From assembly GCA_021108215.1 (NCBI GenBank), contig JAIORK010000018.1:1-64000 (forward strand): 64,000 nt of DNA, in the 5' to 3' direction. The notes under the pieces are model-generated. The model did no database searches. It was not told where the DNA came from and saw nothing but the letters and a program-made list of their open reading frames with translations. The stretch is from a bacterium (GTDB lineage Bacteria; Oederibacteriota; JAAXVQ01; JAUVAV01). The translations under genes and the position numbers were made by a program. Shown here piece after piece: positions 1-64,000 of the stretch (positions within the stretch are counted from its first letter, which is position 1; each line of letters opens with the position of its first letter).

Positions 1-30
1 CCTCTCGTTTCCCGATTGCTTCAACTCCAT
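1..30 (-). CDS. 5' end of a gene cut by the left window edge
   Basis: Only the first ten codons are present (MELKQSGNER), reading leftward out of the window. The start is supported by a strong Shine-Dalgarno sequence (AGGAGG within 36-45) placed a few bases upstream of the ATG at 30. It lies 44 bases downstream of the small membrane-protein gene on the same strand, so the two may be co-transcribed. The function cannot be judged from ten residues. Confidence 0.5.
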   Translation of the reverse strand, partial: MELKQSGNER

Positions 31-74
31 TCTAACCTTTCCTCCTGATTGGAGGTCCGACATTATTTATACCC

Positions 75-221
75 TTACATCTTCTGCAAAAATTCCCTGA
101 ACCAGGGCGGGTTGACCAGGATCACGTAGGCAAGAAAGATGGCTGTCAAGGGAAGAAAAAACAGGACAATATCCACCAGCAGTATCCCGGTTACCAGAAG
201 TATTTTTTGCGTCTGTGTCAT
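75..221 (-). CDS. small membrane protein, 48 aa
   Basis: Short hydrophobic protein with a basic N-terminus (MTQTQK), one long or two short membrane segments (about residues 7-36), and a conserved-looking tail NPPWFREFLQKM. The ATG at 221 is preferred over an upstream in-frame start because AAGGTGG sits seven bases before it. Proteins of this shape ending in PPWFR(E/D) occur as uncharacterised small membrane proteins in several Gram-negative lineages (recalled, not searched). The next gene on the same strand begins 44 bases downstream. No function is assigned. Confidence 0.6.
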   Translation of the reverse strand: MTQTQKILLVTGILLVDIVLFFLPLTAIFLAYVILVNPPWFREFLQKM

Positions 222-379
222 GCTAATACCACCTTGTGATAAATTATTTCTTGGCAATCACCTGTGCGTGTTATTTACTGCGCCTTAGGCAATGCGGGTA
301 TTCTATTGTAAAAATAGTCACCTGACAACCGCTCTCCGCTATTTTCCTAAAAATGATTTTTAGCTATTGAAAAGAGTGG

Positions 380-400
380 GAAATAGGCGTATGACAGAAG
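380..400 (+). promoter_or_regulatory. upstream element shared with the next beta-helix gene
   Basis: The 21 bases from 380 begin GAAATAGGCGTATGA and match the segment at 3259-3279 at all but two positions or so. In both cases the element starts exactly 72 bases before the ATG of a beta-helix gene. It may contain the promoter or a 5'-UTR signal, or simply be carried along by duplication. The rest of the two upstream regions is much less similar, which argues for function. Confidence 0.4.
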
Positions 401-451
401 CACAATGCTATTTTTTACTACTCGGAATAATTATGAAGAATTGGAGACCCC

Positions 452-3199
452 ATGAAAAAATCATTTCTCTATGCTCTTTTGCTTTTGTCCACCATTATTC
501 TATGTGCCTCCGCCCCGGCTTTGGCCGCCACCCTCACGGTTACCAGCCACGAGAGTAGCGGTACGGGAACTTTGCGGGAGGCGATTGATACCCTTTCCAG
601 CCCGGGGGATACCATTGTTTTCTCAATTTCAAACTCCATTACGGTTTATGCCGAATTGATAATCAATAAACAATTAACCATCGCGGGCAGCGGTCAGACC
701 ATCGGCGCTTATGGCACTTCGGCTGTTATTTTCCGGATTGACACCCCCACTGCTTCCAACACCGTAATCAGCGGATTGGCCATTGTGAACGGATTTTACG
801 GTATTTATATTTATGAAGCGTCTAACTGTACGATTCAGGACTGCCGCATTGGTACTGATTATGCCGACAATACCGGGCGCGGCCATACTTCAGCCGGTAT
901 TCACATCTACAACGGAAGCAATAATCAAATCGGCCTACCCGGACATCCCAATGTCATTTCCGGCAATGATGCCGGAAACAGTTGTGGTATTTGCTTAAAT
1001 AATGCTGTTGCTTCAAATATCCAAAATAATTTTATCGGGCTGGCCAGTGACGGTATAACCGCCCTTCCCAACTTTTATGGTATCGATATTACCTGGTCCT
1101 CCACCGCTAATTATATCGGCGGCAACAGAACCAGCGGGGAGGGTAATGTTATTTCCGGCAATACCCGTTTTGGAATAAATCTGAACGGCGCAACGATTAC
1201 GGGAAACACGATATGCGGCAATATCATCGGTTTGGATGCCACTCAAGTGGCGGCAAAATCCAATCACTACGGGATAATATTCGAGGGCGCGGTTGGGAAT
1301 TATATCGGGCTGCCGCAAAGCGGATATGAAAACATCATTGGCGGCAATGGAGACGGCATACGCTTAGACAATGCCGCTTTTGGCAATCAAATACAAAATA
1401 ATTTTATCGGTCTAAATGCGGCTAATGCGGCTTTTCCCAATGAATACGGCATTAATATCAACAATGGACACACTAATCTGATCGGCGGCAATTTGGCCAC
1501 AGTGCCTTTGGCACGCAATGTCATTTCCGGCAACACTGATGCGGATATTTATCTCTCAAGCGGCGATCTCGGCAATACGGTATGCGGCAATATCATTGGT
1601 TTGGACTCAACCGGTACCAATGCCGTGGGCAGCGGCGGCATGGGCATCTTGATTTTCAGTGATCATAATCTCATCGGCGGACTCAATAACGGCGGCAGCC
1701 ATCAACTGGGCAATATTATCTCCGGACATAGCGGTGGCAATGGAATGGGCATCAACCTTTCCGGGGGCGCCGGCAATACCATTGCAGGCAATACCATCGG
1801 ATTAAACGCCAGCGGTACGCCGGTTCCCAATAGGTACGGCATCAATATTAGCTCCAGTCCCCGCAACACCTGCATTGGCGGCAACCAATCCGGATTGCGC
1901 AATATTATTTCAGGCAATATGTACGATGACGTCAGGATCTACGCCAATTCCGGTCCGACCTACGGTCATACCATTGTGGGCAACTATATCGGCCTTGATC
2001 CCAGCGGTGTTGTGACCATCAACAATACCAGTGAGTATCCCGCTATCAGCCTCTATGAGGCTTATGACTGTGTTATCGGCGGAACCGCAGTTGGCCAGGG
2101 AAATTATATCACCGGCCACACCGACGGTATTTTATTGGAGGGTACTTCTTCGGGCAACACCATTACCGGCAATTTTATCGGTGTCCATACCGACTTAAGC
2201 GCTTCCTCCCATCCTCCGCAAAACGGCATCATTGGGTGGTGGACTATGACGGACAATTTCATCGGCCTTAAAAACAGCGGCCAGGGCAATCTGATTGCCA
2301 ATTGTGTTAATGGCATTGTTTTGCAAGATAGTAGCGCAATTCGTAATGGCATATTCGGCAATACCATCTGTGCCTTTGGCGCCATTGGCATCAGTATTGA
2401 GGCCAACAACGCCAATAACAACCAGGCCCGCCCTGTCATTACCACCGCTGACGCTATCGCGATTGTGGGGACCGCGCAAGCCAATGATTATATCGAGGTT
2501 TTTCTAGCCGAAGCCGTGCCAACCGGCGAAGGCGGCAGTCTGGCGTATTTAGGCGCCGCAACTGCGGACGGTTCGGGCAATTGGTCGCTTTTATCACCGT
2601 CCGTATCTGCGGGTGAATATGTCTGCGCAACGGCAACTGATAGCAGCAACAACACCTCCCAATTTTGTCAGAATACTGTTGTCCAACCGCCGCCATCAAT
2701 GACTTCAACCCCAACCGTGACGTTTACGGCCACCATAACGCCAACAGTTACGGCTACACCGACTATTACATTGACACCAACTATATCGCCAACCATAACA
2801 GTAACACCAACAATTACCATGACATCAACCATCACCCTGACTGCCACCATCACCCCAACCGCCACACCCTCTCCCACTGCGACCGCCTCACCGAGCGCCA
2901 CACCGACCAACGCCCTGGGCAATATTGCACTCAACGGCAAAGCCGTGCTGGCCTATCCCAACCCGGCGGCGGATCAAATGCAGTTCCTGATTCACCTGAA
3001 AAACGCAGCAGAAATCCAGCTGGATATTTTCAATTTAGCTGGTGAGCGGATCGCCCAAATCACGCGTGCCTTGCCCGCGGGCAGGGGCCAGGTGCTTGAC
3101 TGGGATTGCGCTTCCGTTGCGCCGGGCATTTATCTTGTCCGGGTGCTGGCCGACGGCAGTGTATTGGGCACACAAAAAATCGCAATAGTGAAACCGTAA
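452..3199 (+). CDS. secreted right-handed beta-helix protein with Thr-rich linker and C-terminal Por/FlgD-like domain
   Basis: 915 residues. A Sec signal peptide (basic MKK, hydrophobic core, ending around PALAA) is followed by a CSLREA-type start (GTGTLREAI, about residues 36-45). A long series of imperfect parallel beta-helix rungs follows, with recurring NVISGN, NxIGL and IGG motifs to about residue 660. An Ig-like segment precedes a linker of TPT/TxTP repeats (about 745-820). The last 85 residues (AYPNPAADQM.., NLAGERI, WDC, PGIYLVRV) resemble the FlgD-like/Por-secretion C-terminal domain that directs or anchors exported proteins. The ATG at 452 follows GGAGA. Likely role, inferred: a cell-surface adhesin or polysaccharide-binding protein. 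It is closely similar to the following gene over its whole length, so the pair is a tandem duplication. Confidence 0.85.
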   Translation: MKKSFLYALLLLSTIILCASAPALAATLTVTSHESSGTGTLREAIDTLSSPGDTIVFSISNSITVYAELIINKQLTIAGSGQTIGAYGTSAVIFRIDTPTASNTVISGLAIVNGFYGIYIYEASNCTIQDCRIGTDYADNTGRGHTSAGIHIYNGSNNQIGLPGHPNVISGNDAGNSCGICLNNAVASNIQNNFIGLASDGITALPNFYGIDITWSSTANYIGGNRTSGEGNVISGNTRFGINLNGATITGNTICGNIIGLDATQVAAKSNHYGIIFEGAVGNYIGLPQSGYENIIGGNGDGIRLDNAAFGNQIQNNFIGLNAANAAFPNEYGININNGHTNLIGGNLATVPLARNVISGNTDADIYLSSGDLGNTVCGNIIGLDSTGTNAVGSGGMGILIFSDHNLIGGLNNGGSHQLGNIISGHSGGNGMGINLSGGAGNTIAGNTIGLNASGTPVPNRYGINISSSPRNTCIGGNQSGLRNIISGNMYDDVRIYANSGPTYGHTIVGNYIGLDPSGVVTINNTSEYPAISLYEAYDCVIGGTAVGQGNYITGHTDGILLEGTSSGNTITGNFIGVHTDLSASSHPPQNGIIGWWTMTDNFIGLKNSGQGNLIANCVNGIVLQDSSAIRNGIFGNTICAFGAIGISIEANNANNNQARPVITTADAIAIVGTAQANDYIEVFLAEAVPTGEGGSLAYLGAATADGSGNWSLLSPSVSAGEYVCATATDSSNNTSQFCQNTVVQPPPSMTSTPTVTFTATITPTVTATPTITLTPTISPTITVTPTITMTSTITLTATITPTATPSPTATASPSATPTNALGNIALNGKAVLAYPNPAADQMQFLIHLKNAAEIQLDIFNLAGERIAQITRALPAGRGQVLDWDCASVAPGIYLVRVLADGSVLGTQKIAIVKP

Positions 3200-3258
3200 C
3201 CGCGTCCCCCCTTTTTTTTATTGGTTTGCGACCGTTCTCTTTAGGTTAAAAATATTTA

Positions 3259-3279
3259 GAAATAGGTGTATGAGAGAAG
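3259..3279 (+). promoter_or_regulatory. upstream element, second copy
   Basis: Begins GAAATAGGTGTATGA and lies 72 bases before the ATG at 3331, the same distance as the copy upstream of the first beta-helix gene. The flanking sequences differ, so the element is either under selection or is the best-preserved part of the duplicated upstream region. Confidence 0.4.
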
Positions 3280-3330
3280 ATTGTTTTTGTCCCCTTCAAT
3301 CAGGGATATTATTAATCACAGGAGTTCACC

Positions 3331-6138
3331 ATGAAAAAGTCCTTTCTCGTCATCCCTTTTCTTTTATTCGCCATGGTGGCGGGCACTGCCGGCCCTGCCC
3401 TGGCCGCTACCCTCACAGTTACCAGTCACGAAGACAGCGGTCCGGGAACTTTGCGAGAAGCGATTGAAACGACCTCCGGCTCCGGGGATACGATTGTTTT
3501 TTCAATTTCAAACTCCATCTCGGTTTATTCCTATTTAACGATCAACCATCCCTTGACCATCACAGGCAGCGGACAGACCATCGGAGCTTACACTGCTCCT
3601 TCGGATCCTGTTTTCTGGATTCCCGCAGCAGGTTCCGGCACCACCATCAGCGGACTGGCCATTGTGAATGCCTATTACGGTATATATATCTATGAAGCGT
3701 CTAACTGCACTATTCAGGACTGCCGCATTGGCACTGATTATGCCGACAGTACAGGCTGCGGCCATTCTTCTGCCGGTATTTACATCCGCGAAGGAAGCGG
3801 TCATCAAATCGGCCTGCCCGGACATCCCAATGTCATTTCCGGCAACGGCGGGTCGGCTGGTTATGGTATTAACTTCCTTCATGTTATTGGATCAACGATT
3901 CAAAATAATTTAATCGGGTTGACCAGTGATGGCATCACCGCCCTTCCCAACACTAGCGGTATCACTCTTTCCGGAAACTCCAACGGAAATTATATCGGCG
4001 GCAACAGCAGCAACGGGGAAAGCAATGTTATTTCCGGCAATACCCTCTTCGGCATCTCTCTGGGTGGCGCAACCGTCATGGGAAACACTCTTTGCGGCAA
4101 CCTCATCGGTCTGGATGTAGGCCAGGGGGTGGCAAGGTCCAATAACAACGGGGTTGTCCTTAGCAGTGCGACTGGAAATTATATCGGTCTTCCGCAGAGC
4201 GGATATGAAAATATCATCAGCGGCAATTCAGCCGGATCCGGTATTCGCATAATCAATGCAGCTTCCAATAATCAAATACAAAATAATATTATCGGCCTCA
4301 ACGCTGCTGATGCGGCTTTTCCGAATAATCATGGCATCGTTCTTCATAATGGGCAATCTAATCTAATCGGCGGCAATCTGGCAACAATACCTTTGGCACG
4401 CAATATCATTTCCGGTAATACAGATGCAGATATTAATCTCAGCACGGATGGGAACCTGGTATGCGGCAATATTATCGGTTTGGATTCAGCCGGTGCCAAT
4501 GCCGCAGGCAGCGGCGGTGTGGGCATCTTAATTTACGGTGATCACAATCTCATCGGCGGACTCAATAACGGCGGCAGCCATCAACTAGGCAATATTATCT
4601 CCGGACATAGCACCGGCAATGGAATAGGCGTCTGGCTTGCCGGGGGTGTTGGCAATACCATTGCAGGCAATACCATTGGGTTGAATGCCGGTGCCACACC
4701 TGTTCCCAATATCCACGGCATCAATATTGGCTCCAGTCCCCGTAATACCTGCATCGGCGGGAACCAGCCGGGCTTGGGCAATATTATCTCCGGCAATACG
4801 CGCGATGGCATTCGCATCTACGCCAATTCCGGTCCCACCTACGGACATATTATTCAGGGAAATTATATTGGCCTGACGCCTGACGGCACCTCTACCATCA
4901 ACACGACTGGAGGCTATCCGGCGATCAGCCTGTCCGAAGCCTATGATTGCATCATCGGCGGAATTGAACCTGGCCAGGGAAATTTTGTTACGGGTCATGA
5001 TTACGGCATTATATTTACAGATAATTCCGCGGGCAATACCATCACTGGCAACCTGATCGGTGTGCATACCGACTTGAGCACTTCTACCACACCGCCGACC
5101 ATCGGCATCCTGGGTTACTCGCCGAATAACTTCGTGGGTATCAAAAACAGCGGACAGGGTAATCTAATTGCCAATTGCAGCGTGGGTATTATGTTGGCAT
5201 CAGTGAACGCTGTGCGTGTCGGCATATTTGGCAATACCATCTCTGCCTTTGGCGGAAGCGGCATCGATATTGAGTCCAATGGCGCGAATAACAGCAAATC
5301 CCGCCCGGTGATTACCTCTGCCCATACGCTGGCCATTGCCGGGACCGCCCAAGCCAATGATACGGTTGAAATTTTTCTGGCTGAACCTGTTGCAGTCAAC
5401 GAAGGTGGCAGTCTCTCCTATTTAGGTACCGCGACTGCCGATGGTTCGGGCAATTGGTCGCTTTTATCACCGTCCGTTTCTGTAGGTGAGTATGTCTGTG
5501 CCACCGCAACGGATACGAGTAATAATACCTCTCAGTTCTGTACCAATAGCGCGGTCCAACCGCCGCCATCTTCGACCTTTACACCTACCGCAACCAATAC
5601 CCCGACCATCACACCTACCTCTACGGCCACCCCAACCATTACCCTGACCGCCACACCCACCACCACGCCCACCCAATCCGCAACCATGACAGCCACTCCC
5701 ACTATTACACTGACTGCCACCGCATCGCCCAGCGTGACATCCACACCCAGCATTACCCTGACTGCCACCATCACCTTAACCGCCACTATCACCCCAACCG
5801 TTACGCCCTCGCCCACAGCCACCGCCTCGCCGAGCACCACACCGACCAACTCGCTGGGCAATATTGATCTGGGCGGGCAGGCAGTGCTGGCCTATCCCAA
5901 TCCGGCGGTGGATCAAATGTGTTTTCTGATTCATCTGAAAAACGCAGCAGAAATCCAGCTGGATATTTTCAATTTAGCTGGTGAGCGAATCGCCCAAATC
6001 ACGCAAGCTCTACCGTCCGGCGAAGGCCAACTATTAAATTGGGATTGCAGCTCCGTGGCAACGGGCATCTATCTTGTACGTGTGCAAGCTGATGGCAAAG
6101 ATTTGGGGAAGGAAAAAATCGCCGTGGTGAAACCGTAA
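3331..6138 (+). CDS. secreted right-handed beta-helix protein, paralogue of the preceding gene
   Basis: 935 residues with the same plan as its upstream neighbour: signal peptide ending near [14 protein letters not shown] segment, beta-helix rungs rich in NVISGN/NIIGL/IGG, Ig-like stretch, a longer linker of TPT/TATP repeats (about 750-850), and the [26 protein letters not shown]-terminal domain. The ATG at 3331 follows AGGAG. Divergence is greatest in the tip loops and in the linker length, as expected for surface-exposed adhesins, while the C-terminal domain is nearly identical. The two genes are separated by 131 bases, and the second has its own copy of the shared upstream element. The ligand cannot be told from the sequence. 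Confidence 0.85.
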
Positions 6139-6318
6139 TCCATCAATCAGGTTATGCCAAGTGAAAGATGTCGGCGCTTCCTGGAATCCAACATGTATTA
6201 TAGCTTGTGGTTTATCAAAATCCACAGGCTGCGACAACATCCCAAGGATCAATAATTTTTCCAGCCGGGGCAGCCCCTTGTAAACTCCCTTAATCAAGAC
6301 CGGTTGACTAAACTATCC

Positions 6319-6783
6319 TCAAAATTTTCCGGCCCATTGCGCCGCCCGCTCACATTCGCCTGCTTTTAGCGGACCTTTCTCACCTGTCACAAAAAAACCT
6401 TCAGGTGGTACGATCAATTGACCGCCTTTTTTTTCCAGCTGTCCGGCAACCGGTTTGGCAGCATACCCACCGAGCTTGACCATCATCCGCAATGCTCCGA
6501 ATTTAATAGTATTGAGCACGAGCCGGGTATCAAATGCAGCCACCCGGATTCCTTTGAGACTGTCTTTGGATCGTTGCTTAATAAAACCGGCAATCGCCGA
6601 GGTGGGCCGAAATCCCCGGGTGGGCGATCCGACAATGAGCAGTTCTATTCCCAACAGTTGCTCCGGCTGGAATGCGCTGATTTTCACGGCTGTGGACACC
6701 GGCAACCCCAATCCATCAGCTATAGCTTGTGCGATCTTCTCGGTATTACTGAAATAGGAATCATAAATAATCAGTGTTTTCAT
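6319..6783 (-). CDS. flavodoxin-domain protein
   Basis: 154 residues, a single flavodoxin fold. The N-terminal beta strand and FMN phosphate loop read IYDSYFSNTEKIAQAI (compare T/S-x-T-G-N-T in flavodoxins; the loop is somewhat divergent), and the later loop VGSPTRGFRP (about 52-61) fits the isoalloxazine-binding region. It likely carries electrons via FMN in the cytoplasm or acts as an FMN-dependent oxidoreductase domain. The start at 6783 follows a run resembling GGGGG. No partner gene is adjacent, so the redox partner is unknown. Confidence 0.75.
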   Translation of the reverse strand: MKTLIIYDSYFSNTEKIAQAIADGLGLPVSTAVKISAFQPEQLLGIELLIVGSPTRGFRPTSAIAGFIKQRSKDSLKGIRVAAFDTRLVLNTIKFGALRMMVKLGGYAAKPVAGQLEKKGGQLIVPPEGFFVTGEKGPLKAGECERAAQWAGKF

Positions 6784-6929
6784 AGTTCCCCCCTAAAATT
6801 AAAATGTATTTCATTTTAATCCATCAAATTGTTGGAAACACCCCTCTTTTGCAACAGAGGAAGTTTAATATAGATTACCATTGGAAACCGACGGAGTGCA
6901 AGAAAATGGTTCATCGTGCCAGCGCGAAC

Positions 6930-7180
6930 ACAATGGGCATCCTGCCCGGCGGACTTGCCCAGCTTGCCCCGCGTATGCGGGGGCGAATGCCGGGTGCCGG
7001 GTAAGCCCATTGATGAAGCGAGTCAATACCGCCGAAGGCAAACATCTCAGGACAAAAATACCACAAGCTGCGCAGCGTCCCAAAGATACCTCTTCCATCA
7101 GGTCGGGGCATCCTGCCCGGCTTGCCCGGCGAATGCCGGGTGTCAGATGCCGGGTAAGCCTGTGGATTTTTATCAAAAGT
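6930..7180. repeat. GC-rich hairpin repeats in a 0.4-kb gap
   Basis: The gap between the flavodoxin gene and the small gene at 7186 holds two related GC-rich palindromic blocks, at about 6940-7010 and 7107-7165. Both carry CCTGCCCGGC..TTGCCC and GAATGCCGGGT..CCGGGTAAGCC. At 7163-7180 the sequence GCCTGTGGATTTTTATC is a reverse match to a stretch near 6215-6232, and AAAAATCCACAGGC occurs again at 11993-12005. These are repetitive elements. The open frames crossing them are not credible genes. Confidence 0.5.
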
Positions 7181-7185
7181 TACTG

Positions 7186-7383
7186 TCAGACCAACATGTC
7201 CAAAATCCGCCCGGCCATAGCTTTTTCCGCTTCCAGGGTATCTTTGAACACCTCGACAGATATTTTAAGATGCAAATCCCTGGCATTTTTAGCGGTAATC
7301 TGCTCCGCCTCACTCTTCAAATCATAGGCATTCCCCGGGGCATACGCATTATCAATCGCTGATGAAACGGCAGATGCAGTCAT
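7186..7383 (-). CDS. small protein, possibly YjfB-like
   Basis: 65 residues: a polar N-terminal part followed by an amphipathic helical end (about residues 38-65, VEVFKDTLEAEKAMAGRILDML). The length and the terminal helix resemble the YjfB family of small putative motility proteins, but the match is by memory and weak. The ATG at 7383 has GGAG eight bases upstream. Just upstream lies an interrupted palindrome, AAATAGT..ACTATTT (7398-7415), that could be an operator. No motility genes are nearby. Confidence 0.45.
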   Translation of the reverse strand: MTASAVSSAIDNAYAPGNAYDLKSEAEQITAKNARDLHLKISVEVFKDTLEAEKAMAGRILDMLV

Positions 7384-7554
7384 TCGTTTTCTCCGAAAAA
7401 TAGTTTAGACTATTTATGCATTCGAAACAAATCAAACATATCTTAAATTTATTTTTTTGGTTTTACGATGTATACTGGAAAAACCTTTTATTGAATCCAC
7501 GCTGCGGGCGTACGCTTGGGGTACCGGCTTCTCAACGATGCTAGGAGACAGAGT

Positions 7555-10071
7555 GTGAACAAAATTATCTCAGACTATACTGATATCATTGCAAAGAACC
7601 CCAAATCTTTTGCCGCCTATTTTAACCGCGGCTTGGCCTATGCCCAAACAGACAACCTGGAACTTGCGATGCAGGATTTCACCAAAACCATCACGCTCAA
7701 TCCACAGCATGACCATGCCCATTTTTGCCGCGGTTTGGCCTATGCCCGGCAAAACAAATCTGCTGAAGCAATTGCTGATTTTTCCCGAACATTAGAAATC
7801 AATCCCAAACATGATGATGCTTATAATAGCCGCGGCAATGCTTATGCGGAAAAAGGGGACTGGGACCTCGCGATTGTGAATTTTACCCGCGCCCTGGAGA
7901 TAAATCCCAAGCAGTCCTTTGTTTATTTTAACCGCGGCAATGTCTTTGCAGAAAAAGGTGACTGGCACCTGGCCTTGGAAGACTATACCCGCGCCCTGCA
8001 ATTCAATCCCACCCATGATGCGATTTATCACAATCGCGGCAATGCTTATGCTGAACTCGGCGAGCCGGATAAAGCCATCTCGGATTTCGATCAAGTCTTA
8101 AAAATAAATTCCCGGCATGAAGCGGCCTATTATTGCCGGGGACTGGCTGCGATGGAAAAAAATGCTACCGAGAAAGCCATTGCTGATTTTACCCGATCGC
8201 TGAAGCTCAATCCCGACCGGATAAACGCCTATTATCACCGCGGAATCGGATTCTCCCGAAAAGGCGATTTGGACAAAGCGCTGCTTGATTTTAACAAAGT
8301 GCTGGCACTGCAACCCGAACATGAAGATGCTTATGATCAGCGTGCGCTGGTGCTGGCGAAAAAAGGCGACTGGAAGCAAGCGGTTGCCGATTTTGACCGG
8401 GTTTTAAAAATCAATCCAGCGCGCAGCCGGACTTATTTTCATCGCGGCATGGCCCATGCCAAAAACCGCCAACCGGACCCGGCCATCAAGGATTTTGGGC
8501 GTGCGTTGGAAATCAATCCACTCCAAGAAGATGTTTATTTTAACCGCGGACTTTGCTTCGCCCTGAAAGAAACCATGGACCCTGCCATTGCGGATTTTAA
8601 CCACGTGCTGGAAATAAACCCGCGCAATCGCGAAGCGTACTATCACCGCGGACTCTGCTTCACGTTTAAAGAAGATATGGACCGCGCCCTGGCCGATTAT
8701 ACCAAAGCCCTGGAAATTGATCCCAAACGCGATGATGCCTATTTCAATCGCGGTCTGGGATATGCTGAAAAATCGGTCTGGCACAAAGCCCTGACAGATT
8801 TTAACCAAGCAATCGCGCTGAATCCCCGGCATGTTGAGGCTTTTTACCACCGCGGACTGGGTTGGGTAAAACAATCCGCCTGGGAAAAAGCAGCGACAGA
8901 TTTTTCCCAGGTGATTGAACTCTCTCCTTCGCATGCTCATGCGCACTACGAGCGGGGGTTTTGTCTGATACAGCAAAATGAGCCGGATCGGGCGATTGCA
9001 GATTTTAGCCGGACGCTGACGCTCAACCCCCGACATGAAAATGCCCGCTATTACCAGAGTCTGGCATACGCTCAAAAAGATGATCTCGACAAGGCGATTG
9101 AAGGATTTGGTGTCGTCTTGGCACATAACCCTCAGCGGGAAAATGCTTATTACTTTCGCGGTCTGGCCTATGCCAAACAAGGTTCATTCAAAGCGGCGAT
9201 CGCAGATTTCACGCAAACCCTGACGCTCAATGCCAAACAGCCTGAGGCTTTTTTCCAGCGTGCGCTTTGTCTCTTGAAAAAAAACCAACCCGATGATGCC
9301 ATCTGTGATTTTACCCAAACCCTCTTTTTGGCACCCAAACATGACCAGGCTTTTTTCAATCGTGGCCGGGTCTATTTCAATCAGGACAAGTTTGACAAAG
9401 CCATGGCGGACATGAACAAAACTTTAATCCTCAATGGAAAGCGCGATCTGGCGTATTATTACCGCGGCCTTTGCAATGCAAAAAAAGAGCAGTATGCAAA
9501 AGCCATTGAAGATTTCACAAAATCCGCAGCGCTGCTTCCGGGCAAGACGGATATTTTTTTTCAACGCGGGAGGTGTTGGTCAGTCCTTTCCAAGTCAAAA
9601 AAAGCGATTTCCGACTTTAGTCATGCCCTGGAATTGGATTCTAAATGCATAGAGGCTTGCTTTCATCGGGGGTTGGAACTCCGCAAACAGCCGGACTGGA
9701 ATATGGCCATTGCAGATTTCAGCAAGGTCATCCGGCTTGATCCCAAACATGCAGATGCGCTCTATCAGCGCGCTTTTGCCCATATCGAAAAAAAATCGCC
9801 GGACCGGGCGATGCCTGATCTAAATAAAACCCTTGAACTTGACCCCCGGCATGATGCCGCTTATTTTTGCCGCGGGCGGCTTTGGGCCCAAAAAGAAAAT
9901 TTTGATAAAGCCATCAAGGACTTTACGCAATCGCTGACGCTCAATCCCTGCCGCGCAGAAGCCTACTATCATCGCGGCCGGGCCCACGCTGAAAAAGGTG
10001 ATGTCGAAAAAGCTTGTGCTGATTATGCCCGGGCCACGGAAATCGATCCAACCGTCATGGAAGCGCATTAA
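7555..10071 (+). CDS. soluble protein made of about 24 TPR repeats
   Basis: About 838 residues composed almost entirely of regular 34-residue tetratricopeptide repeats; I count 24 copies of the (Y/F)xRG(L/N)xYA..A..DF...(L/I)xxNP pattern. There is no signal peptide, membrane segment or catalytic domain, so it should be a cytoplasmic scaffold or protein-binding superhelix. The GTG at 7555 is the preferred start: AGGAGA lies six bases upstream, whereas the in-frame TTG farther up has no ribosome-binding site. Strong repeat-to-repeat similarity suggests recent internal amplification or concerted evolution. Neighbouring genes do not reveal a partner. Confidence 0.85.
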   Translation: MNKIISDYTDIIAKNPKSFAAYFNRGLAYAQTDNLELAMQDFTKTITLNPQHDHAHFCRGLAYARQNKSAEAIADFSRTLEINPKHDDAYNSRGNAYAEKGDWDLAIVNFTRALEINPKQSFVYFNRGNVFAEKGDWHLALEDYTRALQFNPTHDAIYHNRGNAYAELGEPDKAISDFDQVLKINSRHEAAYYCRGLAAMEKNATEKAIADFTRSLKLNPDRINAYYHRGIGFSRKGDLDKALLDFNKVLALQPEHEDAYDQRALVLAKKGDWKQAVADFDRVLKINPARSRTYFHRGMAHAKNRQPDPAIKDFGRALEINPLQEDVYFNRGLCFALKETMDPAIADFNHVLEINPRNREAYYHRGLCFTFKEDMDRALADYTKALEIDPKRDDAYFNRGLGYAEKSVWHKALTDFNQAIALNPRHVEAFYHRGLGWVKQSAWEKAATDFSQVIELSPSHAHAHYERGFCLIQQNEPDRAIADFSRTLTLNPRHENARYYQSLAYAQKDDLDKAIEGFGVVLAHNPQRENAYYFRGLAYAKQGSFKAAIADFTQTLTLNAKQPEAFFQRALCLLKKNQPDDAICDFTQTLFLAPKHDQAFFNRGRVYFNQDKFDKAMADMNKTLILNGKRDLAYYYRGLCNAKKEQYAKAIEDFTKSAALLPGKTDIFFQRGRCWSVLSKSKKAISDFSHALELDSKCIEACFHRGLELRKQPDWNMAIADFSKVIRLDPKHADALYQRAFAHIEKKSPDRAMPDLNKTLELDPRHDAAYFCRGRLWAQKENFDKAIKDFTQSLTLNPCRAEAYYHRGRAHAEKGDVEKACADYARATEIDPTVMEAH

Positions 10072-10142
10072 CCAAGAGTACTCCGGTCGCATTGCAGGCT
10101 TCTGCCGTTTCCAGAGTGCATACCGTCACCGGGCGGCCCCTA

Positions 10143-10367
10143 TTACTTTTCCCGAAGCGGGTCAAATAAATACTCCAACCCATTGAGCTTGATCTCATAA
10201 AGCAGTCCCAGCATGTGTCCTATTTCTCCGGGTGGAAAACCCTTTTGCTTGAACCAGACCACGTAGGTCTCGGGCAAATCAATAAGCAACCGGCCGGCAT
10301 ACTTGCCAAACGGCATCTTGGTATGAATAAATTTCAGAAAATATTCTTTGTCTGATGCAAGTTCCAT
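10143..10367 (-). CDS. DUF3820-family protein
   Basis: 74 residues. The core (MPFGKYAGRLLIDLPETYVVWF) is the signature of the DUF3820 family, small proteins of unknown biochemistry, some annotated as putative quorum-regulated factors. The ATG at 10367 has AGGAAG seven bases upstream; an in-frame extension upstream has no ribosome-binding site. It converges with the TPR gene, with only 71 bases between stops, and lies downstream of the hemerythrin-like gene and its terminator. Confidence 0.75.
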   Translation of the reverse strand: MELASDKEYFLKFIHTKMPFGKYAGRLLIDLPETYVVWFKQKGFPPGEIGHMLGLLYEIKLNGLEYLFDPLREK

Positions 10368-10473
10368 CGTGTCTTCCTGGTTTACGGTTTTGTTGAGCCG
10401 TGGTAAGCATACCAGACTTTGTCTCCGCGAGGGGCAAATTTCCAGCACAATTTTTTCTCGCATTGCTCAAAAC

Positions 10474-10516
10474 AAAAAGGCCCCGGAACTTCCGTCCCGG
10501 GACCTTCGTTTTTTTT
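10474..10516 (-). terminator. intrinsic terminator after the hemerythrin-like gene
   Basis: Read on the minus strand, GGTCCCGG pairs with CCGGGGCC across a short loop, followed by a run of T. It starts about 25 bases beyond the stop of the gene ending at 10542. The plus strand also has a long T run, so it may work in both directions. Confidence 0.7.
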
Positions 10517-10541
10517 CCAGTGCTACATAGATATTGCTTTT

Positions 10542-10940
10542 CTACGCACTCAATTCATCATACGCTTTAAACAACACATCTTCTTCCATCAAAATACGTT
10601 GCTTGAGGTTTGAAACCAATTCACCAAAATCGGACGCAAATGCATCCCCCGAACTCTCGCTGGTATATTTGTCAAAAAAAGCCAAAACCGCAGTGGTAAT
10701 CGTTTTCATGTCATCTTCAAACTCTTTAATCATCTGGGCGATAGACTCATTGGATTGCGCCGCTTTTTTCATATCAGGATAAAAATCAGAATCTTCATGT
10801 GCAAGGTGGGCCAACAAAGCATCCTTAATGCCAAAAAGCTCTTTGTTCCCCTCCTCAGTACCGATCTTGCTGCTATCCACTGCACCCAAGGCTGCGACCA
10901 GTGTTGCATGTTCCTCTTTCAATGTTTCAACAATCCCCAT
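10542..10940 (-). CDS. hemerythrin HHE-domain protein
   Basis: 132 residues. The sequence shows the spaced His/Glu pattern of HHE cation-binding proteins: LKEEHATL near the N-terminus, LLAHLAHEDSDFYP around 42-55, and a C-terminal helix with RILMEEDVLF. Such proteins hold a di-iron centre and bind O2 or sense oxygen, NO or iron. The ATG at 10940 follows AGGAGG. It is the second gene of a likely two-gene unit with the small gene at 10980-11222 (39-base gap) and is followed by an intrinsic terminator. Confidence 0.75.
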   Translation of the reverse strand: MGIVETLKEEHATLVAALGAVDSSKIGTEEGNKELFGIKDALLAHLAHEDSDFYPDMKKAAQSNESIAQMIKEFEDDMKTITTAVLAFFDKYTSESSGDAFASDFGELVSNLKQRILMEEDVLFKAYDELSA

Positions 10941-10979
10941 ATCCCACCTCCTGATGTGTCTGATTGAATCCACTGCTAA

Positions 10980-11222
10980 CTATTCACTCTGAATAATCGT
11001 CGCCAAATCTTCCGCCACAAGCGAGATGTTCCGATTGGTTTCAAAAAAAGTTCGAAATTCTTCAATATACTTTTGTACTTTTTCCGGAGATGCATCCTGT
11101 TTATACTTAAGCCGAAGACGACCTGCGAGTATTTTGGTGGCAATAAATTTGAAAGAAACGGCTTTCTCCCTGCCGAGAATCTCCAACCATCTTTTATCTG
11201 AACTGGCGGGTATTGTTTGCAT
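10980..11222 (-). CDS. conserved-looking protein of unknown function, 80 aa
   Basis: 80 residues, charged and probably helical (MQTIPASSDKRWLEILGREK at the start, YIEEFRTFFETNRNIS in the middle). The ATG at 11222 is preferred because AAGGA precedes it; the longer frame begins in a region without a ribosome-binding site. An overlapping frame on the same strand is a shadow. It sits directly upstream of the hemerythrin-like gene in the same direction, so the two probably share a transcript and may act in the same oxygen- or redox-related process. I do not recognise the family. Confidence 0.55.
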   Translation of the reverse strand: MQTIPASSDKRWLEILGREKAVSFKFIATKILAGRLRLKYKQDASPEKVQKYIEEFRTFFETNRNISLVAEDLATIIQSE

Positions 11223-11534
11223 AATAACATCCTTGCCATAACTTTTTGCTGCCCATAAAGTGTTCCCTGCGACCAAGGGAACACTGCTCGTTCACAACAA
11301 CTTTTATTAAAATTATATCATGTCTCACTGAAAACAAATATATTTATTCCGCTGTTCAAATCACCGGTTTATTCCTGAAACAATACAAAAACTCCCTGCT
11401 CCCGGTCTCTAAACAAACAGCGCCGGAACCAACCCGGTAATTGTTACTTTTTGTTACAATCCTGCAATACTCCTGCAATACTCCTTTGTTATGCTTACTC
11501 CGTCTCAAAATTATTTTCCTAAAGGAGGAGAAAA

Positions 11535-11993
11535 ATGAAATTATTACTTTTGATCGGAGTCGGGGTGCTGGTCATGGGCGGAATCGCGCTCATGACCGGA
11601 TGCGGCGGACCTCACAAACGGGTGTTTCACCGCTCGCCGGAGAAAATGGTAAACTTTATTACCCACAAAATTGCCGGCGAACTCAAACTCAACCAGGAAC
11701 AAAAAAGCACACTCAGCACAATCAAGGAGGAGCTCCTGGCCAGGCACAAAGCAAACCGGGGAGATCACAGCGCAATGTTCGAAGAAACCAAGGCAATGAT
11801 TCTTGCCGATCAAATTGATCCGGCCAAACTCAATGACATCATTAATAAAAAAATGAAGAAGCATGCGATGATAAAGGACTTTTTAGTATCGGAATTCGTA
11901 GAATTTCATGCCATACTAACTCCGGAGCAGCGTCAAATCATGGTAGACAAATTGACAAAGCACCATAAAAAATTTAACAAACACCATCAATAA
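11535..11993 (+). CDS. Spy/CpxP-like periplasmic lipoprotein
   Basis: 152 residues with a lipoprotein signal (hydrophobic core ending LMTGCGG, Cys about residue 23). The mature part is helical and charged, with two Spy/CpxP-like segments: LKLNQEQKSTLSTIKEEL (about 53-70) and LTPEQRQIMVDKL (about 128-140, like the LTXXQ motif), plus a His-rich end. Family members are periplasmic chaperones or metal/stress sensors that restrain a sensor kinase. A very good AAGGAGGAG precedes the ATG. It lies directly upstream of a response regulator and a kinase on the same strand, matching the usual cpx/zra-type arrangement. Confidence 0.75.
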   Translation: MKLLLLIGVGVLVMGGIALMTGCGGPHKRVFHRSPEKMVNFITHKIAGELKLNQEQKSTLSTIKEELLARHKANRGDHSAMFEETKAMILADQIDPAKLNDIINKKMKKHAMIKDFLVSEFVEFHAILTPEQRQIMVDKLTKHHKKFNKHHQ

Positions 11994-12009
11994 AAATCCA
12001 CAGGCGGAC

Positions 12010-12045
12010 CAGGTGAGCCTGAGGCTTGCCCGCCTCGGGCTCCCG
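12010..12045 (+). repeat. intergenic hairpin between spy-like and regulator genes
   Basis: GAGCCTGAGG pairs with CCTCGGGCTC (one mismatch) around a short CTTGCCCG loop. It belongs to the GGGCTTGCCC hairpin family seen elsewhere in the window. It may reduce read-through or stabilise the upstream message, but no T run follows, so it is not a classic terminator. Confidence 0.4.
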
Positions 12046-12072
12046 GCCTGCCTGTTTAAAGGAAGTCTGTCT

Positions 12073-12759
12073 ATGAACCGGACTGTTCTGATCATTGATG
12101 ATGATCAAAAACTCAACCATTTATTAAAAACCTATTTGTCAAAATACGGGTTTAGCGTTCAGACCGCCGTTCATCCGGTGGAAGGACTAAAAAAGCTTCA
12201 CCATCAGACCCCGGATATAATCATTCTGGATGTAATGCTCCCGGATCAAAACGGATTTGATGTCTGCAAAACCATCCGGCAGCAACACAGCACTCCTGTC
12301 ATCATGCTTACCGCCCGGGGTGAGGTGACAGACCGGGTATTGGGTCTGGAGTTGGGCGCAGATGATTATCTGCCCAAACCGTTTGAACCACGCGAACTGG
12401 TGGCCCGGATGCAAAGCATTCTTCGCCGGGGACACCACTCCCGATCCACAGAACTGCTCAAGACCCGTCACTTAACATTGGACCTCAACCGGCATGAAGC
12501 GCGCTTAGGAAAAAAAATACTCGACTTAAGTACTATGGAATTCGAGATCCTCAAACTGTTTGCCCAAAACCCGGGCCGGGTTTATTCCCGCGACCAACTG
12601 CTGGACCATATCCGCGGCATTGAGTGGGAAGCCTATAACCGATCAATAGATGTGCTGATCAGCCGTCTGCGCCAAAAATTGGCTGATGATCCCAAGCAGC
12701 CAAAGTTTATCAAGACCGTACGCGGCACCGGTTATATGCTGATTGATGAGGCGGTATAA
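12073..12759 (+). CDS. OmpR-family response regulator
   Basis: 228 residues. Receiver domain: acidic pocket IIDDD (about 7-11), phospho-acceptor Asp53 in ILDVMLPD, Thr in MLTAR, Lys in LPKPFEP. The C-terminal winged-helix DNA-binding domain ends with the YNRSIDVLISRLRQKL..FIKTVRGTGYML signature. The ATG at 12073 follows AAAGGAAG; the upstream in-frame extension is unlikely because it passes through the hairpin. The stop overlaps the kinase start by one base (TAATG), so translation is coupled. It probably controls the upstream Spy-like gene in response to envelope or metal stress (inferred). Confidence 0.92.
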   Translation: MNRTVLIIDDDQKLNHLLKTYLSKYGFSVQTAVHPVEGLKKLHHQTPDIIILDVMLPDQNGFDVCKTIRQQHSTPVIMLTARGEVTDRVLGLELGADDYLPKPFEPRELVARMQSILRRGHHSRSTELLKTRHLTLDLNRHEARLGKKILDLSTMEFEILKLFAQNPGRVYSRDQLLDHIRGIEWEAYNRSIDVLISRLRQKLADDPKQPKFIKTVRGTGYMLIDEAV

Positions 12760-14051
12760 TGCGAATTCACATCCGCCACAAACTGCACGGCTCAATTTTT
12801 TTCCCCATCCTGGGGGCGATTATCACCACCGGACTGATGGTGCTGTTTCTTTTTGGTGTGTTCCTGGCCGTCCTGAAACATCGCAGCGAAAACAGTCCCT
12901 TTAAAAAAAACATTCATGCCTATGTCCGTTACATTATCCATGATCTCGGCATCCCGCCGGATTATCAAAAAGCCCGGAAACTTTCACAGCAATTATTTAT
13001 CGGAATTCGCTTTGAATCCCCGGAAATGGCCTGGAGCACATCGGAAAAACTACCCTCTCTGTCCAAGGCGGAGGGCATCCTTGCGCGGACACATAAAAAA
13101 TATCCCGGTTATCTCATCGTCCCGGTTGACTACGGAGCCTTCTTATTCCGGCCGGAATTCAAACGCGCTTCTCCGCCGATTAATCCCCTGTTCTTCCTAC
13201 CGTTCTTTGCCGTCCTAATCCTGATTTTTTTAGGTGTCTGGCTCTGGATTCAACGGATTCTGCACCCGCTGATTTTGCTCAACCAGGGTGTGCAGGCGCT
13301 GAGCCGGGGAAAACTTGACCATGTTATCCCCGGCAACCGGCAGGACGAACTGGGACGGCTCGCCGTGTCCTTCAATCATATGGCAACACGCCTCCGGGAG
13401 ATGATGAAAAGCAAGGACCAGATGCTCCTGGACATCAGCCATGAAATTCGCTCACCGCTCACGCGCATGAAGGTGGCCCTGGAACTGCTACCGCCGTCTA
13501 AAAACAAACACAGCCTGAAAGAGGACGTCACGGATATGGAACGAATGATCCATCGGATTCTGGAAGCCGGAAGAATTGAAAATTCCCAACTGGTGCCCCG
13601 AAAAAAAGACTTCTCCCTCTCCGTACTCATTAAAACCCTTTTAAAAAACCGGCAGGCAGACACGCCGCGTTTGATATTTAAAAATTCCAGGGAACGCGGC
13701 ATCCTTCATGCCGATCCGGAACAAATCCAAACCGTTCTGGAAAATATTTTTGAAAATGCCCTCAAATATTCAACACCCGAAAGCGGCCCGGTACGCATCG
13801 TCTTAAACCAAAACCAAATGCAGATAACCCTTACGGTGACGGACAACGGTCAAGGTATTCCCGAACAGGCTCTGCCCCGAATTTTCGAACCTTTTTACCG
13901 GGTTGATCCTGCGCGGGCCAAAACCATTGGCGGCTTTGGCTTGGGTCTGAGCATTTGCAAACGCATTGTCGAGGCACATGCCGGGCAGATTGCCGTGCAG
14001 AGCCAACTTGGCAAAGGTACGACCGTGACCCTTACTTTGCCTGTAAAATAA
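12759..14051 (+). CDS. membrane sensor histidine kinase
   Basis: 430 residues: TM1 (about 13-38), periplasmic sensor of roughly 100 residues, TM2 (about 143-165), HAMP (166-218), HisKA with the phospho-acceptor His228 in DISHEIRSPLT, and HATPase with the N box (ENIFENALKYS), G1 (DNGQGI), F (FEPFYRVD) and G2 (GGFGLGLSICK) motifs all intact. It is the partner of the overlapping OmpR-family regulator. Size and layout resemble the CpxA/EnvZ type, and with the upstream Spy-like protein they suggest an envelope-stress circuit. The sensor domain is too divergent to name a signal. Confidence 0.92.
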   Translation: MRIHIRHKLHGSIFFPILGAIITTGLMVLFLFGVFLAVLKHRSENSPFKKNIHAYVRYIIHDLGIPPDYQKARKLSQQLFIGIRFESPEMAWSTSEKLPSLSKAEGILARTHKKYPGYLIVPVDYGAFLFRPEFKRASPPINPLFFLPFFAVLILIFLGVWLWIQRILHPLILLNQGVQALSRGKLDHVIPGNRQDELGRLAVSFNHMATRLREMMKSKDQMLLDISHEIRSPLTRMKVALELLPPSKNKHSLKEDVTDMERMIHRILEAGRIENSQLVPRKKDFSLSVLIKTLLKNRQADTPRLIFKNSRERGILHADPEQIQTVLENIFENALKYSTPESGPVRIVLNQNQMQITLTVTDNGQGIPEQALPRIFEPFYRVDPARAKTIGGFGLGLSICKRIVEAHAGQIAVQSQLGKGTTVTLTLPVK

Positions 14052-14230
14052 TGTGTTCCGCCTTCTCATTTCCAACGCGTATCCTCCTTGCCTGGGATTT
14101 TTTTCAATGTAACCCCTTTTCTTCTCCACCCGTATCACTTTTGAGCGCCTGATTATTTCATACCCCATTTTTTTTATTCTGGCGTATGATGATGGCTGAT
14201 ATATTTCACACTTAAATCAGGAGGTAAAAC

Positions 14231-15919
14231 ATGTTTCGAAAATTTTCCATACTTTTTTATACACTTATCCTTATTCTCACCCAGGGGATTCTCTCCCCTG
14301 CCGCTTCTGCGGCAGCCGGCAGAACATCAAGCTTTATTAAAAAAGTCACTGTATTCTCCGACCGCGCTCTGGTCGTGCGCCAGGCCAAAATTACATTGGT
14401 GCCGGGCGAGCGCACCATTCGATTCCACCGGATGACCGGCAGTATGGACCCCAATTCAGTTCAGATCAAAGGCTACGGACCTGCCATGATCAAGGGGGTC
14501 AAAGTCGAGCCGGTTTATATGGAAGCAGGACAGGATGCAGACCTTAATCTGCTCACCGAAAAACTGGAAACCATCCAAAACCGGATCGCCATGGTCAAAG
14601 ACCAAATCAGCCATGCCAAACAGGAGAAAAAATTTATCGAGGCCATTGCCAAACGTCTGACAACAGCAACCGAGAAATCAGAGCAAGCCGAGCTTGATCC
14701 TAAAAAATGGATTGATATGGTAAGTTTTTACCGCAACAAGCTGGATAAGCTGGATAAAGAAATGCGCGTGAATACTTCGGCATTGAAACCCTTGATGGAT
14801 AAAAAAAATAAACTGGAGCGGGAAATCAATGACCTGCGCAACCGTATCCAGTATACAAAATACGATATCAGCGTTATTGTGACTGCAACGGCTGAGGGTC
14901 AGGCCACGCTTGATCTAAGCTATATTGTGCTGGGTCCGAACTGGCAGCCCCGTTATGATGTCCGGGCTGATTCAAAAAAAGCCGCGATCCAGGTCGCGTA
15001 TCACGCCATGATCCGGCAAAATACCGGCGAAGACTGGCGTCGTGCCCGGCTGCTGCTCTCCACCGCCAAACCGCAAGCCGGGGACAAACATCCTGAGCTC
15101 GCTGCCTGGCGCGTCCGGCCCTACACCCCGCCACCGCCTCGGCGTTCATCCGCCAAAAAAAAGCGTTCCTTCTCTAAGATGAAATCCATGGCCGCACCGG
15201 TGATGAAATTTTCTGATGCTGAATCAGCGCTCGACAATGCAGCGCCGCAACCGGAAGCCATCTCATACATTGAAGCAGAGGCCAAAACCGGCGGGACCGC
15301 TGTTTATTTCGATATCAAAGGCAAGCATACTGTCAAAAGCGATAATCAGCCGCATCAGGTTACCATTATGGTCAAAAGTTTTCCCGCAACTTTTAAATAC
15401 TCCGCTGTTCCCAAGCTGGTCAAACAGGCTTATCTCAAAGCTGAAATAACCAATGATACGGATTTTCCGCTCCTGGCCGGCGAAACTAATATTTTTTTAG
15501 ATAACAATTTTGTGGCCAGTGGCAGTATTAATACCATCGCACCGTCTGAAACTTTCTGGACTTTCCTGGGTATTGATGAGGGGATTAAAGTTGAATACAA
15601 TCTGATTAACCGCGAGCAGTCAAAACCCGGCATGTTCGGTAACAAAATAAAAATCACCTTTGATTATCTTATCAAGGTGACCAATCATAAAAAACAATCA
15701 CATGATCTGGTAATCCAGGACCAGCTTCCGCTGCCGGCGCATCGCGATATCCAGGTTGAGCTGATCAGCCCGGTCTACAAACAAAATGATAAAACCTTTA
15801 CCAAAAACAATGAAAATTTACTGGAATGGAAAAAAACGCTCAAACCGGGTGAGATCATTAAAATCCCATTAAAATTTACTGTGACCCATCCGGAAAATAT
15901 GCGGGTGGAGGGATTGTAA
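14231..15919 (+). CDS. MuiA-family (DUF4140/DUF4139) exported protein
   Basis: 562 residues. A signal peptide (ending around SAAA, residue 28) precedes the DUF4140 N-terminal region (ITLVPGERTIRFHRMTGSMDP), a coiled-coil segment (about 100-205, with alternating Lys/Glu), and a DUF4139 C-terminal region (LGPNWQPRYDVRADS; later TGEDWRRARLLLSTAKP). These are marks of the mucoidy-inhibitor MuiA family, whose molecular role is unknown. The ATG follows AGGAGG. It stands alone, with its own upstream region and a palindromic repeat after its stop. Confidence 0.8.
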   Translation: MFRKFSILFYTLILILTQGILSPAASAAAGRTSSFIKKVTVFSDRALVVRQAKITLVPGERTIRFHRMTGSMDPNSVQIKGYGPAMIKGVKVEPVYMEAGQDADLNLLTEKLETIQNRIAMVKDQISHAKQEKKFIEAIAKRLTTATEKSEQAELDPKKWIDMVSFYRNKLDKLDKEMRVNTSALKPLMDKKNKLEREINDLRNRIQYTKYDISVIVTATAEGQATLDLSYIVLGPNWQPRYDVRADSKKAAIQVAYHAMIRQNTGEDWRRARLLLSTAKPQAGDKHPELAAWRVRPYTPPPPRRSSAKKKRSFSKMKSMAAPVMKFSDAESALDNAAPQPEAISYIEAEAKTGGTAVYFDIKGKHTVKSDNQPHQVTIMVKSFPATFKYSAVPKLVKQAYLKAEITNDTDFPLLAGETNIFLDNNFVASGSINTIAPSETFWTFLGIDEGIKVEYNLINREQSKPGMFGNKIKITFDYLIKVTNHKKQSHDLVIQDQLPLPAHRDIQVELISPVYKQNDKTFTKNNENLLEWKKTLKPGEIIKIPLKFTVTHPENMRVEGL

Positions 15920-15935
15920 TTATTTCAGAATTCTG

Positions 15936-15967
15936 TTGTAGGGAATGGTCGCGACCATTCCCTACAA
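15936..15967. repeat. 32-bp perfect palindrome
   Basis: Arm TTGTAGGGAATGGTCG pairs with its exact complement. It belongs to the GTAGGG..CCCTAC family found several more times in this window. It lies 17 bases past the stop of the DUF4139 gene and may help end or stabilise its transcript. Confidence 0.75.
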
Positions 15968-16013
15968 CCAGCACCTTTACTTTGGAGATGCCTTTGCGAT
16001 CTGCGTTAACCAC

Positions 16014-16056
16014 AAAAAGACGCATGGAACTTATTTACCTTCCATGCGTCTTTTTT
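16014..16056 (-). terminator. strong intrinsic terminator after the HAD gene
   Basis: On the minus strand GACGCATGGAA pairs with TTCCATGCGTC around a ten-base loop, followed by TTTTTG. It begins immediately after the stop codon of the gene at 16056-16706. The same stem has six T on the other strand, so it can also stop transcripts arriving from the left. Confidence 0.85.
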
Positions 16057-16706
16057 CAAACCAATTCCAGCAACTCTTGGGGCGCATGAATAATTTTATC
16101 CGCCCCATTCTCCCATAATTCATCCTCTGCGCGAAATCCCCAGCTCACACCGACCGCAAACATCCCGGCCGCCCTGGCTGTCTGCATATCGGTTTTGGAA
16201 TCCCCAACATAGAGAATGGCTTCTACTGAAATCCCCAGCATCTCGGCTATCTTGAGCGCCCCGTCGGGCGCCGGTTTATGCGGCATGGTATCTTGTGCCC
16301 CCAGCACAACATCAAACACTGTTCCGGGAAGTAATGCCTTTACACATGCTTGGGTAAACGCATGTGGTTTGTTGGAAAGAACCGCAAGTTGTGTGCCTTT
16401 CGCCTGGAGTTGTCCTAATAGTTCCGTAATGCCGGAGTAAGGATTACTTTTATTTTTCCATCGGCGGTCATATTCTTCTGCCGCTTCACTGGCAACACGC
16501 TTGATAGTTGCCGCATCCCGGGCCGCTTCCGGCAAAGCATCAACAATCAATTGTTTCAAACCCAGCCCCACCATTTGTTTATAGTGTTCAATACTGTGGT
16601 CCGGATACTGATTTTTTTCCAAGACACAATTTACCGCATCTGCAATATCTTCGATCGTGTCGAGTAGTGTTCCGTCCAGATCAAATATCACTGCTTGGTA
16701 TGGCAT
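16056..16706 (-). CDS. HAD-superfamily phosphatase, phosphoglycolate phosphatase-like
   Basis: 216 residues with all HAD motifs: I, FDLDGTLLDT (nucleophile Asp9, Asp11); II, LSNKP (about 117); III/IV, HKPAPDG (Lys about 144) and YVGDSKTDMQTARAAG (about 165). The cap insert after motif I is helical (C1/C2a type), as in Gph/PpaX enzymes. It probably hydrolyses a small phosphorylated metabolite such as 2-phosphoglycolate in the cytoplasm; the substrate is not certain from sequence. It is monocistronic with a clear terminator. Confidence 0.85.
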   Translation of the reverse strand: MPYQAVIFDLDGTLLDTIEDIADAVNCVLEKNQYPDHSIEHYKQMVGLGLKQLIVDALPEAARDAATIKRVASEAAEEYDRRWKNKSNPYSGITELLGQLQAKGTQLAVLSNKPHAFTQACVKALLPGTVFDVVLGAQDTMPHKPAPDGALKIAEMLGISVEAILYVGDSKTDMQTARAAGMFAVGVSWGFRAEDELWENGADKIIHAPQELLELV

Positions 16707-16829
16707 AAAAACTCCTATCTGTTTCTATCCGCGGAAAACCGACTTTTTATTTAAACTCATTTTCAATATATCAAGCGTCCATTATTTGGAGCAACTATTT
16801 TTTCCACCCATTATAATCGGTTTTCGAAT

Positions 16830-17138
16830 TTAAACTCTAACCGTCGTTGCTCGTTTGGAAATAAGCTCAATCTTCAGTCTGGCATTGAGTGCTTTGGCAA
16901 TTTTCTGTAATGACCGAACCTCGATATTTTCATAATTGGCGTTTTCCCATTTGGAAATAGTCTGCTGGGTGGTATGTAATTTCTTCGCCAATGCCTTTTG
17001 GGTTAAATGCTGTTTGCGGCGCAGCACAGCAATTTTAACCGCCACTTCGGCCATGACCAGTTCTTCTTCATAAATTTTTCTAAATGTTCTGTTTTTCAGT
17101 TCTTTCTCAAGAATATCTTTATGCTTAATGATCTTCAT
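16830..17138 (-). CDS. XRE-family antitoxin, HigA-like
   Basis: 102 residues. A helical N-terminal region (LKNRTFRKIYEEELVMAEVAVKI) is followed by a helix-turn-helix of the XRE type (HLTQKALAKKLHTTQQTISKWENANYENIEVRSLQKIAKAL). This is the usual form of HigA antitoxins whose toxin gene lies upstream. Here the toxin-gene remnant is found 4.7 kb away, at 21869-22119, beyond a transposon insertion. The ATG at 17138 follows GGCGGG. A promoter overlapping a palindromic operator lies just upstream, so the orphan antitoxin can still be expressed. Confidence 0.75.
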   Translation of the reverse strand: MKIIKHKDILEKELKNRTFRKIYEEELVMAEVAVKIAVLRRKQHLTQKALAKKLHTTQQTISKWENANYENIEVRSLQKIAKALNARLKIELISKRATTVRV

Positions 17139-17162
17139 AATTCGCCCGCCTTTCCCACCGCA

Positions 17163-17191
17163 AGCATACACCTTATAAGGTGTTCTGTCAA
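17163..17191 (-). promoter_or_regulatory. promoter with overlapping palindromic operator for the higA-like gene
   Basis: Read on the minus strand: TTGACA (17191-17186), a 17-base spacer, then TATGCT (17168-17163). The spacer contains a perfect 16-bp palindrome ACACCTTATAAGGTGT (17168-17183), the expected kind of binding site for a dimeric XRE antitoxin. The first base of the -35 box abuts the transposon target duplication, so the promoter survived the insertion. Confidence 0.65.
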
Positions 17192-17208
17192 TACCGGTTA
17201 TTCAAATT
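17192..17208 (+). repeat. left copy of a 17-bp target-site duplication
   Basis: TACCGGTTATTCAAATT directly abuts the TGTC end of the left IS copy. The identical sequence abuts the GACA end of the right IS copy at 21863. It includes the last codons and stop of the higB-like gene. Confidence 0.75.
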
Positions 17209-17694
17209 TGTCGCAGCAAAATGATAATGTCCTATTCTGACAAAATAGAAATGTCCTGTTTTATACTATCGCCAACTTATCCACGAAAGGAAGTTGGCTA
17301 TGCGAAAAAATATTATCCCCATGAGCACTAAAGAACTCAAAAAACTGCATTTAATCAAAAAAGCTGATGAAAAACTTATGACTCAAGCCCAGGCAGCCGA
17401 TTTATTAGACATAACCGAGCGCCAATTCAAACGAATCATACAAAATTATCGTCTGCTGGGAGAACGCGGACTCGTTCATCAACTGCGCGACAAATCTTCT
17501 AATAGAAACTTTTCCGATCATTTCAAGAAATCCATTGTTTACATCTATCAAAAGAATTTTTTAGGCTATAAGCCTACCTTTTTCACCGAAAAACTTGCCT
17601 CTGAGTTTAATATTTCCCTCAGTAAAGAGTCTGTTCAGATTACTCTTGCTGAACACACTCTCTGGACTGTTCGAAAAAAGAGGCTCAAACACAG
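17209..17694 (+). mobile_element. IS1202-like copy 1, 3'-truncated
   Basis: The first 486 bases are almost identical to the left part of the full copy at 20446. The match stops abruptly after AAACACAG, where the IS3-family element begins. The rest of this copy is absent on the far side of the IS3 element, so a deletion accompanied or followed the IS3 insertion. Confidence 0.8.
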
Positions 17695-17737
17695 TGGAGT
17701 GCACCCCATAACTGGAGAATTATTTGGCCAAAGTTAG
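17300..17737 (+). pseudogene. truncated IS1202-like transposase (N-terminal fragment)
   Basis: Starts with MRKNIIPMSTKELKK and keeps the helix-turn-helix part (QAADLLDITERQFKR). It follows the full copy for about 130 residues, then runs into IS3-derived sequence and stops. All catalytic DDE residues are missing. Confidence 0.85.
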
Positions 17738-18590
17738 GACGACCTGTCCTGTCCTAGTGATGCTTTTCGCTTCTTGTCCTGTAATATAGCCTCGAACTCT
17801 GCTGGCGGCAAGTACTGAATACCGGAGTGAACACGTTTTTGATTATAAACGGCTTCGATGAACTGCGGGATTCGTTCCACCACATCCGTAAAACTCTCGT
17901 ACTGGCAAAGATGAACTTCTTCGTTTTTTAATGTTTTCATAAAGGATTCCGCAAACGCATTGTCATACGGATTTCCGGCAGCCGACATGCTGATCTGAAA
18001 CTGGTGATTTTTCAAAATCTCCACGTAATCGTTGCACGCATACTGCACACCCCGGTCCGAATGGTGGATGATGCCAGGGTCAGGATTTCGCATTTGAATG
18101 GCCATTTGTAAAGCCGCCACGGTTAATTCGTGCCGAATGCTCTTGGATATTGCCCAACCCACCACTCGCCGCGAGAAAATATCCAAAATAACCGCCAGAT
18201 AAACGAAGCCGGTCAAAATCCGGATATACGTAATATCTGAAACCCACACTTGATTGATACCGGTCACTTCCAGACCTTTGAGCTGATTTGGATATACCGG
18301 GTACTTGTGATTCGAATCCGTGGTTGTGATAAACCGCTTCTTTACCTGCCGGAACAGGTTATGCGCCCGCATGATTCACAGCAGTCGTTTTTTATTCACC
18401 ACCAATCCGTATTGGCGCCATAACTGGACCTTGAGCGTCCGATGGCCGAAGCAGGAATATTCGGCCTGCAACTGTTCGATTTTATCCCGTAATTCCGCCT
18501 CGGCCTCATCCCGCAGGACTCGGGATATTTAGGGCCGATAATAATACGTAGATGCGCTCAAACCCATCATTTCGCATCCTTTCCGGACCG
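17734..18590 (-). pseudogene. IS3-family transposase OrfB, broken by two stop codons
   Basis: The integrase core is complete in the C-terminal 212 codons: Asp in VSDITYI, Asp in HHSDRGVQYA, Glu in NAFAESFMKTLK. The upstream part of the same frame (YYYRP..ISRVLRDEAEAELR.., then NKKRLL..IMRAHNL) is interrupted by TAA at 18531-18529 and TGA at 18378-18376. Each is one base away from a sense codon (AAA and CGA), so the enzyme has been killed by point mutations. Confidence 0.8.
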
Positions 18591-18917
18591 TTCCGTGTTC
18601 CCGCCAGTGACGACGTACCCACTCGACCTTCTCATGGACGCTGAGGTCTCGTTGAGTTTTTTTAAAAGGTCAATCTGGAGGCTTAGTTCTCCAACTTTTT
18701 TCTTGTACATATCCAGTTCGTGCATCATCTTTTTTTCGTTGACCGTGGGATGCACACGCATGCTTCCATCGTGAATTTGCCGCTGCCAACGATCTATGAC
18801 CGAGCCAGCCAAGTTGTGTTCCCGCGCTGCCTGCGATTTCGTCAAACCACCGCTGTCGATCCTGACAATCAAATTTCTCTTGAAATCTTCTTCAAAATGG
18901 CGATACTGTTTCTTCAT
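18567..18917 (-). CDS. IS3-family OrfA
   Basis: 116 residues: a helix-turn-helix (FKRNLIVRIDSGGLTKSQAAREHNLAGSVIDRWQRQ) followed by a leucine-zipper-like helix (ELDMYKKKVGELSLQIDLLKKL). This is the DNA-binding and dimerisation half of an IS3 transposase, normally fused to OrfB by a -1 frameshift. The reading frame is intact, but OrfB is not, so it would yield no active transposase by itself. Confidence 0.75.
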   Translation of the reverse strand: MKKQYRHFEEDFKRNLIVRIDSGGLTKSQAAREHNLAGSVIDRWQRQIHDGSMRVHPTVNEKKMMHELDMYKKKVGELSLQIDLLKKLNETSASMRRSSGYVVTGGNTERSGKDAK

Positions 18918-19192
18918 CTGTCCGACTCCTTCCGGGGATTGGCCCCATTATATCGGACAGGCACACTAATTTTCAGGCTAAAGTTGTCCAGCTACAGGGG
19001 TACACTCCAGATCATCCATTTCATTAATATAATTTATAAGTTCTTTACTTGTACCCAATGTTGGCAATATGGCAAGTTGCGGATTTCGGAACGATTTCTT
19101 ATCAACCTGTTAATGAAGTTGATACGAATCACAAAGTTCTAATAATCAGTTGGCTCCGCAATTTGCTATATTGCGTGTTGGCAGTAGTATTT

Positions 19193-20107
19193 TTATTGCT
19201 CAACTATTTCTACTCGTCTATTTTTTGCTTTTCCTTTGTCTGATGAATTTCGCGCTACAGGAGACGCAGGGCCAACTCCGTAAGACTTCAACTGTTTTTT
19301 ATTAACGCCATATTTTACTATTAACTCATTTACCACAGCGTTTGCTCTTTCAGTTGAAAGTTTTATGTTCGCTTTAAAATCGCCGATATTATCTGTATGA
19401 CCAACAATCAAATATTGTTTATCTGAATGTGCATTTAAGTATTCAGCTATAGTTTTTAAAGCATCGGCAGATTTTCCCTTTATTTCAGATTTACCTGTGT
19501 CAAAATGGATGTCGTACACGGCAATATGACCCTTTGTTGACATACCATCATCTAAATTATCAAGCGATATCATTCCCTTGTCCATTGGTTTTGTTTTAAT
19601 AGTCACCAATGAATATACCACTTTTTGATCTACCTTTCCCGCAACAACAAATACATAATAATCAAATGTGTCTGTAGGTATTTTCCCGGAAAAATAATTA
19701 TAAGCTCTGTTGGGCAATTGCATATATTCATAATTTTGCATACCATGACGAGGATGCCCCTTTTTCATAAAAGCTTTTATGCACTCATTGGTATTAGACG
19801 AGGGTAATACACTGCCACCTTTTTTGGATATTGCTTCTTCATAATTTTTTATTATTTCCAAAGGCGAACGTTTTCCCGGAGCATAACAAAATCTATGACG
19901 AATATACCCTTCAATCTTTTTAGCTTCAATCTTGCCATCAGAGGTTTTACCCGGACAAATATAAAATACGTCATACCCAATATCGTCATCATAAACAACC
20001 TTGCTGCCAGGATAAACAGGTGCAATATCTGTTGTCTTTTGTGCAAAAAGATTTACACTTGTCAATGCAATAAGCATTGTCAGCATTAGGATTAATTTTG
20101 TTTTCAT
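19193..20107 (-). CDS. OmpA-family exported protein, transposon cargo
   Basis: 304 residues. A signal peptide ends around LFAQ (residue 22). The N-terminal 180 residues are of unknown fold with two or three Cys; the C-terminal OmpA/MotB peptidoglycan-binding domain (about 195-304) has HFDTGKSEIKGKS, VGHTDNIG, LSTERANAV and GVGPASPV. The gene and its flanks are visibly more AT-rich than the surrounding chromosome. The LFAQ-type signal and general style recall Bacteroidota proteins. Lying between two IS copies, it is most likely a recently acquired passenger. An ATG follows GGAGAA. Confidence 0.8.
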   Translation of the reverse strand: MKTKLILMLTMLIALTSVNLFAQKTTDIAPVYPGSKVVYDDDIGYDVFYICPGKTSDGKIEAKKIEGYIRHRFCYAPGKRSPLEIIKNYEEAISKKGGSVLPSSNTNECIKAFMKKGHPRHGMQNYEYMQLPNRAYNYFSGKIPTDTFDYYVFVVAGKVDQKVVYSLVTIKTKPMDKGMISLDNLDDGMSTKGHIAVYDIHFDTGKSEIKGKSADALKTIAEYLNAHSDKQYLIVGHTDNIGDFKANIKLSTERANAVVNELIVKYGVNKKQLKSYGVGPASPVARNSSDKGKAKNRRVEIVEQ

Positions 20108-20190
20108 TTGAATTTCTCCTTGTTCAAGTTAATAATTTTGTTATTTAATATTACTGCTAACGGTTTGAATAAACCGCGTTTTAATGCAGC

Positions 20191-20418
20191 TTATTCTGTG
20201 TTGGCAATAGCTTGTCCTTTTTCCCGCTTTTTTAAAATTATTATCCATATCCCAACAGATACTCCCGCTATTATTAGTTTTTCATCCCAGGTGATTCCAT
20301 CTTCTACTCCGGGATTAAACATCATAATATTAATAATTATATGAAAACAAGTAGCTGCAAAAATAAATTTTAACTGATAGTAATTTGCTTTGCAGTATAA
20401 ACATAGCAATCCTGGCAA
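20191..20418 (-). CDS. possible small membrane protein in transposon cargo
   Basis: 75 codons with two hydrophobic stretches (about 14-33 and 47-61, KLIIAGVSVGIWIIILKKRE) and a charged end. It is AT-rich like the OmpA-family gene, and nothing else fills this 0.3-kb stretch. No good ribosome-binding site is seen and the family is not recognised, so it may be the remnant of a longer gene cut by the IS. Confidence 0.35.
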   Translation of the reverse strand: MPGLLCLYCKANYYQLKFIFAATCFHIIINIMMFNPGVEDGITWDEKLIIAGVSVGIWIIILKKREKGQAIANTE

Positions 20419-20445
20419 AAAGTGTCAATTGTTAAAACCCAACCC

Positions 20446-21862
20446 TGTCGCAGCAAAATGATACTGTCCTATTCTGACAAAATAGAAATGTCCTGTTTTA
20501 TACTATCGCCAACTTATCCACGAAAGGAAGTTGGCTATGCGAAAAAATATTATCCCCATGAGCACTAAAGAACTCAAAAAACTGCATTTAATCAAAAAAG
20601 CTGATGAAAAACTTATGACTCAAGCCCAGGCAGCCGATTTATTAGACATAACCGAGCGCCAATTTAGACGAATCATACAAAATTATCGTCTGCTGGAAGA
20701 ACGCGGACTCGTTCATCAACTGCGCGGCAAATCTTCTAATAGAAAATTTTCCGATCATTTCAAGAAATCCATTGTTTACATCTATCAAAAGAATTTTTCA
20801 GGCTATAAGCCTACCTTTTTCACCGAAAAACTTGCTTCTGATTATAATATTACCCTCAGCAAAGAGTCTGTTCGATGTATTCTTGCTAAGAACAATCTCT
20901 GGACTGTTCGAAAAAAAAGGCTCAAACACAGAACCAAACAACCCAGGAAACTTCATCGCGGCGAACTTGTTCAACTTGATGGCTCTGTTCATCAGTGGTT
21001 TGACGGCACTGAAGGCTACTGTGTCCTTATGCTTTACATTGACGACGCCTCTTCCAACGTTTATGCCCGCTTCTACACTTATGAAGGAACTATCCCTGCC
21101 ATGGATTCCTTTCGTCGTTATATTCAACGATATGGTATTCCTATGGCCATTTATGCTGATCTTCACAGCACTTATAGAAATAACAACAAAAAGCTTTCTA
21201 TTGAAGAACAATTGGCCGGGGTGCGCGCCGACACACAATTCAGTCGTGCACTTAATCAATTATCGGTTAACTATATCCCGGCTTATTCTCCTCAAGCCAA
21301 AGGGCGTGTCGAACGGACTTTCCAGACTTTTCAAGACAGGCTTGTCAAAAAACTTCATCGCTTAAATGTTTCTTCCATCAAAGAAGCCAACGCTTTTTTG
21401 GACACCTGCTTTCTGAAAGACCATAACCGCCGATTTGCTGTTGCACCGGCTAATCAGACCGATTTGCACAGAGGCGCTCTCCCGGTCTCAACACTCAATA
21501 AATTTCTTTGTATCCAGGAAAAACGCTCTGTTGCTAAAGATTTCACTGTGCGCTACGAAAACAAAATTCTTCAACTCGCTGTTCCCACCATTGCAAAACA
21601 GGTTATGGTTCATTTATTTTGTAACAGCTCTCTTGCCGTTTTTCACAAGGACAAGTCTCTCAAATTCATGGATGTTACTCACAAACATCTTCAACCCAAT
21701 AATAAAAACAAAAAGAATTTACCTTTTATGCCTGTTATTGATCCTATTACTTTAAAGGAGGTTCCGGCTCAGTATACTTCTTAAATTAGGACATTCTTAC
21801 TTTGCTCATAATAGGACATTTCTACTTTGCTCATAATAGGACATTTCTACTTTGCCTTGACA
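20446..21862 (+). mobile_element. IS1202-like copy 2, complete (1417 bp)
   Basis: Left end TGTCGCAGCAAAATG, right end (complement) TGTCAAGGCAAAGTA, both followed by AATGTCCTATT. Sub-terminal motifs of the form (A)AATGTCCTATT..GCAAAGTAGA are repeated three times at the right end and twice at the left, probably the transposase-binding sites. It carries one transposase gene. Its left flank does not match its right flank; the right flank instead matches the left flank of copy 1. Confidence 0.8.
20537..21784 (+). CDS. IS1202-like (ISNCY) DDE transposase
   Basis: 415 residues. An N-terminal helix-turn-helix (AQAADLLDITERQFRRIIQ) is followed by an rve-type DDE core: Asp in VQLDGSVHQWF, Asp in YADLHSTY, Glu in KGRVERTFQTFQDRL, and a beta-rich C-terminal part. 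The length and motifs match IS1202/ISNCY-type transposases. The frame is intact and the ATG follows AAAGGAAG, so it may be active. Confidence 0.85.
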   Translation: MRKNIIPMSTKELKKLHLIKKADEKLMTQAQAADLLDITERQFRRIIQNYRLLEERGLVHQLRGKSSNRKFSDHFKKSIVYIYQKNFSGYKPTFFTEKLASDYNITLSKESVRCILAKNNLWTVRKKRLKHRTKQPRKLHRGELVQLDGSVHQWFDGTEGYCVLMLYIDDASSNVYARFYTYEGTIPAMDSFRRYIQRYGIPMAIYADLHSTYRNNNKKLSIEEQLAGVRADTQFSRALNQLSVNYIPAYSPQAKGRVERTFQTFQDRLVKKLHRLNVSSIKEANAFLDTCFLKDHNRRFAVAPANQTDLHRGALPVSTLNKFLCIQEKRSVAKDFTVRYENKILQLAVPTIAKQVMVHLFCNSSLAVFHKDKSLKFMDVTHKHLQPNNKNKKNLPFMPVIDPITLKEVPAQYTS

Positions 21863-21879
21863 TACCGGTTATTCAAATT
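21863..21879 (+). repeat. right copy of the 17-bp target-site duplication
   Basis: TACCGGTTATTCAAATT, identical to 17192-17208, immediately outside the GACA end of the right IS copy. Confidence 0.75.
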
Positions 21880-22119
21880 TAAGTTCGCCGCGACCAATGG
21901 CCTCCCTGACTTTTCTCCGGTTATCAATGGCTTTTGCAATCTCTTTTTGGGGAACTTGAGAGCCTTTTTTATTAAACGCATGCGACATAAAAATATACCG
22001 GCGATGAATGAAAAAATACAAAATTCGTTCCCTTCGGGAAGCTCAAACAAAATGCACTGTGAAAAAACAGAATGATTGACGGTCTTCATATTTACATTTT
22101 TACTCACGAAAGTTTGCAC
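21869..22119 (-). pseudogene. HigB-like toxin gene remnant (Gp49/RelE-type), frameshifted
   Basis: In one frame the minus strand reads ILFELPEGNE; after a shift near 22020 it reads YFFIHRRYIFMSHAFNKK and QVPQKEIAKAIDNRRK, ending GELKFE-stop inside the target duplication. This is the typical C-terminal half of phage-derived Gp49-like HigB toxins (LFELR.., FIH/LHGFxKK.., P..EI..A). The N-terminal part upstream is not recognisable. With a frameshift and an insertion three codons before its stop, the toxin should be inactive. Its antitoxin partner is at 16830-17138. Confidence 0.65.
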
Positions 22120-22158
22120 TAATGCACATAACCATACTCATAAAACTAACTGGTTCGT

Positions 22159-22330
22159 CTATTTGTTTTCCTGAATCATAAAATCATCAAAAAACACATA
22201 GCTGTCCGCTTTTGACCATAACCCGATTTTTCCGTTTATGGTCTATTTCCATTCATAATCAACATAGCGTTCATCATTCAGAAACCCTTGAATTCGGCCT
22301 TCCTGAATAACCACCTTCAAATCATGCCCT
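22159..22330 (-). pseudogene. fragment of a lectin/DUF1080-like domain
   Basis: The minus strand can be read as HDLKVVIQEGRIQGFLNDE, RYVDYEW, stop, then GKIGLWSKADSYVFFDDFMIQE, stop. The GxIGLWSKADSxxxFDDF motif is typical of the end of DUF1080/laminin-G-like sugar-binding domains. The in-frame TAG and the lack of an upstream start show it is decayed. Confidence 0.5.
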
Positions 22331-22511
22331 GCTTGAGAAGGTAGCCATCATTTCTCGAGGACCTTAAAAATATTTCTTCAAGTGACTTTGTGCCGCCGCC
22401 CAAGCATCTGCCCAGATTCTCCAAAGAGCCGGCCGCGATCATAAGCGATACCTTGTTGAGCACTTTGTTTTTTGAACAAATTTTTGAAATATTTTCTAAT
22501 TCAATCATCAC
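22317..22511 (-). pseudogene. possible remnant of an ABC-transporter ATPase start
   Basis: The first 28 residues, MIELENISKICSKNKVLNKV and following, look like the N-terminus of an ABC ATPase. The expected Walker A loop is degraded (GRCLGGGTKSLEEI) and the frame soon ends. It lies directly upstream of, and partly overlaps, the lectin-like fragment, marking this 0.5-kb stretch as a patch of broken genes. Confidence 0.3.
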
Positions 22512-22608
22512 TGCGTCCTTATTGAAGCCGGTGTTGCGCTTGGCGGTTTATTGGAATATCGATGTACAAATACTCAGGGTTTTTCCCTCTAATGATAAGC
22601 GTGTCTAT

Positions 22609-22953
22609 TCACGACACTTGCTGTTTTTTCTTCTTGTGGAAAAAACCCACCACCCGGCGTACTTCCTGCACAAAGGCAAATCCCATCCCCGGTGTGTCCA
22701 ATTTGGCGGCTTTGACAATTTCATCAAAGATGGCATCCGTCTGTTTTTCCGCCACAACCAGTTGCAGCACTTCTTTTTCAGGCGAAATCGCAATCCCCAG
22801 TATCCCCAAATTTTCCCGAACACCTTTCCCCCGGGCAAAATGGATGGTCACGCCGCCGGCACCGGCCTTTTGGGCGGCTTTCCAAACCGCATCCGCTTTT
22901 CCCCGCTGAACAATACATGTAATTAAATTATATTTAATGTCCTGCTTGGCCAT
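22609..22953 (-). CDS. PII-like regulatory protein
   Basis: 114 residues with a GlnB-type ferredoxin fold: an N-terminal strand ITCIVQRGKADAVWKAAQKAGAG, a T-loop region GGVTIHFARGKGV, a core strand KEVLQLVVAEKQTDAIFDEI, and a short basic tail HKKKKQQ. PII proteins bind nucleotides and regulate a neighbouring transporter or enzyme. The ATG at 22953 begins one base after the stop of the DUF1538 membrane protein, so it very probably regulates that protein. It is of the shorter PII-like group without the Tyr51 uridylylation loop. Confidence 0.75.
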   Translation of the reverse strand: MAKQDIKYNLITCIVQRGKADAVWKAAQKAGAGGVTIHFARGKGVRENLGILGIAISPEKEVLQLVVAEKQTDAIFDEIVKAAKLDTPGMGFAFVQEVRRVVGFFHKKKKQQVS

Positions 22954-22954
22954 T

Positions 22955-24559
22955 TCAGCCCTCCCGGCTCGATTTTTTTTCTGTGCCTTCAATAATAATT
23001 CCAAGTGTTAAAACAACGATAATCGGAAAGACGCTGGCCAGGCTAATGATGCCAAACCCGTCCAGCGCCGAGGTGGCGCTGCCGACTCCCAAACCCATGG
23101 CAAGCACCAAAGGAACCGTGATCGGCCCGGTGGTCACCCCTGCACTATCCCAACCGATATTGACAAATTTTTCTGAAGCAACAAATGTCACCGGCATCAA
23201 AAATACGTATAATGGAATCAATAAATATGCCAGTGGAATATCAAACATCATTTTGGTGACACCCAGCGCAATCCCGCAACCCACGCCAAATGCCACGCTG
23301 TGGATCAACAAATATTTTTTAAATGCGCCTTGCGTGACATTTTCCACGGTAATCCCCAGCGCATTCAACGCCGGTTCGGCCAGGGTCGCTCCATATCCAA
23401 GAAAAAAAGCAAAAAGAATCACAACGACTTTTCCCCAGTTTGCTCCGTAAAACATTTCCGGGGGAACAAATGAATTTGGCGCGGCCGCGCCGACTTTTTC
23501 TCCCAAGGGTACCAGGCCAAATCCCAGCCCTAAATTAAATACCGCCATTCCAATCAGGCAGAATACAATCCCCGCCAATATCTCGTGACTGTTCGAAATC
23601 ACCTCTTTTAGGATAACCTTTTGCACCAGATAAAGAAAAAGCATGAGTGGAATAACCGCCCGAGCAGCGTAATAAATCGCATCGGCAAAAACAGTTATCA
23701 CCGCAGTCCCGCCGCCCGCACTCACCGTTTTGGTAACAGACAGGTCAATGGCGCCGGTATAATACAAAAAGATTCCGGAAATCAGCACAAAAAAAATGGG
23801 AAACAAACTGGCCAGGGTGACCACACCAAAACCGCTCATCCCGGTATCGGAGGCGCCTCTGGCCCGCGAAACACCTATCCCCAGCGCCAAAACCAAGGGA
23901 ACCGTAACCGGCCCGGTGGTCACCCCGCCGCAGTCCCAGGCCAAACCGATCAGGGAGCGGAGATCAGGGACCCAGTGGGCAAATGCCGTCAGAATCAGAA
24001 CCGTGGAAAGTATGGGAAAAATCAGGACTTTAAGTGACCAGCCTTTTAAAAAACGCAGTACACCTAAAATCGTAGCCACACCAACACCCATGGCGACCAT
24101 CATCACCAGCGTTTTGGTATGATTCTGGAGATAATCATACAGCACCGGTGCCCGTAGATGATCCACCGAATTCCCCACGGATTTCAAAACCCCGATGGCC
24201 GGTTCTGCAAGTGTGGCCCCAATGCCGACCAGAAACGTAAATCCCAGAAGTATATAAATCGTGGCTTTTTTCGGCAATGTGTTTCCAATGGTCTCGGCAA
24301 AAGGCATCAATCCCAACCTAAGGCCTTCCATAAAAAACATGAGCCCGATCAGAACAAAGACAATCCCGGGAATGAAAAGAAGGGGGTTGATCATCGTGCC
24401 GCGAAAAACAACCAACAGGAAAAAAATCAAATAAATGATAATCGGCAAACACGCCTTCATCTGCTCAAGCATAAGCCTGCCGACATAAGGTGCCAGTATC
24501 GTATAGATTTCCGTGACCTTTGCTTTTATATGATTAAATTCCATTGCCGCATAATCCAT
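22955..24559 (-). CDS. DUF1538 polytopic membrane protein
   Basis: 534 residues with about 12-14 membrane segments and a clear internal duplication: each half has GATLAEPA and then WD(C/S)(G/A)GVTTGP(V/I)TVPLVLA followed by FG(V/I)(I/V)(T/S)LAS(L/V)FPI. The repeats suggest an inverted-repeat transporter fold. The family is uncharacterised and is often found next to PII-like proteins, as here (inferred to be a transporter under PII control). The first ATG at 24559 has only a weak ribosome-binding site; the second Met at residue 6 is an alternative. Confidence 0.8.
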   Translation of the reverse strand: MDYAAMEFNHIKAKVTEIYTILAPYVGRLMLEQMKACLPIIIYLIFFLLVVFRGTMINPLLFIPGIVFVLIGLMFFMEGLRLGLMPFAETIGNTLPKKATIYILLGFTFLVGIGATLAEPAIGVLKSVGNSVDHLRAPVLYDYLQNHTKTLVMMVAMGVGVATILGVLRFLKGWSLKVLIFPILSTVLILTAFAHWVPDLRSLIGLAWDCGGVTTGPVTVPLVLALGIGVSRARGASDTGMSGFGVVTLASLFPIFFVLISGIFLYYTGAIDLSVTKTVSAGGGTAVITVFADAIYYAARAVIPLMLFLYLVQKVILKEVISNSHEILAGIVFCLIGMAVFNLGLGFGLVPLGEKVGAAAPNSFVPPEMFYGANWGKVVVILFAFFLGYGATLAEPALNALGITVENVTQGAFKKYLLIHSVAFGVGCGIALGVTKMMFDIPLAYLLIPLYVFLMPVTFVASEKFVNIGWDSAGVTTGPITVPLVLAMGLGVGSATSALDGFGIISLASVFPIIVVLTLGIIIEGTEKKSSREG

Positions 24560-24835
24560 CCCTGTGTTGATTCAACATTTCATCGACCATGACTGTCTGT
24601 TTGCAGGCCGGATACAGAATCATCCGGCTATCCAACATCATATAGGATAAATTACCGTTGTCCAAACTTTTTCATATCCTGTTTGATACCGGGCGGCCGG
24701 CCGCCTCCATCCCGCTTGCGGGCATGCCCCCCCTTGTTTTTGGGGTTCCATTTCCTTAGGTTATGGCTTATCATATTCCAATTACCGACCATACTCACCC
24801 TGCGATTCAATGCACTTTATTCCAAGGAGGACTTC

Positions 24836-26224
24836 ATGAGCTTAAAAGTTTTTCTAGACGAAGATGAAATTCCACGCCAGTGGTACAACCTTGCCGCAGA
24901 CCTGCCCACACCCATGCAGCCGCCGCTCGGCCCGGATGGCAACCCGCTCACCCCGGACAAACTGTCTCCGGTTTTTCCCATGAATTTGATCGAACAGGAA
25001 ATGTCACAAGAACGCTGGATTGATATCCCGGAAGAAATTCTGGAAATGCTCTACATGTGGCGGCCTTCGCCGCTCTACCGCGCCAAGCGCCTGGAAAAAG
25101 CTTTGGGCACACCGGCCAAAATTTATTATAAAAACGAGGGTGTGAGCCCGGCCGGGTCGCACAAGCCCAACACCGCCGTCGCCCAGGCCTGGTATAACAA
25201 ACAATTCGGCATCAAACGTCTCACCACCGAGACCGGCGCGGGCCAGTGGGGCAGTGCGCTCTCCTTTGCCTGCTCCCTGCTTGGCCTGGAGTGCAAAGTT
25301 TATATGGTGCGCATCAGCTTTGATCACAAACCCTTCCGGAAAATGATGATGGAAACCTGGGGAGGCAACTGTGTCGCCTCCCCCAGCGAAGAAACCAATG
25401 CGGGGCGTGAGATTCTCAAAAAAATGCCGAACACTCCGGGTAGTTTGGGAATTGCCATCAGTGAAGCGATCGAAGCAGCTGTGACGGATAAAAGCGGCCA
25501 GACCCGCTATGCGTTAGGCAGTGTGCTCAACCATGTGATGCTGCATCAGACCATCATCGGCTTGGAAGCGAAAAAACAGCTTGCCAAGATCAATGAGGAT
25601 AAAGTGGATATCGTCATTGGTTGTGCCGGCGGCGGGAGCAACTTTGCCGGACTGAGCTTTCCTTTTATCAATGACAAAATCAATGGCACAAACATTGAGG
25701 TGATTGCCGCTGAGCCGACCTCCTGTCCAACCCTGACCAGGGGTCCTTTCGCGTATGATTTTGGTGATGTGGCTAAGATGACGCCGATGCTTCCGATGTA
25801 TACATTGGGACACCAATTTATCCCGGCACCCATCCATGCGGGTGGGCTGCGCTACCATGGTATGTCACCGCTGGTAAGCCAAGCTGTAAACGAGGGGCTA
25901 ATCACACCTAAGTCCTATGACCAGCTCGAGTGCTACGAAGCTGCTGTGATGTGGGCGCGGACCGAAGGCTTCATCCCTGCACCGGAGACCAGTCATGCCA
26001 TCGCGGCGGTTGTCGAAGAAGCCAAAAAGGCCAAAGAGGAAGGCAAAGAAAAGGTTATTGTCTTTAACTGGAGCGGACACGGGCTTATGGATCTTTCGGG
26101 TTATGATGCTTATTTACAGGGCAAGTTGACCAATTCCTCCCTGTTGGATGAAGATCTAAAAAAGTCTCTGACACCGCTGGAAAAATTCCCCAAAGCATCC
26201 ACCGCCAAAAGCGGTAAGTGGTAA
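24836..26224 (+). CDS. trpB2: tryptophan synthase beta-like enzyme (TrpB2 type)
   Basis: 462 residues. PLP lysine Lys110 in GSHKPN; the catalytic Glu is probably in TETGAGQWG; the phosphate-binding loop is [10 protein letters not shown]; the end is [17 protein letters not shown]. The long N-terminal extension ([13 protein letters not shown]..) and the E..TGAGQWG form are typical of the TrpB2 subgroup, which makes tryptophan from indole and serine, often without a TrpA partner. The ATG at 24836 follows AAGGAGG; upstream codons in frame lack a signal. No other trp genes are nearby, supporting a stand-alone salvage role. Confidence 0.9.
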
Positions 26225-26493
26225 TTTCCGTGCTTGAGCGCTATGACACCCAGGAGGCCCGCTGCAAATTGCTCGGGCATCCTGTGGTGTTCAAATACTG
26301 CCGGACCCAGGCAGACAACACGCTCTGCCGTCATATCCGCAACTGCTGGTTTGAACGTCTGCCCATTCAGGATTATCTGGAAAAAAACTATACCCCGGAT
26401 CAACTAAACACGCTGGATGCGCCGCCCAAACCCAAAACCGTTTCCTTGTTTGAAATGATTGAAAAGGCAAAAAAAAGCATGGACCATCGCTGA
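26218..26493 (+). CDS. small Cys-containing protein coupled to trpB2
   Basis: 91 codons from a GTG that overlaps the end of trpB2 by seven bases; a second GTG at 26230 is an alternative. The core has four Cys (spacing Cx11Cx8Cx5C: RCKLLGH, KYCRT, LCRHI, NCWFER), then an acidic/proline segment and a helical end. The Cys pattern suggests metal or Fe-S binding (inferred). I recall similar short proteins as conserved unknowns in delta-proteobacteria-like genomes. Overlap with trpB2 implies joint expression. Confidence 0.6.
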
Positions 26494-26533
26494 GATAAAG
26501 CTTACAAGACGCCGTCTGCGTGTCCAATCAAAT

Positions 26534-26682
26534 ATTCACCGCTGAGACGCTGAGCACGCAGAGAAAAAGCTCCAAAGCGGGATAAAAACATAACTTTATC
26601 TATGCTATTTAAAAATATGAATTCATTTCAAAAATTCGACACTATATTTTTACTCCGCGACCTCAGCGTCTCAGCGGTGAAT
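26534..26682. repeat. 149-bp element with 21-bp perfect inverted ends
   Basis: Left end begins ATTCACCGCTGAGACGCTGA and the right end is its exact complement. The interior is AT-rich and non-coding. It has the shape of a MITE or a mobile hairpin. It lies 22 bases before the ATG of a gene lacking its N-terminal half. Confidence 0.75.
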
Positions 26683-26704
26683 TTTTTCCTATCGGGTGGT
26701 ATCC

Positions 26705-27190
26705 ATGACAGAACATGATCCAAGAACACATATGACTTTTTGGCAAGAGCTGTGGTGGGTGCTCAAGAATTTCATCCAGGGCCAATTTCTCATTGCCGTT
26801 TGTATCGGCCTGACCGCTTTTCTGGCTTTTTGGCTCATGGGAATCAACCACGCTTTTTGGCTCGGTCTCTTCGTGGGACTCATGAGCTTCATCCCTTACC
26901 TCGGTCCTGCGCTGGGGTTTATTCCACCGCTGGTCTTTGCCTGGACCACACACCATCATTGGGGCTATTTAATCGGTATGGTCGGGGTCTGGATTCTGAT
27001 TCAAATATTAGAAGGGCTTGTGTTTCAACCTAAAATATTGGGTGATAAACTCCGTATCCATCCGCTTCTGGTGATTGTATCCTTTTTCTTTTGGGGACTG
27101 ATCCTGGGGATTTTTGGTGTGCTGCTGGCTGTTCCGTTAACTGCTGTGGTACAAATTCTCTGGCGCCGCTGGCGTACTCAAAAACATTAA
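26705..27190 (+). CDS. AI-2E/PerM-family permease, C-terminal half only
   Basis: 161 residues covering the well-conserved C-terminal half of AI-2E family exporters: (F)LIAVCIGLTAFLAFWLMGI, FIPYLGPALGFIPP, and LEGLVFQPKILGDKLRIHPL near the end. The family is usually about 340-370 residues with seven or eight membrane segments; here only about five are present. The frame opens just after the inverted-repeat element at 26534-26682, so the gene may have been cut by that insertion. Whether the short form is functional is unclear. Confidence 0.65.
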   Translation: MTEHDPRTHMTFWQELWWVLKNFIQGQFLIAVCIGLTAFLAFWLMGINHAFWLGLFVGLMSFIPYLGPALGFIPPLVFAWTTHHHWGYLIGMVGVWILIQILEGLVFQPKILGDKLRIHPLLVIVSFFFWGLILGIFGVLLAVPLTAVVQILWRRWRTQKH

Positions 27191-27194
27191 GACT

Positions 27195-27400
27195 TTATTT
27201 TCCGCGAATAATCACGAATCGTAAAAATAAACTAATTGAAAATATTATTCAATTTCCCCGCTCTGAAGATCGGGGATTTGGATATGATCTGTAAAAAATC
27301 ATTATTACTATTCCGTTTCATCCCCGGCTTGAACTCCGGGGAATTCACGGCTAACATATTAAATTTTATTCGTAAAATTCGTGGAAGGTTGTTTGCCTTT
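27195..27400. repeat. intergenic hairpins and an imperfect inverted repeat
   Basis: Between the permease fragment and the DegV gene there is an outer imperfect repeat (CGCGAATAATCACGAATCGT near 27200 against ATTCGTAAAATTCGTGG near 27370) enclosing two GC-rich hairpins: CCCCGCTCTGAAGATCGGGG at about 27258-27277, and a stem from 27325 to about 27350 whose arms are CCCCGG and CCGGGG. No gene is seen. Confidence 0.4.
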
Positions 27401-27410
27401 TTACCCGTAA

Positions 27411-28265
27411 TTAGCAGATCGCCAGGCCCCAGCTTTTGTCGCCGAGATGAGTGCCGAGGACCGCGCCGACCTCGCGGATCGCGATCCGGCTGGAATTGAG
27501 GCCCTGGTCGATAAGCGCCAGTTTAAGTGCTTGGCTGTTTTCTTTGCGTACGGTGTGCATAATACAGATACCCTGAATAATCCCGTGCATATCCGCGTGC
27601 CGCTTCGTCAGTTTGGCAATAACCTCATTGGCCGCCTGCGTGGATTTCACTTTGTCCACTACCTCAATTTTACCGTGCCCGCCAGTGATCGCCAAAATAG
27701 GACGAACTCCCATCAAATTGCCAAAAAAAGCGCTCGCCTTGCCAATCCGGCCGCCACGCTCCAGCGCATCAAGATTATCCACCGAGAAAAGGAGCTGTGC
27801 CTTGGGAATGCGCGCGACCACCTGTTCGGCAATCTCATTCATCCCCTGGCCGCGATTGGCCAGATCACGGGCATACAGCGCAAGAAAAGCCATGGCGTAA
27901 CTTGTCAGCTTAGAATCTATAATCCTGACTTCTGCATGTGAGATCATACTGGAAGCAAATTGGGCCGTCTCAACCGTCTTGGAAATTTGGCTTGAAATGA
28001 GAATACATAAAATATGTGTATAGCCTTTTTGGACCAAGTCCTGAAAAAGCTCAAAAAAACGTTTGGAAGTAGTCTGGCTGGTGCGCGGATAAGTTTTGGT
28101 GCTCTCTAGTTTAATAAAAAATTGCTCCGGCGTGATGGTCTCGCGGTCCCAGTATTCCTCCTGCCCGAAATAGACCTTGAGCGGCGCACGATAAACTTCG
28201 TGTTGCTTTAATATCTCATCCGGCAAATCACTCGTGCTGTCTGTAACAATCGCAATTTTTTCCAT
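27411..28265 (-). CDS. DegV-family fatty-acid-binding protein
   Basis: 284 residues. The N-terminal DegV motif is IVTDSTSDLP (about 5-14), then TSQTTSKRFFELF (ligand loop) and the C-terminal domain with HTVRKENSQ and VGAVLGTHLGDKSWGLAI. DegV/FakB proteins bind a fatty acid and present it to a FakA kinase in some bacteria; no fakA is visible here. The length is normal. The gene is monocistronic or first in a unit; no clear terminator is seen after the stop. Confidence 0.88.
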   Translation of the reverse strand: MEKIAIVTDSTSDLPDEILKQHEVYRAPLKVYFGQEEYWDRETITPEQFFIKLESTKTYPRTSQTTSKRFFELFQDLVQKGYTHILCILISSQISKTVETAQFASSMISHAEVRIIDSKLTSYAMAFLALYARDLANRGQGMNEIAEQVVARIPKAQLLFSVDNLDALERGGRIGKASAFFGNLMGVRPILAITGGHGKIEVVDKVKSTQAANEVIAKLTKRHADMHGIIQGICIMHTVRKENSQALKLALIDQGLNSSRIAIREVGAVLGTHLGDKSWGLAIC

Positions 28266-28362
28266 AGTCCGGTCTTTCTCTATAGCGTTTATTCGTAACT
28301 ATTATCACTATACGCACTGCCGGACCAAAGCACAATCCAATTCTTTTGCAAAAAATATGAAA

Positions 28363-29076
28363 TCAGATAAAAAACTTCTGAATATCCAACACAGTCACAT
28401 AAATCATTAAACCAAAAAGCAGTGCCAGTCCGGCAACTGTGATAGGCATCTGCCAGCGTACCGCCTTGGGATGAATTTTTTCCAATAGGGACATAAAAAT
28501 TTTTCCGCCATCCAGTCCAGGAATCGGCAATAAATTGAGCACCGCCAGATTGAGACTGATAATAATCGTAAACATTAATCCATTAGACAAATTCTTTCCA
28601 ATAAATGCACCGCCTTGAGAAACAATTCCCACTACGCCGCTTAATTTATCCGGATGTGTGAATAACATCGGCAACGCATTAAGGATTTGCATAAAATGAG
28701 CAACGGTCTGTTCCCAGGGCTTAATAAATAAGCCGGATATGCTAATGCCTGATTTCATGGCATTCACAATCGCGAAAAGAAAAACCGGTAAAATAAGATT
28801 TGCCAGTGGTCCGCCCAATGAAAACACAAAGCGCTGACGAACCGGAATTTTAAAATAGTCTTCCTCAGACGCCAGGGCCGGGAGCACATATCCGCCCAAA
28901 GGAATCCACGAAATACGAAATTCAGTGCTGCCCCTTTTCCATGACCAGAATTTGGGTCCAAAACCAATTGAAAAAATTTCAATAGGAATCTTGATTGCGC
29001 GGGCGGCCAAATAATGCCCCAACTCGTGCACGAAAATAAGAAATCCTATAATAAAAACAATCAACACATATTGCAT
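28363..29076 (-). CDS. M50-family intramembrane metalloprotease without PDZ domain
   Basis: 237 residues with the zinc motif HELGH (17-21) in TM1, the GFGPKFWSW region, FSLGGPLANL, and the third ligand motif LLPIPGLDGGKI (about 184-195). The layout matches RseP/SpoIVFB-type site-2 proteases, but the PDZ domain usual in RseP (about 450 residues) is missing. It would cleave membrane-bound substrates, possibly an anti-sigma factor; none is encoded nearby. The ATG follows GGAGG. Next gene upstream on the same strand is 15 bases away. Confidence 0.85.
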   Translation of the reverse strand: MQYVLIVFIIGFLIFVHELGHYLAARAIKIPIEIFSIGFGPKFWSWKRGSTEFRISWIPLGGYVLPALASEEDYFKIPVRQRFVFSLGGPLANLILPVFLFAIVNAMKSGISISGLFIKPWEQTVAHFMQILNALPMLFTHPDKLSGVVGIVSQGGAFIGKNLSNGLMFTIIISLNLAVLNLLPIPGLDGGKIFMSLLEKIHPKAVRWQMPITVAGLALLFGLMIYVTVLDIQKFFI

Positions 29077-29091
29077 GTTTTACCTCCAAAA

Positions 29092-29412
29092 TCAAAACGT
29101 AACAATGCGATCACTTTCTTTTACAATATCATACATGTCCTTCATCGTCGAGATCGGACACATTTCCGAGCCGGCCTGCTCCCTGGACTTGATACAACTA
29201 CCGCATGCGTAAATCTTGCCGCCGGTCCGGATTAATTTTTCCGCCTGCTCGATTGTGTTGAATTTTTCTATGCTGATTTGCTGATATTCCACCCCTTTGC
29301 CCATGAAAAACACTTTCACTTCATCCGCTTGCGCCAGCGCAAAATTTCCATAGCGCAAAGCATTCCAGCATGTCTCCGCGTCATTACTTGAAATGATGAT
29401 ACCCACTTTCAT
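29092..29412 (-). CDS. DsrE-family sulfur-relay-like protein
   Basis: 106 residues with a DsrE/F-like fold (MKVGIIISSNDAETCWNALRYGNFALAQADEVKVFFMGKGV), followed by ACGSCIKSREQ, where the Cys pair sits in the position of the active Cys in DsrE/TusD-type proteins. Likely binds or transfers sulfur, or is an uncharacterised relative. The ATG at 29412 is chosen because the upstream in-frame part lacks a ribosome-binding site. It is 15 bases upstream of the M50 protease gene and probably co-transcribed with it. Confidence 0.75.
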   Translation of the reverse strand: MKVGIIISSNDAETCWNALRYGNFALAQADEVKVFFMGKGVEYQQISIEKFNTIEQAEKLIRTGGKIYACGSCIKSREQAGSEMCPISTMKDMYDIVKESDRIVTF

Positions 29413-29506
29413 GTTCTTTCTATTCCCTTCATACTTGTTATCTAAAAACATTGCTTCCAAACTTATACAGATCGAGACTTCTTTTTTTACCTAAATTTAT
29501 TGTTTA

Positions 29507-29658
29507 GTTAAGAACACCAGTCATACTGTTTTTTCGAAGTGCGTCTTGTCTGAGCTTCCCGAAGGGGGCGCCCAGCATCCGCTGGACGTCCATATTAAAT
29601 AGAAACATGTTGTCCGAGTTACGCAACAAAAAAAAACAGTATAACTAGTGTTCTTAAC
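29507..29658. repeat. 152-bp element with ~28-bp inverted ends
   Basis: The left end GTTAAGAACACCAGTCATAC and the complement of the right end GTTAAGAACACTAGTTATAC differ at two positions and continue into T runs. The interior contains a short GC-rich hairpin and no gene. It has the shape of a MITE. It lies between the DsrE-like and DUF2148 genes. Confidence 0.7.
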
Positions 29659-29671
29659 ATGGTCAAATATT

Positions 29672-30196
29672 TTACTTCCTGTCAAAAAATGGATTCTTGG
29701 CGGTACCTGTCAGGGGAATCCCGTAGGCGATCTTTACCTCCGGACCCAGCACTTGCCTGGAGAGCGCTGCCATCCCCAGGGTGTACATAATCCGGTTGTC
29801 CGCCCGGCATTGGGCTGCCACAGATACCGCAGACCCCATGGCAATGCCCAAGTCACCGGTATTAAACGCACAGACCGCCCCGGCCCGGCGGTTGGCATCG
29901 CAGTTTTCAAAACCACATAAGCCGCAATATTTCAATCCGAGCGGTTCAACTTTAGTGCCGATTAATACCGCAATGTGGACATGGTCGCGCAAATTTTCGG
30001 CGTCACGCAAAAACGAGGGTACCTTTTTTTCTTGACTGATTCGCGCCATCTCATCTGCCAGCATCTCAATATCTTTGCGCTCTAAAACCGCCATCTCCAA
30101 ATTATCCAGACCGCGGCCTTTGGGAGCGGTGTGGGCCGCCAGAATCATTTGCTCGGCCACCTGAAGCAGCGCCTGGTTTTGTCTGTCCTTCAACAT
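29672..30196 (-). CDS. DUF2148 ferredoxin-like protein
   Basis: 174 residues. The family signature is the Cys cluster KYCGLCGFENC (about 90-100) plus further Cys (AVCAFN, AAQCRADN), expected to hold an Fe-S cluster. An N-terminal helix with TAPKGRGLDNLE and a C-terminal IPLTGTAKNPFFDR are also typical. The function is unknown; such proteins are frequent in anaerobes. The ATG follows AGGAGG. It lies nine bases from the stop of the large Bat gene upstream on the same strand, so it may be the last gene of that cluster. Confidence 0.85.
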   Translation of the reverse strand: MLKDRQNQALLQVAEQMILAAHTAPKGRGLDNLEMAVLERKDIEMLADEMARISQEKKVPSFLRDAENLRDHVHIAVLIGTKVEPLGLKYCGLCGFENCDANRRAGAVCAFNTGDLGIAMGSAVSVAAQCRADNRIMYTLGMAALSRQVLGPEVKIAYGIPLTGTAKNPFFDRK

Positions 30197-30205
30197 CCTG
30201 TCCTC

Positions 30206-33148
30206 CTATTCAATAAAACTTAACGTCGCGCGCTGTACCCAGCCGTGCCGATGCGGTTCAAAAAACACCTCAACCCAAGCCTCTTCCTCGCGCTTGACCT
30301 GTACCCGCATACCCTCCGGAATAGTATAAAGCATATCCGCATTGGCATAGGGGCGGCTGAAAATTTCGGTGGTCTTGGTCATCACCACGCCCTGCTTAAA
30401 CCACCTGGATTCATACTGCCGTGTGATGCTCCAGCCCGTGCATAAAACCGCAAACACGGCCGCCACCCACATCAAAAGACGCAGCCGCTGTAAACGTACC
30501 GGCCACAATAATAACAGAACCAGGAAAATCACGGCAATAAAATAACTTGCCGAAGCGCTCCCGATTAATTCATTGGGGGTCAGGCTCCGGTAAATAGTGA
30601 AAAAACGCGTCCCCGGACCGCGTTTGCGGGGCAGCGCATTTTGTAGGTAGACCTGCTCTTCCGCCTGATAAAGATTGTACTTCAAGTCTTTGTCCCGCGG
30701 CCGAATCTTTAATCCCCGCTCATACGCCATGATCGCCAAACCGGTCTTCCCTTGACGGAGATACGTATTCCCGAGGTTATAATAAACATCTGCATCCTCA
30801 ACCCCCATCGCCAGCACCTGCTTATACTCTCCTTCCGCCTTAGCCAAATCATTGTTTTCAGCATAGGTGTTGGCGCGCCAGAAACGCACCTCTTCATCAC
30901 CTGCCAATGCAGGACCTGCCGCACCCAGGCCGGTTGAAAGCAGTAAAATTGCAGCGACTGTAGGATTGAGGCGGTGTGCTTTTTTGCGATTGCGTGCCAC
31001 CCAATATTTTTCAAAATCCCGGATTGCGTTTTTCACATCCCGGTAAAGCGCTTGTTTATCTCTGTTCGGCAAAACTGCGGCAGCATAGCGGACATATTCG
31101 CAGGCGGTCAGGGCGGCCTTGAAGCGTGTATGCAGCACTTCAGGAATGCCAAAATGCTCAAAATAATCGGGCATACTCTCGACCCCAATATAGACATTGG
31201 GTGATTCAAATTTAAGCGAAAGGTACTCTGAAGCGGTCTTGGCCAGTCCGTTATAAAATTCCTTGTCCGCCTGACGGTGCATCAGCCGCTTGAGACGGCG
31301 CAATGATTTTTTTGCGCCGGCATAGGCTTTACGAATGCGGATAACCTCCGCATCTTTGAGCGCCTGTTTATACAGACGGCGGCCGACCAATATCAGCGCG
31401 ATAAGCAGCAGTCCAATTCCCTGAAACAACCAGAACGACAACTTGACCACCGCCCAGTGAACCGGTTTTTTCAAAACCGCCGCACCACCATGATTGGGAC
31501 GCAGCTCAAGCGGGATGATCTGCGGATCTTCAGAAATCACTTCAATTTCCTTAAACGGGCGCGGAGCAACCTGCACGACAGGAATTTTGGCAATTGCGCT
31601 TTCCCATACTTCCCGGTCCGGATTAAAAAAACGTATGATGGCATGTCCCAAATCAGCCTGACCCGGTTTATCAAAAATAACCAAATAGGTAAACAATTTC
31701 TCCCCCGAGACACCCTCCCCGGTTGTCTCAATCGCCACGTTTTTATTTTCCAGGTAAACACGAAAGTCCTCTGCCCGGGAAATCACCGGTTCCGGTACGC
31801 TGGACAAATTTCCCTTGCCGCGCAGTGTCAGGGTTAATCGGATGGGTGCATCCACTTCCGCGGTATCCTTGTCCAGGCGTGCGGTCATGTCAAATTGTCC
31901 CACCAAACCCCGCCTGTCGGCTGGAATAAATCCACGGACATCCTCCGGCAGGGGCAATACCTGCAGCACGATGGATTCGGTTAAAAAGGAACGCTTCTGG
32001 CGTTTCCTGACAAAGACCGCCTCGGCAACATCCACCACCACTTTTCCGTGCCGTACCGGAAAAAGTGCGGTCCGATACCGGCGATCAATATCACTTTTTT
32101 TCTCCCCTGAAATGCGCTCCTCCGTCTTGGCCTCCGGGAGTTCCTCGGTAATGAAGCCGGTCAACTGCGGCGGACGGTAGGACATATCCGTGTGCTTATC
32201 CAAACTATACTTGAGCTGCACGGTTAAAATAACCTGCTGATTAACGTAACTTTTTTCCCGGTTGATCCCCGCGGTAATATCGACCTCATCTTTACGCGCT
32301 TTGCCCACATCGGGTGCGCTCTCAATAATTTCATCGATTTGATACGCCTTGCCGGAAAGCGGTCCATAATAGCGGATGCCGGAGCGTGTGCCTTTCACCT
32401 CGATACTCGTTTTTTCAGTAAAATATTTTTTCCCGTCAAAGTGGATCATAATGGCGGGAATTTGATGGGCTCCTGTCCGCCTGGCAACAAAAACATACTG
32501 CACCGTGCGCACACTCCAAATTTTCCCATTTAGAACTGCACTCGAATCACTTGCATAGGTATTAATCAAATTCAAATCCGCCATCGGCGGCAGTTGAATG
32601 GGATGCAAAGCATTGATGTCTGACACCATGATTTCTAAAATCAGTGTAAAGCTTTCATCTAAATGGGTCTCGCTGCGATCCAGTCTCGCCTCAAGCGTAT
32701 GCAGCTGCTCTATCTGCTCCCGGCTATCCACCATGGGTTCGGTCTCCAGATCGGTCTCAACCACAACTTCCTGAAACAGGACCGGCCGCCGGGGTGCTTG
32801 CTGCGTTGACGGATCTTGTTCAGGTTCCTGATAGCCATATTTTTTGGATTTCTTGCTGTGTATGGGCCGGGTACGCTTCAGTCCTTGCTGCTGGTAATCA
32901 TCCTCCGAAATCTCCCCGCCGCCGCTGCTGTCCAACAGCGGCTGGGTCTCTAATTCTTCCTCGCCCTCCGCGCTGCGCTCCAGTACCTGCTGCTCAAACA
33001 GTGCTTGCGCCTTTTCCGAGCTGTAGACACGTTTGACTTTCTGACCACCCCAAGCAGGCGATGCCGGTTGTTCCTCGGTCGCGCCCAAGCAAACGATCCC
33101 TGAAAAACCAGCCGCGAGCATACACAATAAAATCAATTTTTTTTTCAA
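30206..33148 (-). CDS. BatD-BatE fusion: oxygen-tolerance protein with TPR and SH3 domains
   Basis: 980 residues: a signal peptide (to about residue 22), a low-complexity Gln/Glu-rich region (to about 150), BatD-type beta-sandwich repeats (about 150-590), one membrane segment (about 597-615), a helical DUF4381/BatD tail, then a second hydrophobic segment (about 748-770), TPR repeats (about 772-835), two membrane segments (about 865-910) and a C-terminal SH3-like domain. In the Bacteroides Bat operon BatD and BatE (TPR plus SH3) are separate proteins; here they are one chain. The start is TTG at 33148 with GAGGA upstream. Probably a periplasmic scaffold for the Bat VWA proteins. Confidence 0.7.
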   Translation of the reverse strand: MKKKLILLCMLAAGFSGIVCLGATEEQPASPAWGGQKVKRVYSSEKAQALFEQQVLERSAEGEEELETQPLLDSSGGGEISEDDYQQQGLKRTRPIHSKKSKKYGYQEPEQDPSTQQAPRRPVLFQEVVVETDLETEPMVDSREQIEQLHTLEARLDRSETHLDESFTLILEIMVSDINALHPIQLPPMADLNLINTYASDSSAVLNGKIWSVRTVQYVFVARRTGAHQIPAIMIHFDGKKYFTEKTSIEVKGTRSGIRYYGPLSGKAYQIDEIIESAPDVGKARKDEVDITAGINREKSYVNQQVILTVQLKYSLDKHTDMSYRPPQLTGFITEELPEAKTEERISGEKKSDIDRRYRTALFPVRHGKVVVDVAEAVFVRKRQKRSFLTESIVLQVLPLPEDVRGFIPADRRGLVGQFDMTARLDKDTAEVDAPIRLTLTLRGKGNLSSVPEPVISRAEDFRVYLENKNVAIETTGEGVSGEKLFTYLVIFDKPGQADLGHAIIRFFNPDREVWESAIAKIPVVQVAPRPFKEIEVISEDPQIIPLELRPNHGGAAVLKKPVHWAVVKLSFWLFQGIGLLLIALILVGRRLYKQALKDAEVIRIRKAYAGAKKSLRRLKRLMHRQADKEFYNGLAKTASEYLSLKFESPNVYIGVESMPDYFEHFGIPEVLHTRFKAALTACEYVRYAAAVLPNRDKQALYRDVKNAIRDFEKYWVARNRKKAHRLNPTVAAILLLSTGLGAAGPALAGDEEVRFWRANTYAENNDLAKAEGEYKQVLAMGVEDADVYYNLGNTYLRQGKTGLAIMAYERGLKIRPRDKDLKYNLYQAEEQVYLQNALPRKRGPGTRFFTIYRSLTPNELIGSASASYFIAVIFLVLLLLWPVRLQRLRLLMWVAAVFAVLCTGWSITRQYESRWFKQGVVMTKTTEIFSRPYANADMLYTIPEGMRVQVKREEEAWVEVFFEPHRHGWVQRATLSFIE

Positions 33149-33253
33149 ATGATCCTCAATTTTTGAACCAGCCGGCCCGAATGAATTGCTTCCGTATTCT
33201 ATGATTATATGCAGAGACCTGTCTTAAGGGAACCGTCTTTTTACCGCTTCCGC

Positions 33254-34015
33254 CTAATCCTGTGCCTGCGTCTCCTGAGGGTGCTGCACCATGGCCGTAA
33301 TCTGCGCATACACCTCACGGGAAATTTCTTGTTTCTGCTGCGCAGAATATTTCCGGGGATCAAATGGTTTGGCGAAGGTGAGGGTAATGGTTCCGGGAAT
33401 CATACCAAACACACCCTTGGGTAAAATCCGATGGCTCCCCTGAATAGACACCGGCACCACTTCCAAACCGGCCTCCAACACTAAAGTAAAGCTTCCCTGT
33501 TTAAAAGCCTGGAGGCGCCCGTCCGGGCTGCGCGTCCCTTCAGGAAAAATCAGCAGAGAAAACGGTTCCGCGCGTACCCGCTCGGCTGCCCGGGTAAATG
33601 ATTCACGCACCCGTCGCGGGCTGCGGCGATCAATCGGTATCATGCCCAGTGCTGTAATCCCCCATCCAAAAAAAAGTGTCCGGAAAAGTTCCTTTTTGGC
33701 AAGAAACGCCAAACGCCGGGGTGTCCCACTCATCAACGCCATGATATCCAGCTGGCTTTGATGATTACTCAAAAATGTGTATTCTTTTGTTGGGTCCAGA
33801 TTTTCCTTGCCCCGGATTTCCAGACGCACACCACCCACCGCTAAAACGTGCCTGCTCCAAAGACGGCCGATTGCATAGGCCGCATTGCGCGAAAACAGAC
33901 TTACCACAATACAAGGAATACTGTAGAGACCTATCGAGAACTGACTCCAGCAATTGGCGATTATGGCGCGAATAAAAATCGCCGGTGTTTTAAACCGGGT
34001 TGCTTTTCCTGACAT
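33254..34015 (-). CDS. 1-acyl-sn-glycerol-3-phosphate acyltransferase (PlsC-like)
   Basis: 253 residues with both acyltransferase motifs: NHQSQLD (84-90, the NHx4D catalytic block) and FPEGTRS (157-163), plus PIDRR and VVPVSIQGS. The hydrophobic N-terminus (about 15-50) anchors it to the inner membrane. It makes phosphatidic acid from lysophosphatidate, or acylates a related lipid. It lies inside the Bat cluster but has its own gap on both sides, so a link to Bat function is not shown. Confidence 0.88.
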   Translation of the reverse strand: MSGKATRFKTPAIFIRAIIANCWSQFSIGLYSIPCIVVSLFSRNAAYAIGRLWSRHVLAVGGVRLEIRGKENLDPTKEYTFLSNHQSQLDIMALMSGTPRRLAFLAKKELFRTLFFGWGITALGMIPIDRRSPRRVRESFTRAAERVRAEPFSLLIFPEGTRSPDGRLQAFKQGSFTLVLEAGLEVVPVSIQGSHRILPKGVFGMIPGTITLTFAKPFDPRKYSAQQKQEISREVYAQITAMVQHPQETQAQD

Positions 34016-34168
34016 GCTTTCACCACAATGCAGGTCGAATAAAAACCCGCCAAGCCCTTTCCTCTATCCGCTGTCGTTTAATAGAATACAAACAACGCAG
34101 AAAGATTTTTTCCACAGCCTGTCTCTTTTCTCTTATTTTAAAAAAATCTTCACTACTGTCAAGCAGGC

Positions 34169-34648
34169 TTATTCTGTGACGTAATCCTGGGACTGCTTCC
34201 CTGTCATTTGGGTGATCTCAACACAAAATATGCACACCAATTCCACCGGTTTTTCAGCAAAAATCAGCTGATCGCCCTGGTCGGTATAATGTGCCATAAT
34301 AATTTTCAGGGCTGCCAATTTTTCCGCCGCATCCTTTATGAAACGCGCTTTGCCCAGACCGACAATGCTCTGATAGCGTGCGCTCCATTTGCAGGCGAGT
34401 TCATCACCCCGAATAATCCCGGTCTCCCCTTCGATCTCAAATGCCACCGTATCATTTTTGCAGAGCATCTCAATTTTTTTTCCCTTGGCTGCGCAATGAA
34501 AATACAGTGTATTGTCTGCATATCCAAAATTCATGGGCACAATATACGGAATATCATCCACCGTCATTGCCAGGCGGCACACCTCCGCTTTTTGCATAAT
34601 CACTTCCAAGACTGCTTTATCTTTAATTTCCCGCGTGGCCTGTCTCAT
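34169..34648 (-). CDS. pyridoxamine 5'-phosphate oxidase-family protein
   Basis: 159 residues with a split beta-barrel FMN-binding fold: VCRLAMTVDDIPYIVPMNFGYADNTLYFHCAAKGKK, then CKWSARYQSIVGLGKARFI. This resembles the NimA/PPOX-like branch, flavin-binding proteins with roles in reducing small compounds or in stress resistance. The ATG at 34648 has AAGGAGG seven bases upstream. A repeat element begins immediately above the ribosome-binding site and separates this gene from the VWA gene. Confidence 0.8.
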   Translation of the reverse strand: MRQATREIKDKAVLEVIMQKAEVCRLAMTVDDIPYIVPMNFGYADNTLYFHCAAKGKKIEMLCKNDTVAFEIEGETGIIRGDELACKWSARYQSIVGLGKARFIKDAAEKLAALKIIMAHYTDQGDQLIFAEKPVELVCIFCVEITQMTGKQSQDYVTE

Positions 34649-34666
34649 CAAACTCCTCCTTAAAGG

Positions 34667-34960
34667 CTTTCTCACCACGGAGAACACCCTACTCTTTGAT
34701 ATTAAAGCAGCAGATTCGTAGGACCGGCGGAGATCACGGAGAAGATCAATTGCAAAAAATATAAATACTATTTAGAATTAAACCATAAAAAGCGATAACA
34801 TTTTTTGTTTGCGCTTTTGACCTTACCTTATCTGCCTTTGCCTTTCTCCGTGAGCTCCGTGTTCTCCGTGGTGAGCCGCTTTATGCCTTTGATTTTACTC
34901 TCTGTAGATTTTGATCTTGCCCTTCTCCGTGATCTCCGTGCGCTCCGTGGTAAGTCGTTT
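34667..34960. repeat. CACGGAG-type inverted-repeat element
   Basis: CTCACCACGGAGAACAC (34671-34687) is the perfect complement of 34859-34875. A further terminus-like segment (TCTCCGTGATCTCCGTG..CTCCGTGGT) follows at 34923-34950. The left half, including CTCTTTGATATTAAA..AGGACCGGCGGAG, is closely similar to 45947-45991. It fills the gap between the PPOX-family gene and the VWA gene; the open frames that cross it on the plus strand are not credible. Confidence 0.75.
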
Positions 34961-34965
34961 TGTTT

Positions 34966-36783
34966 TTACCAATCCGGGCCTTTGTACTCATTCATCTGTT
35001 TGTCGTCCTTGGGACTGTTTTTCTGCACCGTACTCTCCTCCGCCTCCAAAGAGCGCAACGCGCGCAGCGCATCCTCCTGCGACATGCCTTTTTGTTTGCG
35101 TCCGGGTTGCTGATCAGACGTAGATGTTTTTCCCTTTTGCTCCTTGCGCTGCGAGGTCTTCTCCTGCTCCTCATTCGGCGGCGCATCATCATTGCGGCGG
35201 CCCGAAGAACTTTGCCGGTCAGATCCGGGCTTATCTGCGCCGCTGCCCGGCGCCTTGCCTTTGTCCGTGCCTTGGGACTGTTCCTCGCGTTTCGAGAGCG
35301 TCTTGGTGCGCTTTTTTATTTCCCGCAGAATCAATTCCAGATTGTAACGTGCATCATCATCCTGGGGATCCAGCAGCAAGCATTTTTTAAACGCGTCTAC
35401 CGCTTCCTGCCACTTTTCCGCCTTGCCCTGCTTAATTCCCAGATAAAAAGCGGTATAGCCGAAATTGTACCAATTGTCCTGCTCGAGCGCACCGGAAGCG
35501 CTGGGGAGCGCGCGTATGAACGCTTTGTAGGCTTGCGAATATTTATGCTGCCCCAACTGAGCACACCCGAGATTATATTCTGCCAGCGCATCACCCGCAT
35601 TGGCTTGACGCGCCTCATTGAAATGCCGTTCCGCTGCGATCAAGTCCTGACGTTTAAAGGCGTCCAATCCCTGCTTGATCTCTTTTTGGGCTGCGGCTTG
35701 CGCAAGTGATGCCAAACAAACACTCACCAGGATTGCCGCGCCGGTCCGTTTAAAAAGACGGATTAGATTCGCAAGCCTGGGCCTCCCTTTACGCCGCCCG
35801 ATAAGCAGCTCAAACAGCAAGAACAGGAGTGCCAACAGCGCGGCGACCGGATAGTAATCTTCCCAAGTCTGATGCCGCTCGGAAAACATCTCAATTTTTT
35901 CAAGTTTATTGAGCTCGGCGACCAGGACATCCGCTTCCTTTCCTCCCGGACTTAGGCGGGCATAAGTCCCGCCGCCTACCAGTGCCATTTTTTTCAAAAT
36001 AATTTCATCCAAACGCGTAATCTGTTTTGAGGAAGACTTTGCTTGTGCCGGTCTTTTTTTCGACACCTCCCAGCGCGGCGGCATCGGCGCACCTTCGGCT
36101 GACCCTACGCCCAGACAATAGGTCCGAATACCTTCTTTAGAAGCTTCCTTTACTTTGGGAAGCGGGGCGCGTCCAAAATTCTCTCCATCGCTAATCACCA
36201 CAATCGCCCGATGTTGTGCTCCGGTCCGTTGAAAAGCCGCCAATGCCTCTTCCAGCGCATTGCCAAGATCCGTTCCTTGTACCGGCAATGTGCTTGTATC
36301 CAGCCCATTGATTAAAAGCTTGAGTGCGCCTGTGTCGCGTGTAGTGGGACAATTTAAAAAAGCATTGCCTGCAAAGGGAAGCAACCCGATCCGGTGCTCC
36401 GAGAGCTGGTCAACCAGATAAAACAAAGTACGCTTGGCACGTTCCAGACGCGTACCGCCCGAAACATCGCGGACCGTCATGGAACGCGAGGTATCAATTA
36501 AAAACATAATATCCAGCCCTTCAGTACTAACCTCTGTGCGCATAAGCGCCACTTGGGGGCGGGCCAATCCGACAATCATAATGGCAATCGCCGCGATAAT
36601 GGCAATACGGCCCAACTGCCGTTTGGCCGGACTGTTCTGTCCGGTCAGAGTCCGGGCCAGACGTTCACTGAAAAACTGCTGCATCCGCCGACGCTCACGC
36701 AAATTGGCCCAGACCAGCCCGAGCACCAATGCCGGCAGGACCCATAATAAATTCAGCATGATGGGAAAAGCAAATCGAAACAT
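34966..36783 (-). CDS. BatB/BatC-like protein: VWA domain, membrane anchor and TPR
   Basis: 605 residues. Two N-terminal membrane segments (about 8-26 and 59-75), a von Willebrand A domain with a MIDAS (DTSRSMT, about 97-103; later Thr and ISDGENFG), a third membrane segment (about 320-335), another near 355, then TPR repeats (about 360-470) and a low-complexity Lys/Gln/Ser/Asp-rich tail (about 475-605). It corresponds to a BatB-BatC fusion, matching the modular pattern of the aerotolerance operon. The tail suggests a flexible periplasmic linker. It is 25 bases past the repetitive gap that precedes BatA. Confidence 0.82.
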   Translation of the reverse strand: MFRFAFPIMLNLLWVLPALVLGLVWANLRERRRMQQFFSERLARTLTGQNSPAKRQLGRIAIIAAIAIMIVGLARPQVALMRTEVSTEGLDIMFLIDTSRSMTVRDVSGGTRLERAKRTLFYLVDQLSEHRIGLLPFAGNAFLNCPTTRDTGALKLLINGLDTSTLPVQGTDLGNALEEALAAFQRTGAQHRAIVVISDGENFGRAPLPKVKEASKEGIRTYCLGVGSAEGAPMPPRWEVSKKRPAQAKSSSKQITRLDEIILKKMALVGGGTYARLSPGGKEADVLVAELNKLEKIEMFSERHQTWEDYYPVAALLALLFLLFELLIGRRKGRPRLANLIRLFKRTGAAILVSVCLASLAQAAAQKEIKQGLDAFKRQDLIAAERHFNEARQANAGDALAEYNLGCAQLGQHKYSQAYKAFIRALPSASGALEQDNWYNFGYTAFYLGIKQGKAEKWQEAVDAFKKCLLLDPQDDDARYNLELILREIKKRTKTLSKREEQSQGTDKGKAPGSGADKPGSDRQSSSGRRNDDAPPNEEQEKTSQRKEQKGKTSTSDQQPGRKQKGMSQEDALRALRSLEAEESTVQKNSPKDDKQMNEYKGPDW

Positions 36784-36807
36784 AATTCACCTGATATTTG
36801 ATATTCC

Positions 36808-36835
36808 GTAGGGGCGATTCATGAATCGCCCCTAC
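36808..36835. repeat. 28-bp perfect palindrome
   Basis: Arm GTAGGGGCGATTCA with its exact complement; GTAGGG..CCCTAC family. It sits in the 78-bp gap between the two VWA genes, together with a second short GC-rich palindromic piece (GGTCGCTTCGCGACC). Confidence 0.75.
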
Positions 36836-36861
36836 AAAACCGCCTGCGGTCGCTTCGCGAC

Positions 36862-37866
36862 CTACGGCAGTTTACTCTCCATCGTGCGGATCACCAACAA
36901 TTCCATCATCATAAAAAGCAGTGCCAAAAAAATAAAAATGTGCCCAATATCACGCTTGGCAGTATAGCGTTTTGAAGAAACCCGGGAATACTCCATCCGG
37001 CCGATCTCAGTATAAATTTCGCGCAGCTTATTTTTGTCCGTGGCGCGGAAATACTTTCCGCCGGTGGCTGCTGCAATCTTCTCCAGTGTTTCTTCGTCAA
37101 CTTCCTCCATGTGCACTGATCCATCCGGGTTAAGCAGCATGGTCTCGCCGCCGGTGGCCTTTTTTACAACAATCGGCGCGCCCCCAGGCTGCCCCATACC
37201 AATCGTATAAATGCGTATATCCAAGGCTCTGGCGATCTCTGCTGCGGTCAAAGGATCCACACGTCCGGCATTGTTTCTGCCGTCGGTCAGCAGGATAATC
37301 ACTTTGGAAACAGCTTCGGATTGTTTCAACCGGCTGGCACATGCCGCAATGGCCATGCCAATCGCTGTGCCGTCAGATGTCATACCGATCTGTAGGTGCT
37401 CAAGCAGTGTGAGCACAACTTGATAATCCAGGGTCAGGGGACAGACCGTAAACGCCTGAGCGGCAAATGCCACCAAACCGAGACGGTTATTGCTCTCCTT
37501 GGTCAAAAACCGGCGTAATTCCGCCTTGGCTGCCTGGAGACGGTTCATCGGTTCAAAATCCCGGGCCGACATACTGCCTGAGATATCCAGCGCCAACATG
37601 ATATCCAAACCACTGGTCGTAATGCGCTGTACATTTTGTACCAATTGCGGACGCGCAGCAGCAAAGACAAGCATACCGACCACGATCAGACGCAGCGTCT
37701 CCCGCATCCCGCTTCCCGGTCGGCGCCCGCCGCGAAAAACATCTTTGACTGCCTGAGTCTCGGGATAAAGAATAGACGCCGGTTTGCCGATCCCGCGTTT
37801 TCGCAAAAAAACAACCAGTGGAATCAATGCCAACAGAATCAATGCCAACGGATAATAAAAACTCAT
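36862..37866 (-). CDS. BatA-like VWA-domain membrane protein
   Basis: 334 residues: N-terminal membrane segments (about 5-21 and 57-75), a VWA domain with complete MIDAS (DISGSMS at 94-100, Thr in SDGTAIG, Asp in LTDGRNN), and a C-terminal membrane segment (about 307-327). It overlaps the upstream gene by four bases (ATGA), so the two are translationally coupled. VWA proteins of the Bat cluster are thought to assemble with a MoxR AAA+ chaperone in the inner membrane and aid envelope or oxidative-stress tolerance. Confidence 0.88.
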   Translation of the reverse strand: MSFYYPLALILLALIPLVVFLRKRGIGKPASILYPETQAVKDVFRGGRRPGSGMRETLRLIVVGMLVFAAARPQLVQNVQRITTSGLDIMLALDISGSMSARDFEPMNRLQAAKAELRRFLTKESNNRLGLVAFAAQAFTVCPLTLDYQVVLTLLEHLQIGMTSDGTAIGMAIAACASRLKQSEAVSKVIILLTDGRNNAGRVDPLTAAEIARALDIRIYTIGMGQPGGAPIVVKKATGGETMLLNPDGSVHMEEVDEETLEKIAAATGGKYFRATDKNKLREIYTEIGRMEYSRVSSKRYTAKRDIGHIFIFLALLFMMMELLVIRTMESKLP

Positions 37867-38843
37867 GTACGCCCAACTTTTTGTCCGGATTCATCCGGTT
37901 CTTTGGTCAGCATAATAATTTCACGCGCCAAACCGTGTGCCTCAGCCACACGTTTATAATCAACCGCTTCTTGCGCAAATTTTACCAGATCGGATTCTTT
38001 GAGCAGCCGATTAATCAACTCCCGGCGTTTTGCCTCCACCCCGCGCGTGATGAGTTCATTGACAATTGCAGTACGCGGCATTTCCAATGCCGGAAAGTGA
38101 AAACGATTGGCAATGTAGTGACGAATAATTCTGGAGAGCTCAGTAAAGTATTGATCACTCCGCGTGGCCTCCGTTACAATTTTTGATTTTCCCAGTTTTT
38201 CCAACCCACGCATTGCCTCGATATGCGCCGGCAACCTGGGGACACTCTTCTTAGGCCTCCCGGCCTTTCCCCGGATGATCCAAACGACCAGCAGCAGACA
38301 AAACCCCGCCAGAACCAACAGCTCCCAAATCCGAGGAGCCTGGCGCGGGGCGCGGGGATCAATGAGGGACAAGCCCGCTTCCGGGTACATGCTGCGCATT
38401 TTGATCTGAATGGGAACAGAATAGGCGGTCGCGGTATCACCCTGCGGCCAGGTAATTTTAATCGGCAGGGAAGGGATAATGATATCTTCCAAAGAAAAAG
38501 CCGCCAGAGTGTATACTCCCTGAACCGCAAGATACCCCTCGTGACGTTTGCTCACGTCTTTTTCCTGATAATTCAGTACCTGGCAATCGGGCAGTACCAC
38601 CCCTCTGCCCGGCAAATAAACCATACCGTTTTTAGCCCCGGCGGTAACCACAAACCGGAACAATTCGCCGGTTTTAACCAACCGGGTATTGACCGCAGCA
38701 TCGACCCAAATATTTTCTGCAGCTCCGGCGCGGATGGTGAGACACACCGCCAGTGTTGCTGTAAAAAATATGGCTATGCTGAAAAATTTTTGTCGAAGCG
38801 CATCCACCTGCAACCGGGCGTTATGCATATGCCTGCGTTTCAC
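37863..38843 (-). CDS. Bat-cluster membrane protein (BatD/DUF4381-like)
   Basis: 326 residues with an N-terminal hydrophobic segment or signal (about 20-40), a beta-rich periplasmic part of about 125 residues, one membrane helix (about 172-190) and a helical cytoplasmic part (AHIEAMRGLEKLGKSK.., RSDQYFTELSRIIRHYIANRFHFPALEMPRTAI) shared with DUF4381/BatD tails. The start is a GTG overlapping the DUF58 stop (TAGTG). Its location between DUF58 and BatA supports a role in the same complex. Confidence 0.75.
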   Translation of the reverse strand: MKRRHMHNARLQVDALRQKFFSIAIFFTATLAVCLTIRAGAAENIWVDAAVNTRLVKTGELFRFVVTAGAKNGMVYLPGRGVVLPDCQVLNYQEKDVSKRHEGYLAVQGVYTLAAFSLEDIIIPSLPIKITWPQGDTATAYSVPIQIKMRSMYPEAGLSLIDPRAPRQAPRIWELLVLAGFCLLLVVWIIRGKAGRPKKSVPRLPAHIEAMRGLEKLGKSKIVTEATRSDQYFTELSRIIRHYIANRFHFPALEMPRTAIVNELITRGVEAKRRELINRLLKESDLVKFAQEAVDYKRVAEAHGLAREIIMLTKEPDESGQKVGRT

Positions 38844-39742
38844 TAGACCCCTGCCATTTTCTGTTTGCGGGCACGAAAAAATTTAATCAAAGGAAAAAGA
38901 TAAGAACGATCTGTGAAAAGATCAATCGCATCAACCTGATGTTGGGCAAAATAATGCACTCTAGCCCGGGCCCGGGCGCGGGTGAAGCGTTCATATTCCT
39001 GGCGCGCATAAATATCCCTGGTATCCACCTCGGTTTCCTGTCCGGTTTCAGGATCGGTCAATGTGGTCCACCCCAGAGGCGGCAGCTCATACTCGCGTTT
39101 ATCGTTTAGAATGATTGCCACACAATCATGTTTTTTCTGCGCAACCTTGAGTGAGGTCGTAAAATCCGGCGCATAAAAATCAGAAATCATAAAAACAATG
39201 CTCCGCCGCTTCAACCCCCTGGCCATAAACTCCAGGGCACAATTCAAATTGGTTTTTCTAGGCAGCGTTTTGTGGGAAAGCACTTCTGTGATGATACGCA
39301 TGACATGCTTGCGTCCTTTGCGCGGCGGGACGAATTTTTCCCGCCGGTCTGAGAAAAGCAACAACCCGACCCGGTCATTATTTTTAATCGCAGAAAAAGC
39401 CAGTAAGGCGGAAATTTCGGCAGCCAGCTCAGCTTTACTCTGTGAGCCTGAGCCAAAGGCTGTGGATGCGGAAACATCAATCGCGAGCATAAGTGTCAAT
39501 TCCCGTTCTTCACTGTAGCGCTTGACATGCAGTGTGCCGGTGCGGGCGGTCACATTCCAATCAATGGTGCGCACATCATCTCCGCGATGGTAATTGCGTA
39601 CCTCATTGAACTCAACGCCCTTGCCCTTAAACACGCTGTGATAAGCGCCGGAAAAAATATGATTGACTGTGGCGCGCGTGGCAATCTCGATACGCCGAAC
39701 GCGCTTGATCAACTCCTGGGGTGTAACACCGCCTTCGCTCAT
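38843..39742 (-). CDS. DUF58 (VWA-related) protein
   Basis: 299 residues. The DUF58 signature is present: GKGVEFNEVRNYHRGDDVRTIDWNVTARTG, then a VWA-like core with LAIDVSASTAFG and SDFYAPDF. The protein has no membrane segment. DUF58 genes are regularly found after moxR, and the products are believed to bridge the AAA+ ATPase and the membrane VWA proteins. The ATG at 39742 lies 25 bases from the moxR stop; an in-frame GTG 12 bases further up is possible. No strong ribosome-binding site favours either. Confidence 0.88.
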   Translation of the reverse strand: MSEGGVTPQELIKRVRRIEIATRATVNHIFSGAYHSVFKGKGVEFNEVRNYHRGDDVRTIDWNVTARTGTLHVKRYSEERELTLMLAIDVSASTAFGSGSQSKAELAAEISALLAFSAIKNNDRVGLLLFSDRREKFVPPRKGRKHVMRIITEVLSHKTLPRKTNLNCALEFMARGLKRRSIVFMISDFYAPDFTTSLKVAQKKHDCVAIILNDKREYELPPLGWTTLTDPETGQETEVDTRDIYARQEYERFTRARARARVHYFAQHQVDAIDLFTDRSYLFPLIKFFRARKQKMAGV

Positions 39743-39767
39743 AAGAACAAACACCCGCTTGCCATGT

Positions 39768-40757
<990 letters not shown>

Positions 40758-40797
40758 TTCAGCAAACCTTTCTTGCAATCATTATAATGCGTCTGTA

Positions 40798-40825
40798 GCA
40801 GGGGCACGATGCATCGTGTCCCTGC
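40798..40825. repeat. 28-bp palindrome with one mismatch
   Basis: Arm GCAGGGGCACGATG against the complement GCAGGGACACGATG. Same length and shape as the GTAGGG..CCCTAC family, preceded by GTA. Lies between the PorV-like gene and moxR. Confidence 0.6.
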
Positions 40826-40861
40826 TTTTAAAACCAAAGATGCTTTGCTTTAAACCATTCC

Positions 40862-42589
40862 TTATTGCCCGGTCTGGACCAGCTTTTCTTTGATGTTGTT
40901 TACCGCATCTCTGGCCTTCACATGGTCCGGCTGTAATTTAAGCAGCGATTCAAACGCATGCAGCGCCTTGCGCAACTCCTGGCGGGCGTAATGATTCAAT
41001 CCCTGTTTATAAAGCCGGTCCACCTCTTCGGGAATTCGCTGTTTGGCAGCTGCCAACTTTCCCTTGGCGATTTTATTAGCCGGGTCCAAATCCAGCATCT
41101 TTTGATATGCATCCACTTCTGCGACAATATCACCTTTTTCGCTTGCCCGGGATGCCTGCGCAGACAAAGCCGCCATCTCTGTCTTGAGAGCCTTCTTGGC
41201 TTTTCCCAACAGCTCGGTTGCCTTCCGGTGTTGGGTGGTTAACTCCAGCACCAGCTGGAGCTGCTTAATCGCTTGTGTATAGTCTTTTATATTATAGGCT
41301 TTCTCGCCTTTGTTATAATACTTCCGGATTAACTGCTGCAAAGAAGCGTTTTTCTTTGCCGGTTTAACTGTTTTCATCTGTTCTTTTTCAAGTACTTGCG
41401 ACCGGGCTTTTTGCTTGGCCTTGGCCAGTGCCTTTTGTGCCCGGGTAAAAGCAGGCAAAAGCTTCAATGCCGCTTTGTATTCAATAATGGCATCAATCGT
41501 CTGTCCGTATTTTTCATACTCCTGCCCGGCCTTGTAATGGTATTCCGCTTGCTCCCGGTTCTCTCCTTGCATGCGGCGATCTTTTGGTTCCGGTTTGTAG
41601 ACATATTTGGGATACGGTGTGGGGGTTGGTTTGGGTGTTGCTTTTGCAATGGGTTTGACCCGCGGTTGGTTGAAATAGTATTCCACCGCCACACCGAACT
41701 CATTGCCAAAGTCACCACGATTCATGAATGTCAAATCAATCCCGAATTGGGCGAGATTGAATCCCAAACCCAGAACAATCCCCTCAACACTACTGGCTTG
41801 ATCACCGGAAAGCGGAACTTTGAATCCGGTTCGTATATCAAGCCAGTCCCAAGCTCTGTACTCCGCGCCCATACCGAATTCTGCAATACTGCCAAACACC
41901 ATCTCCAGCTCGGCATCAATAAGTAAGCGGCGCTGGATAGTCCAAAACGCACCGGCCATGCGCAGACTCGAAGGCAGGGTGTATCCATCAACCTTGGCTC
42001 CCAAATTTTTCAGCACAGCTGACAATGACCAGTCCGGTGCCGGATCAAAACTGCCGCCCAAATCAATGACCACACCGCTGTACTCAATCTCACCCAGCTT
42101 TTCGACAAATATTCCGGCATTGAGACCGGTACGCCATTTGGGTCCCAGGGACATACCATATCCGACATCAATCAGAACATCGGACGGCTTCAGGGTTTTC
42201 CCTGTTGGCTGACCGGAAGAATCCAGTTCCGTAAAATCCCCGTAGGAATAAAAATTAAACAAAGCACCCAGCGCACCCGGACCCAGCGGCATGATGCCGG
42301 AGAGCACATTGTGACTGATAACCCCGCCGGTACCGTCAAACTGAAACCCCAGGGCCGGCGTCTCGGCCAGGGCCAGTCCGGCCGGGTTGTAAAGCTGTCC
42401 AAACGAACCTGTTGCCACAGCCGTATAATTGTCTCCCATTCCGGTTGTCCGGCCGCCGACACCGTTTTGCAAAAACGCGGCAACATAATTGGCCTCCGCC
42501 ATAATCCTGTTTGCTGCTCCCAGCAATACGCAGACTGCCAGCAGTCCTGCAAGATAGATGCTTGGCTTAAACTTATTTTTATTCCGCAT
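40862..42589 (-). CDS. PorV/PorQ-like outer-membrane barrel fused to TPR domain
   Basis: 575 residues. After a signal peptide (ending near IMAEA) comes a barrel of about 290 residues that starts like PorV/PorQ/UPF0164 proteins (AAFLQNGVGGRTTGMGDNYTA and LYNPAGLA) and ends in VEYYFNQP. A short Pro/Lys linker (KPTPTPYPK) leads into about six TPR-like repeats reaching the C-terminus. PorV proteins shuttle cargo in type IX secretion but also occur in bacteria without it. The ATG at 42589 follows GGGGGAG. The TPR part is paralogous to the protein at 59865-61088. Confidence 0.78.
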   Translation of the reverse strand: MRNKNKFKPSIYLAGLLAVCVLLGAANRIMAEANYVAAFLQNGVGGRTTGMGDNYTAVATGSFGQLYNPAGLALAETPALGFQFDGTGGVISHNVLSGIMPLGPGALGALFNFYSYGDFTELDSSGQPTGKTLKPSDVLIDVGYGMSLGPKWRTGLNAGIFVEKLGEIEYSGVVIDLGGSFDPAPDWSLSAVLKNLGAKVDGYTLPSSLRMAGAFWTIQRRLLIDAELEMVFGSIAEFGMGAEYRAWDWLDIRTGFKVPLSGDQASSVEGIVLGLGFNLAQFGIDLTFMNRGDFGNEFGVAVEYYFNQPRVKPIAKATPKPTPTPYPKYVYKPEPKDRRMQGENREQAEYHYKAGQEYEKYGQTIDAIIEYKAALKLLPAFTRAQKALAKAKQKARSQVLEKEQMKTVKPAKKNASLQQLIRKYYNKGEKAYNIKDYTQAIKQLQLVLELTTQHRKATELLGKAKKALKTEMAALSAQASRASEKGDIVAEVDAYQKMLDLDPANKIAKGKLAAAKQRIPEEVDRLYKQGLNHYARQELRKALHAFESLLKLQPDHVKARDAVNNIKEKLVQTGQ

Positions 42590-42631
42590 GCGTTTTCTCC
42601 CCCGGTTAATTTTCATTCCAAAAAAGAGCAC

Positions 42632-42796
42632 TTTACCACGGAGCACACTGAGCTCACGGAGAAAGCTCTAAAAACAAAATCATCTATAGGGTAAAAGCCT
42701 AAAGACAGAAACAACATTTTTTTCTTCAGGTTTTAATCTTACCCGATATGCCTTTTGGTTTTTTCCGTGTCCTCCGTGCTCTCTGTGGTGAGACGC
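42632..42796. repeat. CACGGAG-type inverted-repeat element (165 bp)
   Basis: Left TTTACCACGGAGCACAC and right GTGCTCTCTGTGGTGAGA pair with a few mismatches; each end holds two CACGGAG/CTCCGTG blocks. It fills the gap between the secreted propeller gene and the PorV-like gene. Confidence 0.7.
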
Positions 42797-42842
42797 TTTC
42801 AAGTTGTTAATTTTTTCTGTGTCTATCAGTGGCCCTATGTTT

Positions 42843-44381
42843 TTACCGGGCGATGATAAATTTTTCCATGGCTGTCTCTTTCTCGCCAATTGTGATCTGG
42901 TAAAAATAAACCCCCGGAGCAATCAATGAACAATCCCAGTTGATAGTGCCCTCGCCGGTCAATGTCGTGCTGCCGGTAATTTCCGCCACCCGCCGGAAGT
43001 GGGTATTGTAGACCCGGACAACGGGCTCACCCTCGGCATCGGTCATGCGATAAACAAAATTGACTTGTGTCGATGCAGGCAAAGGATACGCCTTGGTGCT
43101 GTCCGCCCCGGTAATATGATCCGGTGCCGGGGTCAGCGTACCTTCCGGCGTGGCGGTTGCGATCGGCGTTGGCGTTGCTACGGGTGTTGGTTCAATCCAG
43201 TGCTTGACATGCACCCAATCGTTGCCCGAACCATTGTCCTCCTCATGCCAGGTAACAAAGGGACCGCTTTCCGACACAGCGATATCTGCAAACATAGCAT
43301 TTTTGCCCACATTAATATTCAGGCTGTCATCCAGAGATTCCCAATCAGAACCATTATAAAATTTCACATAGATATTCCCCATACTCGCCAACTCCTGTCC
43401 ATAGGAGAGAAAGAGTGTGTCGGTCTCATCCACCACCAGTTTGGGGTATCTGACATTATTATTACTGGCCACCACTGATCCGTGCAGTACCCAGTCGCTT
43501 TCGTTCCAATATTTAACCAAAATCTTGGGTTGCAAAGAGTCCTCAACATACGCAACAAAAATCTGATTGTTACTATTCACTGCAACTGAGGGGGCGCCAT
43601 CAGTGGTTGTCAAGGTTCCCACCCGGCCGCCCACTAAAATCCAGTCCACGCCACTATATTTACGCACATAGACATCCATATTTGCAGTGTCTTCCTGCCA
43701 GGCAATCACCGGTAAATTATCCTCTCCTACCGTAATGGAGGGCGCAAAAGCAGATGTAGTGGTCTGGACATTCAAATACCCATTGCTTGATTCGTCCATA
43801 TTAATATGTGAAAGATCCGTGCCATTGAACCGCAGCGCATACACCCGCTGCAAGCCACCCTCGTCTTCCAACCAAGTCATTTGTCCCCAGGCCGGGATTT
43901 GGTGATTAAAGACGATTTTCGCGTTACCTGCGTTATTGTCATAGCTCCGGTTGCAAATCGTGTTCCCTTGCCAGTCAGCGCCATTCCACTTGGAAAGACG
44001 CACCTTGGTGGTTGCAGTACTGGTTTCGAACCAGCAAATATAGGGGACATCCGTGTGAGGATCAATTGCGAGATCCGGCGCATAAGCATCCTCATCATTC
44101 TGGAAATTCACATGTCCGGCCATATTCCACCAGTCAGCGCCATTCCAGCGTTTAACATAAATCAGTTGATTGCCGCCGGTGGTCTCCTGAAACGCCGCAA
44201 AAGTCCTGCCCGCAGCAACAATATCGCCTCTGGGAACCGCAATCGCGGGGTGATTCGCGTTTTCATTATTATCAATATTCAATTCAACTGCCAAACTTTC
44301 CCAGGACGCCGCCGCAACCAGGGGAAGAAGAAAAGCTACCGATAAGATAATGAAACCTGTTTTTATATCAAGCTTGCGCAT
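42843..44381 (-). CDS. secreted beta-propeller-like protein with C-terminal Por/FlgD-like domain
   Basis: 512 residues with a signal peptide (ending about VAAASW). The main body contains about seven repeats marked by V(K/R)xW(N)G(A/S)DW (for example YVKRWNGADWW, LSKWNGADWQ, VRKYSGVDWI, VKYWNESDWV, VKFYNGSDWE) and (P)xIAVxxxxxPxIxW, suggesting a seven-bladed propeller. A short TPTPIATATPEG linker leads to a domain (AYPLPASTQVNF, VYNTHFRRVAEI, WDCSLIAPGVYFYQITIG) like that of the beta-helix proteins here. Probably exported and surface-anchored; the ligand is unknown. Transcribed toward the PorV-like gene. Confidence 0.78.
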   Translation of the reverse strand: MRKLDIKTGFIILSVAFLLPLVAAASWESLAVELNIDNNENANHPAIAVPRGDIVAAGRTFAAFQETTGGNQLIYVKRWNGADWWNMAGHVNFQNDEDAYAPDLAIDPHTDVPYICWFETSTATTKVRLSKWNGADWQGNTICNRSYDNNAGNAKIVFNHQIPAWGQMTWLEDEGGLQRVYALRFNGTDLSHINMDESSNGYLNVQTTTSAFAPSITVGEDNLPVIAWQEDTANMDVYVRKYSGVDWILVGGRVGTLTTTDGAPSVAVNSNNQIFVAYVEDSLQPKILVKYWNESDWVLHGSVVASNNNVRYPKLVVDETDTLFLSYGQELASMGNIYVKFYNGSDWESLDDSLNINVGKNAMFADIAVSESGPFVTWHEEDNGSGNDWVHVKHWIEPTPVATPTPIATATPEGTLTPAPDHITGADSTKAYPLPASTQVNFVYRMTDAEGEPVVRVYNTHFRRVAEITGSTTLTGEGTINWDCSLIAPGVYFYQITIGEKETAMEKFIIAR

Positions 44382-44686
44382 AGGCTCCTCCTAAGACATA
44401 CTGCGATTTCGCGTCATGATTCAAAGCACTCATTCTAAACGATTTTTCCGGGGATGGTAAGAAAAAACATGGAAAAAACAAGCGTGATTAAATTTTTAAT
44501 TTGGGCGGGTTTGCGACCAGCGGAAGTCCCTTTACTTCATTATCTTTTCCGGTTGGGGGACCTGCGAATCTTCCCCATCACTATAATCAGTAGCATCAAC
44601 TTGTTTATTGTGATAAAGTTCATACGCATATAAACATATCCGTATAGTCTTTTTTTATTCCCGCCAAGACGAAAGGAACGAAAATT
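44382..44686. other. 305-bp divergent intergenic region
   Basis: Separates the secreted propeller gene (leftward) from the small membrane gene (rightward), so it should carry promoters for both. An AGGAGG sits at about 44385-44392 for the leftward gene, and GGAACG precedes the ATG at 44687. I could not identify a convincing pair of -35/-10 boxes. Confidence 0.4.
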
Positions 44687-44980
44687 ATGCTGGCCCTGTA
44701 TATTAATTTTGCCGCTATTGTGGTCATTATCCTGGCTTTTATTTTGTCCCTGAGATTGCGTAAGCAGGTTCTCGGTGGAACGGTTAAAACAACCTGGAAT
44801 ATTTTAACCGCGCTTATCGCTGCTTTTGTGATCGGTTATTTACTGACCCCCTTTTTCTCGGTTCTCAATGCCGGCAGTAAAGATCTTGTGGTAAGTCTGA
44901 TCTTTTTCTTCGGGGCAATTTTCGTGATTATCGTCATCTACTTATTTCAGAAAATCATCAAGGATTTGGGTTTATCCTGA
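44687..44980 (+). CDS. small membrane protein, 97 aa
   Basis: Three membrane segments (about 3-24, 36-57 and 68-88) joined by short basic loops (RLRKQ, KIIKDL). The ATG follows AAAGGAACG. The stop (TGA) and the ATG of the next gene share TGAAATG, so the pair is almost certainly co-translated. The family is not recognised; the topology is like small inner-membrane subunits of sensory or transport systems. Confidence 0.6.
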   Translation: MLALYINFAAIVVIILAFILSLRLRKQVLGGTVKTTWNILTALIAAFVIGYLLTPFFSVLNAGSKDLVVSLIFFFGAIFVIIVIYLFQKIIKDLGLS

Positions 44981-44981
44981 A

Positions 44982-45245
44982 ATGACAGAAAAAAAATCCG
45001 ACTTTGATTCGCGTATGCCGGTTACAAGAAACAGGCTAAGAGAAGTAATCTATGAAATCTTGGGGAATAATATCAATGAGGTTTATACCAAAGTCATTAA
45101 CAAAGAATTAGACGCCGCCATTTCAAATAAAGCGGATTTAGTAAAAATGTGTAATAAAATCAAAAACCTCATCGCCTTATTTATTGACAAAAAAAAAGCG
45201 AAAACCATCGCCGCGAAATTAAACGACATTATACTCCCCTTGTAA
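44982..45245 (+). CDS. small Lys-rich protein coupled to the membrane protein, 87 aa
   Basis: Soluble, highly charged and probably all helical (RNRLREVIYEILGNNINEV; KADLVKMCNKIKNLIALFIDKKKAKTI). The ATG lies one base after the stop of the preceding gene. It may be the cytoplasmic partner of the small membrane protein. I do not recognise either. Confidence 0.55.
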   Translation: MTEKKSDFDSRMPVTRNRLREVIYEILGNNINEVYTKVINKELDAAISNKADLVKMCNKIKNLIALFIDKKKAKTIAAKLNDIILPL

Positions 45246-45328
45246 TTCCAAAAATAGACATGTTGAAGATAATCTAATATTCCGACTCCGGCATTGGCAA
45301 GCTTTCCTTCTTTTGTCATTAAAACATT

Positions 45329-46294
45329 TCACCACGGAGATCACGGAGCGCACGGAGAAAGATAAAAACTTGTGCAGGTTAAGACATAAAACAAATCCAC
45401 CATGACTTTATTAGTTTTCTGTCATAACACAAAACGCTTTATGCCGTTTCTCAGCAAAGCACAATTGAAGTTAAGTAGTAGACCAACGTGAATGTTTGCT
45501 ATTTTCATGTAGGTCAAAATCTGTGCTTCATGTAGGCGCGTAAGCGTATCTACACTTTTCAACTCAACAATAACTTGGTCCTGTACAAAAAGATCGATAC
45601 GGTACCCACAATCCAACATGATTTTTTTATAGCGAACAGGTAATGAAACTTGTGTGCAAAAAGAAATATTGCGGTTTGCCAGTTCGTGAGCGAGGCATTG
45701 CTCATATGCTGATTCCAATAATCCCGGACCTAAACACTTGTGTACTTCAAAGGCAGCGTCAATAATTGGTTGCGTTAGTTCTTGATTGATCATATCCCCC
45801 TCCAAAAAATGGTTTATAAGATTAGACCCATTGGGAGACACATTCCATGCATCATTAATATAATAATAAAAAGTAGTAACTGCGGAGGTAAATAAGATCA
45901 AAGGCTGAAAAATGTAGATGCATAGGGCTATCTACCACGGAGCACACCCTGCTCTTTGATATTAAATCAGAGGAATCGCAGGACCGGCGGAGTGCACGGA
46001 GATAATCAAGATCAAAAGCTAAATAGGGTAAAAGCAAAAAATGAAGATACAAAATGGTACGCTACGGAGTTCATACCCAAACAACGGGTACAGGCGGAAA
46101 CACAAATACAATCGTATATTCTATTTTTTATGCCTTTGATCCTAACCCTATTTTCGTTTTAATGCCTTTGCCCTTTCTTCTTTTTCTGCCTTTGCCCTAT
46201 CCTGTCCTTGACTTTATCCTTTTCGCTTCATGCTTTTGCCTTTACCCTCTTTACATTTTGCCTTTCACCGTGCGCTCCGTGATCTCCGTGGTGA
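45329..46294. repeat. 966-bp region bounded by 27-bp perfect inverted repeats, enclosing a GxxExxY gene
   Basis: The left arm at 45329-45355 starts TCACCACGGAGATCACGGAG and its exact complement occupies 46268-46294; weaker pairing continues a few bases inward. A second left-end-like copy (ACCACGGAGCACACC, 45934-45948) inside shares about 60 bases with the element at 34667. The right third is built of degenerate TGCCTTTGCCCT-type repeats (about 46125-46265) and codes for nothing. This looks like a mobile repeat family carrying or surrounding a gene. Confidence 0.65.
45422..45793 (-). CDS. GxxExxY-family protein
   Basis: 123 residues with the family motif LGPGLLESAYEQCLAHEL (about 22-39), a central VRYKKIMLDCGYRIDLFVQDQVIVELKSVDTLT and a C-terminal HxAQILTYMKIANIHVGLLLNFN. 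The DxxV..ELKS arrangement is a PD-(D/E)xK-like core, so nuclease-type activity is plausible but unproven. The ATG at 45793 follows GGAGGGGG. It lies between CACGGAG-type repeats, the context in which such genes often occur. Confidence 0.8.
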   Translation of the reverse strand: MINQELTQPIIDAAFEVHKCLGPGLLESAYEQCLAHELANRNISFCTQVSLPVRYKKIMLDCGYRIDLFVQDQVIVELKSVDTLTRLHEAQILTYMKIANIHVGLLLNFNCALLRNGIKRFVL

Positions 46295-46301
46295 GCTGCT
46301 T

Positions 46302-46682
46302 TTATGCCTTTAATGCCTTTACGATCTTCGCCCTCAGCGTTTCCAGATCAAACGGCTTGCGCATACACACATCCGCCCCGGCAGCCAACGCCCTTTTCTC
46401 CAGCGCCCCATCCAGCATCGCAGAGAGCACAATAATTTTCGGTGGTGTGTTTTTGTGTAGGGAACGGTCGCGACCGTTCCCTACGATATATTCAATCAAT
46501 TCAATCCCGGTCATGCCCGGCATGGCGTAATCCGTAATCACCAGATCCGCCTTCCAGCGGTCCAGCACCGCCAATGCTTCCCTCCCATTGCCGGCCGTCT
46601 TCACCGTGTAATCATTTTCCAAAGCCACGCAGAGAATATAGCGCAAACTTTTCTCGTCTTCGATAATAAGAATATTGGGCAT
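46302..46682 (-). CDS. stand-alone receiver-domain response regulator with an internal palindrome
   Basis: 126 residues, receiver domain only: acidic pocket IIEDE (5-9), phospho-acceptor Asp in LVITDYAMPG (about residue 51), SA in VLSAML, and Lys in CMRKPFD. Between helix 3 and strand 4 the expected short loop is replaced by VGNGRDRSLHKNTPP. The underlying DNA is a perfect 28-bp palindrome (46457-46484), so a repeat has been inserted in frame. No output domain is present. A CheY-like or diguanylate-pathway role is possible. Confidence 0.8.
   Translation of the reverse strand: MPNILIIEDEKSLRYILCVALENDYTVKTAGNGREALAVLDRWKADLVITDYAMPGMTGIELIEYIVGNGRDRSLHKNTPPKIIVLSAMLDGALEKRALAAGADVCMRKPFDLETLRAKIVKALKA
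46457..46484. repeat. 28-bp perfect palindrome inside a coding sequence
   Basis: Arm GTAGGGAACGGTCG with its exact complement. Nearly identical to the palindrome after the DUF4139 gene at 15938-15965 (two symmetric differences). It encodes about ten residues of the receiver protein. Confidence 0.8.
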
Positions 46683-46708
46683 AAAATTGAGTCTTTCCGT
46701 GTTATGTT

Positions 46709-46760
46709 GATAGTGGTTGCGTGACTACTATAGTTTTCTTTATTATAACCACTATAGTTT
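46709..46760 (+). promoter_or_regulatory. dyad and direct repeats upstream of the tandem XRE genes
   Basis: ATAGTGGTT (46710-46718) is the complement of AACCACTAT (46747-46755), and ACTATAGTTT occurs twice (46727-46736 and 46751-46760), 24 bases apart. Repeats of this kind are typical operators for small XRE regulators. They lie 37-88 bases before the ATG at 46797. Confidence 0.5.
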
Positions 46761-46796
46761 GTAGATCATAAGTATCATTTTGAGCATACTTTGTCC

Positions 46797-47012
46797 ATGA
46801 AAAAAGATCAGATATCCATCAAGTTCGGTGAGAAAGTCCGCAAAGTACGGATCAAGAAAGGTCTGTCTCAAGAGAAATTGGCCGAGCTGGCTGATTTACA
46901 TCGAAATTACATCGGTATGATAGAGCGTGCAGAGAGAAATGTTACATTGATGAATGCTGCGAAAATTGCGAAAGCACTAAAACTCCGGGTTCGCGATTTA
47001 ATCGACAAGTGA
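46797..47012 (+). CDS. XRE-family regulator 1
   Basis: 71 residues, a single helix-turn-helix (KFGEKVRKVRIKKGLSQEKLAELADLHRNYIGMIERAERNVTLMNAAKIAKAL), like phage or restriction-modification controller proteins. No Shine-Dalgarno sequence precedes the ATG at 46797, which may mean a leaderless or poorly translated message. It is closely related to the next gene (about half the residues identical); the two starts lie 230 bases apart with a 14-base gap. Probably an autoregulator acting on the repeats upstream. Confidence 0.75.
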   Translation: MKKDQISIKFGEKVRKVRIKKGLSQEKLAELADLHRNYIGMIERAERNVTLMNAAKIAKALKLRVRDLIDK

Positions 47013-47026
47013 TTTCTACTTTATCC

Positions 47027-47242
47027 ATGAAAAAAGCACCCATCCTCAAAAAATTTGGGGCAAAGCTACGCAAAGAACGCCTCAAACGCGGCTTGTCCCA
47101 GGAAAAACTCGCCGAACTGGCGGATGTTCACAGGACGTATGTTGGCATGCTCGAAAGAGCGGAGAAAAATATTACGTTGAAGAATATCGAAAAAATCGCC
47201 AAGGCGTTGAAGATGAGCCTATCGCAGTTGGTGAAGCTGTGA
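47027..47242 (+). CDS. XRE-family regulator 2 (tandem copy)
   Basis: 71 residues, start MKKAPILKKFGAKLRKERLK, with SQEKLAELADVHRTYVGMLERAEKNITLKNIEKIAKALKM. It is a diverged tandem duplicate of the preceding gene. The ATG at 47027 also lacks a Shine-Dalgarno sequence. The pair is convergent with the deaminase operon (47289-48876), which it might control, though no sites were found there. Confidence 0.75.
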   Translation: MKKAPILKKFGAKLRKERLKRGLSQEKLAELADVHRTYVGMLERAEKNITLKNIEKIAKALKMSLSQLVKL

Positions 47243-47288
47243 AGCAACATCATACCTATTTGGTATCCCCAAAAACCACCACTTCCGT

Positions 47289-47465
47289 TTAGCTCTTACT
47301 TTGCGTTACTTTCCCACTTTTTTTATTAATAAACTCACCTGAACTTGCTGTAGTTGATGTAATCTTTATAGATTGCTTCCATTCTGGCCATTTTTGTACG
47401 GTTGTACTATTCGCAGCAGCTACCTTCCAAAACGCTTTATAAGAAACATTTTCTTTTTTATCCAT
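47289..47465 (-). CDS. small protein overlapping the anti-phage deaminase gene, 58 aa
   Basis: Below the usual size cut-off but well supported. It starts at ATG 47465, eight bases before the end of the deaminase gene (shared ATGGATAA), with the strong ribosome-binding site AAGGGAGGG seven bases upstream. The product begins MDKKENVSYKAFWKVAAANS and continues TTVQKWPEWKQSIKI before a Ser/Thr/Lys-rich tail. The A..S..VxxWPEWK core is reminiscent of short uncharacterised proteins I associate with defence-type operons, but this is memory, not a search. Translational coupling implies a role with the deaminase, as a regulator, inhibitor or subunit. Confidence 0.65.
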   Translation of the reverse strand: MDKKENVSYKAFWKVAAANSTTVQKWPEWKQSIKITSTTASSGEFINKKSGKVTQSKS

Positions 47466-48876
47466 TTCTAAGCCCTCCCTTTATTTCAGCACCAATAGAA
47501 ATTTCCTTTTCTAAATATGAAAAACCCAATAAAGGAAATCTAAAAATAGCGTCCCGCTCACACCAAGAAATTTTTCTATCAGTTTTTTTTCTTACAACAC
47601 TAATTCCGTTACTCATCTGCAAAGAAAATAAATCAATAAAACGTCGCGGTCCAACTCCAATAAACGGTTGAAAGACTACCTTTGTTGCCTTTTGTTTATA
47701 TTTAGTATCAAATGAGATAGCATCGCCATGCAACTCCAAAGCTTTACTTTTTGGATACGGCTCAATAAACACTACTCTTTTTATACCCGAAGCAACAATA
47801 TGTTTTGCACAGTTATGACAAGGAAAGGTTGTTGAATATAGTGTACCACCACAGGAGCTAACTCCTATTCTAGCACATGCTAATAGTGCTTCCATCTCTG
47901 CATGCACTGCTCTTCCATACTCAGTTATATCAAATAATCCTGTCTTTTTCAATTTTAGTTTCGCTTCTTCTGTTTTTGGCATGTTTAATTCTGTAAGTAT
48001 TTTGTCTGCTATTTTGTTTTGTTCTTCTTTATTAGAATCATATCCTAATTGATAATCTCTTTTGTCATTTTGATCATTTGCCCAATATAGTCCTCCGCCT
48101 TTTTTGGGCACATCATTACAGCCTGTAGATATTATTTCACCATTCCCAGAAGTAATTACCGCCCCCACTTGTCTTGAAAGATCACCCGACCTAAATGATG
48201 CCGAAAACGCAAGAAACATTGCAAACTCATCTTTCGTTGGAGTAAAATAGGGATATCCGAAAATTAGATCAAAAAATTTTTTAACATCTTCTTTCCAGTT
48301 TTTTTTATCGACATCAAAAAAAACATCTGATATATAAAAAGCATCACGAGTATGCTGTCCATAAGCATTCTTCTCTTCTTCATCTCTATTTATAAGTTTT
48401 CTTGCGTTTGCATTTGACATGTTTTTTTGGTGTACTAAATATTTTAGTCTTTCAGTTTGTGAACTCGAAAACCCCATAAGAAAAAAACCCTTACCATATA
48501 CCGTCCTCAGCAATTGAATTTCCTCGGGATGCTTGAGTGATTTAAAAATATAGACTTGGTTTTGTTTTGGCTGTGGAACTTTCCTGATTTCTTGAATCTT
48601 AATTATCGAATATCTTGCAAGAATATCAGCTTGTTTTGTTTGTTGACGAATTTCATTACCAGCAGTCATGCTTGTATTAATCCGAGTATATTCTGACGAT
48701 TTACTAATTTTAGGATTAAACTTCGGAATATTCTGAATAAGCTGGCTTAATTTAATTAAATGTGTTTTATATCCATATTTATTTAAGTAATCCTTGAGTA
48801 ATGTACATATATAATCCAAGTCCACTCCTACAGGTGCAACTAAGCCAAGAAATATTTCTGAATTATATTTTGTCAT
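47458..48876 (-). CDS. avcD: anti-phage dCTP deaminase (AvcD/DCD type)
   Basis: 472 residues. The N-terminal P-loop-kinase-like part has a degenerate nucleotide loop (GLVAPVGVDLD, about 11-21) and FLMGFSSSQTERLKYL. The C-terminal cytidine/deoxycytidylate deaminase domain contains GDLSRQVGAVI (about 231), the zinc and catalytic motif HAE (325-327) and PCHNCAKH (352-359). This two-domain layout is that of anti-phage DCD/AvcD proteins, which deplete dCTP during infection. In known avcID loci the enzyme is silenced by a small RNA, AvcI, encoded next to it. The gene is AT-rich against its neighbours, fitting horizontal transfer, and overlaps a 58-codon gene at its 3' end. Confidence 0.85.
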   Translation of the reverse strand: MTKYNSEIFLGLVAPVGVDLDYICTLLKDYLNKYGYKTHLIKLSQLIQNIPKFNPKISKSSEYTRINTSMTAGNEIRQQTKQADILARYSIIKIQEIRKVPQPKQNQVYIFKSLKHPEEIQLLRTVYGKGFFLMGFSSSQTERLKYLVHQKNMSNANARKLINRDEEEKNAYGQHTRDAFYISDVFFDVDKKNWKEDVKKFFDLIFGYPYFTPTKDEFAMFLAFSASFRSGDLSRQVGAVITSGNGEIISTGCNDVPKKGGGLYWANDQNDKRDYQLGYDSNKEEQNKIADKILTELNMPKTEEAKLKLKKTGLFDITEYGRAVHAEMEALLACARIGVSSCGGTLYSTTFPCHNCAKHIVASGIKRVVFIEPYPKSKALELHGDAISFDTKYKQKATKVVFQPFIGVGPRRFIDLFSLQMSNGISVVRKKTDRKISWCERDAIFRFPLLGFSYLEKEISIGAEIKGGLRNG

Positions 48877-49096
48877 ATTTTAATCCTCTGCAAGTTATTT
48901 GCTATATTTTTAGACTCTGGCAAGCGTATTTTATTGCATTATTTATTTCCCTTTTTCAATTCTTCAACTTAATCTGTCTCCTGACTGGATAGAGTATACT
49001 CGGGGCTGGAGCCAGGTTAAAGCCCTCACCCATTCACCCACTGATATTTGTTGCTTGGCGCTGAAATCATTTTCCTACGCCAATATTTTTTGAATA
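48877..49096 (-). other. 220-bp region upstream of the deaminase gene
   Basis: Holds the promoter of the deaminase gene and is a possible site for an AvcI-like small RNA. A self-complementary GAGTATACTC occurs at 48990-48999, and the AT-rich stretch 48890-48960 could hold promoter boxes, but none is clear. No reading frame of interest was found here. Confidence 0.3.
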
Positions 49097-50248
49097 CTAC
49101 ATATTTCCTGTTCGGTAATATTCCAACGCTTGTTTCCAGGGCAACACATCGATGTCTCCCGCTTTCTTCCTGCGACTATCTGATAATGACGCAACGACCA
49201 GCCTGACTTTTGGAAATTGTTTCTTGAATTGACGGACTGCGGACTGTTGGATCTCACTTTTACCTGATTTTAATTCAATCGCCAAAATGGGTCCCCTGCC
49301 GGATGAGACCATGATATCAATTTCCTGATCACGATTACGCCAAAATGAAAACTGGTGCTCCAATCCTGCATAGTTCCGTATTTTTATCAATTCATTGATA
49401 AACCACGTTTCATAAATAAAACCAAGTTCTGTTGGTGTTATTGGATCAGAAAGGCGGTTTTGAATCGCCCGTACAACGCCTGTATCAAAGAAATAAAACT
49501 TGGGTCGTGCTTTTTTTCTTTCACTGTGATTCCAGGGCCATAGGTAGAATCCAATTAATGTATCCTCAAGAATTTGAAAATACTCTTTGACTGTGCTCAT
49601 CGGTACGGAACACTCTCGGGATATATTTGCAAATTCTATCACCTGGCCATTGCTTTGTGCTGCAACTGAAAGAAACCGATTAAATGCTCCGGCATTTCGT
49701 GTGAGTGCTTCCGCCTGAATTTCTTCACGTATATAAGTCGTGATATAACTTTTTAAATGTTCTTTGACCAGCTTTGTTTTGTTTTCTATTAAGAATCCTG
49801 ATATTTTGGGCAATGTGCCAAAAGCAAGTGCCTGCTTTATATTAAAATGGCTTTTCATTTCACTGCTGGATAGTGGATGTAATTTCATGTCCAGTGCTCG
49901 CCCACCCAGTAAATTGGCACCACCGCGTTTTAATTTACGCGCACTTGATCCGGAGAGGATAAAGCAGTGACCTAGGCTATCAATTGCTTTTTGGACATAA
50001 TTTAATAGAACCGGCGCTTTCTGAATTTCATCAACAATGATTAATGAACCCTTTGGCAGAGCACTCAGTTCATTCCAGAAATCTTTTGGATTGGTTTTAT
50101 ACTGGAGTTCCAAGTCAGGATCAAGCAGATCAATATACGCATCTGCTTTCAACTTTTTCAATAAAGTTGTTTTGCCTGTCATGCGGGGCCCAAACAGAAA
50201 TAAAGAAGTTTCTATTTGATCAAGCTTCAATTCCCGGGAAAATAGCAT
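49097..50248 (-). CDS. AAA ATPase with DUF4143 nuclease-like C-terminal domain (1)
   Basis: 383 residues. Walker A FGPRMTGKTT (about 19-28), Walker B IIVDEIQKAP (about 70-79), arginine-finger region SSARKLKRGGANLLGGRA; then a winged-helix segment (ECSVPMSTVKEYFQILEDTLIGFYLWPW) and a C-terminal PD-(D/E)xK-like part (IDIMVSSGRGPILAIELKSGKS). The family (COG1373) is widespread in multiple copies, with unclear function. The ATG at 50248 follows AGAGG. Two tandem 28-bp dyads lie directly upstream, pointing to autoregulation as in toxin-antitoxin units. Confidence 0.85.
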   Translation of the reverse strand: MLFSRELKLDQIETSLFLFGPRMTGKTTLLKKLKADAYIDLLDPDLELQYKTNPKDFWNELSALPKGSLIIVDEIQKAPVLLNYVQKAIDSLGHCFILSGSSARKLKRGGANLLGGRALDMKLHPLSSSEMKSHFNIKQALAFGTLPKISGFLIENKTKLVKEHLKSYITTYIREEIQAEALTRNAGAFNRFLSVAAQSNGQVIEFANISRECSVPMSTVKEYFQILEDTLIGFYLWPWNHSERKKARPKFYFFDTGVVRAIQNRLSDPITPTELGFIYETWFINELIKIRNYAGLEHQFSFWRNRDQEIDIMVSSGRGPILAIELKSGKSEIQQSAVRQFKKQFPKVRLVVASLSDSRRKKAGDIDVLPWKQALEYYRTGNM

Positions 50249-50261
50249 TTTCAACCTCTTT

Positions 50262-50320
50262 CACAAATAACATCAAGTTGTTATTTGTGAATCAAATATA
50301 ACATATAGATGTTATTTGTG
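50262..50320 (-). promoter_or_regulatory. two tandem 28-bp dyads upstream of the first DUF4143 gene
   Basis: Proximal site 50262-50289: perfect dyad CACAAATAACA..TGTTATTTGTG with a six-base centre. Distal site 50293-50320: imperfect version of the same. The period is 31 bases, three helical turns. TTTACA..TTATAT with a 17-base spacer lies within the same stretch on the minus strand, so occupancy would block transcription. The matching pair for the second DUF4143 gene has a 32-base period. Confidence 0.7.
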
Positions 50321-50407
50321 TAAACGGTTTTTTTAATTGGTGCCGAGTTCAAATGTTCAAATAACGTCACCCGGCCTTCTATTGTCTTCCCAGGACACCC
50401 TGCTAGT

Positions 50408-51385
50408 TTATTCTATCCCCATACCTTTGGGTTCGGGCACCTCGCCCGTGCCGCTATCATGCTCTGTTTGATAATTGAGAAATAGCTCTAGCCTATTACG
50501 AACCGGCTCCCGGGTCGTTTGGTACAGTGTCAGCAGATGCCTGTCATGATCCCACTTTCTCAAATCCAAAATCATATCTTCCACCTGTGAGGATGACACA
50601 TGCTGCTTGATGTAATTGAGATTTTCAAAAGGTGCTGATTTATCCCCTTTTGAGTGGATTAATAAAATCGGTTTTTTAATCAGGGATAATTTGGCTTTAA
50701 CTTTTTTCATGCCTAGTTTCATGCTGTGTATCTGCTTCATAAAATGCTTTCCTTCAAAGCCGATTCTGTCTGCGCCATCACGATTCTCAGGCACAACCGC
50801 TTCCAGCTCATCCACGAACCATGATATAACTCTGGTAAGATACGCCCGCCAATCATGCAGTAACCCGATTTCAAACAGATTATTTAGAAATACCGGCGCA
50901 GCGATACAAACCAGCGCTTTTATCTTGTCATTGTCTGCATACGCACTTGCCAGATCCAATGTCAATAACCCTCCCAAAGACAAACCAATAACTGTAATTT
51001 CTTCGTATTGCGTCAATAATGTGGTTAATTCATCCTCGCTTTTTTTAAACCACTGTGTGTAATAAGAATTTTTAAACCTGTCTTCTGTTCCTCCGTGACC
51101 AGCCAGCAAGGGTACAAAGACATCAAATTCTTTGGAAAAATAATCAGCATAGGCGCGAAAATCATTGGGGGATGATCCAAAACTATGTAAAAAAAGAATC
51201 GCTTTACCATGATTGTTCTTGATTGCAATTGGACTTACTTTGGGGGACAACCATTCCTGAACCGGGGTCCCTTCATACCGCTGCGGTTCTTTATATAAAA
51301 AAGTTGTTTCATTGATCAGATAATTAAGCCCCAGGATCATCATCAAAGCGATCGCGACGAAACTGATTTTTCGCAAAATCACCAT
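50408..51385 (-). CDS. alpha/beta-hydrolase (carboxylesterase-like), membrane-anchored
   Basis: 325 residues. An N-terminal membrane segment or uncleaved signal (about 7-25) is followed by FLHSFGSSPNDF (oxyanion region), the nucleophile elbow GLSLGG (Ser about 134), PILLIHSKGDKSAP (acid) and WDHDRHLL (His). It is like bacterial monoglyceride lipase/carboxylesterase Est30-type enzymes that hydrolyse short esters at the membrane. The ATG follows GGAAGGAG. No metabolic context is available from neighbours. Confidence 0.85.
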   Translation of the reverse strand: MVILRKISFVAIALMMILGLNYLINETTFLYKEPQRYEGTPVQEWLSPKVSPIAIKNNHGKAILFLHSFGSSPNDFRAYADYFSKEFDVFVPLLAGHGGTEDRFKNSYYTQWFKKSEDELTTLLTQYEEITVIGLSLGGLLTLDLASAYADNDKIKALVCIAAPVFLNNLFEIGLLHDWRAYLTRVISWFVDELEAVVPENRDGADRIGFEGKHFMKQIHSMKLGMKKVKAKLSLIKKPILLIHSKGDKSAPFENLNYIKQHVSSSQVEDMILDLRKWDHDRHLLTLYQTTREPVRNRLELFLNYQTEHDSGTGEVPEPKGMGIE

Positions 51386-51442
51386 TTGCTCTCCTTCCGA
51401 ACTCTTTCTGTTCCAAAATCATTGGGCAAACATATCCTGACG

Positions 51443-51468
51443 ACGGGCAAACACATAGGTTTGCCCGT
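51443..51468. repeat. 26-bp palindromic repeat
   Basis: ACGGGCAAAC pairs with GTTTGCCCGT around a short centre. It lies between the hydrolase gene and the secreted beta-helix gene and is similar in shape to the other short palindromes in this window. Confidence 0.55.
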
Positions 51469-51495
51469 ACGATTGACAAATATATATATTTTCCC

Positions 51496-53322
51496 CTACC
51501 TGACAACTACCTTTAGAATTTCTCTCACCTCACCATCAATCATAATCTTAGCGATGTAGAGGCCCGGTGCGACATCGGCGCACTGCCAGATCACAACCTG
51601 CCCGTTCCCCGCCAAAAAATTTTCTTTCAAACTGGCAATCCGCTCTCCGGTGATGTTGTACAGATCAATCTGGATAGGTGCGGCTTTTTTGAGGTGCATC
51701 AGAAAGCGCACTTCATCTGTCGCCGGGTTGGGATAGGCCAGAGCATTTTTCCAGTTGAGATCCACATCCGCCAAAACATTTTCAATCATGGTGGGTGTCC
51801 GGGTCACTGTAATCGTGAAGGTTAGACTGATGGTCACCGTTGGGGTGATGGTTGATGTTGATGTCGCAGACGCAATGACGGTTTCAGTAGCACTCGGTGT
51901 TATGGTAGGCGTTGGTGTGATCGTAGAACTGGGTGTCATACTTGCAGTGATCGTGGATGTTGGTGTCCAGGTCAGGGTAGGTGTTGCTGTGGAAACATCT
52001 TCTGTTTCATCAGCACCAACATCCCAGCTGCCTGTGCGTGTCTGTCTATCCATATCATCACTAAAGGGCCAATTGGGATCACTACTGAGATCATCACCAT
52101 TATCCTTAGCCAGTGTATCAAATGGATTCAAGTGAAAGTCTAAATTACCGGGATCATTTTCTTCTACAAAATAAGCTCTGCCGGTTAGAGGATTAAGCCC
52201 CGGCGCATCGCCGGCTATATCTGAAACATTGCTGGTAGAACTTGCATCAAAAGATCCTGAATACCCATCTGTACAAAGTTGCGTAATATTATTTTTCGCT
52301 ATAACAATACCATTCATCTGTTCAACACCAACTTTACAGTCATAGATGGTGTTATTATAAATATAAACATTATAACCACTGTCATTGACAAGTATTCCGC
52401 CTCCTGATGTACTGTTGGTAACATTAAAAGCATATATAATATTATTCCAAATATAGCCATTGCCCGATATGTTGGCGTTAAATTCAATACCATAATAATC
52501 TCCCATTAAACCATTACCACTACCTTTGATAATACATTGGGTTGCTTTGAAATCACAGGCAACCACACTGGTATCAAAATATAGACCTACCCTGCCTGCT
52601 GCACCTGGATTATTCGAAAACAGTTGAAGACCTTCAACTTGAAAATATGCATCCCGCAAAGTAAGCGGTCTGCTACCGGTTACCTCAATGCGATAACCAC
52701 TTGTTGTCCATTTTCCCTGATGACGCTGGCTAACACCGACTTCACTGGGTAGATAGGGTGTATAAATCTTAATCCGATGTGATGCATCTGAGGTCCAACT
52801 CATCCAGGTCGTCGGTGAGGTATCCACGGCATCGTTATAACAAGCAACATAGAAATTTTCATCATTGCTCACCAAATTACGGTTACCAACATCAAAATTC
52901 ACCAACCCCGCATCAATGCCTGTATTCTCTGTGCCATTCCTTAATAAGGCAAGCGTGATATATGCGCGGAAAATCGACCAATCCTGCGTGGCACCGGCAT
53001 CACCGGGTATCGCGCCTGCGGCATCCCGCACAGTATATTCTGTATCCGAAGTCCTGCCGTGAATAAACACAATTGCATCCGGCGTGGTATCGCCGGTGGT
53101 ATCGTATTGGATGACATCTCCCACACCCACATTGTCCGGCACGGCCTGGTTAAAGGTTGCGGTACCCGAGCCAATCGATATGGTATTGCTGTCCGCTGTT
53201 CCGGTATCCAACGCGGTTGTATTGCCGGGACCGACGGAACGATAAATAGGTGCAGCGGACAGCAAGGCCGGATGGGCAAGTGCCAGCAAACAGAAAATTA
53301 TTTTTAGCTTGAACATTCTCAT
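51496..53322 (-). CDS. secreted beta-helix protein with C-terminal Por/FlgD-like domain
   Basis: 608 residues. Signal peptide (MRMFKLK.. to about ALLSAA), a beta-rich N-terminal section (residues 25-160), a beta-helix core with GNGLMGDYYGIEFNAN, IYAFNVTNS, YNVYIYNNTIYDC and NNITQ (about 230-350), the GADE terminal motif common in polysaccharide-degrading or binding helices (SWDVGADETED), a Thr-rich linker (about 450-520), and the YPNPATDEV..YNITGERIASL..WQCADVAPGLYIAKI domain. The ATG at 53322 follows AAAGGA. Surface adhesin or polysaccharide-binding function is inferred only. Confidence 0.8.
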   Translation of the reverse strand: MRMFKLKIIFCLLALAHPALLSAAPIYRSVGPGNTTALDTGTADSNTISIGSGTATFNQAVPDNVGVGDVIQYDTTGDTTPDAIVFIHGRTSDTEYTVRDAAGAIPGDAGATQDWSIFRAYITLALLRNGTENTGIDAGLVNFDVGNRNLVSNDENFYVACYNDAVDTSPTTWMSWTSDASHRIKIYTPYLPSEVGVSQRHQGKWTTSGYRIEVTGSRPLTLRDAYFQVEGLQLFSNNPGAAGRVGLYFDTSVVACDFKATQCIIKGSGNGLMGDYYGIEFNANISGNGYIWNNIIYAFNVTNSTSGGGILVNDSGYNVYIYNNTIYDCKVGVEQMNGIVIAKNNITQLCTDGYSGSFDASSTSNVSDIAGDAPGLNPLTGRAYFVEENDPGNLDFHLNPFDTLAKDNGDDLSSDPNWPFSDDMDRQTRTGSWDVGADETEDVSTATPTLTWTPTSTITASMTPSSTITPTPTITPSATETVIASATSTSTITPTVTISLTFTITVTRTPTMIENVLADVDLNWKNALAYPNPATDEVRFLMHLKKAAPIQIDLYNITGERIASLKENFLAGNGQVVIWQCADVAPGLYIAKIMIDGEVREILKVVVR

Positions 53323-53399
53323 GACAGATCCTTTCTCTTGCATTTGTAAATACGAAGGACATAGTTGACGAGAAAACGTCCACCGCTTCTTTGCCGAAT

Positions 53400-53795
53400 T
53401 TTCTCATAGGTATATGCAATTGATTATGCCGTCTGAACAGTGAATATTTCAAGTGGAAAAAGCGGCAAGGCTATTCCCCGCCGAGGCACCCTATTCCATA
53501 CTGTCCAAACAACGAAATCACAGGACCGCCAAAAAACACGGAAAATCCTTGGGAATATAGTCAAAGACATAAAAGCAAAGAATGCTACAAGCATAAAATG
53601 CGTCTCACCACAAAAACAGGCTTTGCGCCCCAAAAAGAGATGATGGTTATCTCTTTATCCCGCTCCGCAGAACACCCCGGGCTTGCCCGGGGATGAATGC
53701 GTCATAACGCTTCGCGGGATGTCGCCTGCCAAATTGGAGTACGACGCAAGGTCAAAAGGGGTGCCACGGGCTTGCCCGTGGGGCTCCATGTTGTC
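53400..53795. repeat. intergenic repeats and hairpins
   Basis: A degraded CACGGAG-type element (CACAGGACCGCC..AAACACGG at about 53518-53548, and CTCACCACA near 53604-53613) is followed by two hairpins, CCCCGGGCTTGCCCGGGG (53675-53692) and CCACGGGCTTGCCCGTGG (53764-53781). No gene is seen in this 450-bp gap, and the open frames in it are built from repeats. Confidence 0.5.
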
Positions 53796-53858
53796 TGACT
53801 ATTTTGCAGTGTACTTTAAAAAAGTCTTGACTAATTTTCAGTTTAATTTAAAATAGTC
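53796..53858 (+). promoter_or_regulatory. promoter and two tandem dyads upstream of the second DUF4143 gene
   Basis: Two related 31-bp units, 53796-53826 and 53828-53858, repeat with a 32-base period. Each starts TGACTA and ends A(A)AGTC or ATAGTC, so each has a dyad GACTA(A)TTTT..AAAATAGTC. The second unit contains TTGACT (53827-53832), a 16-base spacer and TAAAAT (53849-53854). Transcription would then begin about at the ATG (53861), which has no Shine-Dalgarno sequence, so the message is probably leaderless. Confidence 0.65.
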
Positions 53859-53860
53859 AC

Positions 53861-54985
53861 ATGAAACGGCGACTGGAAAAAGCCATCCTCAAAGATCTCA
53901 AATCAAAAATTGTCCTGCTCTCCGGACCGCGGCAGGTGGGCAAAACCACACTAAGCCGCCAGCTTGGTGTGAAATACGATTATCTCAATTTTGATGCCGC
54001 TCCGGACAGAAAAATCATTATGCATCAGGAGTGGGATCGTCACGCACCCATTATTATTCTGGATGAAATCCATAAAATGAAAAAATGGAAGTCATGGATC
54101 AAGGGCGTGTATGATACGGAAGGAATTCCTCCGGGACTGCTCTTGACCGGCTCTGCCCGAATGGATGTCTATCGAAAAGGCGGCGACTCTTTGGCGGGCA
54201 GACATTTTAACTACCGGCTGCTCCCTGTCTCCATAAAAGAGGCCGCTGTATTTATGCCTGCCGAGGAAGCGTTGGAACGCATTATGCAAGTCGGCGGATT
54301 TCCTGAGCCGTTTTTAAAAGGCGAGCGTACTTTTTATAAACGCTGGCGTAAGCAGCATCTGGATGTCATCTTGCGGGAAGATTTGATTGATCTGGAAAAA
54401 GTGAGAGACATCAAAAGCATTGAACTCATGGTGGATATGTTAAGGGAACGGGTCGGCGCGCCTGTCTCGTATTCATCATTGGCCACGAATCTTCAGGTAT
54501 CCGTGAATACGGTCAAGCATTGGCTTCAAATATTAAAAAATCTTTATGTTATTTTTCCGGTTCGCCCCTATCACAAAAATATTGCCAGAAGTATTTTAAA
54601 AAATTCCAAATACTATTTTTATGATACGGGTGCCGTCATGGGGGGTGACGGGGCCAAACTGGAAAATGCCGTGGCCTGCTCCTTGCTGAGTGAGCTTTAT
54701 TATCATGAAGAGACAACCGGCGAGCGGACATCGTTGTGCTATCTGCGTGACAAGGAAAAAAGGGAGGTTGATTTTCTCGTCACTGTAGAAAGAAAACCCC
54801 GGCAGATGATTGAAGTAAAGTGGGCTGATGACACTTTTTCAAAAAATCTGCTGCATTTTAAACGGAATTTTCATCAGATCGAATGTCTGCAGCTCGTTGG
54901 GAAAACAACCAGACGTAAAACAAGGACACATGATATTATTTTGCAACCAGCCGGCGAGTATCTAAAAAACATAACAATTAAATAA
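53861..54985 (+). CDS. AAA ATPase with DUF4143 nuclease-like C-terminal domain (2)
   Basis: 374 residues. Walker A SGPRQVGKTT (about 21-30), Walker B IIILDEIHKM (about 65-74), TGSARMDVYRKGGDSLAGRHFNY, a winged-helix segment (NLQVSVNTVKHWLQILKNLYVIF) and a C-terminal ERxEVDFLVT..PRQMIEVKW stretch, PD-(D/E)xK-like. Same family as the gene at 49097 but only distantly similar to it. Initiation is probably leaderless. The tandem dyads directly upstream imply autoregulation. Confidence 0.85.
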   Translation: MKRRLEKAILKDLKSKIVLLSGPRQVGKTTLSRQLGVKYDYLNFDAAPDRKIIMHQEWDRHAPIIILDEIHKMKKWKSWIKGVYDTEGIPPGLLLTGSARMDVYRKGGDSLAGRHFNYRLLPVSIKEAAVFMPAEEALERIMQVGGFPEPFLKGERTFYKRWRKQHLDVILREDLIDLEKVRDIKSIELMVDMLRERVGAPVSYSSLATNLQVSVNTVKHWLQILKNLYVIFPVRPYHKNIARSILKNSKYYFYDTGAVMGGDGAKLENAVACSLLSELYYHEETTGERTSLCYLRDKEKREVDFLVTVERKPRQMIEVKWADDTFSKNLLHFKRNFHQIECLQLVGKTTRRKTRTHDIILQPAGEYLKNITIK

Positions 54986-55187
54986 CCTGAAACAGTGTTT
55001 GAACAGCCGGTTCCCTCGATCCCTCAATAAAATCCATCGCCTTTTTTCCACCCAAAAAAGCATACTTGAAGCAAAATCGCGGCAGGTCGCGGCTTGCTGG
55101 AAATCATTTCCCGTCTTCATTTTTTTGCGGTTGTCTTTTGGCGCCTATGCTACAGTAGCTGAAACTTTTCAGGAGAAGGGCTGTTTT

Positions 55188-57074
55188 ATGTCTTTAATCA
55201 GTTTACGCAATGTCCGGATCGCTTTTGGCGGCCCGCTTATTTTGGAAGATCTTTCGCTGGATATTCACAAGGGTCAGCGTATCTGTATTTTAGGGCGCAA
55301 TGGCACGGGTAAATCCACCTTGATGAAACTCCTGAGCAAACAGCTCTTGCCGGATTCCGGTGAGATCAACTATGCCGTGGGACTGCAACTGGCCTATCTT
55401 GCTCAGGATGTCCCGGAAAACATTATCGGAACTGCTTTTGAGGTGGTTGCAACCGGTGCCGGACCGACCGGTGAACTGCTGGCCGCATATCACCGGGAAC
55501 TTGCCCATCCGACAAATGATGACTTGCTCCACAAACTACAGCATGACCTTACTGTCCGTGATGGCTGGAAAATCGAGACACTTATTAACCGGGTTCTCGA
55601 CCAGGTTCAAATTGATCCGGGGGTTATTTTTTCCGGACTTTCCGGGGGGATGCGGCGGCGGGTTTTTCTTGCCCGGACATTGGTCACGGAGCCCGATGTT
55701 TTGCTGCTTGACGAACCCACCAACCATCTTGATCTGGAATCCATCACCTGGTTGGAAACTTTTCTCCTGTCCTCCAAACTGACGATTCTTTTTGTAACGC
55801 ATGACCGCCGGTTGCTCCGGAAGTTGGCAACTCGAATTATTGAGATTGATCGGGCACGGGTTGTCGATTGGATCTGTGACTACCCCACCTTTCTTGAACG
55901 TAAGCAAGCGGTTTTAGACAATGAAGAAAAAGAGTGGACCCGGTTTGATAAAAAGCTGGCCCAGGAGGAAGTCTGGATTCGCCAGGGCATCAAAGCCCGG
56001 CGTACCCGCAATGAAGGCCGGGTCAGAGCACTTAAAAAAATGCGCGAGGAAAGACGCCAACGGCGCGACCGGATCGGCAAGGTCTCGATGAGTATTAGCG
56101 CTGCGGCCAGATCAGGCGATCAGGTCATGCAGGCCAAACGGGTTTCTTTTTCTTATGGCCAAACACCGCTGATCCGGGACTTTTCATTTACCCTGACACG
56201 CGGTGATCGTATCGGCATCATCGGTCCCAATGGCTGTGGAAAAACCACGCTTTTAACTTTACTATTAGGCAAATTAGCGCCGCAACAAGGTCACGTGAAT
56301 CTGGGCTCCCAGGTACTGCCGATTTATTTTGACCAGCTTCGTCAGGGTATCCATCCGGATAAAACGGTCTGGGAAAATATTATACCCTCCGGCGGCGACC
56401 GGGTTACGATCAATGGTCACTCCCGCCATATTATTGGTTATCTCCAGGATTTTTTGTTTACCTCCGAACGTGCACGAACCCCGGTCAGGCAACTTTCCGG
56501 CGGTGAAAAATACCGGCTGCTGCTGGCCCGCTTATTTACCCAGCCGTCCAACCTGCTCATTTTTGATGAACCGACCAATGATCTGGATACCGAGACGTTG
56601 GAATTATTAGAAGATGTTCTTGCTGATTACAAAGGGACGCTGATTGTGGTAAGCCATGATCGTGATTTTTTAAACAATGTTGTGAGCGCAGCCTTGATCT
56701 TTGAAAGTGATTTTACCGTGAATGAATATATTGGCGGCTACGATGACTGGAAACAGCAGCTGGCTAAACGGACCGGCGCTGTCTTGCCGGAACCTGCGGT
56801 GCAACCACCCAAAACAGCTTCACCGGCTCCCGAAAAAGTGATTAAAAAATTATCGTACAAAGAAACCCAGGCGTTAAACGCACTCCCCGGGCTGATTGAT
56901 GCTTTGGAAAAAGAGCAGGAAGCGCTGCATCAGCAATTAGCCGATTTTGAGAAGTGCAGGCAACCGGGATTTGTTGCGAATACCGAGTCTCGTCTCAAAA
57001 CAATTGAAACCGAGCTTGACGAGGCCTACGTGCATTGGGAAGCGCTTGACAGCCGCACACATCCTTCCAAATAA
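55188..57074 (+). CDS. uup: ABC-F ATPase, Uup-like
   Basis: 628 residues, two ABC domains in one chain with no membrane segment. Domain 1: Walker A GRNGTGKST, signature LSGGMRRRV, Walker B VLLLDEPTNHLD. Linker rich in Arg/Lys (about 240-310). Domain 2: GPNGCGKTT, LSGGEKYRL, LLIFDEPTNDLD. A C-terminal coiled coil (EALHQQLADFEKC..IETELDEAY) is typical of Uup, which acts on ribosomes and in genome stability. ATG at 55188 with AGGAGAAGG upstream; the long in-frame extension upstream has no ribosome-binding site. Confidence 0.9.
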   Translation: MSLISLRNVRIAFGGPLILEDLSLDIHKGQRICILGRNGTGKSTLMKLLSKQLLPDSGEINYAVGLQLAYLAQDVPENIIGTAFEVVATGAGPTGELLAAYHRELAHPTNDDLLHKLQHDLTVRDGWKIETLINRVLDQVQIDPGVIFSGLSGGMRRRVFLARTLVTEPDVLLLDEPTNHLDLESITWLETFLLSSKLTILFVTHDRRLLRKLATRIIEIDRARVVDWICDYPTFLERKQAVLDNEEKEWTRFDKKLAQEEVWIRQGIKARRTRNEGRVRALKKMREERRQRRDRIGKVSMSISAAARSGDQVMQAKRVSFSYGQTPLIRDFSFTLTRGDRIGIIGPNGCGKTTLLTLLLGKLAPQQGHVNLGSQVLPIYFDQLRQGIHPDKTVWENIIPSGGDRVTINGHSRHIIGYLQDFLFTSERARTPVRQLSGGEKYRLLLARLFTQPSNLLIFDEPTNDLDTETLELLEDVLADYKGTLIVVSHDRDFLNNVVSAALIFESDFTVNEYIGGYDDWKQQLAKRTGAVLPEPAVQPPKTASPAPEKVIKKLSYKETQALNALPGLIDALEKEQEALHQQLADFEKCRQPGFVANTESRLKTIETELDEAYVHWEALDSRTHPSK

Positions 57075-57125
57075 CGCGGGTTTAAATTGACCCGGATGCT
57101 TTCCCGCAAAAACCCGTGGTTCTTT

Positions 57126-58991
57126 TCATTTCACAATCGCTATCTTGAGTTTCTGGACTTCCCTGCCATCCATAAACACACGCGCCAAATACACGCCCGG
57201 TGCCGCGTCTGCACAGTCCCAGGTCAAGGTCCGGCCCCGGCCTGCCGGATAGTGTTCACGCAAGGATACCACCCGCTCACCAATTAAATTGTACACATGA
57301 ATCTCCACTTGCGTCTCCTGGGATAAGTGGAAGAGAAACAAAACCTGCTCCTTGGCCGGACTGGGATAGGCCAGCACAGTCTTGCCGCCCAGATCTATGT
57401 TCAACAGTGGATTATCCGGCGTCATGGTTATGGTCGATGTTTGGGTCACCGTGGAAGTAGTCGTCACCGTGAAAGTGGTCGTCACCGAAGGGGTGCTTGT
57501 CACGACCGGCGTACTGGTATACGTGACGCTAATCGTAGGCGTGTGTGTCACTGTGGCTGAAGGTGTCAATGTCGGCGTCTGTGTCGGTGTTACGGTAAAA
57601 CTCGGTGTCATGGTGGGTGTCTGCGTCTGCGTGGCTGTAAAGCTCGGTGTCACCGTGGAAGTGGGCGTGGGCGGCTCCACCAACACGTTGATTGCAAACT
57701 CCGAGCTGTTGTTATCTGGGTCTGTGGAAATAGCGGTAATCACTTCCCCGCCCACCAAGCCCGAGGGCGTGAAACTCCAGGTGCCACTGCTCGCTGTGGC
57801 TGAACCGACATAGGACAAAGCGCCGCCTTGTTCGCCTACTCCCCGGTCGGAAATAAAAACCTCAATCGTGTCCAGAGTCAAATCCGTACCCTGAATCAGC
57901 CCGGGATTGGCTGAGGTAATCACCGGCGGGACTTGGCCGTCATTGGCCGTGGGCATGACCATAATCACTTCCGCGCCCGGGCCCGTGGCGGTCAGGGTAT
58001 TGCCGTAGATGGCATTGTTGGCTGCTGTGTCGGAAATAGCAATATAAGCGCCATAAATAAAATTACCTGCAATACCCGAACTGCCTGACGTGCCTATAAA
58101 ATTTCCGTTTGCTCCGTCCTCCACTAAAATGTCAATACCGAAATTGTTAGCCGGGGTTCCGTCCGCGTACAAGTTCATCCACACTGCATTAATGGAATTG
58201 CCGAAAGAATCAGCGCCTTCGATGCTGATGCCCCTAGTAGTGCCACAAATGAGATTTCGCGACCGAGGCCATGAACTCCCGCCGATCCTGGCCTGTACAC
58301 TTCCATTTGACAGCCTAATCCCGGAGGTGCTCACCATCGTCGTATCACCGGCGCTGTTCAGGCCGATAATATTGCTCTGTATCCTCAATTGGTAGGTGTA
58401 GATGGCGTAAATCGCCAAACCGTTTCCACTGATGACGCAGCCTTCACCGTCTGATCCGAAACGATAGCCAATCCCTGCATAGCTGACCGGAGTCCCGGCG
58501 CTTCCATATACACCGATGCCTCTGGAAAAACCCACACCGGTTGTATCATCCCAATCGGTGCCAATGCGGCACTTGATTACTCTCACCGAATAGCCATTAA
58601 TTTCAATTCCCGCACCTCCCATGGTCGGGGAGGTGCGGATAAACGCGAGATTTTGGACCACCACCGTACCGCCGTTTATAATCAAGGCCGTAAAGCTGGC
58701 GCCGTTCGTGTCGATGACGACTTTATCAGTATCTGTCGACTCGCCTAAAAATAAATTACTCCCGGTCACGACCAAGCTGCTTGAAATGGTAATGGCAGTG
58801 TAAGTATTACCGAGGTTGAAAGTGATATTGTCCGATCCCGGCGCATCAGCATCCAGGATGGCCTGGCGCAAAGAACCCGCCCCGCTGTCATTGGTATTCG
58901 TCACCGTGTAATAGAGCGCCCAGCCGGATAATGCCGTTGTTCCTATCAAAAACATCACGCTAAGTCCTATTTGTAACATACGCTTCACCAT
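57126..58991 (-). CDS. secreted beta-helix protein with C-terminal Por/FlgD-like domain
   Basis: 621 residues. Signal peptide (MVKRMLQIGLSVMFLIGTTAL, cleaved near GWA), a CSLREA-like start (DSGAGSLRQAILDAD), beta-helix rungs with GTSGSSGIAGNFI and GNTLTATGPG, an Ig-like domain (ITAISTDPDNNSSEF), a Thr-rich linker (TPTMTPS..), and the AYPSPAKEQVLFLFHL, VYNLIGERVVSL, WDCADAAPGVYLARV domain. Same architecture as the genes at 452 and 3331 but diverged. ATG at 58991 with GGAAGG upstream. The lipoprotein gene at 59064 lies 72 bases upstream. Confidence 0.85.
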   Translation of the reverse strand: MVKRMLQIGLSVMFLIGTTALSGWALYYTVTNTNDSGAGSLRQAILDADAPGSDNITFNLGNTYTAITISSSLVVTGSNLFLGESTDTDKVVIDTNGASFTALIINGGTVVVQNLAFIRTSPTMGGAGIEINGYSVRVIKCRIGTDWDDTTGVGFSRGIGVYGSAGTPVSYAGIGYRFGSDGEGCVISGNGLAIYAIYTYQLRIQSNIIGLNSAGDTTMVSTSGIRLSNGSVQARIGGSSWPRSRNLICGTTRGISIEGADSFGNSINAVWMNLYADGTPANNFGIDILVEDGANGNFIGTSGSSGIAGNFIYGAYIAISDTAANNAIYGNTLTATGPGAEVIMVMPTANDGQVPPVITSANPGLIQGTDLTLDTIEVFISDRGVGEQGGALSYVGSATASSGTWSFTPSGLVGGEVITAISTDPDNNSSEFAINVLVEPPTPTSTVTPSFTATQTQTPTMTPSFTVTPTQTPTLTPSATVTHTPTISVTYTSTPVVTSTPSVTTTFTVTTTSTVTQTSTITMTPDNPLLNIDLGGKTVLAYPSPAKEQVLFLFHLSQETQVEIHVYNLIGERVVSLREHYPAGRGRTLTWDCADAAPGVYLARVFMDGREVQKLKIAIVK

Positions 58992-59063
58992 GATTATTCC
59001 TTCCGGATTCCATTTTTCTTCAACCAACCGGCCTTGCCTTTTCCAAAAAAATGCCGACCGCAC

Positions 59064-59714
59064 TTAATAATAAGTTATATCATCAATATAGACGGTTCCT
59101 TGTGTACGAACAATAACTTCAACATACATGATTTCGGAAAGCGTGAGGAACGCCGCAGAGGACAGCGGCCAGGAAATTAACGTCCATTGGTTTGGGGTTG
59201 TGGTGGTATACACGCCATCATCGGTAGACTGCACCATAGCAGAACCTTCATTGTTATCCCAAATAAGCAAATTCACCGTGTTACTCCCTGTGGTATCATA
59301 AATCCAGGCATAGACTTTGTCGGCATTGGATAAATCGATATTCCCGACTGATTGCGGATTGACCGCCACTGCCCCACCGGCAGCTCCCGGCGGATTTATC
59401 TCGAGTCCGCGGGTTCCGGTATGGACAAACGGTAACCCGACAAAAGCCGGAGCAGATGAGGGCATTCCATCCCAAAAATAATCTCCGGGGGTTCCGTTGC
59501 TTATTTCAAAATTTTGATAATCAAACGGGGTCGGGGTCGGGGTAAACGTGGGTGTGGTGGGAGGCGGCGTGCCCGGCACGGGTGTGCTGGTCGCTGCAGC
59601 TTCCGCTGTAGCCGTAGGGACCGGGTCTTCCGGTTCAGTCGGATTTTCCGGGCAGCTGCTCCCCATCAGAGCGATACTGAAAATTGACAGAAACAGAATA
59701 ATTTTTTTATTCAT
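59064..59714 (-). CDS. putative lipoprotein with jelly-roll-like domain
   Basis: 216 residues. Signal with MGSSC (Cys about residue 21; a near-consensus lipobox), an acidic/Thr/Pro linker (PTEPEDPVPTATAEAAATSTPVPGTPPPTTP), then a beta-rich domain (about 70-216: FEISNGTPGDYFWDG, KVYAWIYDTTGSNTVNLLIWDN, GTVYIDDITYY) resembling carbohydrate-binding-type jelly rolls. ATG after AGGAGGGCGG. The pair with the downstream beta-helix gene suggests a surface-sugar or attachment function. Confidence 0.6.
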   Translation of the reverse strand: MNKKIILFLSIFSIALMGSSCPENPTEPEDPVPTATAEAAATSTPVPGTPPPTTPTFTPTPTPFDYQNFEISNGTPGDYFWDGMPSSAPAFVGLPFVHTGTRGLEINPPGAAGGAVAVNPQSVGNIDLSNADKVYAWIYDTTGSNTVNLLIWDNNEGSAMVQSTDDGVYTTTTPNQWTLISWPLSSAAFLTLSEIMYVEVIVRTQGTVYIDDITYY

Positions 59715-59864
59715 GTCCGCCCTCCTGTATTATTTAACTGTGTATGAAGTTGGTATAGAAAGAATAAAGTAGGTGATTAGCAGCGTTAAATATATTCTGC
59801 TTTTGCTATTAAAACAAGCCTGAAAATTCGTCCCGATTCATTCCGGCCCTTTTCGATTACAAAC

Positions 59865-61088
59865 TTATTTAATCAGCTCCATTTTATCACGTACTTTATT
59901 AATTGATTCCTGGGCTTTGGCATACTTGGGATCAATATCCAGCACCAATTCCCAAGCTTGCAGCGCTGTTTGATAATCACCTTTGGCATAGGCTTTCACA
60001 CCTTTGCGGTAGATCTCGTTAATGATGCCCTTGTTCTCCCGCTTGGTGCGCTCCCAGGTCTCCATGGCTTCAGCATTGTTGGGATCAATGTTGACAATAT
60101 CGCGCAACGCGGTCAAGGCACCCATGGTATCGCCTTTGGACTTAGCCATTTCCGCCTTCCGTTTGGCGGTCTTAATCTCCAGTGCCTGCTTCTTCTTGGA
60201 CTGGTTTAACTTGTACTGGGCATCCCGGTGCTGCGGGTCAAACTCAAGGATCAAATCAAATTCCTTGATCGCCAGTGCATAATCCCCCCGGTTCAATGCC
60301 TGCGCCCCGATAAGGTAATGCTTCCGGATTGCGCCACGGATTGATTTTTGCTCTTTGGTTCTACGCTTGGAACGCGGACTGGAAATTTTATAGGAAGCTG
60401 CCGCACGCGGTTTGGTAATGGTCTTCTTCTCGTCAGCACTCGGTCGGCGAAGTTGCGATGCTTTGGCCCGAATTTTCATATCCTTAAGTGTTCCCGTATT
60501 CGAACTCATATCCAACGGCATGTGTGCCTGCGGTGCTTTACCGCTCGCGGATGTCGCGGAATAAGGTAAGGGCGCCAGATTTCGTTGCGCCCGGGACTGG
60601 ACGCGCCGCAGACCTTCTTTGGCTTCCGGATATCCGGGAATTAAACGAATGGCATCTTTGTAGGCGGCTGCCGCTTCTAAGGGTTTGTTTTCCCGCTCAT
60701 ACCGTCGGCCGCGTTTGTAATGACCCTTGGTTTCCCGGACCAGCGCATCCAAAGAATATTCGCTGGCTTCCTGAGATTCATTTTTCCGGCGCTGATCCCG
60801 CTTGGCCCACGCAAGCGCACGCCGGGCTTTGCTCAACTCCGGATCACGTTCCAGCGCTTTTTCATAAGCATTGATCGCATCGGGATAGCTCTGATCCATA
60901 TGAAATTTCTTGCCCTGCGAAAAATATTTTTTTGCCGCCTTACGGTCTTCCTCGGTTACCGCAAAGGTCTCCTCATTGCTCAAGGTTTCCCAGTCTTCCT
61001 CCTGGGCCGTGACCGTACTGTGTATAAAAAAAGTGCCTGAAAAGACAATTATCAGAAGACTACAAACCAACAAATATCGTTTTTTCAT
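59865..61088 (-). CDS. periplasmic or outer-membrane TPR protein
   Basis: 407 residues with a signal peptide (MKKRYLLVCSLLIIVFSGTFF, cleaved before TAQEE) and about seven TPR-like repeats, in two groups separated by a Ser/Lys/Arg-rich low-complexity region (about 180-245). The last four repeats (IRKHYLIGAQALNRGDYALA, LEFDPQHRDA, VNIDPNNAEA, VKAYAKGDYQ) match the TPR half of the PorV-like fusion protein at 40862-42589, so the two share an ancestor. Probably part of an envelope complex. ATG after GGAGTACGCG. Confidence 0.8.
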   Translation of the reverse strand: MKKRYLLVCSLLIIVFSGTFFIHSTVTAQEEDWETLSNEETFAVTEEDRKAAKKYFSQGKKFHMDQSYPDAINAYEKALERDPELSKARRALAWAKRDQRRKNESQEASEYSLDALVRETKGHYKRGRRYERENKPLEAAAAYKDAIRLIPGYPEAKEGLRRVQSRAQRNLAPLPYSATSASGKAPQAHMPLDMSSNTGTLKDMKIRAKASQLRRPSADEKKTITKPRAAASYKISSPRSKRRTKEQKSIRGAIRKHYLIGAQALNRGDYALAIKEFDLILEFDPQHRDAQYKLNQSKKKQALEIKTAKRKAEMAKSKGDTMGALTALRDIVNIDPNNAEAMETWERTKRENKGIINEIYRKGVKAYAKGDYQTALQAWELVLDIDPKYAKAQESINKVRDKMELIK

Positions 61089-61268
61089 CGCGTACTCCGG
61101 ATCGTGATCATGCTGTCCTTTGACAGGCTTTCTTACATGAACCGCATTTCAAAGTTTAACACCCCCATTGCAAGGCGTCAATGTTCTATTCATCCCGTCC
61201 GGGATGAAGCCTTGCGGAGAGATTACTTTCTGCTTTGGTCGCGCTCCTTTTTGCGATACAATACCGCT

Positions 61269-62435
61269 ATGTTTCGAGCAACCAAAACTTTTTTCATTTC
61301 TACCGGTTTTTTACCTGTTCTGCTGCTGCTAAGCCATTGCGCTTCTGTCAGTCCCAAAATCGAATCGCAATTTTCTTTGCCGATCCGAATCAAAATTGTG
61401 CGCTCCCAGACTATCTCGGTCCCCTGCCGGCATGTAACCATGATTGCCGGCGGAGATGTCCTGCCCGGCTGTTTTCTTGATCCCTATCTCAAGAAATCGG
61501 GATATGCTTATCCCTATGAAAAAATTGCCCCTCTTTTTAAGGCTGCTCAAATTGGGCTGGTCAATCTGGAATGTCCTCTGTCTAACCGTGGAAAACGGTA
61601 TACCCCAAAAAAATTCACCTTTCGCGCGAATCCACAAAATGCCCCGGCCTTGCGTGATGCGGGTATTAATGCCGTCTGCTTGGGAAACAATCATATTATG
61701 GATTATGGTGCAGAGGCGCTGGAAGATACGCTGGCTGCCTTGGATGCTGCCGGCGTCGCCTATGCCGGTGCAGGTAAAACTCTGGCTGACGCGCGCAGAC
61801 CGGCCATACTTACCTTGGCCAATCAGGTTCGGGTCGCTATTTTATCCTATTCCCTGACCTATCCCGCTGACTTCTGGGCATCGACCTCCCGCCCGGGAAC
61901 TGCTTTTGCCCGTCTTCCGCAGGTTGCGAAGGATGTCCGGCTGGCTGCACATGCGGCAGATTGGGTGGTGGTCTGTTTTCACTGGGGGGGTGAGCTAAAA
62001 CATTTTCCAAAAAGTTATCAGAAACAATTTGGCAGAGCTGCGATTGATGCCGGTGCCCATGTGGTTGTCGGCTCGCATCCCCATGTCCTGCAAGGTGTGG
62101 AGTGGTATCAACAGGGCTTGATTCTTTATTCCCTCGGCAACCTGGCCTTTGGCGGCGGACGCAGTAAGCGCGCGGTGGAAAGTGCCTTGATTAAAGTGGA
62201 AATGGATTTAGACTGCGGACGCCTTGCGGCATGGGCAATGCCTTTAAATGTGAACAATACCGCCACCGCTTTTATCCCCACGCCGCTACCCGGTAAGCAA
62301 GGAACAAAAATTTTCAATGCATTGCAGGAATACTCGAAAAAATGGGGAACCCGCGTTGAAGTGGATGCTTCCGGTTGGGGTCAATTACTCCCGCCGTTGC
62401 CCGAACCCGGGCCTATTGAAAAAACAATCGAGTAA
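61269..62435 (+). CDS. CapA-family metallophosphatase-like lipoprotein
   Basis: 388 residues. Lipoprotein signal (ATKTFFISTGFLPVLLLLSHC). PGA_cap/CapA motifs: GGDVLPGC (metal ligand Asp), NLECPLSN, LGNNHIMDYG, CFHWGGELK, GSHPHVLQGVE, YSLGNLAFGG. These proteins belong to the calcineurin-like fold and are implicated in poly-gamma-glutamate or cell-surface polymer metabolism. The ATG at 61269 was chosen because the lipoprotein signal begins there; an upstream extension in frame lacks features. Convergent with the kinase-like gene ending at 62453. Confidence 0.85.
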   Translation: MFRATKTFFISTGFLPVLLLLSHCASVSPKIESQFSLPIRIKIVRSQTISVPCRHVTMIAGGDVLPGCFLDPYLKKSGYAYPYEKIAPLFKAAQIGLVNLECPLSNRGKRYTPKKFTFRANPQNAPALRDAGINAVCLGNNHIMDYGAEALEDTLAALDAAGVAYAGAGKTLADARRPAILTLANQVRVAILSYSLTYPADFWASTSRPGTAFARLPQVAKDVRLAAHAADWVVVCFHWGGELKHFPKSYQKQFGRAAIDAGAHVVVGSHPHVLQGVEWYQQGLILYSLGNLAFGGGRSKRAVESALIKVEMDLDCGRLAAWAMPLNVNNTATAFIPTPLPGKQGTKIFNALQEYSKKWGTRVEVDASGWGQLLPPLPEPGPIEKTIE

Positions 62436-62452
62436 TACCGTTCACAGCAGCA

Positions 62453-64000
62453 TCAGGTGTTCTCGTCAATACTTTCAATATCACTCAACAACTTATTTAA
62501 ATCTTCGTCACCACCCGGTATTGAGGGTTCCGGAGCTGTTCCCGCCGTCTCAGCGGCAGGCTCCGCCGCCGGCTGAGAATCAAATTCATCCAATTTCCCC
62601 ATAAACGAGGTTAAATCATACGGTGACTCTTCCGAGACTTCCTCCGTCTCCGGGGCGTTTGTGCCGCCGGTTTCTTCCGAATCGGGCTTAACCTCATGCT
62701 GATGATTTACAAACATCGTTGCATCCGCAGGTTCTGCGGGTGTTTCTTCCGCCATAAGCCCTTCCGTCTTTTTAAAAGATACAATAATTTCGTTGCCCTG
62801 ATCCGGCAACCCCCGGTGTTCAATACTGCCGTCATGTGCATCCAGTATCTTTTTTATTATTGAAAAACGCAAACCGGTTCCGGAAATATCCAAACCCGCT
62901 TCAGAATCGCTCCCGTGGAAAATCCCAAACACCTGCTCGCTTTGTGCGTCGCTCAAAGATGTGCCGCCGTCACGAATCTTGACCACCATATCGCTTAGAG
63001 TCTCCAGTGCGGTTATTTGAATCTCACCGCCAACCGCAGTAATCTTGATGGCATGTTGCACCAGATTGATGAATACCTGGCCCAGGCGATCGCTATCGAT
63101 CATAACCTGAGGAAGCGGTGACTGAATTTCCTGAATAATTTTAATCTGTTTGGTGTCTGCCTGCGGCTGGCTATTAAGCACCACATCCTGGAGCATGGAA
63201 ACCAGATCCGTCTTGGAGGGATATAGCTGAGTCACACCACTCTCCATATGTGAGATGTCCAGCAAATCCGTAATCTGTCTTTCCAAACGTGCGCTTTTAT
63301 TAATGACCACACCCAAAAACTCCTGTTGGGCATCTGTAATTTTTCCATCTTCCGAAGACAAGATTGAGGAAATATAATTTTTAATCACAGTCAACGTGGC
63401 CTTGAAGTCCTCAGACATACTGATAATTGCGTCAATACGCAGTGCGCCATCTGCTCTAATTTTTTCCAATAAGCCGTCTATTTGTGATGTGTCCGAGCCT
63501 GCCGAAGACACCTCGGCTTCCCCGGCCTGTTCACCGGCTGCGCTCAATTCTTGGTTGTGCTGCTGGAGCGATTCGATCTGCTGGCTGTAATCCTGATTCA
63601 CCACCATGGTCTGATCGTATTGCTGGCGTAGTTCGTCCAGTTCAGAGCGTGCCTGCATCAGGGCCTGATTGATACGCTCTATTTCGGCCGTATCAGCGGT
63701 GTCTGTTTCCGGGGTTGGCGCGTGTACCGGTTGACCGGTCAACCGTTCAATCAGGTCATTGATCTGATCCGTTAATTTTTCCCATTCACCTTTTCCCGGA
63801 GAATCCACCGGTGTAAGCTGGCTGCCGGGCTCAAGAATTTCCATAAGTTGACGATTAATTTTCTTCGCACCTGCTGCTGCTGTTCCGCTCACCAGGGACA
63901 TGAAAAAAAGCCCCAGCAACGCGATTAAACCCAATCCACCCAAAACAACCGGATCGCGAAACATAGATTCATTGGCAAAATTCGGGCCTACCACCCGATC
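62453..64000 (-). CDS. degenerate sensor-histidine-kinase-like protein, cut by the right window edge
   Basis: At least 515 residues; the frame is open to the window edge, so the N-terminus is missing. Visible parts: a membrane segment (LGGLGLIALLGLFFMSLVSG), a coiled coil (ERINQALMQARSELDELRQQY..), a HisKA-like helical hairpin and a HATPase-like domain, then an acidic Glu/Thr/Ala tail. Key residues are altered. The phospho-acceptor His is Glu in MSEDFKATLTVIKNYI; the N box reads NLVQHAIKIT, with the second Asn changed to His; the G1 box is DGGTS instead of DxGxG; and the G2 motif is GTGLRFSIIKK. It may be a pseudokinase or a signalling scaffold. Confidence 0.7.
   Translation of the reverse strand, partial: DRVVGPNFANESMFRDPVVLGGLGLIALLGLFFMSLVSGTAAAGAKKINRQLMEILEPGSQLTPVDSPGKGEWEKLTDQINDLIERLTGQPVHAPTPETDTADTAEIERINQALMQARSELDELRQQYDQTMVVNQDYSQQIESLQQHNQELSAAGEQAGEAEVSSAGSDTSQIDGLLEKIRADGALRIDAIISMSEDFKATLTVIKNYISSILSSEDGKITDAQQEFLGVVINKSARLERQITDLLDISHMESGVTQLYPSKTDLVSMLQDVVLNSQPQADTKQIKIIQEIQSPLPQVMIDSDRLGQVFINLVQHAIKITAVGGEIQITALETLSDMVVKIRDGGTSLSDAQSEQVFGIFHGSDSEAGLDISGTGLRFSIIKKILDAHDGSIEHRGLPDQGNEIIVSFKKTEGLMAEETPAEPADATMFVNHQHEVKPDSEETGGTNAPETEEVSEESPYDLTSFMGKLDEFDSQPAAEPAAETAGTAPEPSIPGGDEDLNKLLSDIESIDENT

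Follow-up and report, generated by a model that had tools for sequence, protein, structure and literature searches.

A possible off-switch for an anti-phage dCTP deaminase: a translationally coupled small protein with look-alikes in viruses, perhaps copied from it

The window, i.e., the whole stretch of 64,000 nucleotides analysed here, carries on its reverse strand a gene assigned to the anti-phage dCTP/dCMP deaminases and, overlapping its 3' end, a gene for a small protein, which we call the partner (Table 1). The frames, both zinc motifs, the overlap and the ribosome-binding site AAGGGAGGG all lie where the earlier note had placed them, and the VxxWPEWK core with a Lys/Ser tail described there reads VQKWPEWK, followed by a tail rich in Lys, Ser and Thr. 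The pair had been called AT-rich, which holds for the deaminase (31-35% GC vs about 39-45% around it). It had also been placed beside XRE regulators and DUF4143 ATPases; two tandem XRE genes on the forward strand do flank it, but only one DUF4143/AAA_14 gene, on the reverse strand. On either side of the region lies a large, secreted-looking protein (42843-44381 and 51496-53343, both on the reverse strand); the two have Thr/Pro-rich linkers, similar C-terminal domains and sorting-type-like C-termini. Near the deaminase pair, a frame judged by eye to encode a GxxExxY-like protein occupies 45422-45901 on the reverse strand.

Table 1. Features of the deaminase locus in the window.
Feature	Position	Strand	Evidence
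Anti-phage dCTP/dCMP deaminase, DCD/AvcD family, 472 aa	47458-48876	-	NF041025, PADLOC dCTPase, homologue model
Small partner, 58 aa (58 codons), ATG start, WPxWK family	47289-47465	-	Conservation, selection, profile
WPEWK core of partner, residues 26-30	47376-47390	-	37 aligned partners
Overlap of partner start and deaminase stop, 8 nt (translational coupling)	47458-47465	-	Sequence and homologous loci
Ribosome-binding site AAGGGAGGG of partner	47473-47481	-	Sequence and homologous loci
HAE zinc motif of deaminase, residues 325-327	47896-47904	-	Alignment A1
PCHNC zinc motif of deaminase, residues 352-356	47809-47823	-	Alignment A1

By sequence, the 472-residue protein is a member of the anti-phage dCTP deaminase family, in agreement with its earlier assignment to AvcD/DCD. 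Over residues 7-421 it reaches 486.6 bits with NF041025, whose curated cut-off is 400; with the PADLOC dCTPase model the score is 563 bits. The zinc-dependent deaminase motifs (HAE, PCxxC) are present, and HAE, P352, C353, H354 and C356 are invariant in alignment A1. An N-terminal P-loop-like domain had been proposed as well. The structure model of a homologue, L079 of Methylocucumis oryzae, was computed from an alignment of deaminase rows only and joins an N-terminal P-loop-kinase-like fold to a C-terminal deaminase fold; among known folds it comes closest to dCMP deaminases (2hvw, TMt 0.75) and to P-loop proteins related to adenylate kinase (3lw7, TMt 0.76). The window deaminase aligns with L079 along its length. 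The proposed domain agrees with the homologue in fold, although GLVAPVGVD in the window protein is without the Walker lysine.

The deaminase sample drew on 80 loci from a species collection, on those of 80 virus loci that are true deaminases, and on the loci examined earlier. A small ORF with W..W[KR] lies behind 47 of the 115 deaminases having enough downstream sequence, compared with 0/115 on the opposite strand, 0-2 of 63-111 farther downstream and 2/109 upstream; overall, such an ORF occurs in 0-3% of the matched control stretches. Counted by profile, a W-P-x-W-K frame of 50-75 aa stands behind 48 of the 115 deaminases that form the rows of our tree, in about ten phyla. The frames of 49-63 aa behind L002, L004, L014, L046 and L050, for instance, have a V..W.xWK core, most of them with a good ribosome-binding site. 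In 42 of 47 loci the partner starts between -30 and +15 nt from the deaminase stop, most commonly at -4, and the translationally coupled protein partner proposed for the window is in this sense a conserved arrangement. A Shine-Dalgarno-like site is found at the partner start in 44/47 homologous loci, a figure that is partly by construction because the start was chosen by that site.

The earlier note had named two observations that would count against the small gene, namely deaminase homologues without a conserved frame and codons without selection. The former is answered by the 48 loci above, the latter by a pN/pS of 0.09-0.59 across 14 pairs of partners; between the partners of the window and L059, dN is 0.37 and dS 1.67. 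When the window's own clade is left out of the training set, the resulting profile places the window frame at the top of 1,862 pieces from all six frames of the window (E = 7e-6; runner-up 0.7). An alignment of 37 partners shows no variation at W26, W29 and K30 and hardly any at P27. AlphaFold2 (mean pLDDT 70) predicts two helices, at residues 4-18 and at 20-24, and a tail of low confidence, which is probably disordered. A tblastn search with the 58-aa protein against plasmid and phage records gave no match, since the proteins of this family are short and have diverged beyond the reach of a single-sequence search. A chance ORF is ruled out by the near-zero controls (0-3%), the low pN/pS and the E-value obtained with the clade left out. 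Judged from these comparisons, the 58-codon frame is a gene under purifying selection, and a conserved, coupled protein partnership with the deaminase is well supported.

The partner is limited to one of the two main clades in a quick tree of the 115 deaminases (V. cholerae AvcD itself lies outside this tree). The tree neighbours of the window come from MAGs of Bacteroidota (63% identity), Omnitrophota and Fibrobacterota, all with a partner. Of the 82 rows in the window's clade, 47 have a partner, one a fusion and one a weak match, and on the tree the partner label changes 12-15 times vs about 37 times when shuffled. Partner-bearing phyla are Pseudomonadota, Bacillota, Bacteroidota, Planctomycetota, Myxococcota, Acidobacteriota, Fibrobacterota and Omnitrophota, plus others. 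The clade of AvcD-like genes, which includes plasmid genes of E. coli and Vibrio, has the partner in 0/22 cases.

About 30 deaminases of the window's clade are without a recognisable partner. L005, L121, L133 and L135, scored as having none, possess a coupled small frame that looks worn by eye and misses the full motif, and the same is seen in L392, which is not in the tree. Fourteen of the roughly 30 make up one subclade (support 100; L074, L078, L083, L084, L086, L092, L093, L095, L099, L101, L104, L108, L116 and L127), which lacks the partner and whose members have an extra N-terminal stretch, either KFTGT.EELK..L..W.ES..NKKVLR..GGVMNWFESTG.I.FQGK or, in L074 and L116, a cold-shock-like domain (for L074, a Pfam match just under the cut-off). 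This stretch is perhaps a third way of control.

Several loci deserve mention on their own account. In the AvcD-like L047, L048, L051, L053, L055 and L159, a frame of 53-62 codons lies upstream in the avcI position; these frames often close with much the same A..K..W stretch ahead of the deaminase. In the second locus of Pyxidicoccus fallax (L249:2520-4351), the deaminase is spread across two frames, and a small WPDWM frame comes after it. An orphan WPTWK frame (L250:411-599) lies near a contig end in the Desulfobulbaceae genome of L108, whose known deaminase has no adjacent partner.

In L079, the module forms the C-terminus of the deaminase itself (...LIKKLGAHVKQWPNWKKNVLGTF), the sole fusion found. 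The model of this protein has a mean pLDDT of 89.6 and shows the module as a helix at residues 501-514, with a pLDDT of about 85 at 501-510. The fusion suggests contact of module and deaminase, and most likely the small protein binds the deaminase in the other loci, too.

The module was also found in viruses. A search of virus contigs by a DNA pattern for F(x10)VxxWPxWK yielded at least 120 stretches. At least 64 virus contigs carry the module at 22 bits or more, clearly separate from chance matches, with a score that is not independent of the motif because the DNA pattern contains it. Of the module-bearing virus records searched whole, 48/49 among the matches listed have no deaminase of this family, and one has a true DCD. 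The module is either free-standing or sits at variable positions in many different small proteins, and lytic phages carry it, too. Named phages among the matches listed are Pectobacterium phages phiTE and CB5, Vibrio phages and Pantoea phage AAS21. In the jumbo phages XbC2 and Kaldavass it is a free-standing protein of 37-38 aa. Some viral copies match specific deaminase partners, with a likeness that extends well beyond the core: L365 is 71% identical to the L004 partner over 42 aa, and L347 shares 59% over 56 aa with the L058 partner, exceeding the best deaminase-linked relative of the latter. The Acinetobacter prophage copies L248 and L395 and the virus contig L346 have an S(L/I/M)xxAF-like tail, common to Acinetobacter partners.

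phiTE and CB5 are unrelated phages, one of myovirus size and one of podovirus size. Their proteins phiTE_068 (L252:1333-1611) and CB5_09 (L253:1333-1611), of 92 aa and ending in the WPxWK module, are identical: a small gene that has lately passed from one phage to another.

In bacterial chromosomes, the module occurs almost only beside deaminases. It was found in 4/176 Acinetobacter genomes, three of these four holding the deaminase, and in 0/273 random gammaproteobacterial genomes besides the query.

The partner family has no meaningful match in Pfam, NCBIfam or PADLOC, and none in the PDB by sequence; no antitoxin family matched, and the partner is absent from all defence models searched. 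In the libraries searched it is unnamed except for PHROGs of unknown function: phrog_38465 matches 18/37 partners and phrog_29728 6/37, and phiTE_068 matches the latter at 2e-66. The window protein itself matches neither PHROG at E 0.01. A PHROG profile gave no match in any of 248 Enterobacterales genomes, an uninformative result. The open-access papers searched yielded no description of the protein partner or its motif; an earlier description elsewhere is possible. The partner is apparently an undescribed protein family. The deaminase is already known, and what appears to be new is the protein partner, its spread, its fusion and its link to phage modules.

How such a partner might act is suggested by AvcID. 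AvcD deaminates dCTP and dCMP; AvcI is an unstable RNA that binds and inhibits AvcD, and when a phage shuts transcription off, AvcI is lost and AvcD released (PMC10511110; review PMC12409362). We give about an even chance to a reading in which the part of AvcI, an RNA antitoxin, is taken by a coupled protein antitoxin that phages mimic. In healthy cells the small partner, as a labile protein antitoxin, would hold the deaminase inactive, the role that AvcI has for AvcD. With host gene expression halted by a phage, the partner would decay; the deaminase, set free, would convert dCTP/dCMP to dUTP/dUMP and starve phage replication. A phage WPxWK module, alone or within another protein, could then re-inhibit the deaminase in trans as an antitoxin mimic. 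Translational coupling would supply matched amounts of partner and deaminase, and the partner's confinement to a single clade points to one restraint having replaced another. For deaminases lacking avcI, the coupled partner may offer an answer to how they are kept silent. The mimic step is proposed because phages should not keep an activator of defence, and because some viral copies match specific partners. As to the direction of the effect, we infer inhibition; the genomic traces of an activator would look no different.

Extended to a family-wide protein antitoxin for one main deaminase clade, with mimics in many lytic and temperate phages, the proposal is tentative and falls somewhat short of probable. 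The phage mimics, alone or in early proteins, would then be counter-defence against nucleotide-depleting deaminases, and this counter-defence would be recognisable from a 30-residue signature. Three observations run against the antitoxin and its mimics: the module varies more among viruses, and has spread further in them, than one might expect of a specific anti-deaminase, the window's clade includes the roughly 30 deaminases mentioned above, and the fused partner of L079 cannot decay separately, so that the simple labile-antitoxin picture would fail there.

A permanent subunit would explain coupling and the in-frame fusion of L079 no less well than an antitoxin. The partner could be a positive subunit or a phage sensor that assembles or activates the deaminase, with WPxWK contacting a phage or host component and the viral relatives being the thing sensed, or a competitor. 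We regard this as possible but unlikely, seeing that many phages carry the module, also as a free-standing protein of 37-38 aa, where retention of a defence activator would be unexpected, and that the related AvcD is restrained rather than activated by its partner RNA (PMC10511110).

Viral proteins with the module are many and unrelated, its place in them varies, and it is found on virus contigs without deaminase, all of which would also agree with a general docking tag for a conserved host or phage machine. Such a tag would be used on many phage early proteins, and the deaminase pair would have borrowed it, placing the enzyme where phage DNA is made; a shared host target would explain the similarity of Acinetobacter phage copies and partners as well. 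This explanation is rather improbable: the bacterial module is found almost only beside deaminases (0/273 random gammaproteobacterial genomes besides the query), and the similarity of L365 and of L347 to one deaminase partner each extends well outside the core.

That an avcI-like RNA at or around the deaminase is the control element and the small frame incidental would suit a short partner matching no named protein family and the known AvcI, described as non-coding, but is highly implausible given the cross-phylum protein conservation, the low pN/pS, the E-value of 7e-6, the near-zero controls and the in-frame fusion. The search for an avcI-like upstream RNA in the window's clade gave no Rfam match and no clear conservation, in a weak test of three upstream regions only.

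With these findings a widespread nucleotide-depletion defence gains a protein partner overlooked by annotation, and scores of phage proteins of unknown function become testable candidates for counter-defence.

Among known families and systems, phrog_38465 and phrog_29728 are akin to the partner through the 18 and 6 of 37 partners that they match, but they are phage families of unknown function with no stated link to a deaminase. The single-gene dCTP deaminase defence (DCD; PADLOC dCTPase) matches the window deaminase at 563 bits; its model, however, consists of one protein and does not include the partner. Type II toxin-antitoxin modules of HigBA-like order have the toxin gene first. The window pair likewise has a toxin-like gene and then a coupled small gene, i.e., the two coupled genes with a small second product that mark protein toxin-antitoxin systems, and a low-confidence tail in the partner; in contrast to these modules, its partner matches no antitoxin family and would act as an inhibitor by inference. 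AvcID of Vibrio (PMC10511110, PMC12409362) shares with the window the deaminase family NF041025, the same expected reaction and a small adjacent element. Unlike AvcID, the window has no recognised upstream avcI, its deaminase belongs to the other large clade than the AvcD-like plasmid genes, and the small element is a coupled protein gene downstream.

Follow-up and report, generated by a model that had tools for sequence, protein, structure and literature searches.

DUF4143 ATPases as putative readers of dedicated palindromes on their own promoters

Two genes for DUF4143 ATPases in the stretch of 64,000 nucleotides analysed here (the window; contig JAIORK010000018.1) are each preceded by long inverted repeats over the presumed promoter, which raises the question of whether these repeats are operators and, if so, which protein reads them. 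Our comparison of upstream regions and proteins across the family makes it likely that the reader is the DUF4143/AAA_14 protein itself, a putative sequence-specific DNA-binding ATPase with a dedicated palindrome on its own promoter, bound by a symmetric pair of protomers.

Both genes encode an AAA_14 ATPase followed by a winged helix and a PD-(D/E)XK domain, as assigned with Pfam and PADLOC and, for gene 2, also with AlphaFold2. Gene 1 (positions 49100 to 50248, minus strand) encodes 383 amino acids and gene 2 (53861 to 54985, plus strand) 374; for gene 1, an earlier TTG start at 50254 is also possible. The Pfam matches lie above the curated cut-offs of 27 bits for AAA_14 and 28.1 bits for DUF4143 in gene 1 (AAA_14, E 2.6e-20, 73.2 bits; DUF4143, E 1.5e-28, 100 bits) as well as in gene 2 (E 3e-24, 85.9 bits; E 3.7e-29, 102 bits), and the PADLOC PDC-S01 models match both (E 8.7e-51 and 9.6e-51). 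The two proteins, although both match AAA_14 and DUF4143, are only 23% identical to each other, in agreement with the distant relationship described in the initial annotation. In an alignment of 20 divergent members, the Walker A and B residues (G25, G30, K31, D71, E72) and the PD-(D/E)XK-like motif E-x-D...E-x-K (E305, D307, E321, K323) are invariant. Gene 1 is flanked by a dCTP deaminase gene and an alpha/beta hydrolase gene, and gene 2 by an opposite-strand gene for a secreted protein and a gene for an ABC-type ATPase. As in toxin-antitoxin modules, to which the arrangement had been compared, a palindromic operator covers the gene's own promoter; a small partner gene, as in a two-gene toxin-antitoxin operon, is evident beside neither gene 1 nor gene 2.

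Upstream of gene 1, on the minus strand, a promoter-proximal convergent dyad CACAAATAACATCAAGTTGTTATTTGTG, composed of CACAAATAACA-N6-TGTTATTTGTG (50262 to 50289), is followed 31 bases farther upstream by a distal one, CAAATATAACATATAGATGTTATTTGTG (50293 to 50320), which overlaps the presumed -35 and -10 boxes. These boxes, read from the sequence, would be TTTACA (50319 to 50324) and TTATAT (50296 to 50301) with a 17-base spacer. Between the two convergent dyads lies a core divergent dyad, TGTTATATTTGATTCACAAATAACA (50279 to 50303), a unit that gene 1 shares with its four closest orthologues, whose proteins are 57-68% identical to that of gene 1. Upstream of gene 2, on the plus strand, the distal convergent dyad TGACTATTTTGCAGTGTACTTTAAAAAAGTC (53796 to 53826) and the proximal one, TGACTAATTTTCAGTTTAATTTAAAATAGTC (53828 to 53858), are 84% identical to each other, and the latter spans the -35 box to the presumed transcription start. 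A central divergent dyad, AAAAAAGTC-TT-GACTAATTTT (53818 to 53838), covers the presumed -35 box TTGACT (53827 to 53832); the presumed -10 box, TAAAAT (53849 to 53854), follows after a 16-base spacer, and the ATG at 53861 would be leaderless. The tandem dyads reported initially are thus present upstream of both genes, with a period of 31 at gene 1 and 32 at gene 2. The tandem-dyad statistic reached 26.1 and 20.6, respectively, compared to means of 6.8 and 5.0 in dinucleotide shuffles, none of which (0/1000 for either array) attained the observed value. The same bases can also be read as four half-sites. Gene 1 and its four orthologues all retain the inner divergent pair TGTTAT-N12/13-ATAACA (5/5), and three of the five have the flanking convergent pairs, which are the source of the tandem appearance. 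In the clade of gene 2, seven genes keep the central AGTC-TT-GACT over the -35 box and six of these have the outer half-sites in register, indicating that here the four-half-site array itself is conserved.

The initial annotation had proposed looking for paired dyads with a 31-32-base period upstream of many DUF4143 genes; absence of dyads at most homologues, which would have spoken against autoregulation, was not observed. We found dyads to be a property of the family and this period to be specific to certain clades. A best-dyad score of at least 9 was reached in 56% of 116 genes, comprising members of the phylum and other relatives, within the window from 210 to 30 bases before Walker A, compared to 0.9% of intragenic or farther-upstream windows. 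With a slightly wider arm limit, this score was reached by 57% of the 116 genes, by 56% of 54 homologues of the two window proteins and by 65% of 77 members of one clade from about 20 named phyla. Among 680 control upstream regions of other genes, taken from the window and the flanks of the collected loci, 11% reached it, so that the enrichment is about fivefold. Scores of at least 15 occurred in 11-23% of the homologue samples and in 0.7% of the control regions. About 40% of the homologues have no strong single dyad under the scoring used, among them most of the clade around L063-L077. In most members of the family the dyad is single and about 20-49 bp long, typically about 39 bp, and tandem arrays are found in some clades, including periods of about 22 (L078-L081) and 30 (L008); a universal 31-32-base period was therefore rejected. 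The tandem array is real and is conserved in the clade of gene 2, and its period is no rule of the family; the conserved unit can be the dyad lying between the repeats, as the comparison around gene 1 suggests. The DUF4143 genes themselves are patchily distributed, and their candidate copies number about 50 in one genome. For the canonical clade (L183-L262 with eight relatives), viral contigs yielded only 13 relatives.

The two arms of the dyad change together. In the clade from about 20 phyla, the arms are complementary at positions d1-d19, counted from the dyad centre, far beyond what column composition predicts. When the centre was set from bases 1-13 alone, bases 14-19, which had been left out of this choice, were still complementary well over column composition (z 4-10). 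This complementarity at bases unused for centring implies that the half-sites evolve as a pair; at d16, 81% of the pairs are complementary compared to 30% after shuffling, with hardly any conservation of the base itself. In the canonical clade, the dyad centre most often lies 38-40 bases before the start codon, and -10-like hexamers occur at +26 and +27 from the centre. Together, these positions place the dyad on a promoter that is mostly leaderless, across its -35 box and spacer.

The operator also varies with the protein. Among the strongest links between a variable base and a residue in a discovery set of 78 canonical proteins, numbered as in L014, are those of d5 to 217, d6 to 219, d7 to 218 and d14 to 311. 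Contingency tables restricted to symmetric operator positions read like a recognition code. For the inner bases, His218 goes with G7 in 29/31 cases and Asp217 with G5 in 9/9, and at d6 Lys219 goes with G (9/10), Pro219 with A (10/10) and Asn219 with T (7/8). Farther out, Asn311 is found with A14 (15/15), Lys311 with both A14 and G15 (8/8 each), and His312, Asn312 and Val312 with G16 (10/12), A16 (7/9) and T16 (4/4), respectively. Residues 217-219 form the beginning of the winged-helix recognition helix, and residues 311-312 lie, judging from the alignment and from the secondary structure in the AlphaFold2 model of gene 2, in a beta-hairpin loop directly preceding the catalytic E-x-D of the PD-(D/E)XK domain. 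Accordingly, bases 5-8 track the winged-helix domain (217-219 and 208) and bases 14-16 the loop, with about one helical turn between bases 5-7 and 14-16.

These associations also hold in proteins that were not used to find them. Among 49 other genes with a symmetric operator, whose proteins are 36-85% identical to the nearest training protein, all six residue-base rules performed above permuted labels (P 0.042 to <0.0005). Correct predictions, compared to the permuted mean, numbered 18/30 against 16.5 at d5 (P 0.042), 26/42 against 14.2 at d6, 23/36 against 14.6 at d7 (P 0.002), 18/27 against 12.1 at d14 (P 0.007), 23/33 against 14.3 at d15 and 23/35 against 8.6 at d16. The accuracy of the rules was 60-70%, and the d5-217 rule is weak, hardly exceeding the majority base; the effect is clear for the other five. 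As a control for relatedness, we paired 101 proteins with one another and ran a Mantel-Haenszel analysis in strata of overall identity. The best partner of d7 was residue 218 (odds ratio 12.1; next 2.7), that of d6 was 219 (5.2; next 2.1), that of d14 and d15 was 311 (5.7, next 2.3, and 4.2, next 3.4), that of d16 was 312 (5.0; next 2.4) and that of d8 was 208 (22.8). At d5, residue 116 ranked slightly above 217, at d4 residue 362 slightly above 223, and d3 was associated with 378 alone. For 116, 362 and 378 no structural explanation is evident, and these associations probably reflect noise or residual relatedness. Overall, covariation between bases and residues in the discovery, held-out and relatedness-stratified sets supports the winged helix as a binder, as had been suggested from the window alone. 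Moreover, the link of residues 311-312 to bases 14-16 points to DNA reading by the nuclease domain as well, a feature that was absent from the initial annotation.

Within the genome of the window, these sites appear to be private. There are 13 DUF4143 matches, 12 of them full genes, and 10 of these 12 paralogues have a recognisable dyad over or beside the promoter, with a different sequence in each. A search of the 3.56-Mb genome for the gene 1 operator, allowing up to three mismatches, returned two sites, which both belong to gene 1. A third paralogue, on contig 16, has an operator that occurs once, at its own gene; for these two operators, no further sites indicating a wider regulon were found genome-wide. 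Residues 217-219 differ among all twelve full paralogues. Unique sites and differing recognition residues match the needs of orthogonal autoregulators. Furthermore, the type of operator depends on the clade to which the DUF4143 protein belongs.

The predicted structure indicates how such a protein might be built. The AlphaFold2 model of the gene 2 protein is confident (mean pLDDT 89), and its ATPase and winged-helix part best resembles the archaeal ATPases PABY2304 and SSO1545 (Z 14; 14.4 to 2qen and 14.2 to 2fna). Plant NLRs, CED-4 and the apoptosome follow with Z 10-12 and Avs5 with about 10, and the Orc-type initiators 2qby and 1w5t are also among the matches; by sequence, no solved relative was found in the PDB at E 0.1. 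We propose that two protomers would bind symmetrically to a palindrome of about 39 bp, or to an array of its half-sites, on their own promoter. The recognition helix of the winged helix would contact the bases at distances of about 4-9 from the centre, and the beta-hairpin loop leading into the PD-(D/E)XK catalytic strand would read bases 14-16, one helical turn outward; symmetry and spacing of the site suggest both the dimer stoichiometry and simultaneous contact by the two domains. An occupied operator should repress the gene, since the -35 box and spacer of this mostly leaderless promoter lie within it, and the protein thus probably represses itself. At the two window genes, extra half-sites flank the core, which would give rise to the tandem appearance and probably to cooperative binding. 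The ATPase, with its STAND/NLR- and archaeal Orc-like fold, presumably switches between a DNA-docked and an active state. Site and reader appear to have changed together in the clades, which would keep paralogues in one genome orthogonal. What the computations show directly are the dyads and their enrichment, symmetry at the level of DNA, covariation with residues of the protein itself and, for two operators, a unique place in the genome; direct binding of a dimer, joint reading by the two domains, repression, half-site cooperativity, control by nucleotide and a role in defence are inferred. In a more speculative and rather unlikely extension, docking on the palindrome would keep the STAND-like ATPase-nuclease inactive, and loss or modification of the operator, or competition for it, as might happen when a phage takes over the cell, would derepress the gene and free the nuclease. 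If true, PDC-S01 would be a one-gene alarm that monitors whether its own promoter is intact.

Among other explanations, the dyad could primarily be a site that the PD-(D/E)XK nuclease recognises or cleaves, serving homing, mobility or self-restriction, with the overlap with the promoter being secondary. The invariant catalytic motif, the loop beside the active site that appears to read bases 14-16 and the patchy, sometimes highly multiplied genes would fit such a role. However, in many phyla the site stands intact before the gene, mostly at a set distance to the start codon; a nuclease cutting there without restraint would damage the chromosome that encodes it, and neither of the two operators searched has a second copy elsewhere in the genome of the window; we regard this explanation as improbable. 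Still less probable is that the dyads are operators of another regulator, for instance an Xre-type protein like those encoded at 46791-47242, and that the DUF4143 protein is not the binder. Promoter dyads are common for Xre-type regulators, and two small HTH_3 proteins, one of them similar to restriction controller proteins, are encoded near the window genes. However, across about 20 phyla the operator varies with amino acids in the recognition helix and the nuclease loop of DUF4143 itself, and its type tracks the clade of this protein. Long, near-perfect inverted repeats with covarying arms also resemble RNA stems, so that attenuators, riboswitches or terminators acting as RNA hairpins had to be considered. 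An RNA stem is expected to favour G.T mismatches. On the coding strand, arm mismatches were similarly divided between G.T and A.C in all genes (95 vs 74, P 0.12) and in the canonical clade (24 vs 30, P 0.50), and hence carry no RNA signature. Since, in addition, the dyad lies over the -35 box, ahead of where the transcript should begin, Rfam gives no match for the region and operator bases covary with protein residues, the hairpin reading was rejected as having next to no probability, and the dyad is read as DNA. A chance product of AT-rich promoters, or ordinary terminators, is hardly credible either: a score of 9 is also attained by 11% of other genes in the same window, but the shuffles of the window arrays, the enrichment over other genes and the covariation, both between the arms and with protein residues, led us to reject chance and AT-richness at the level of the family.

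The proteins studied here are those of COG1373/DUF4143 (PF13635 with AAA_14) and PDC-S01. In an earlier survey, arCOG03166 was listed as an AAA+ ATPase fused to HTH and RecB nuclease domains with a likely role in defence (PMC4158269); on our reading of the architecture, it covers the same proteins. PDC-S01 is a candidate defence system by gene context, reported as the fourth most common across all prokaryotes, and validation is still awaited for most PDCs (PMC12988326). In Thermus thermophilus HB27, the megaplasmid DUF4143 gene TT_P0211 was 6.6-fold up with a plasmid present and intact Argonaute (PMC4406477), which shows that a DUF4143 gene can be inducible and gives no indication of the mechanism. 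A DUF4143 gene on this megaplasmid, possibly TT_P0211, has a 23-bp dyad right upstream of the -35 box and a 17-bp dyad over the -10 box. In the open literature we found neither an operator, binding site or recognition code for DUF4143, COG1373, arCOG03166 or PDC-S01 nor biochemical work on PDC-S01. Autoregulation through a dyad is well known. The same literature yielded no case of an ATPase-nuclease in which one chain recognises its own operator through both a STAND-like winged helix and the nuclease domain, and an earlier report is possible, as most subscription papers lay outside the search. For a family with tens of thousands of PDC-S01 copies, our analysis names a likely DNA target for each dyad-bearing member and predicts the residues that would read its bases, so that operator letters become partly predictable from a few amino acids of the protein. 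The operators also offer a route to annotate DUF4143 genes and to study the orthogonality of paralogues, and the biology of a common, uncharacterised defence candidate becomes testable at a named DNA site.

Several known systems come close to the DUF4143 proteins. The predicted fold of their ATPase and winged helix resembles that of STAND/NLR ATPases such as Apaf-1, CED-4, RPP1 and Avs5, and of SSO1545 and PABY2304. Unlike these, however, the DUF4143 proteins have no sensor repeats, carry a PD-(D/E)XK domain after the winged helix, and the winged helix is proposed to be a DNA reader. Archaeal Orc1/Cdc6 proteins are likewise AAA+ ATPases with a DNA-binding winged helix, whereas the DUF4143 site is the gene's own promoter, with no sign of an origin, and a nuclease domain is present. 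Toxin-antitoxin modules and restriction controllers resemble the DUF4143 genes in their dyad operators on the own promoter, which are sometimes tandem, in the small dedicated site and in the many paralogues per genome. They differ in that a DUF4143 system is a single gene, which would unite a putative effector, consisting of ATPase and nuclease, and a DNA reader in one chain, and in that its nuclease domain seems to help read the site.

The DUF4143 gene at 49100–50248 on the reverse strand (gene 1) immediately adjoins an anti-phage dCTP deaminase gene (47458–48876, reverse strand), whose product matches NCBIfam NF041025 with 486.6 bits (cut-off 400) as well as the PADLOC dCTPase model (E 2.1e-169). 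Therefore, this part of the window may constitute a small defence island. Two tandem, mutually similar Xre-type HTH_3 genes encoding 73 and 77 aa lie at 46791–47242 on the forward strand; the product of the first scores with models of restriction controller proteins, and no restriction enzyme gene was noticed adjoining the pair.

Upstream of the second DUF4143 gene (53861–54985, forward strand), we observed the GC-rich inverted repeats CCCCGGGCTTGCCCGGGG (53675–53692) and CCACGGGCTTGCCCGTGG (53764–53781), which are 89% alike, lie 89 bases apart and possibly represent a dispersed repeat. Two genes (51496–53343 and 57126–59063, both reverse strand) encode large secreted proteins whose linkers are rich in Thr and Pro (TPTxTPT) and whose C-termini resemble each other; the product of the former matches the Por_Secre_tail sorting domain.

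In several clades of DUF4143 homologues (L054, L060 and other ~355-aa members), the TTGACA -35 hexamer falls within the dyad, the proposed operator; thus, promoter and operator have evolved there as a single sequence. Some small genomes of 2.2–2.6 Mb (G175, G087, G200) carry 33–52 first-look DUF4143 gene candidates each and are well suited to examining operator orthogonality between paralogues.
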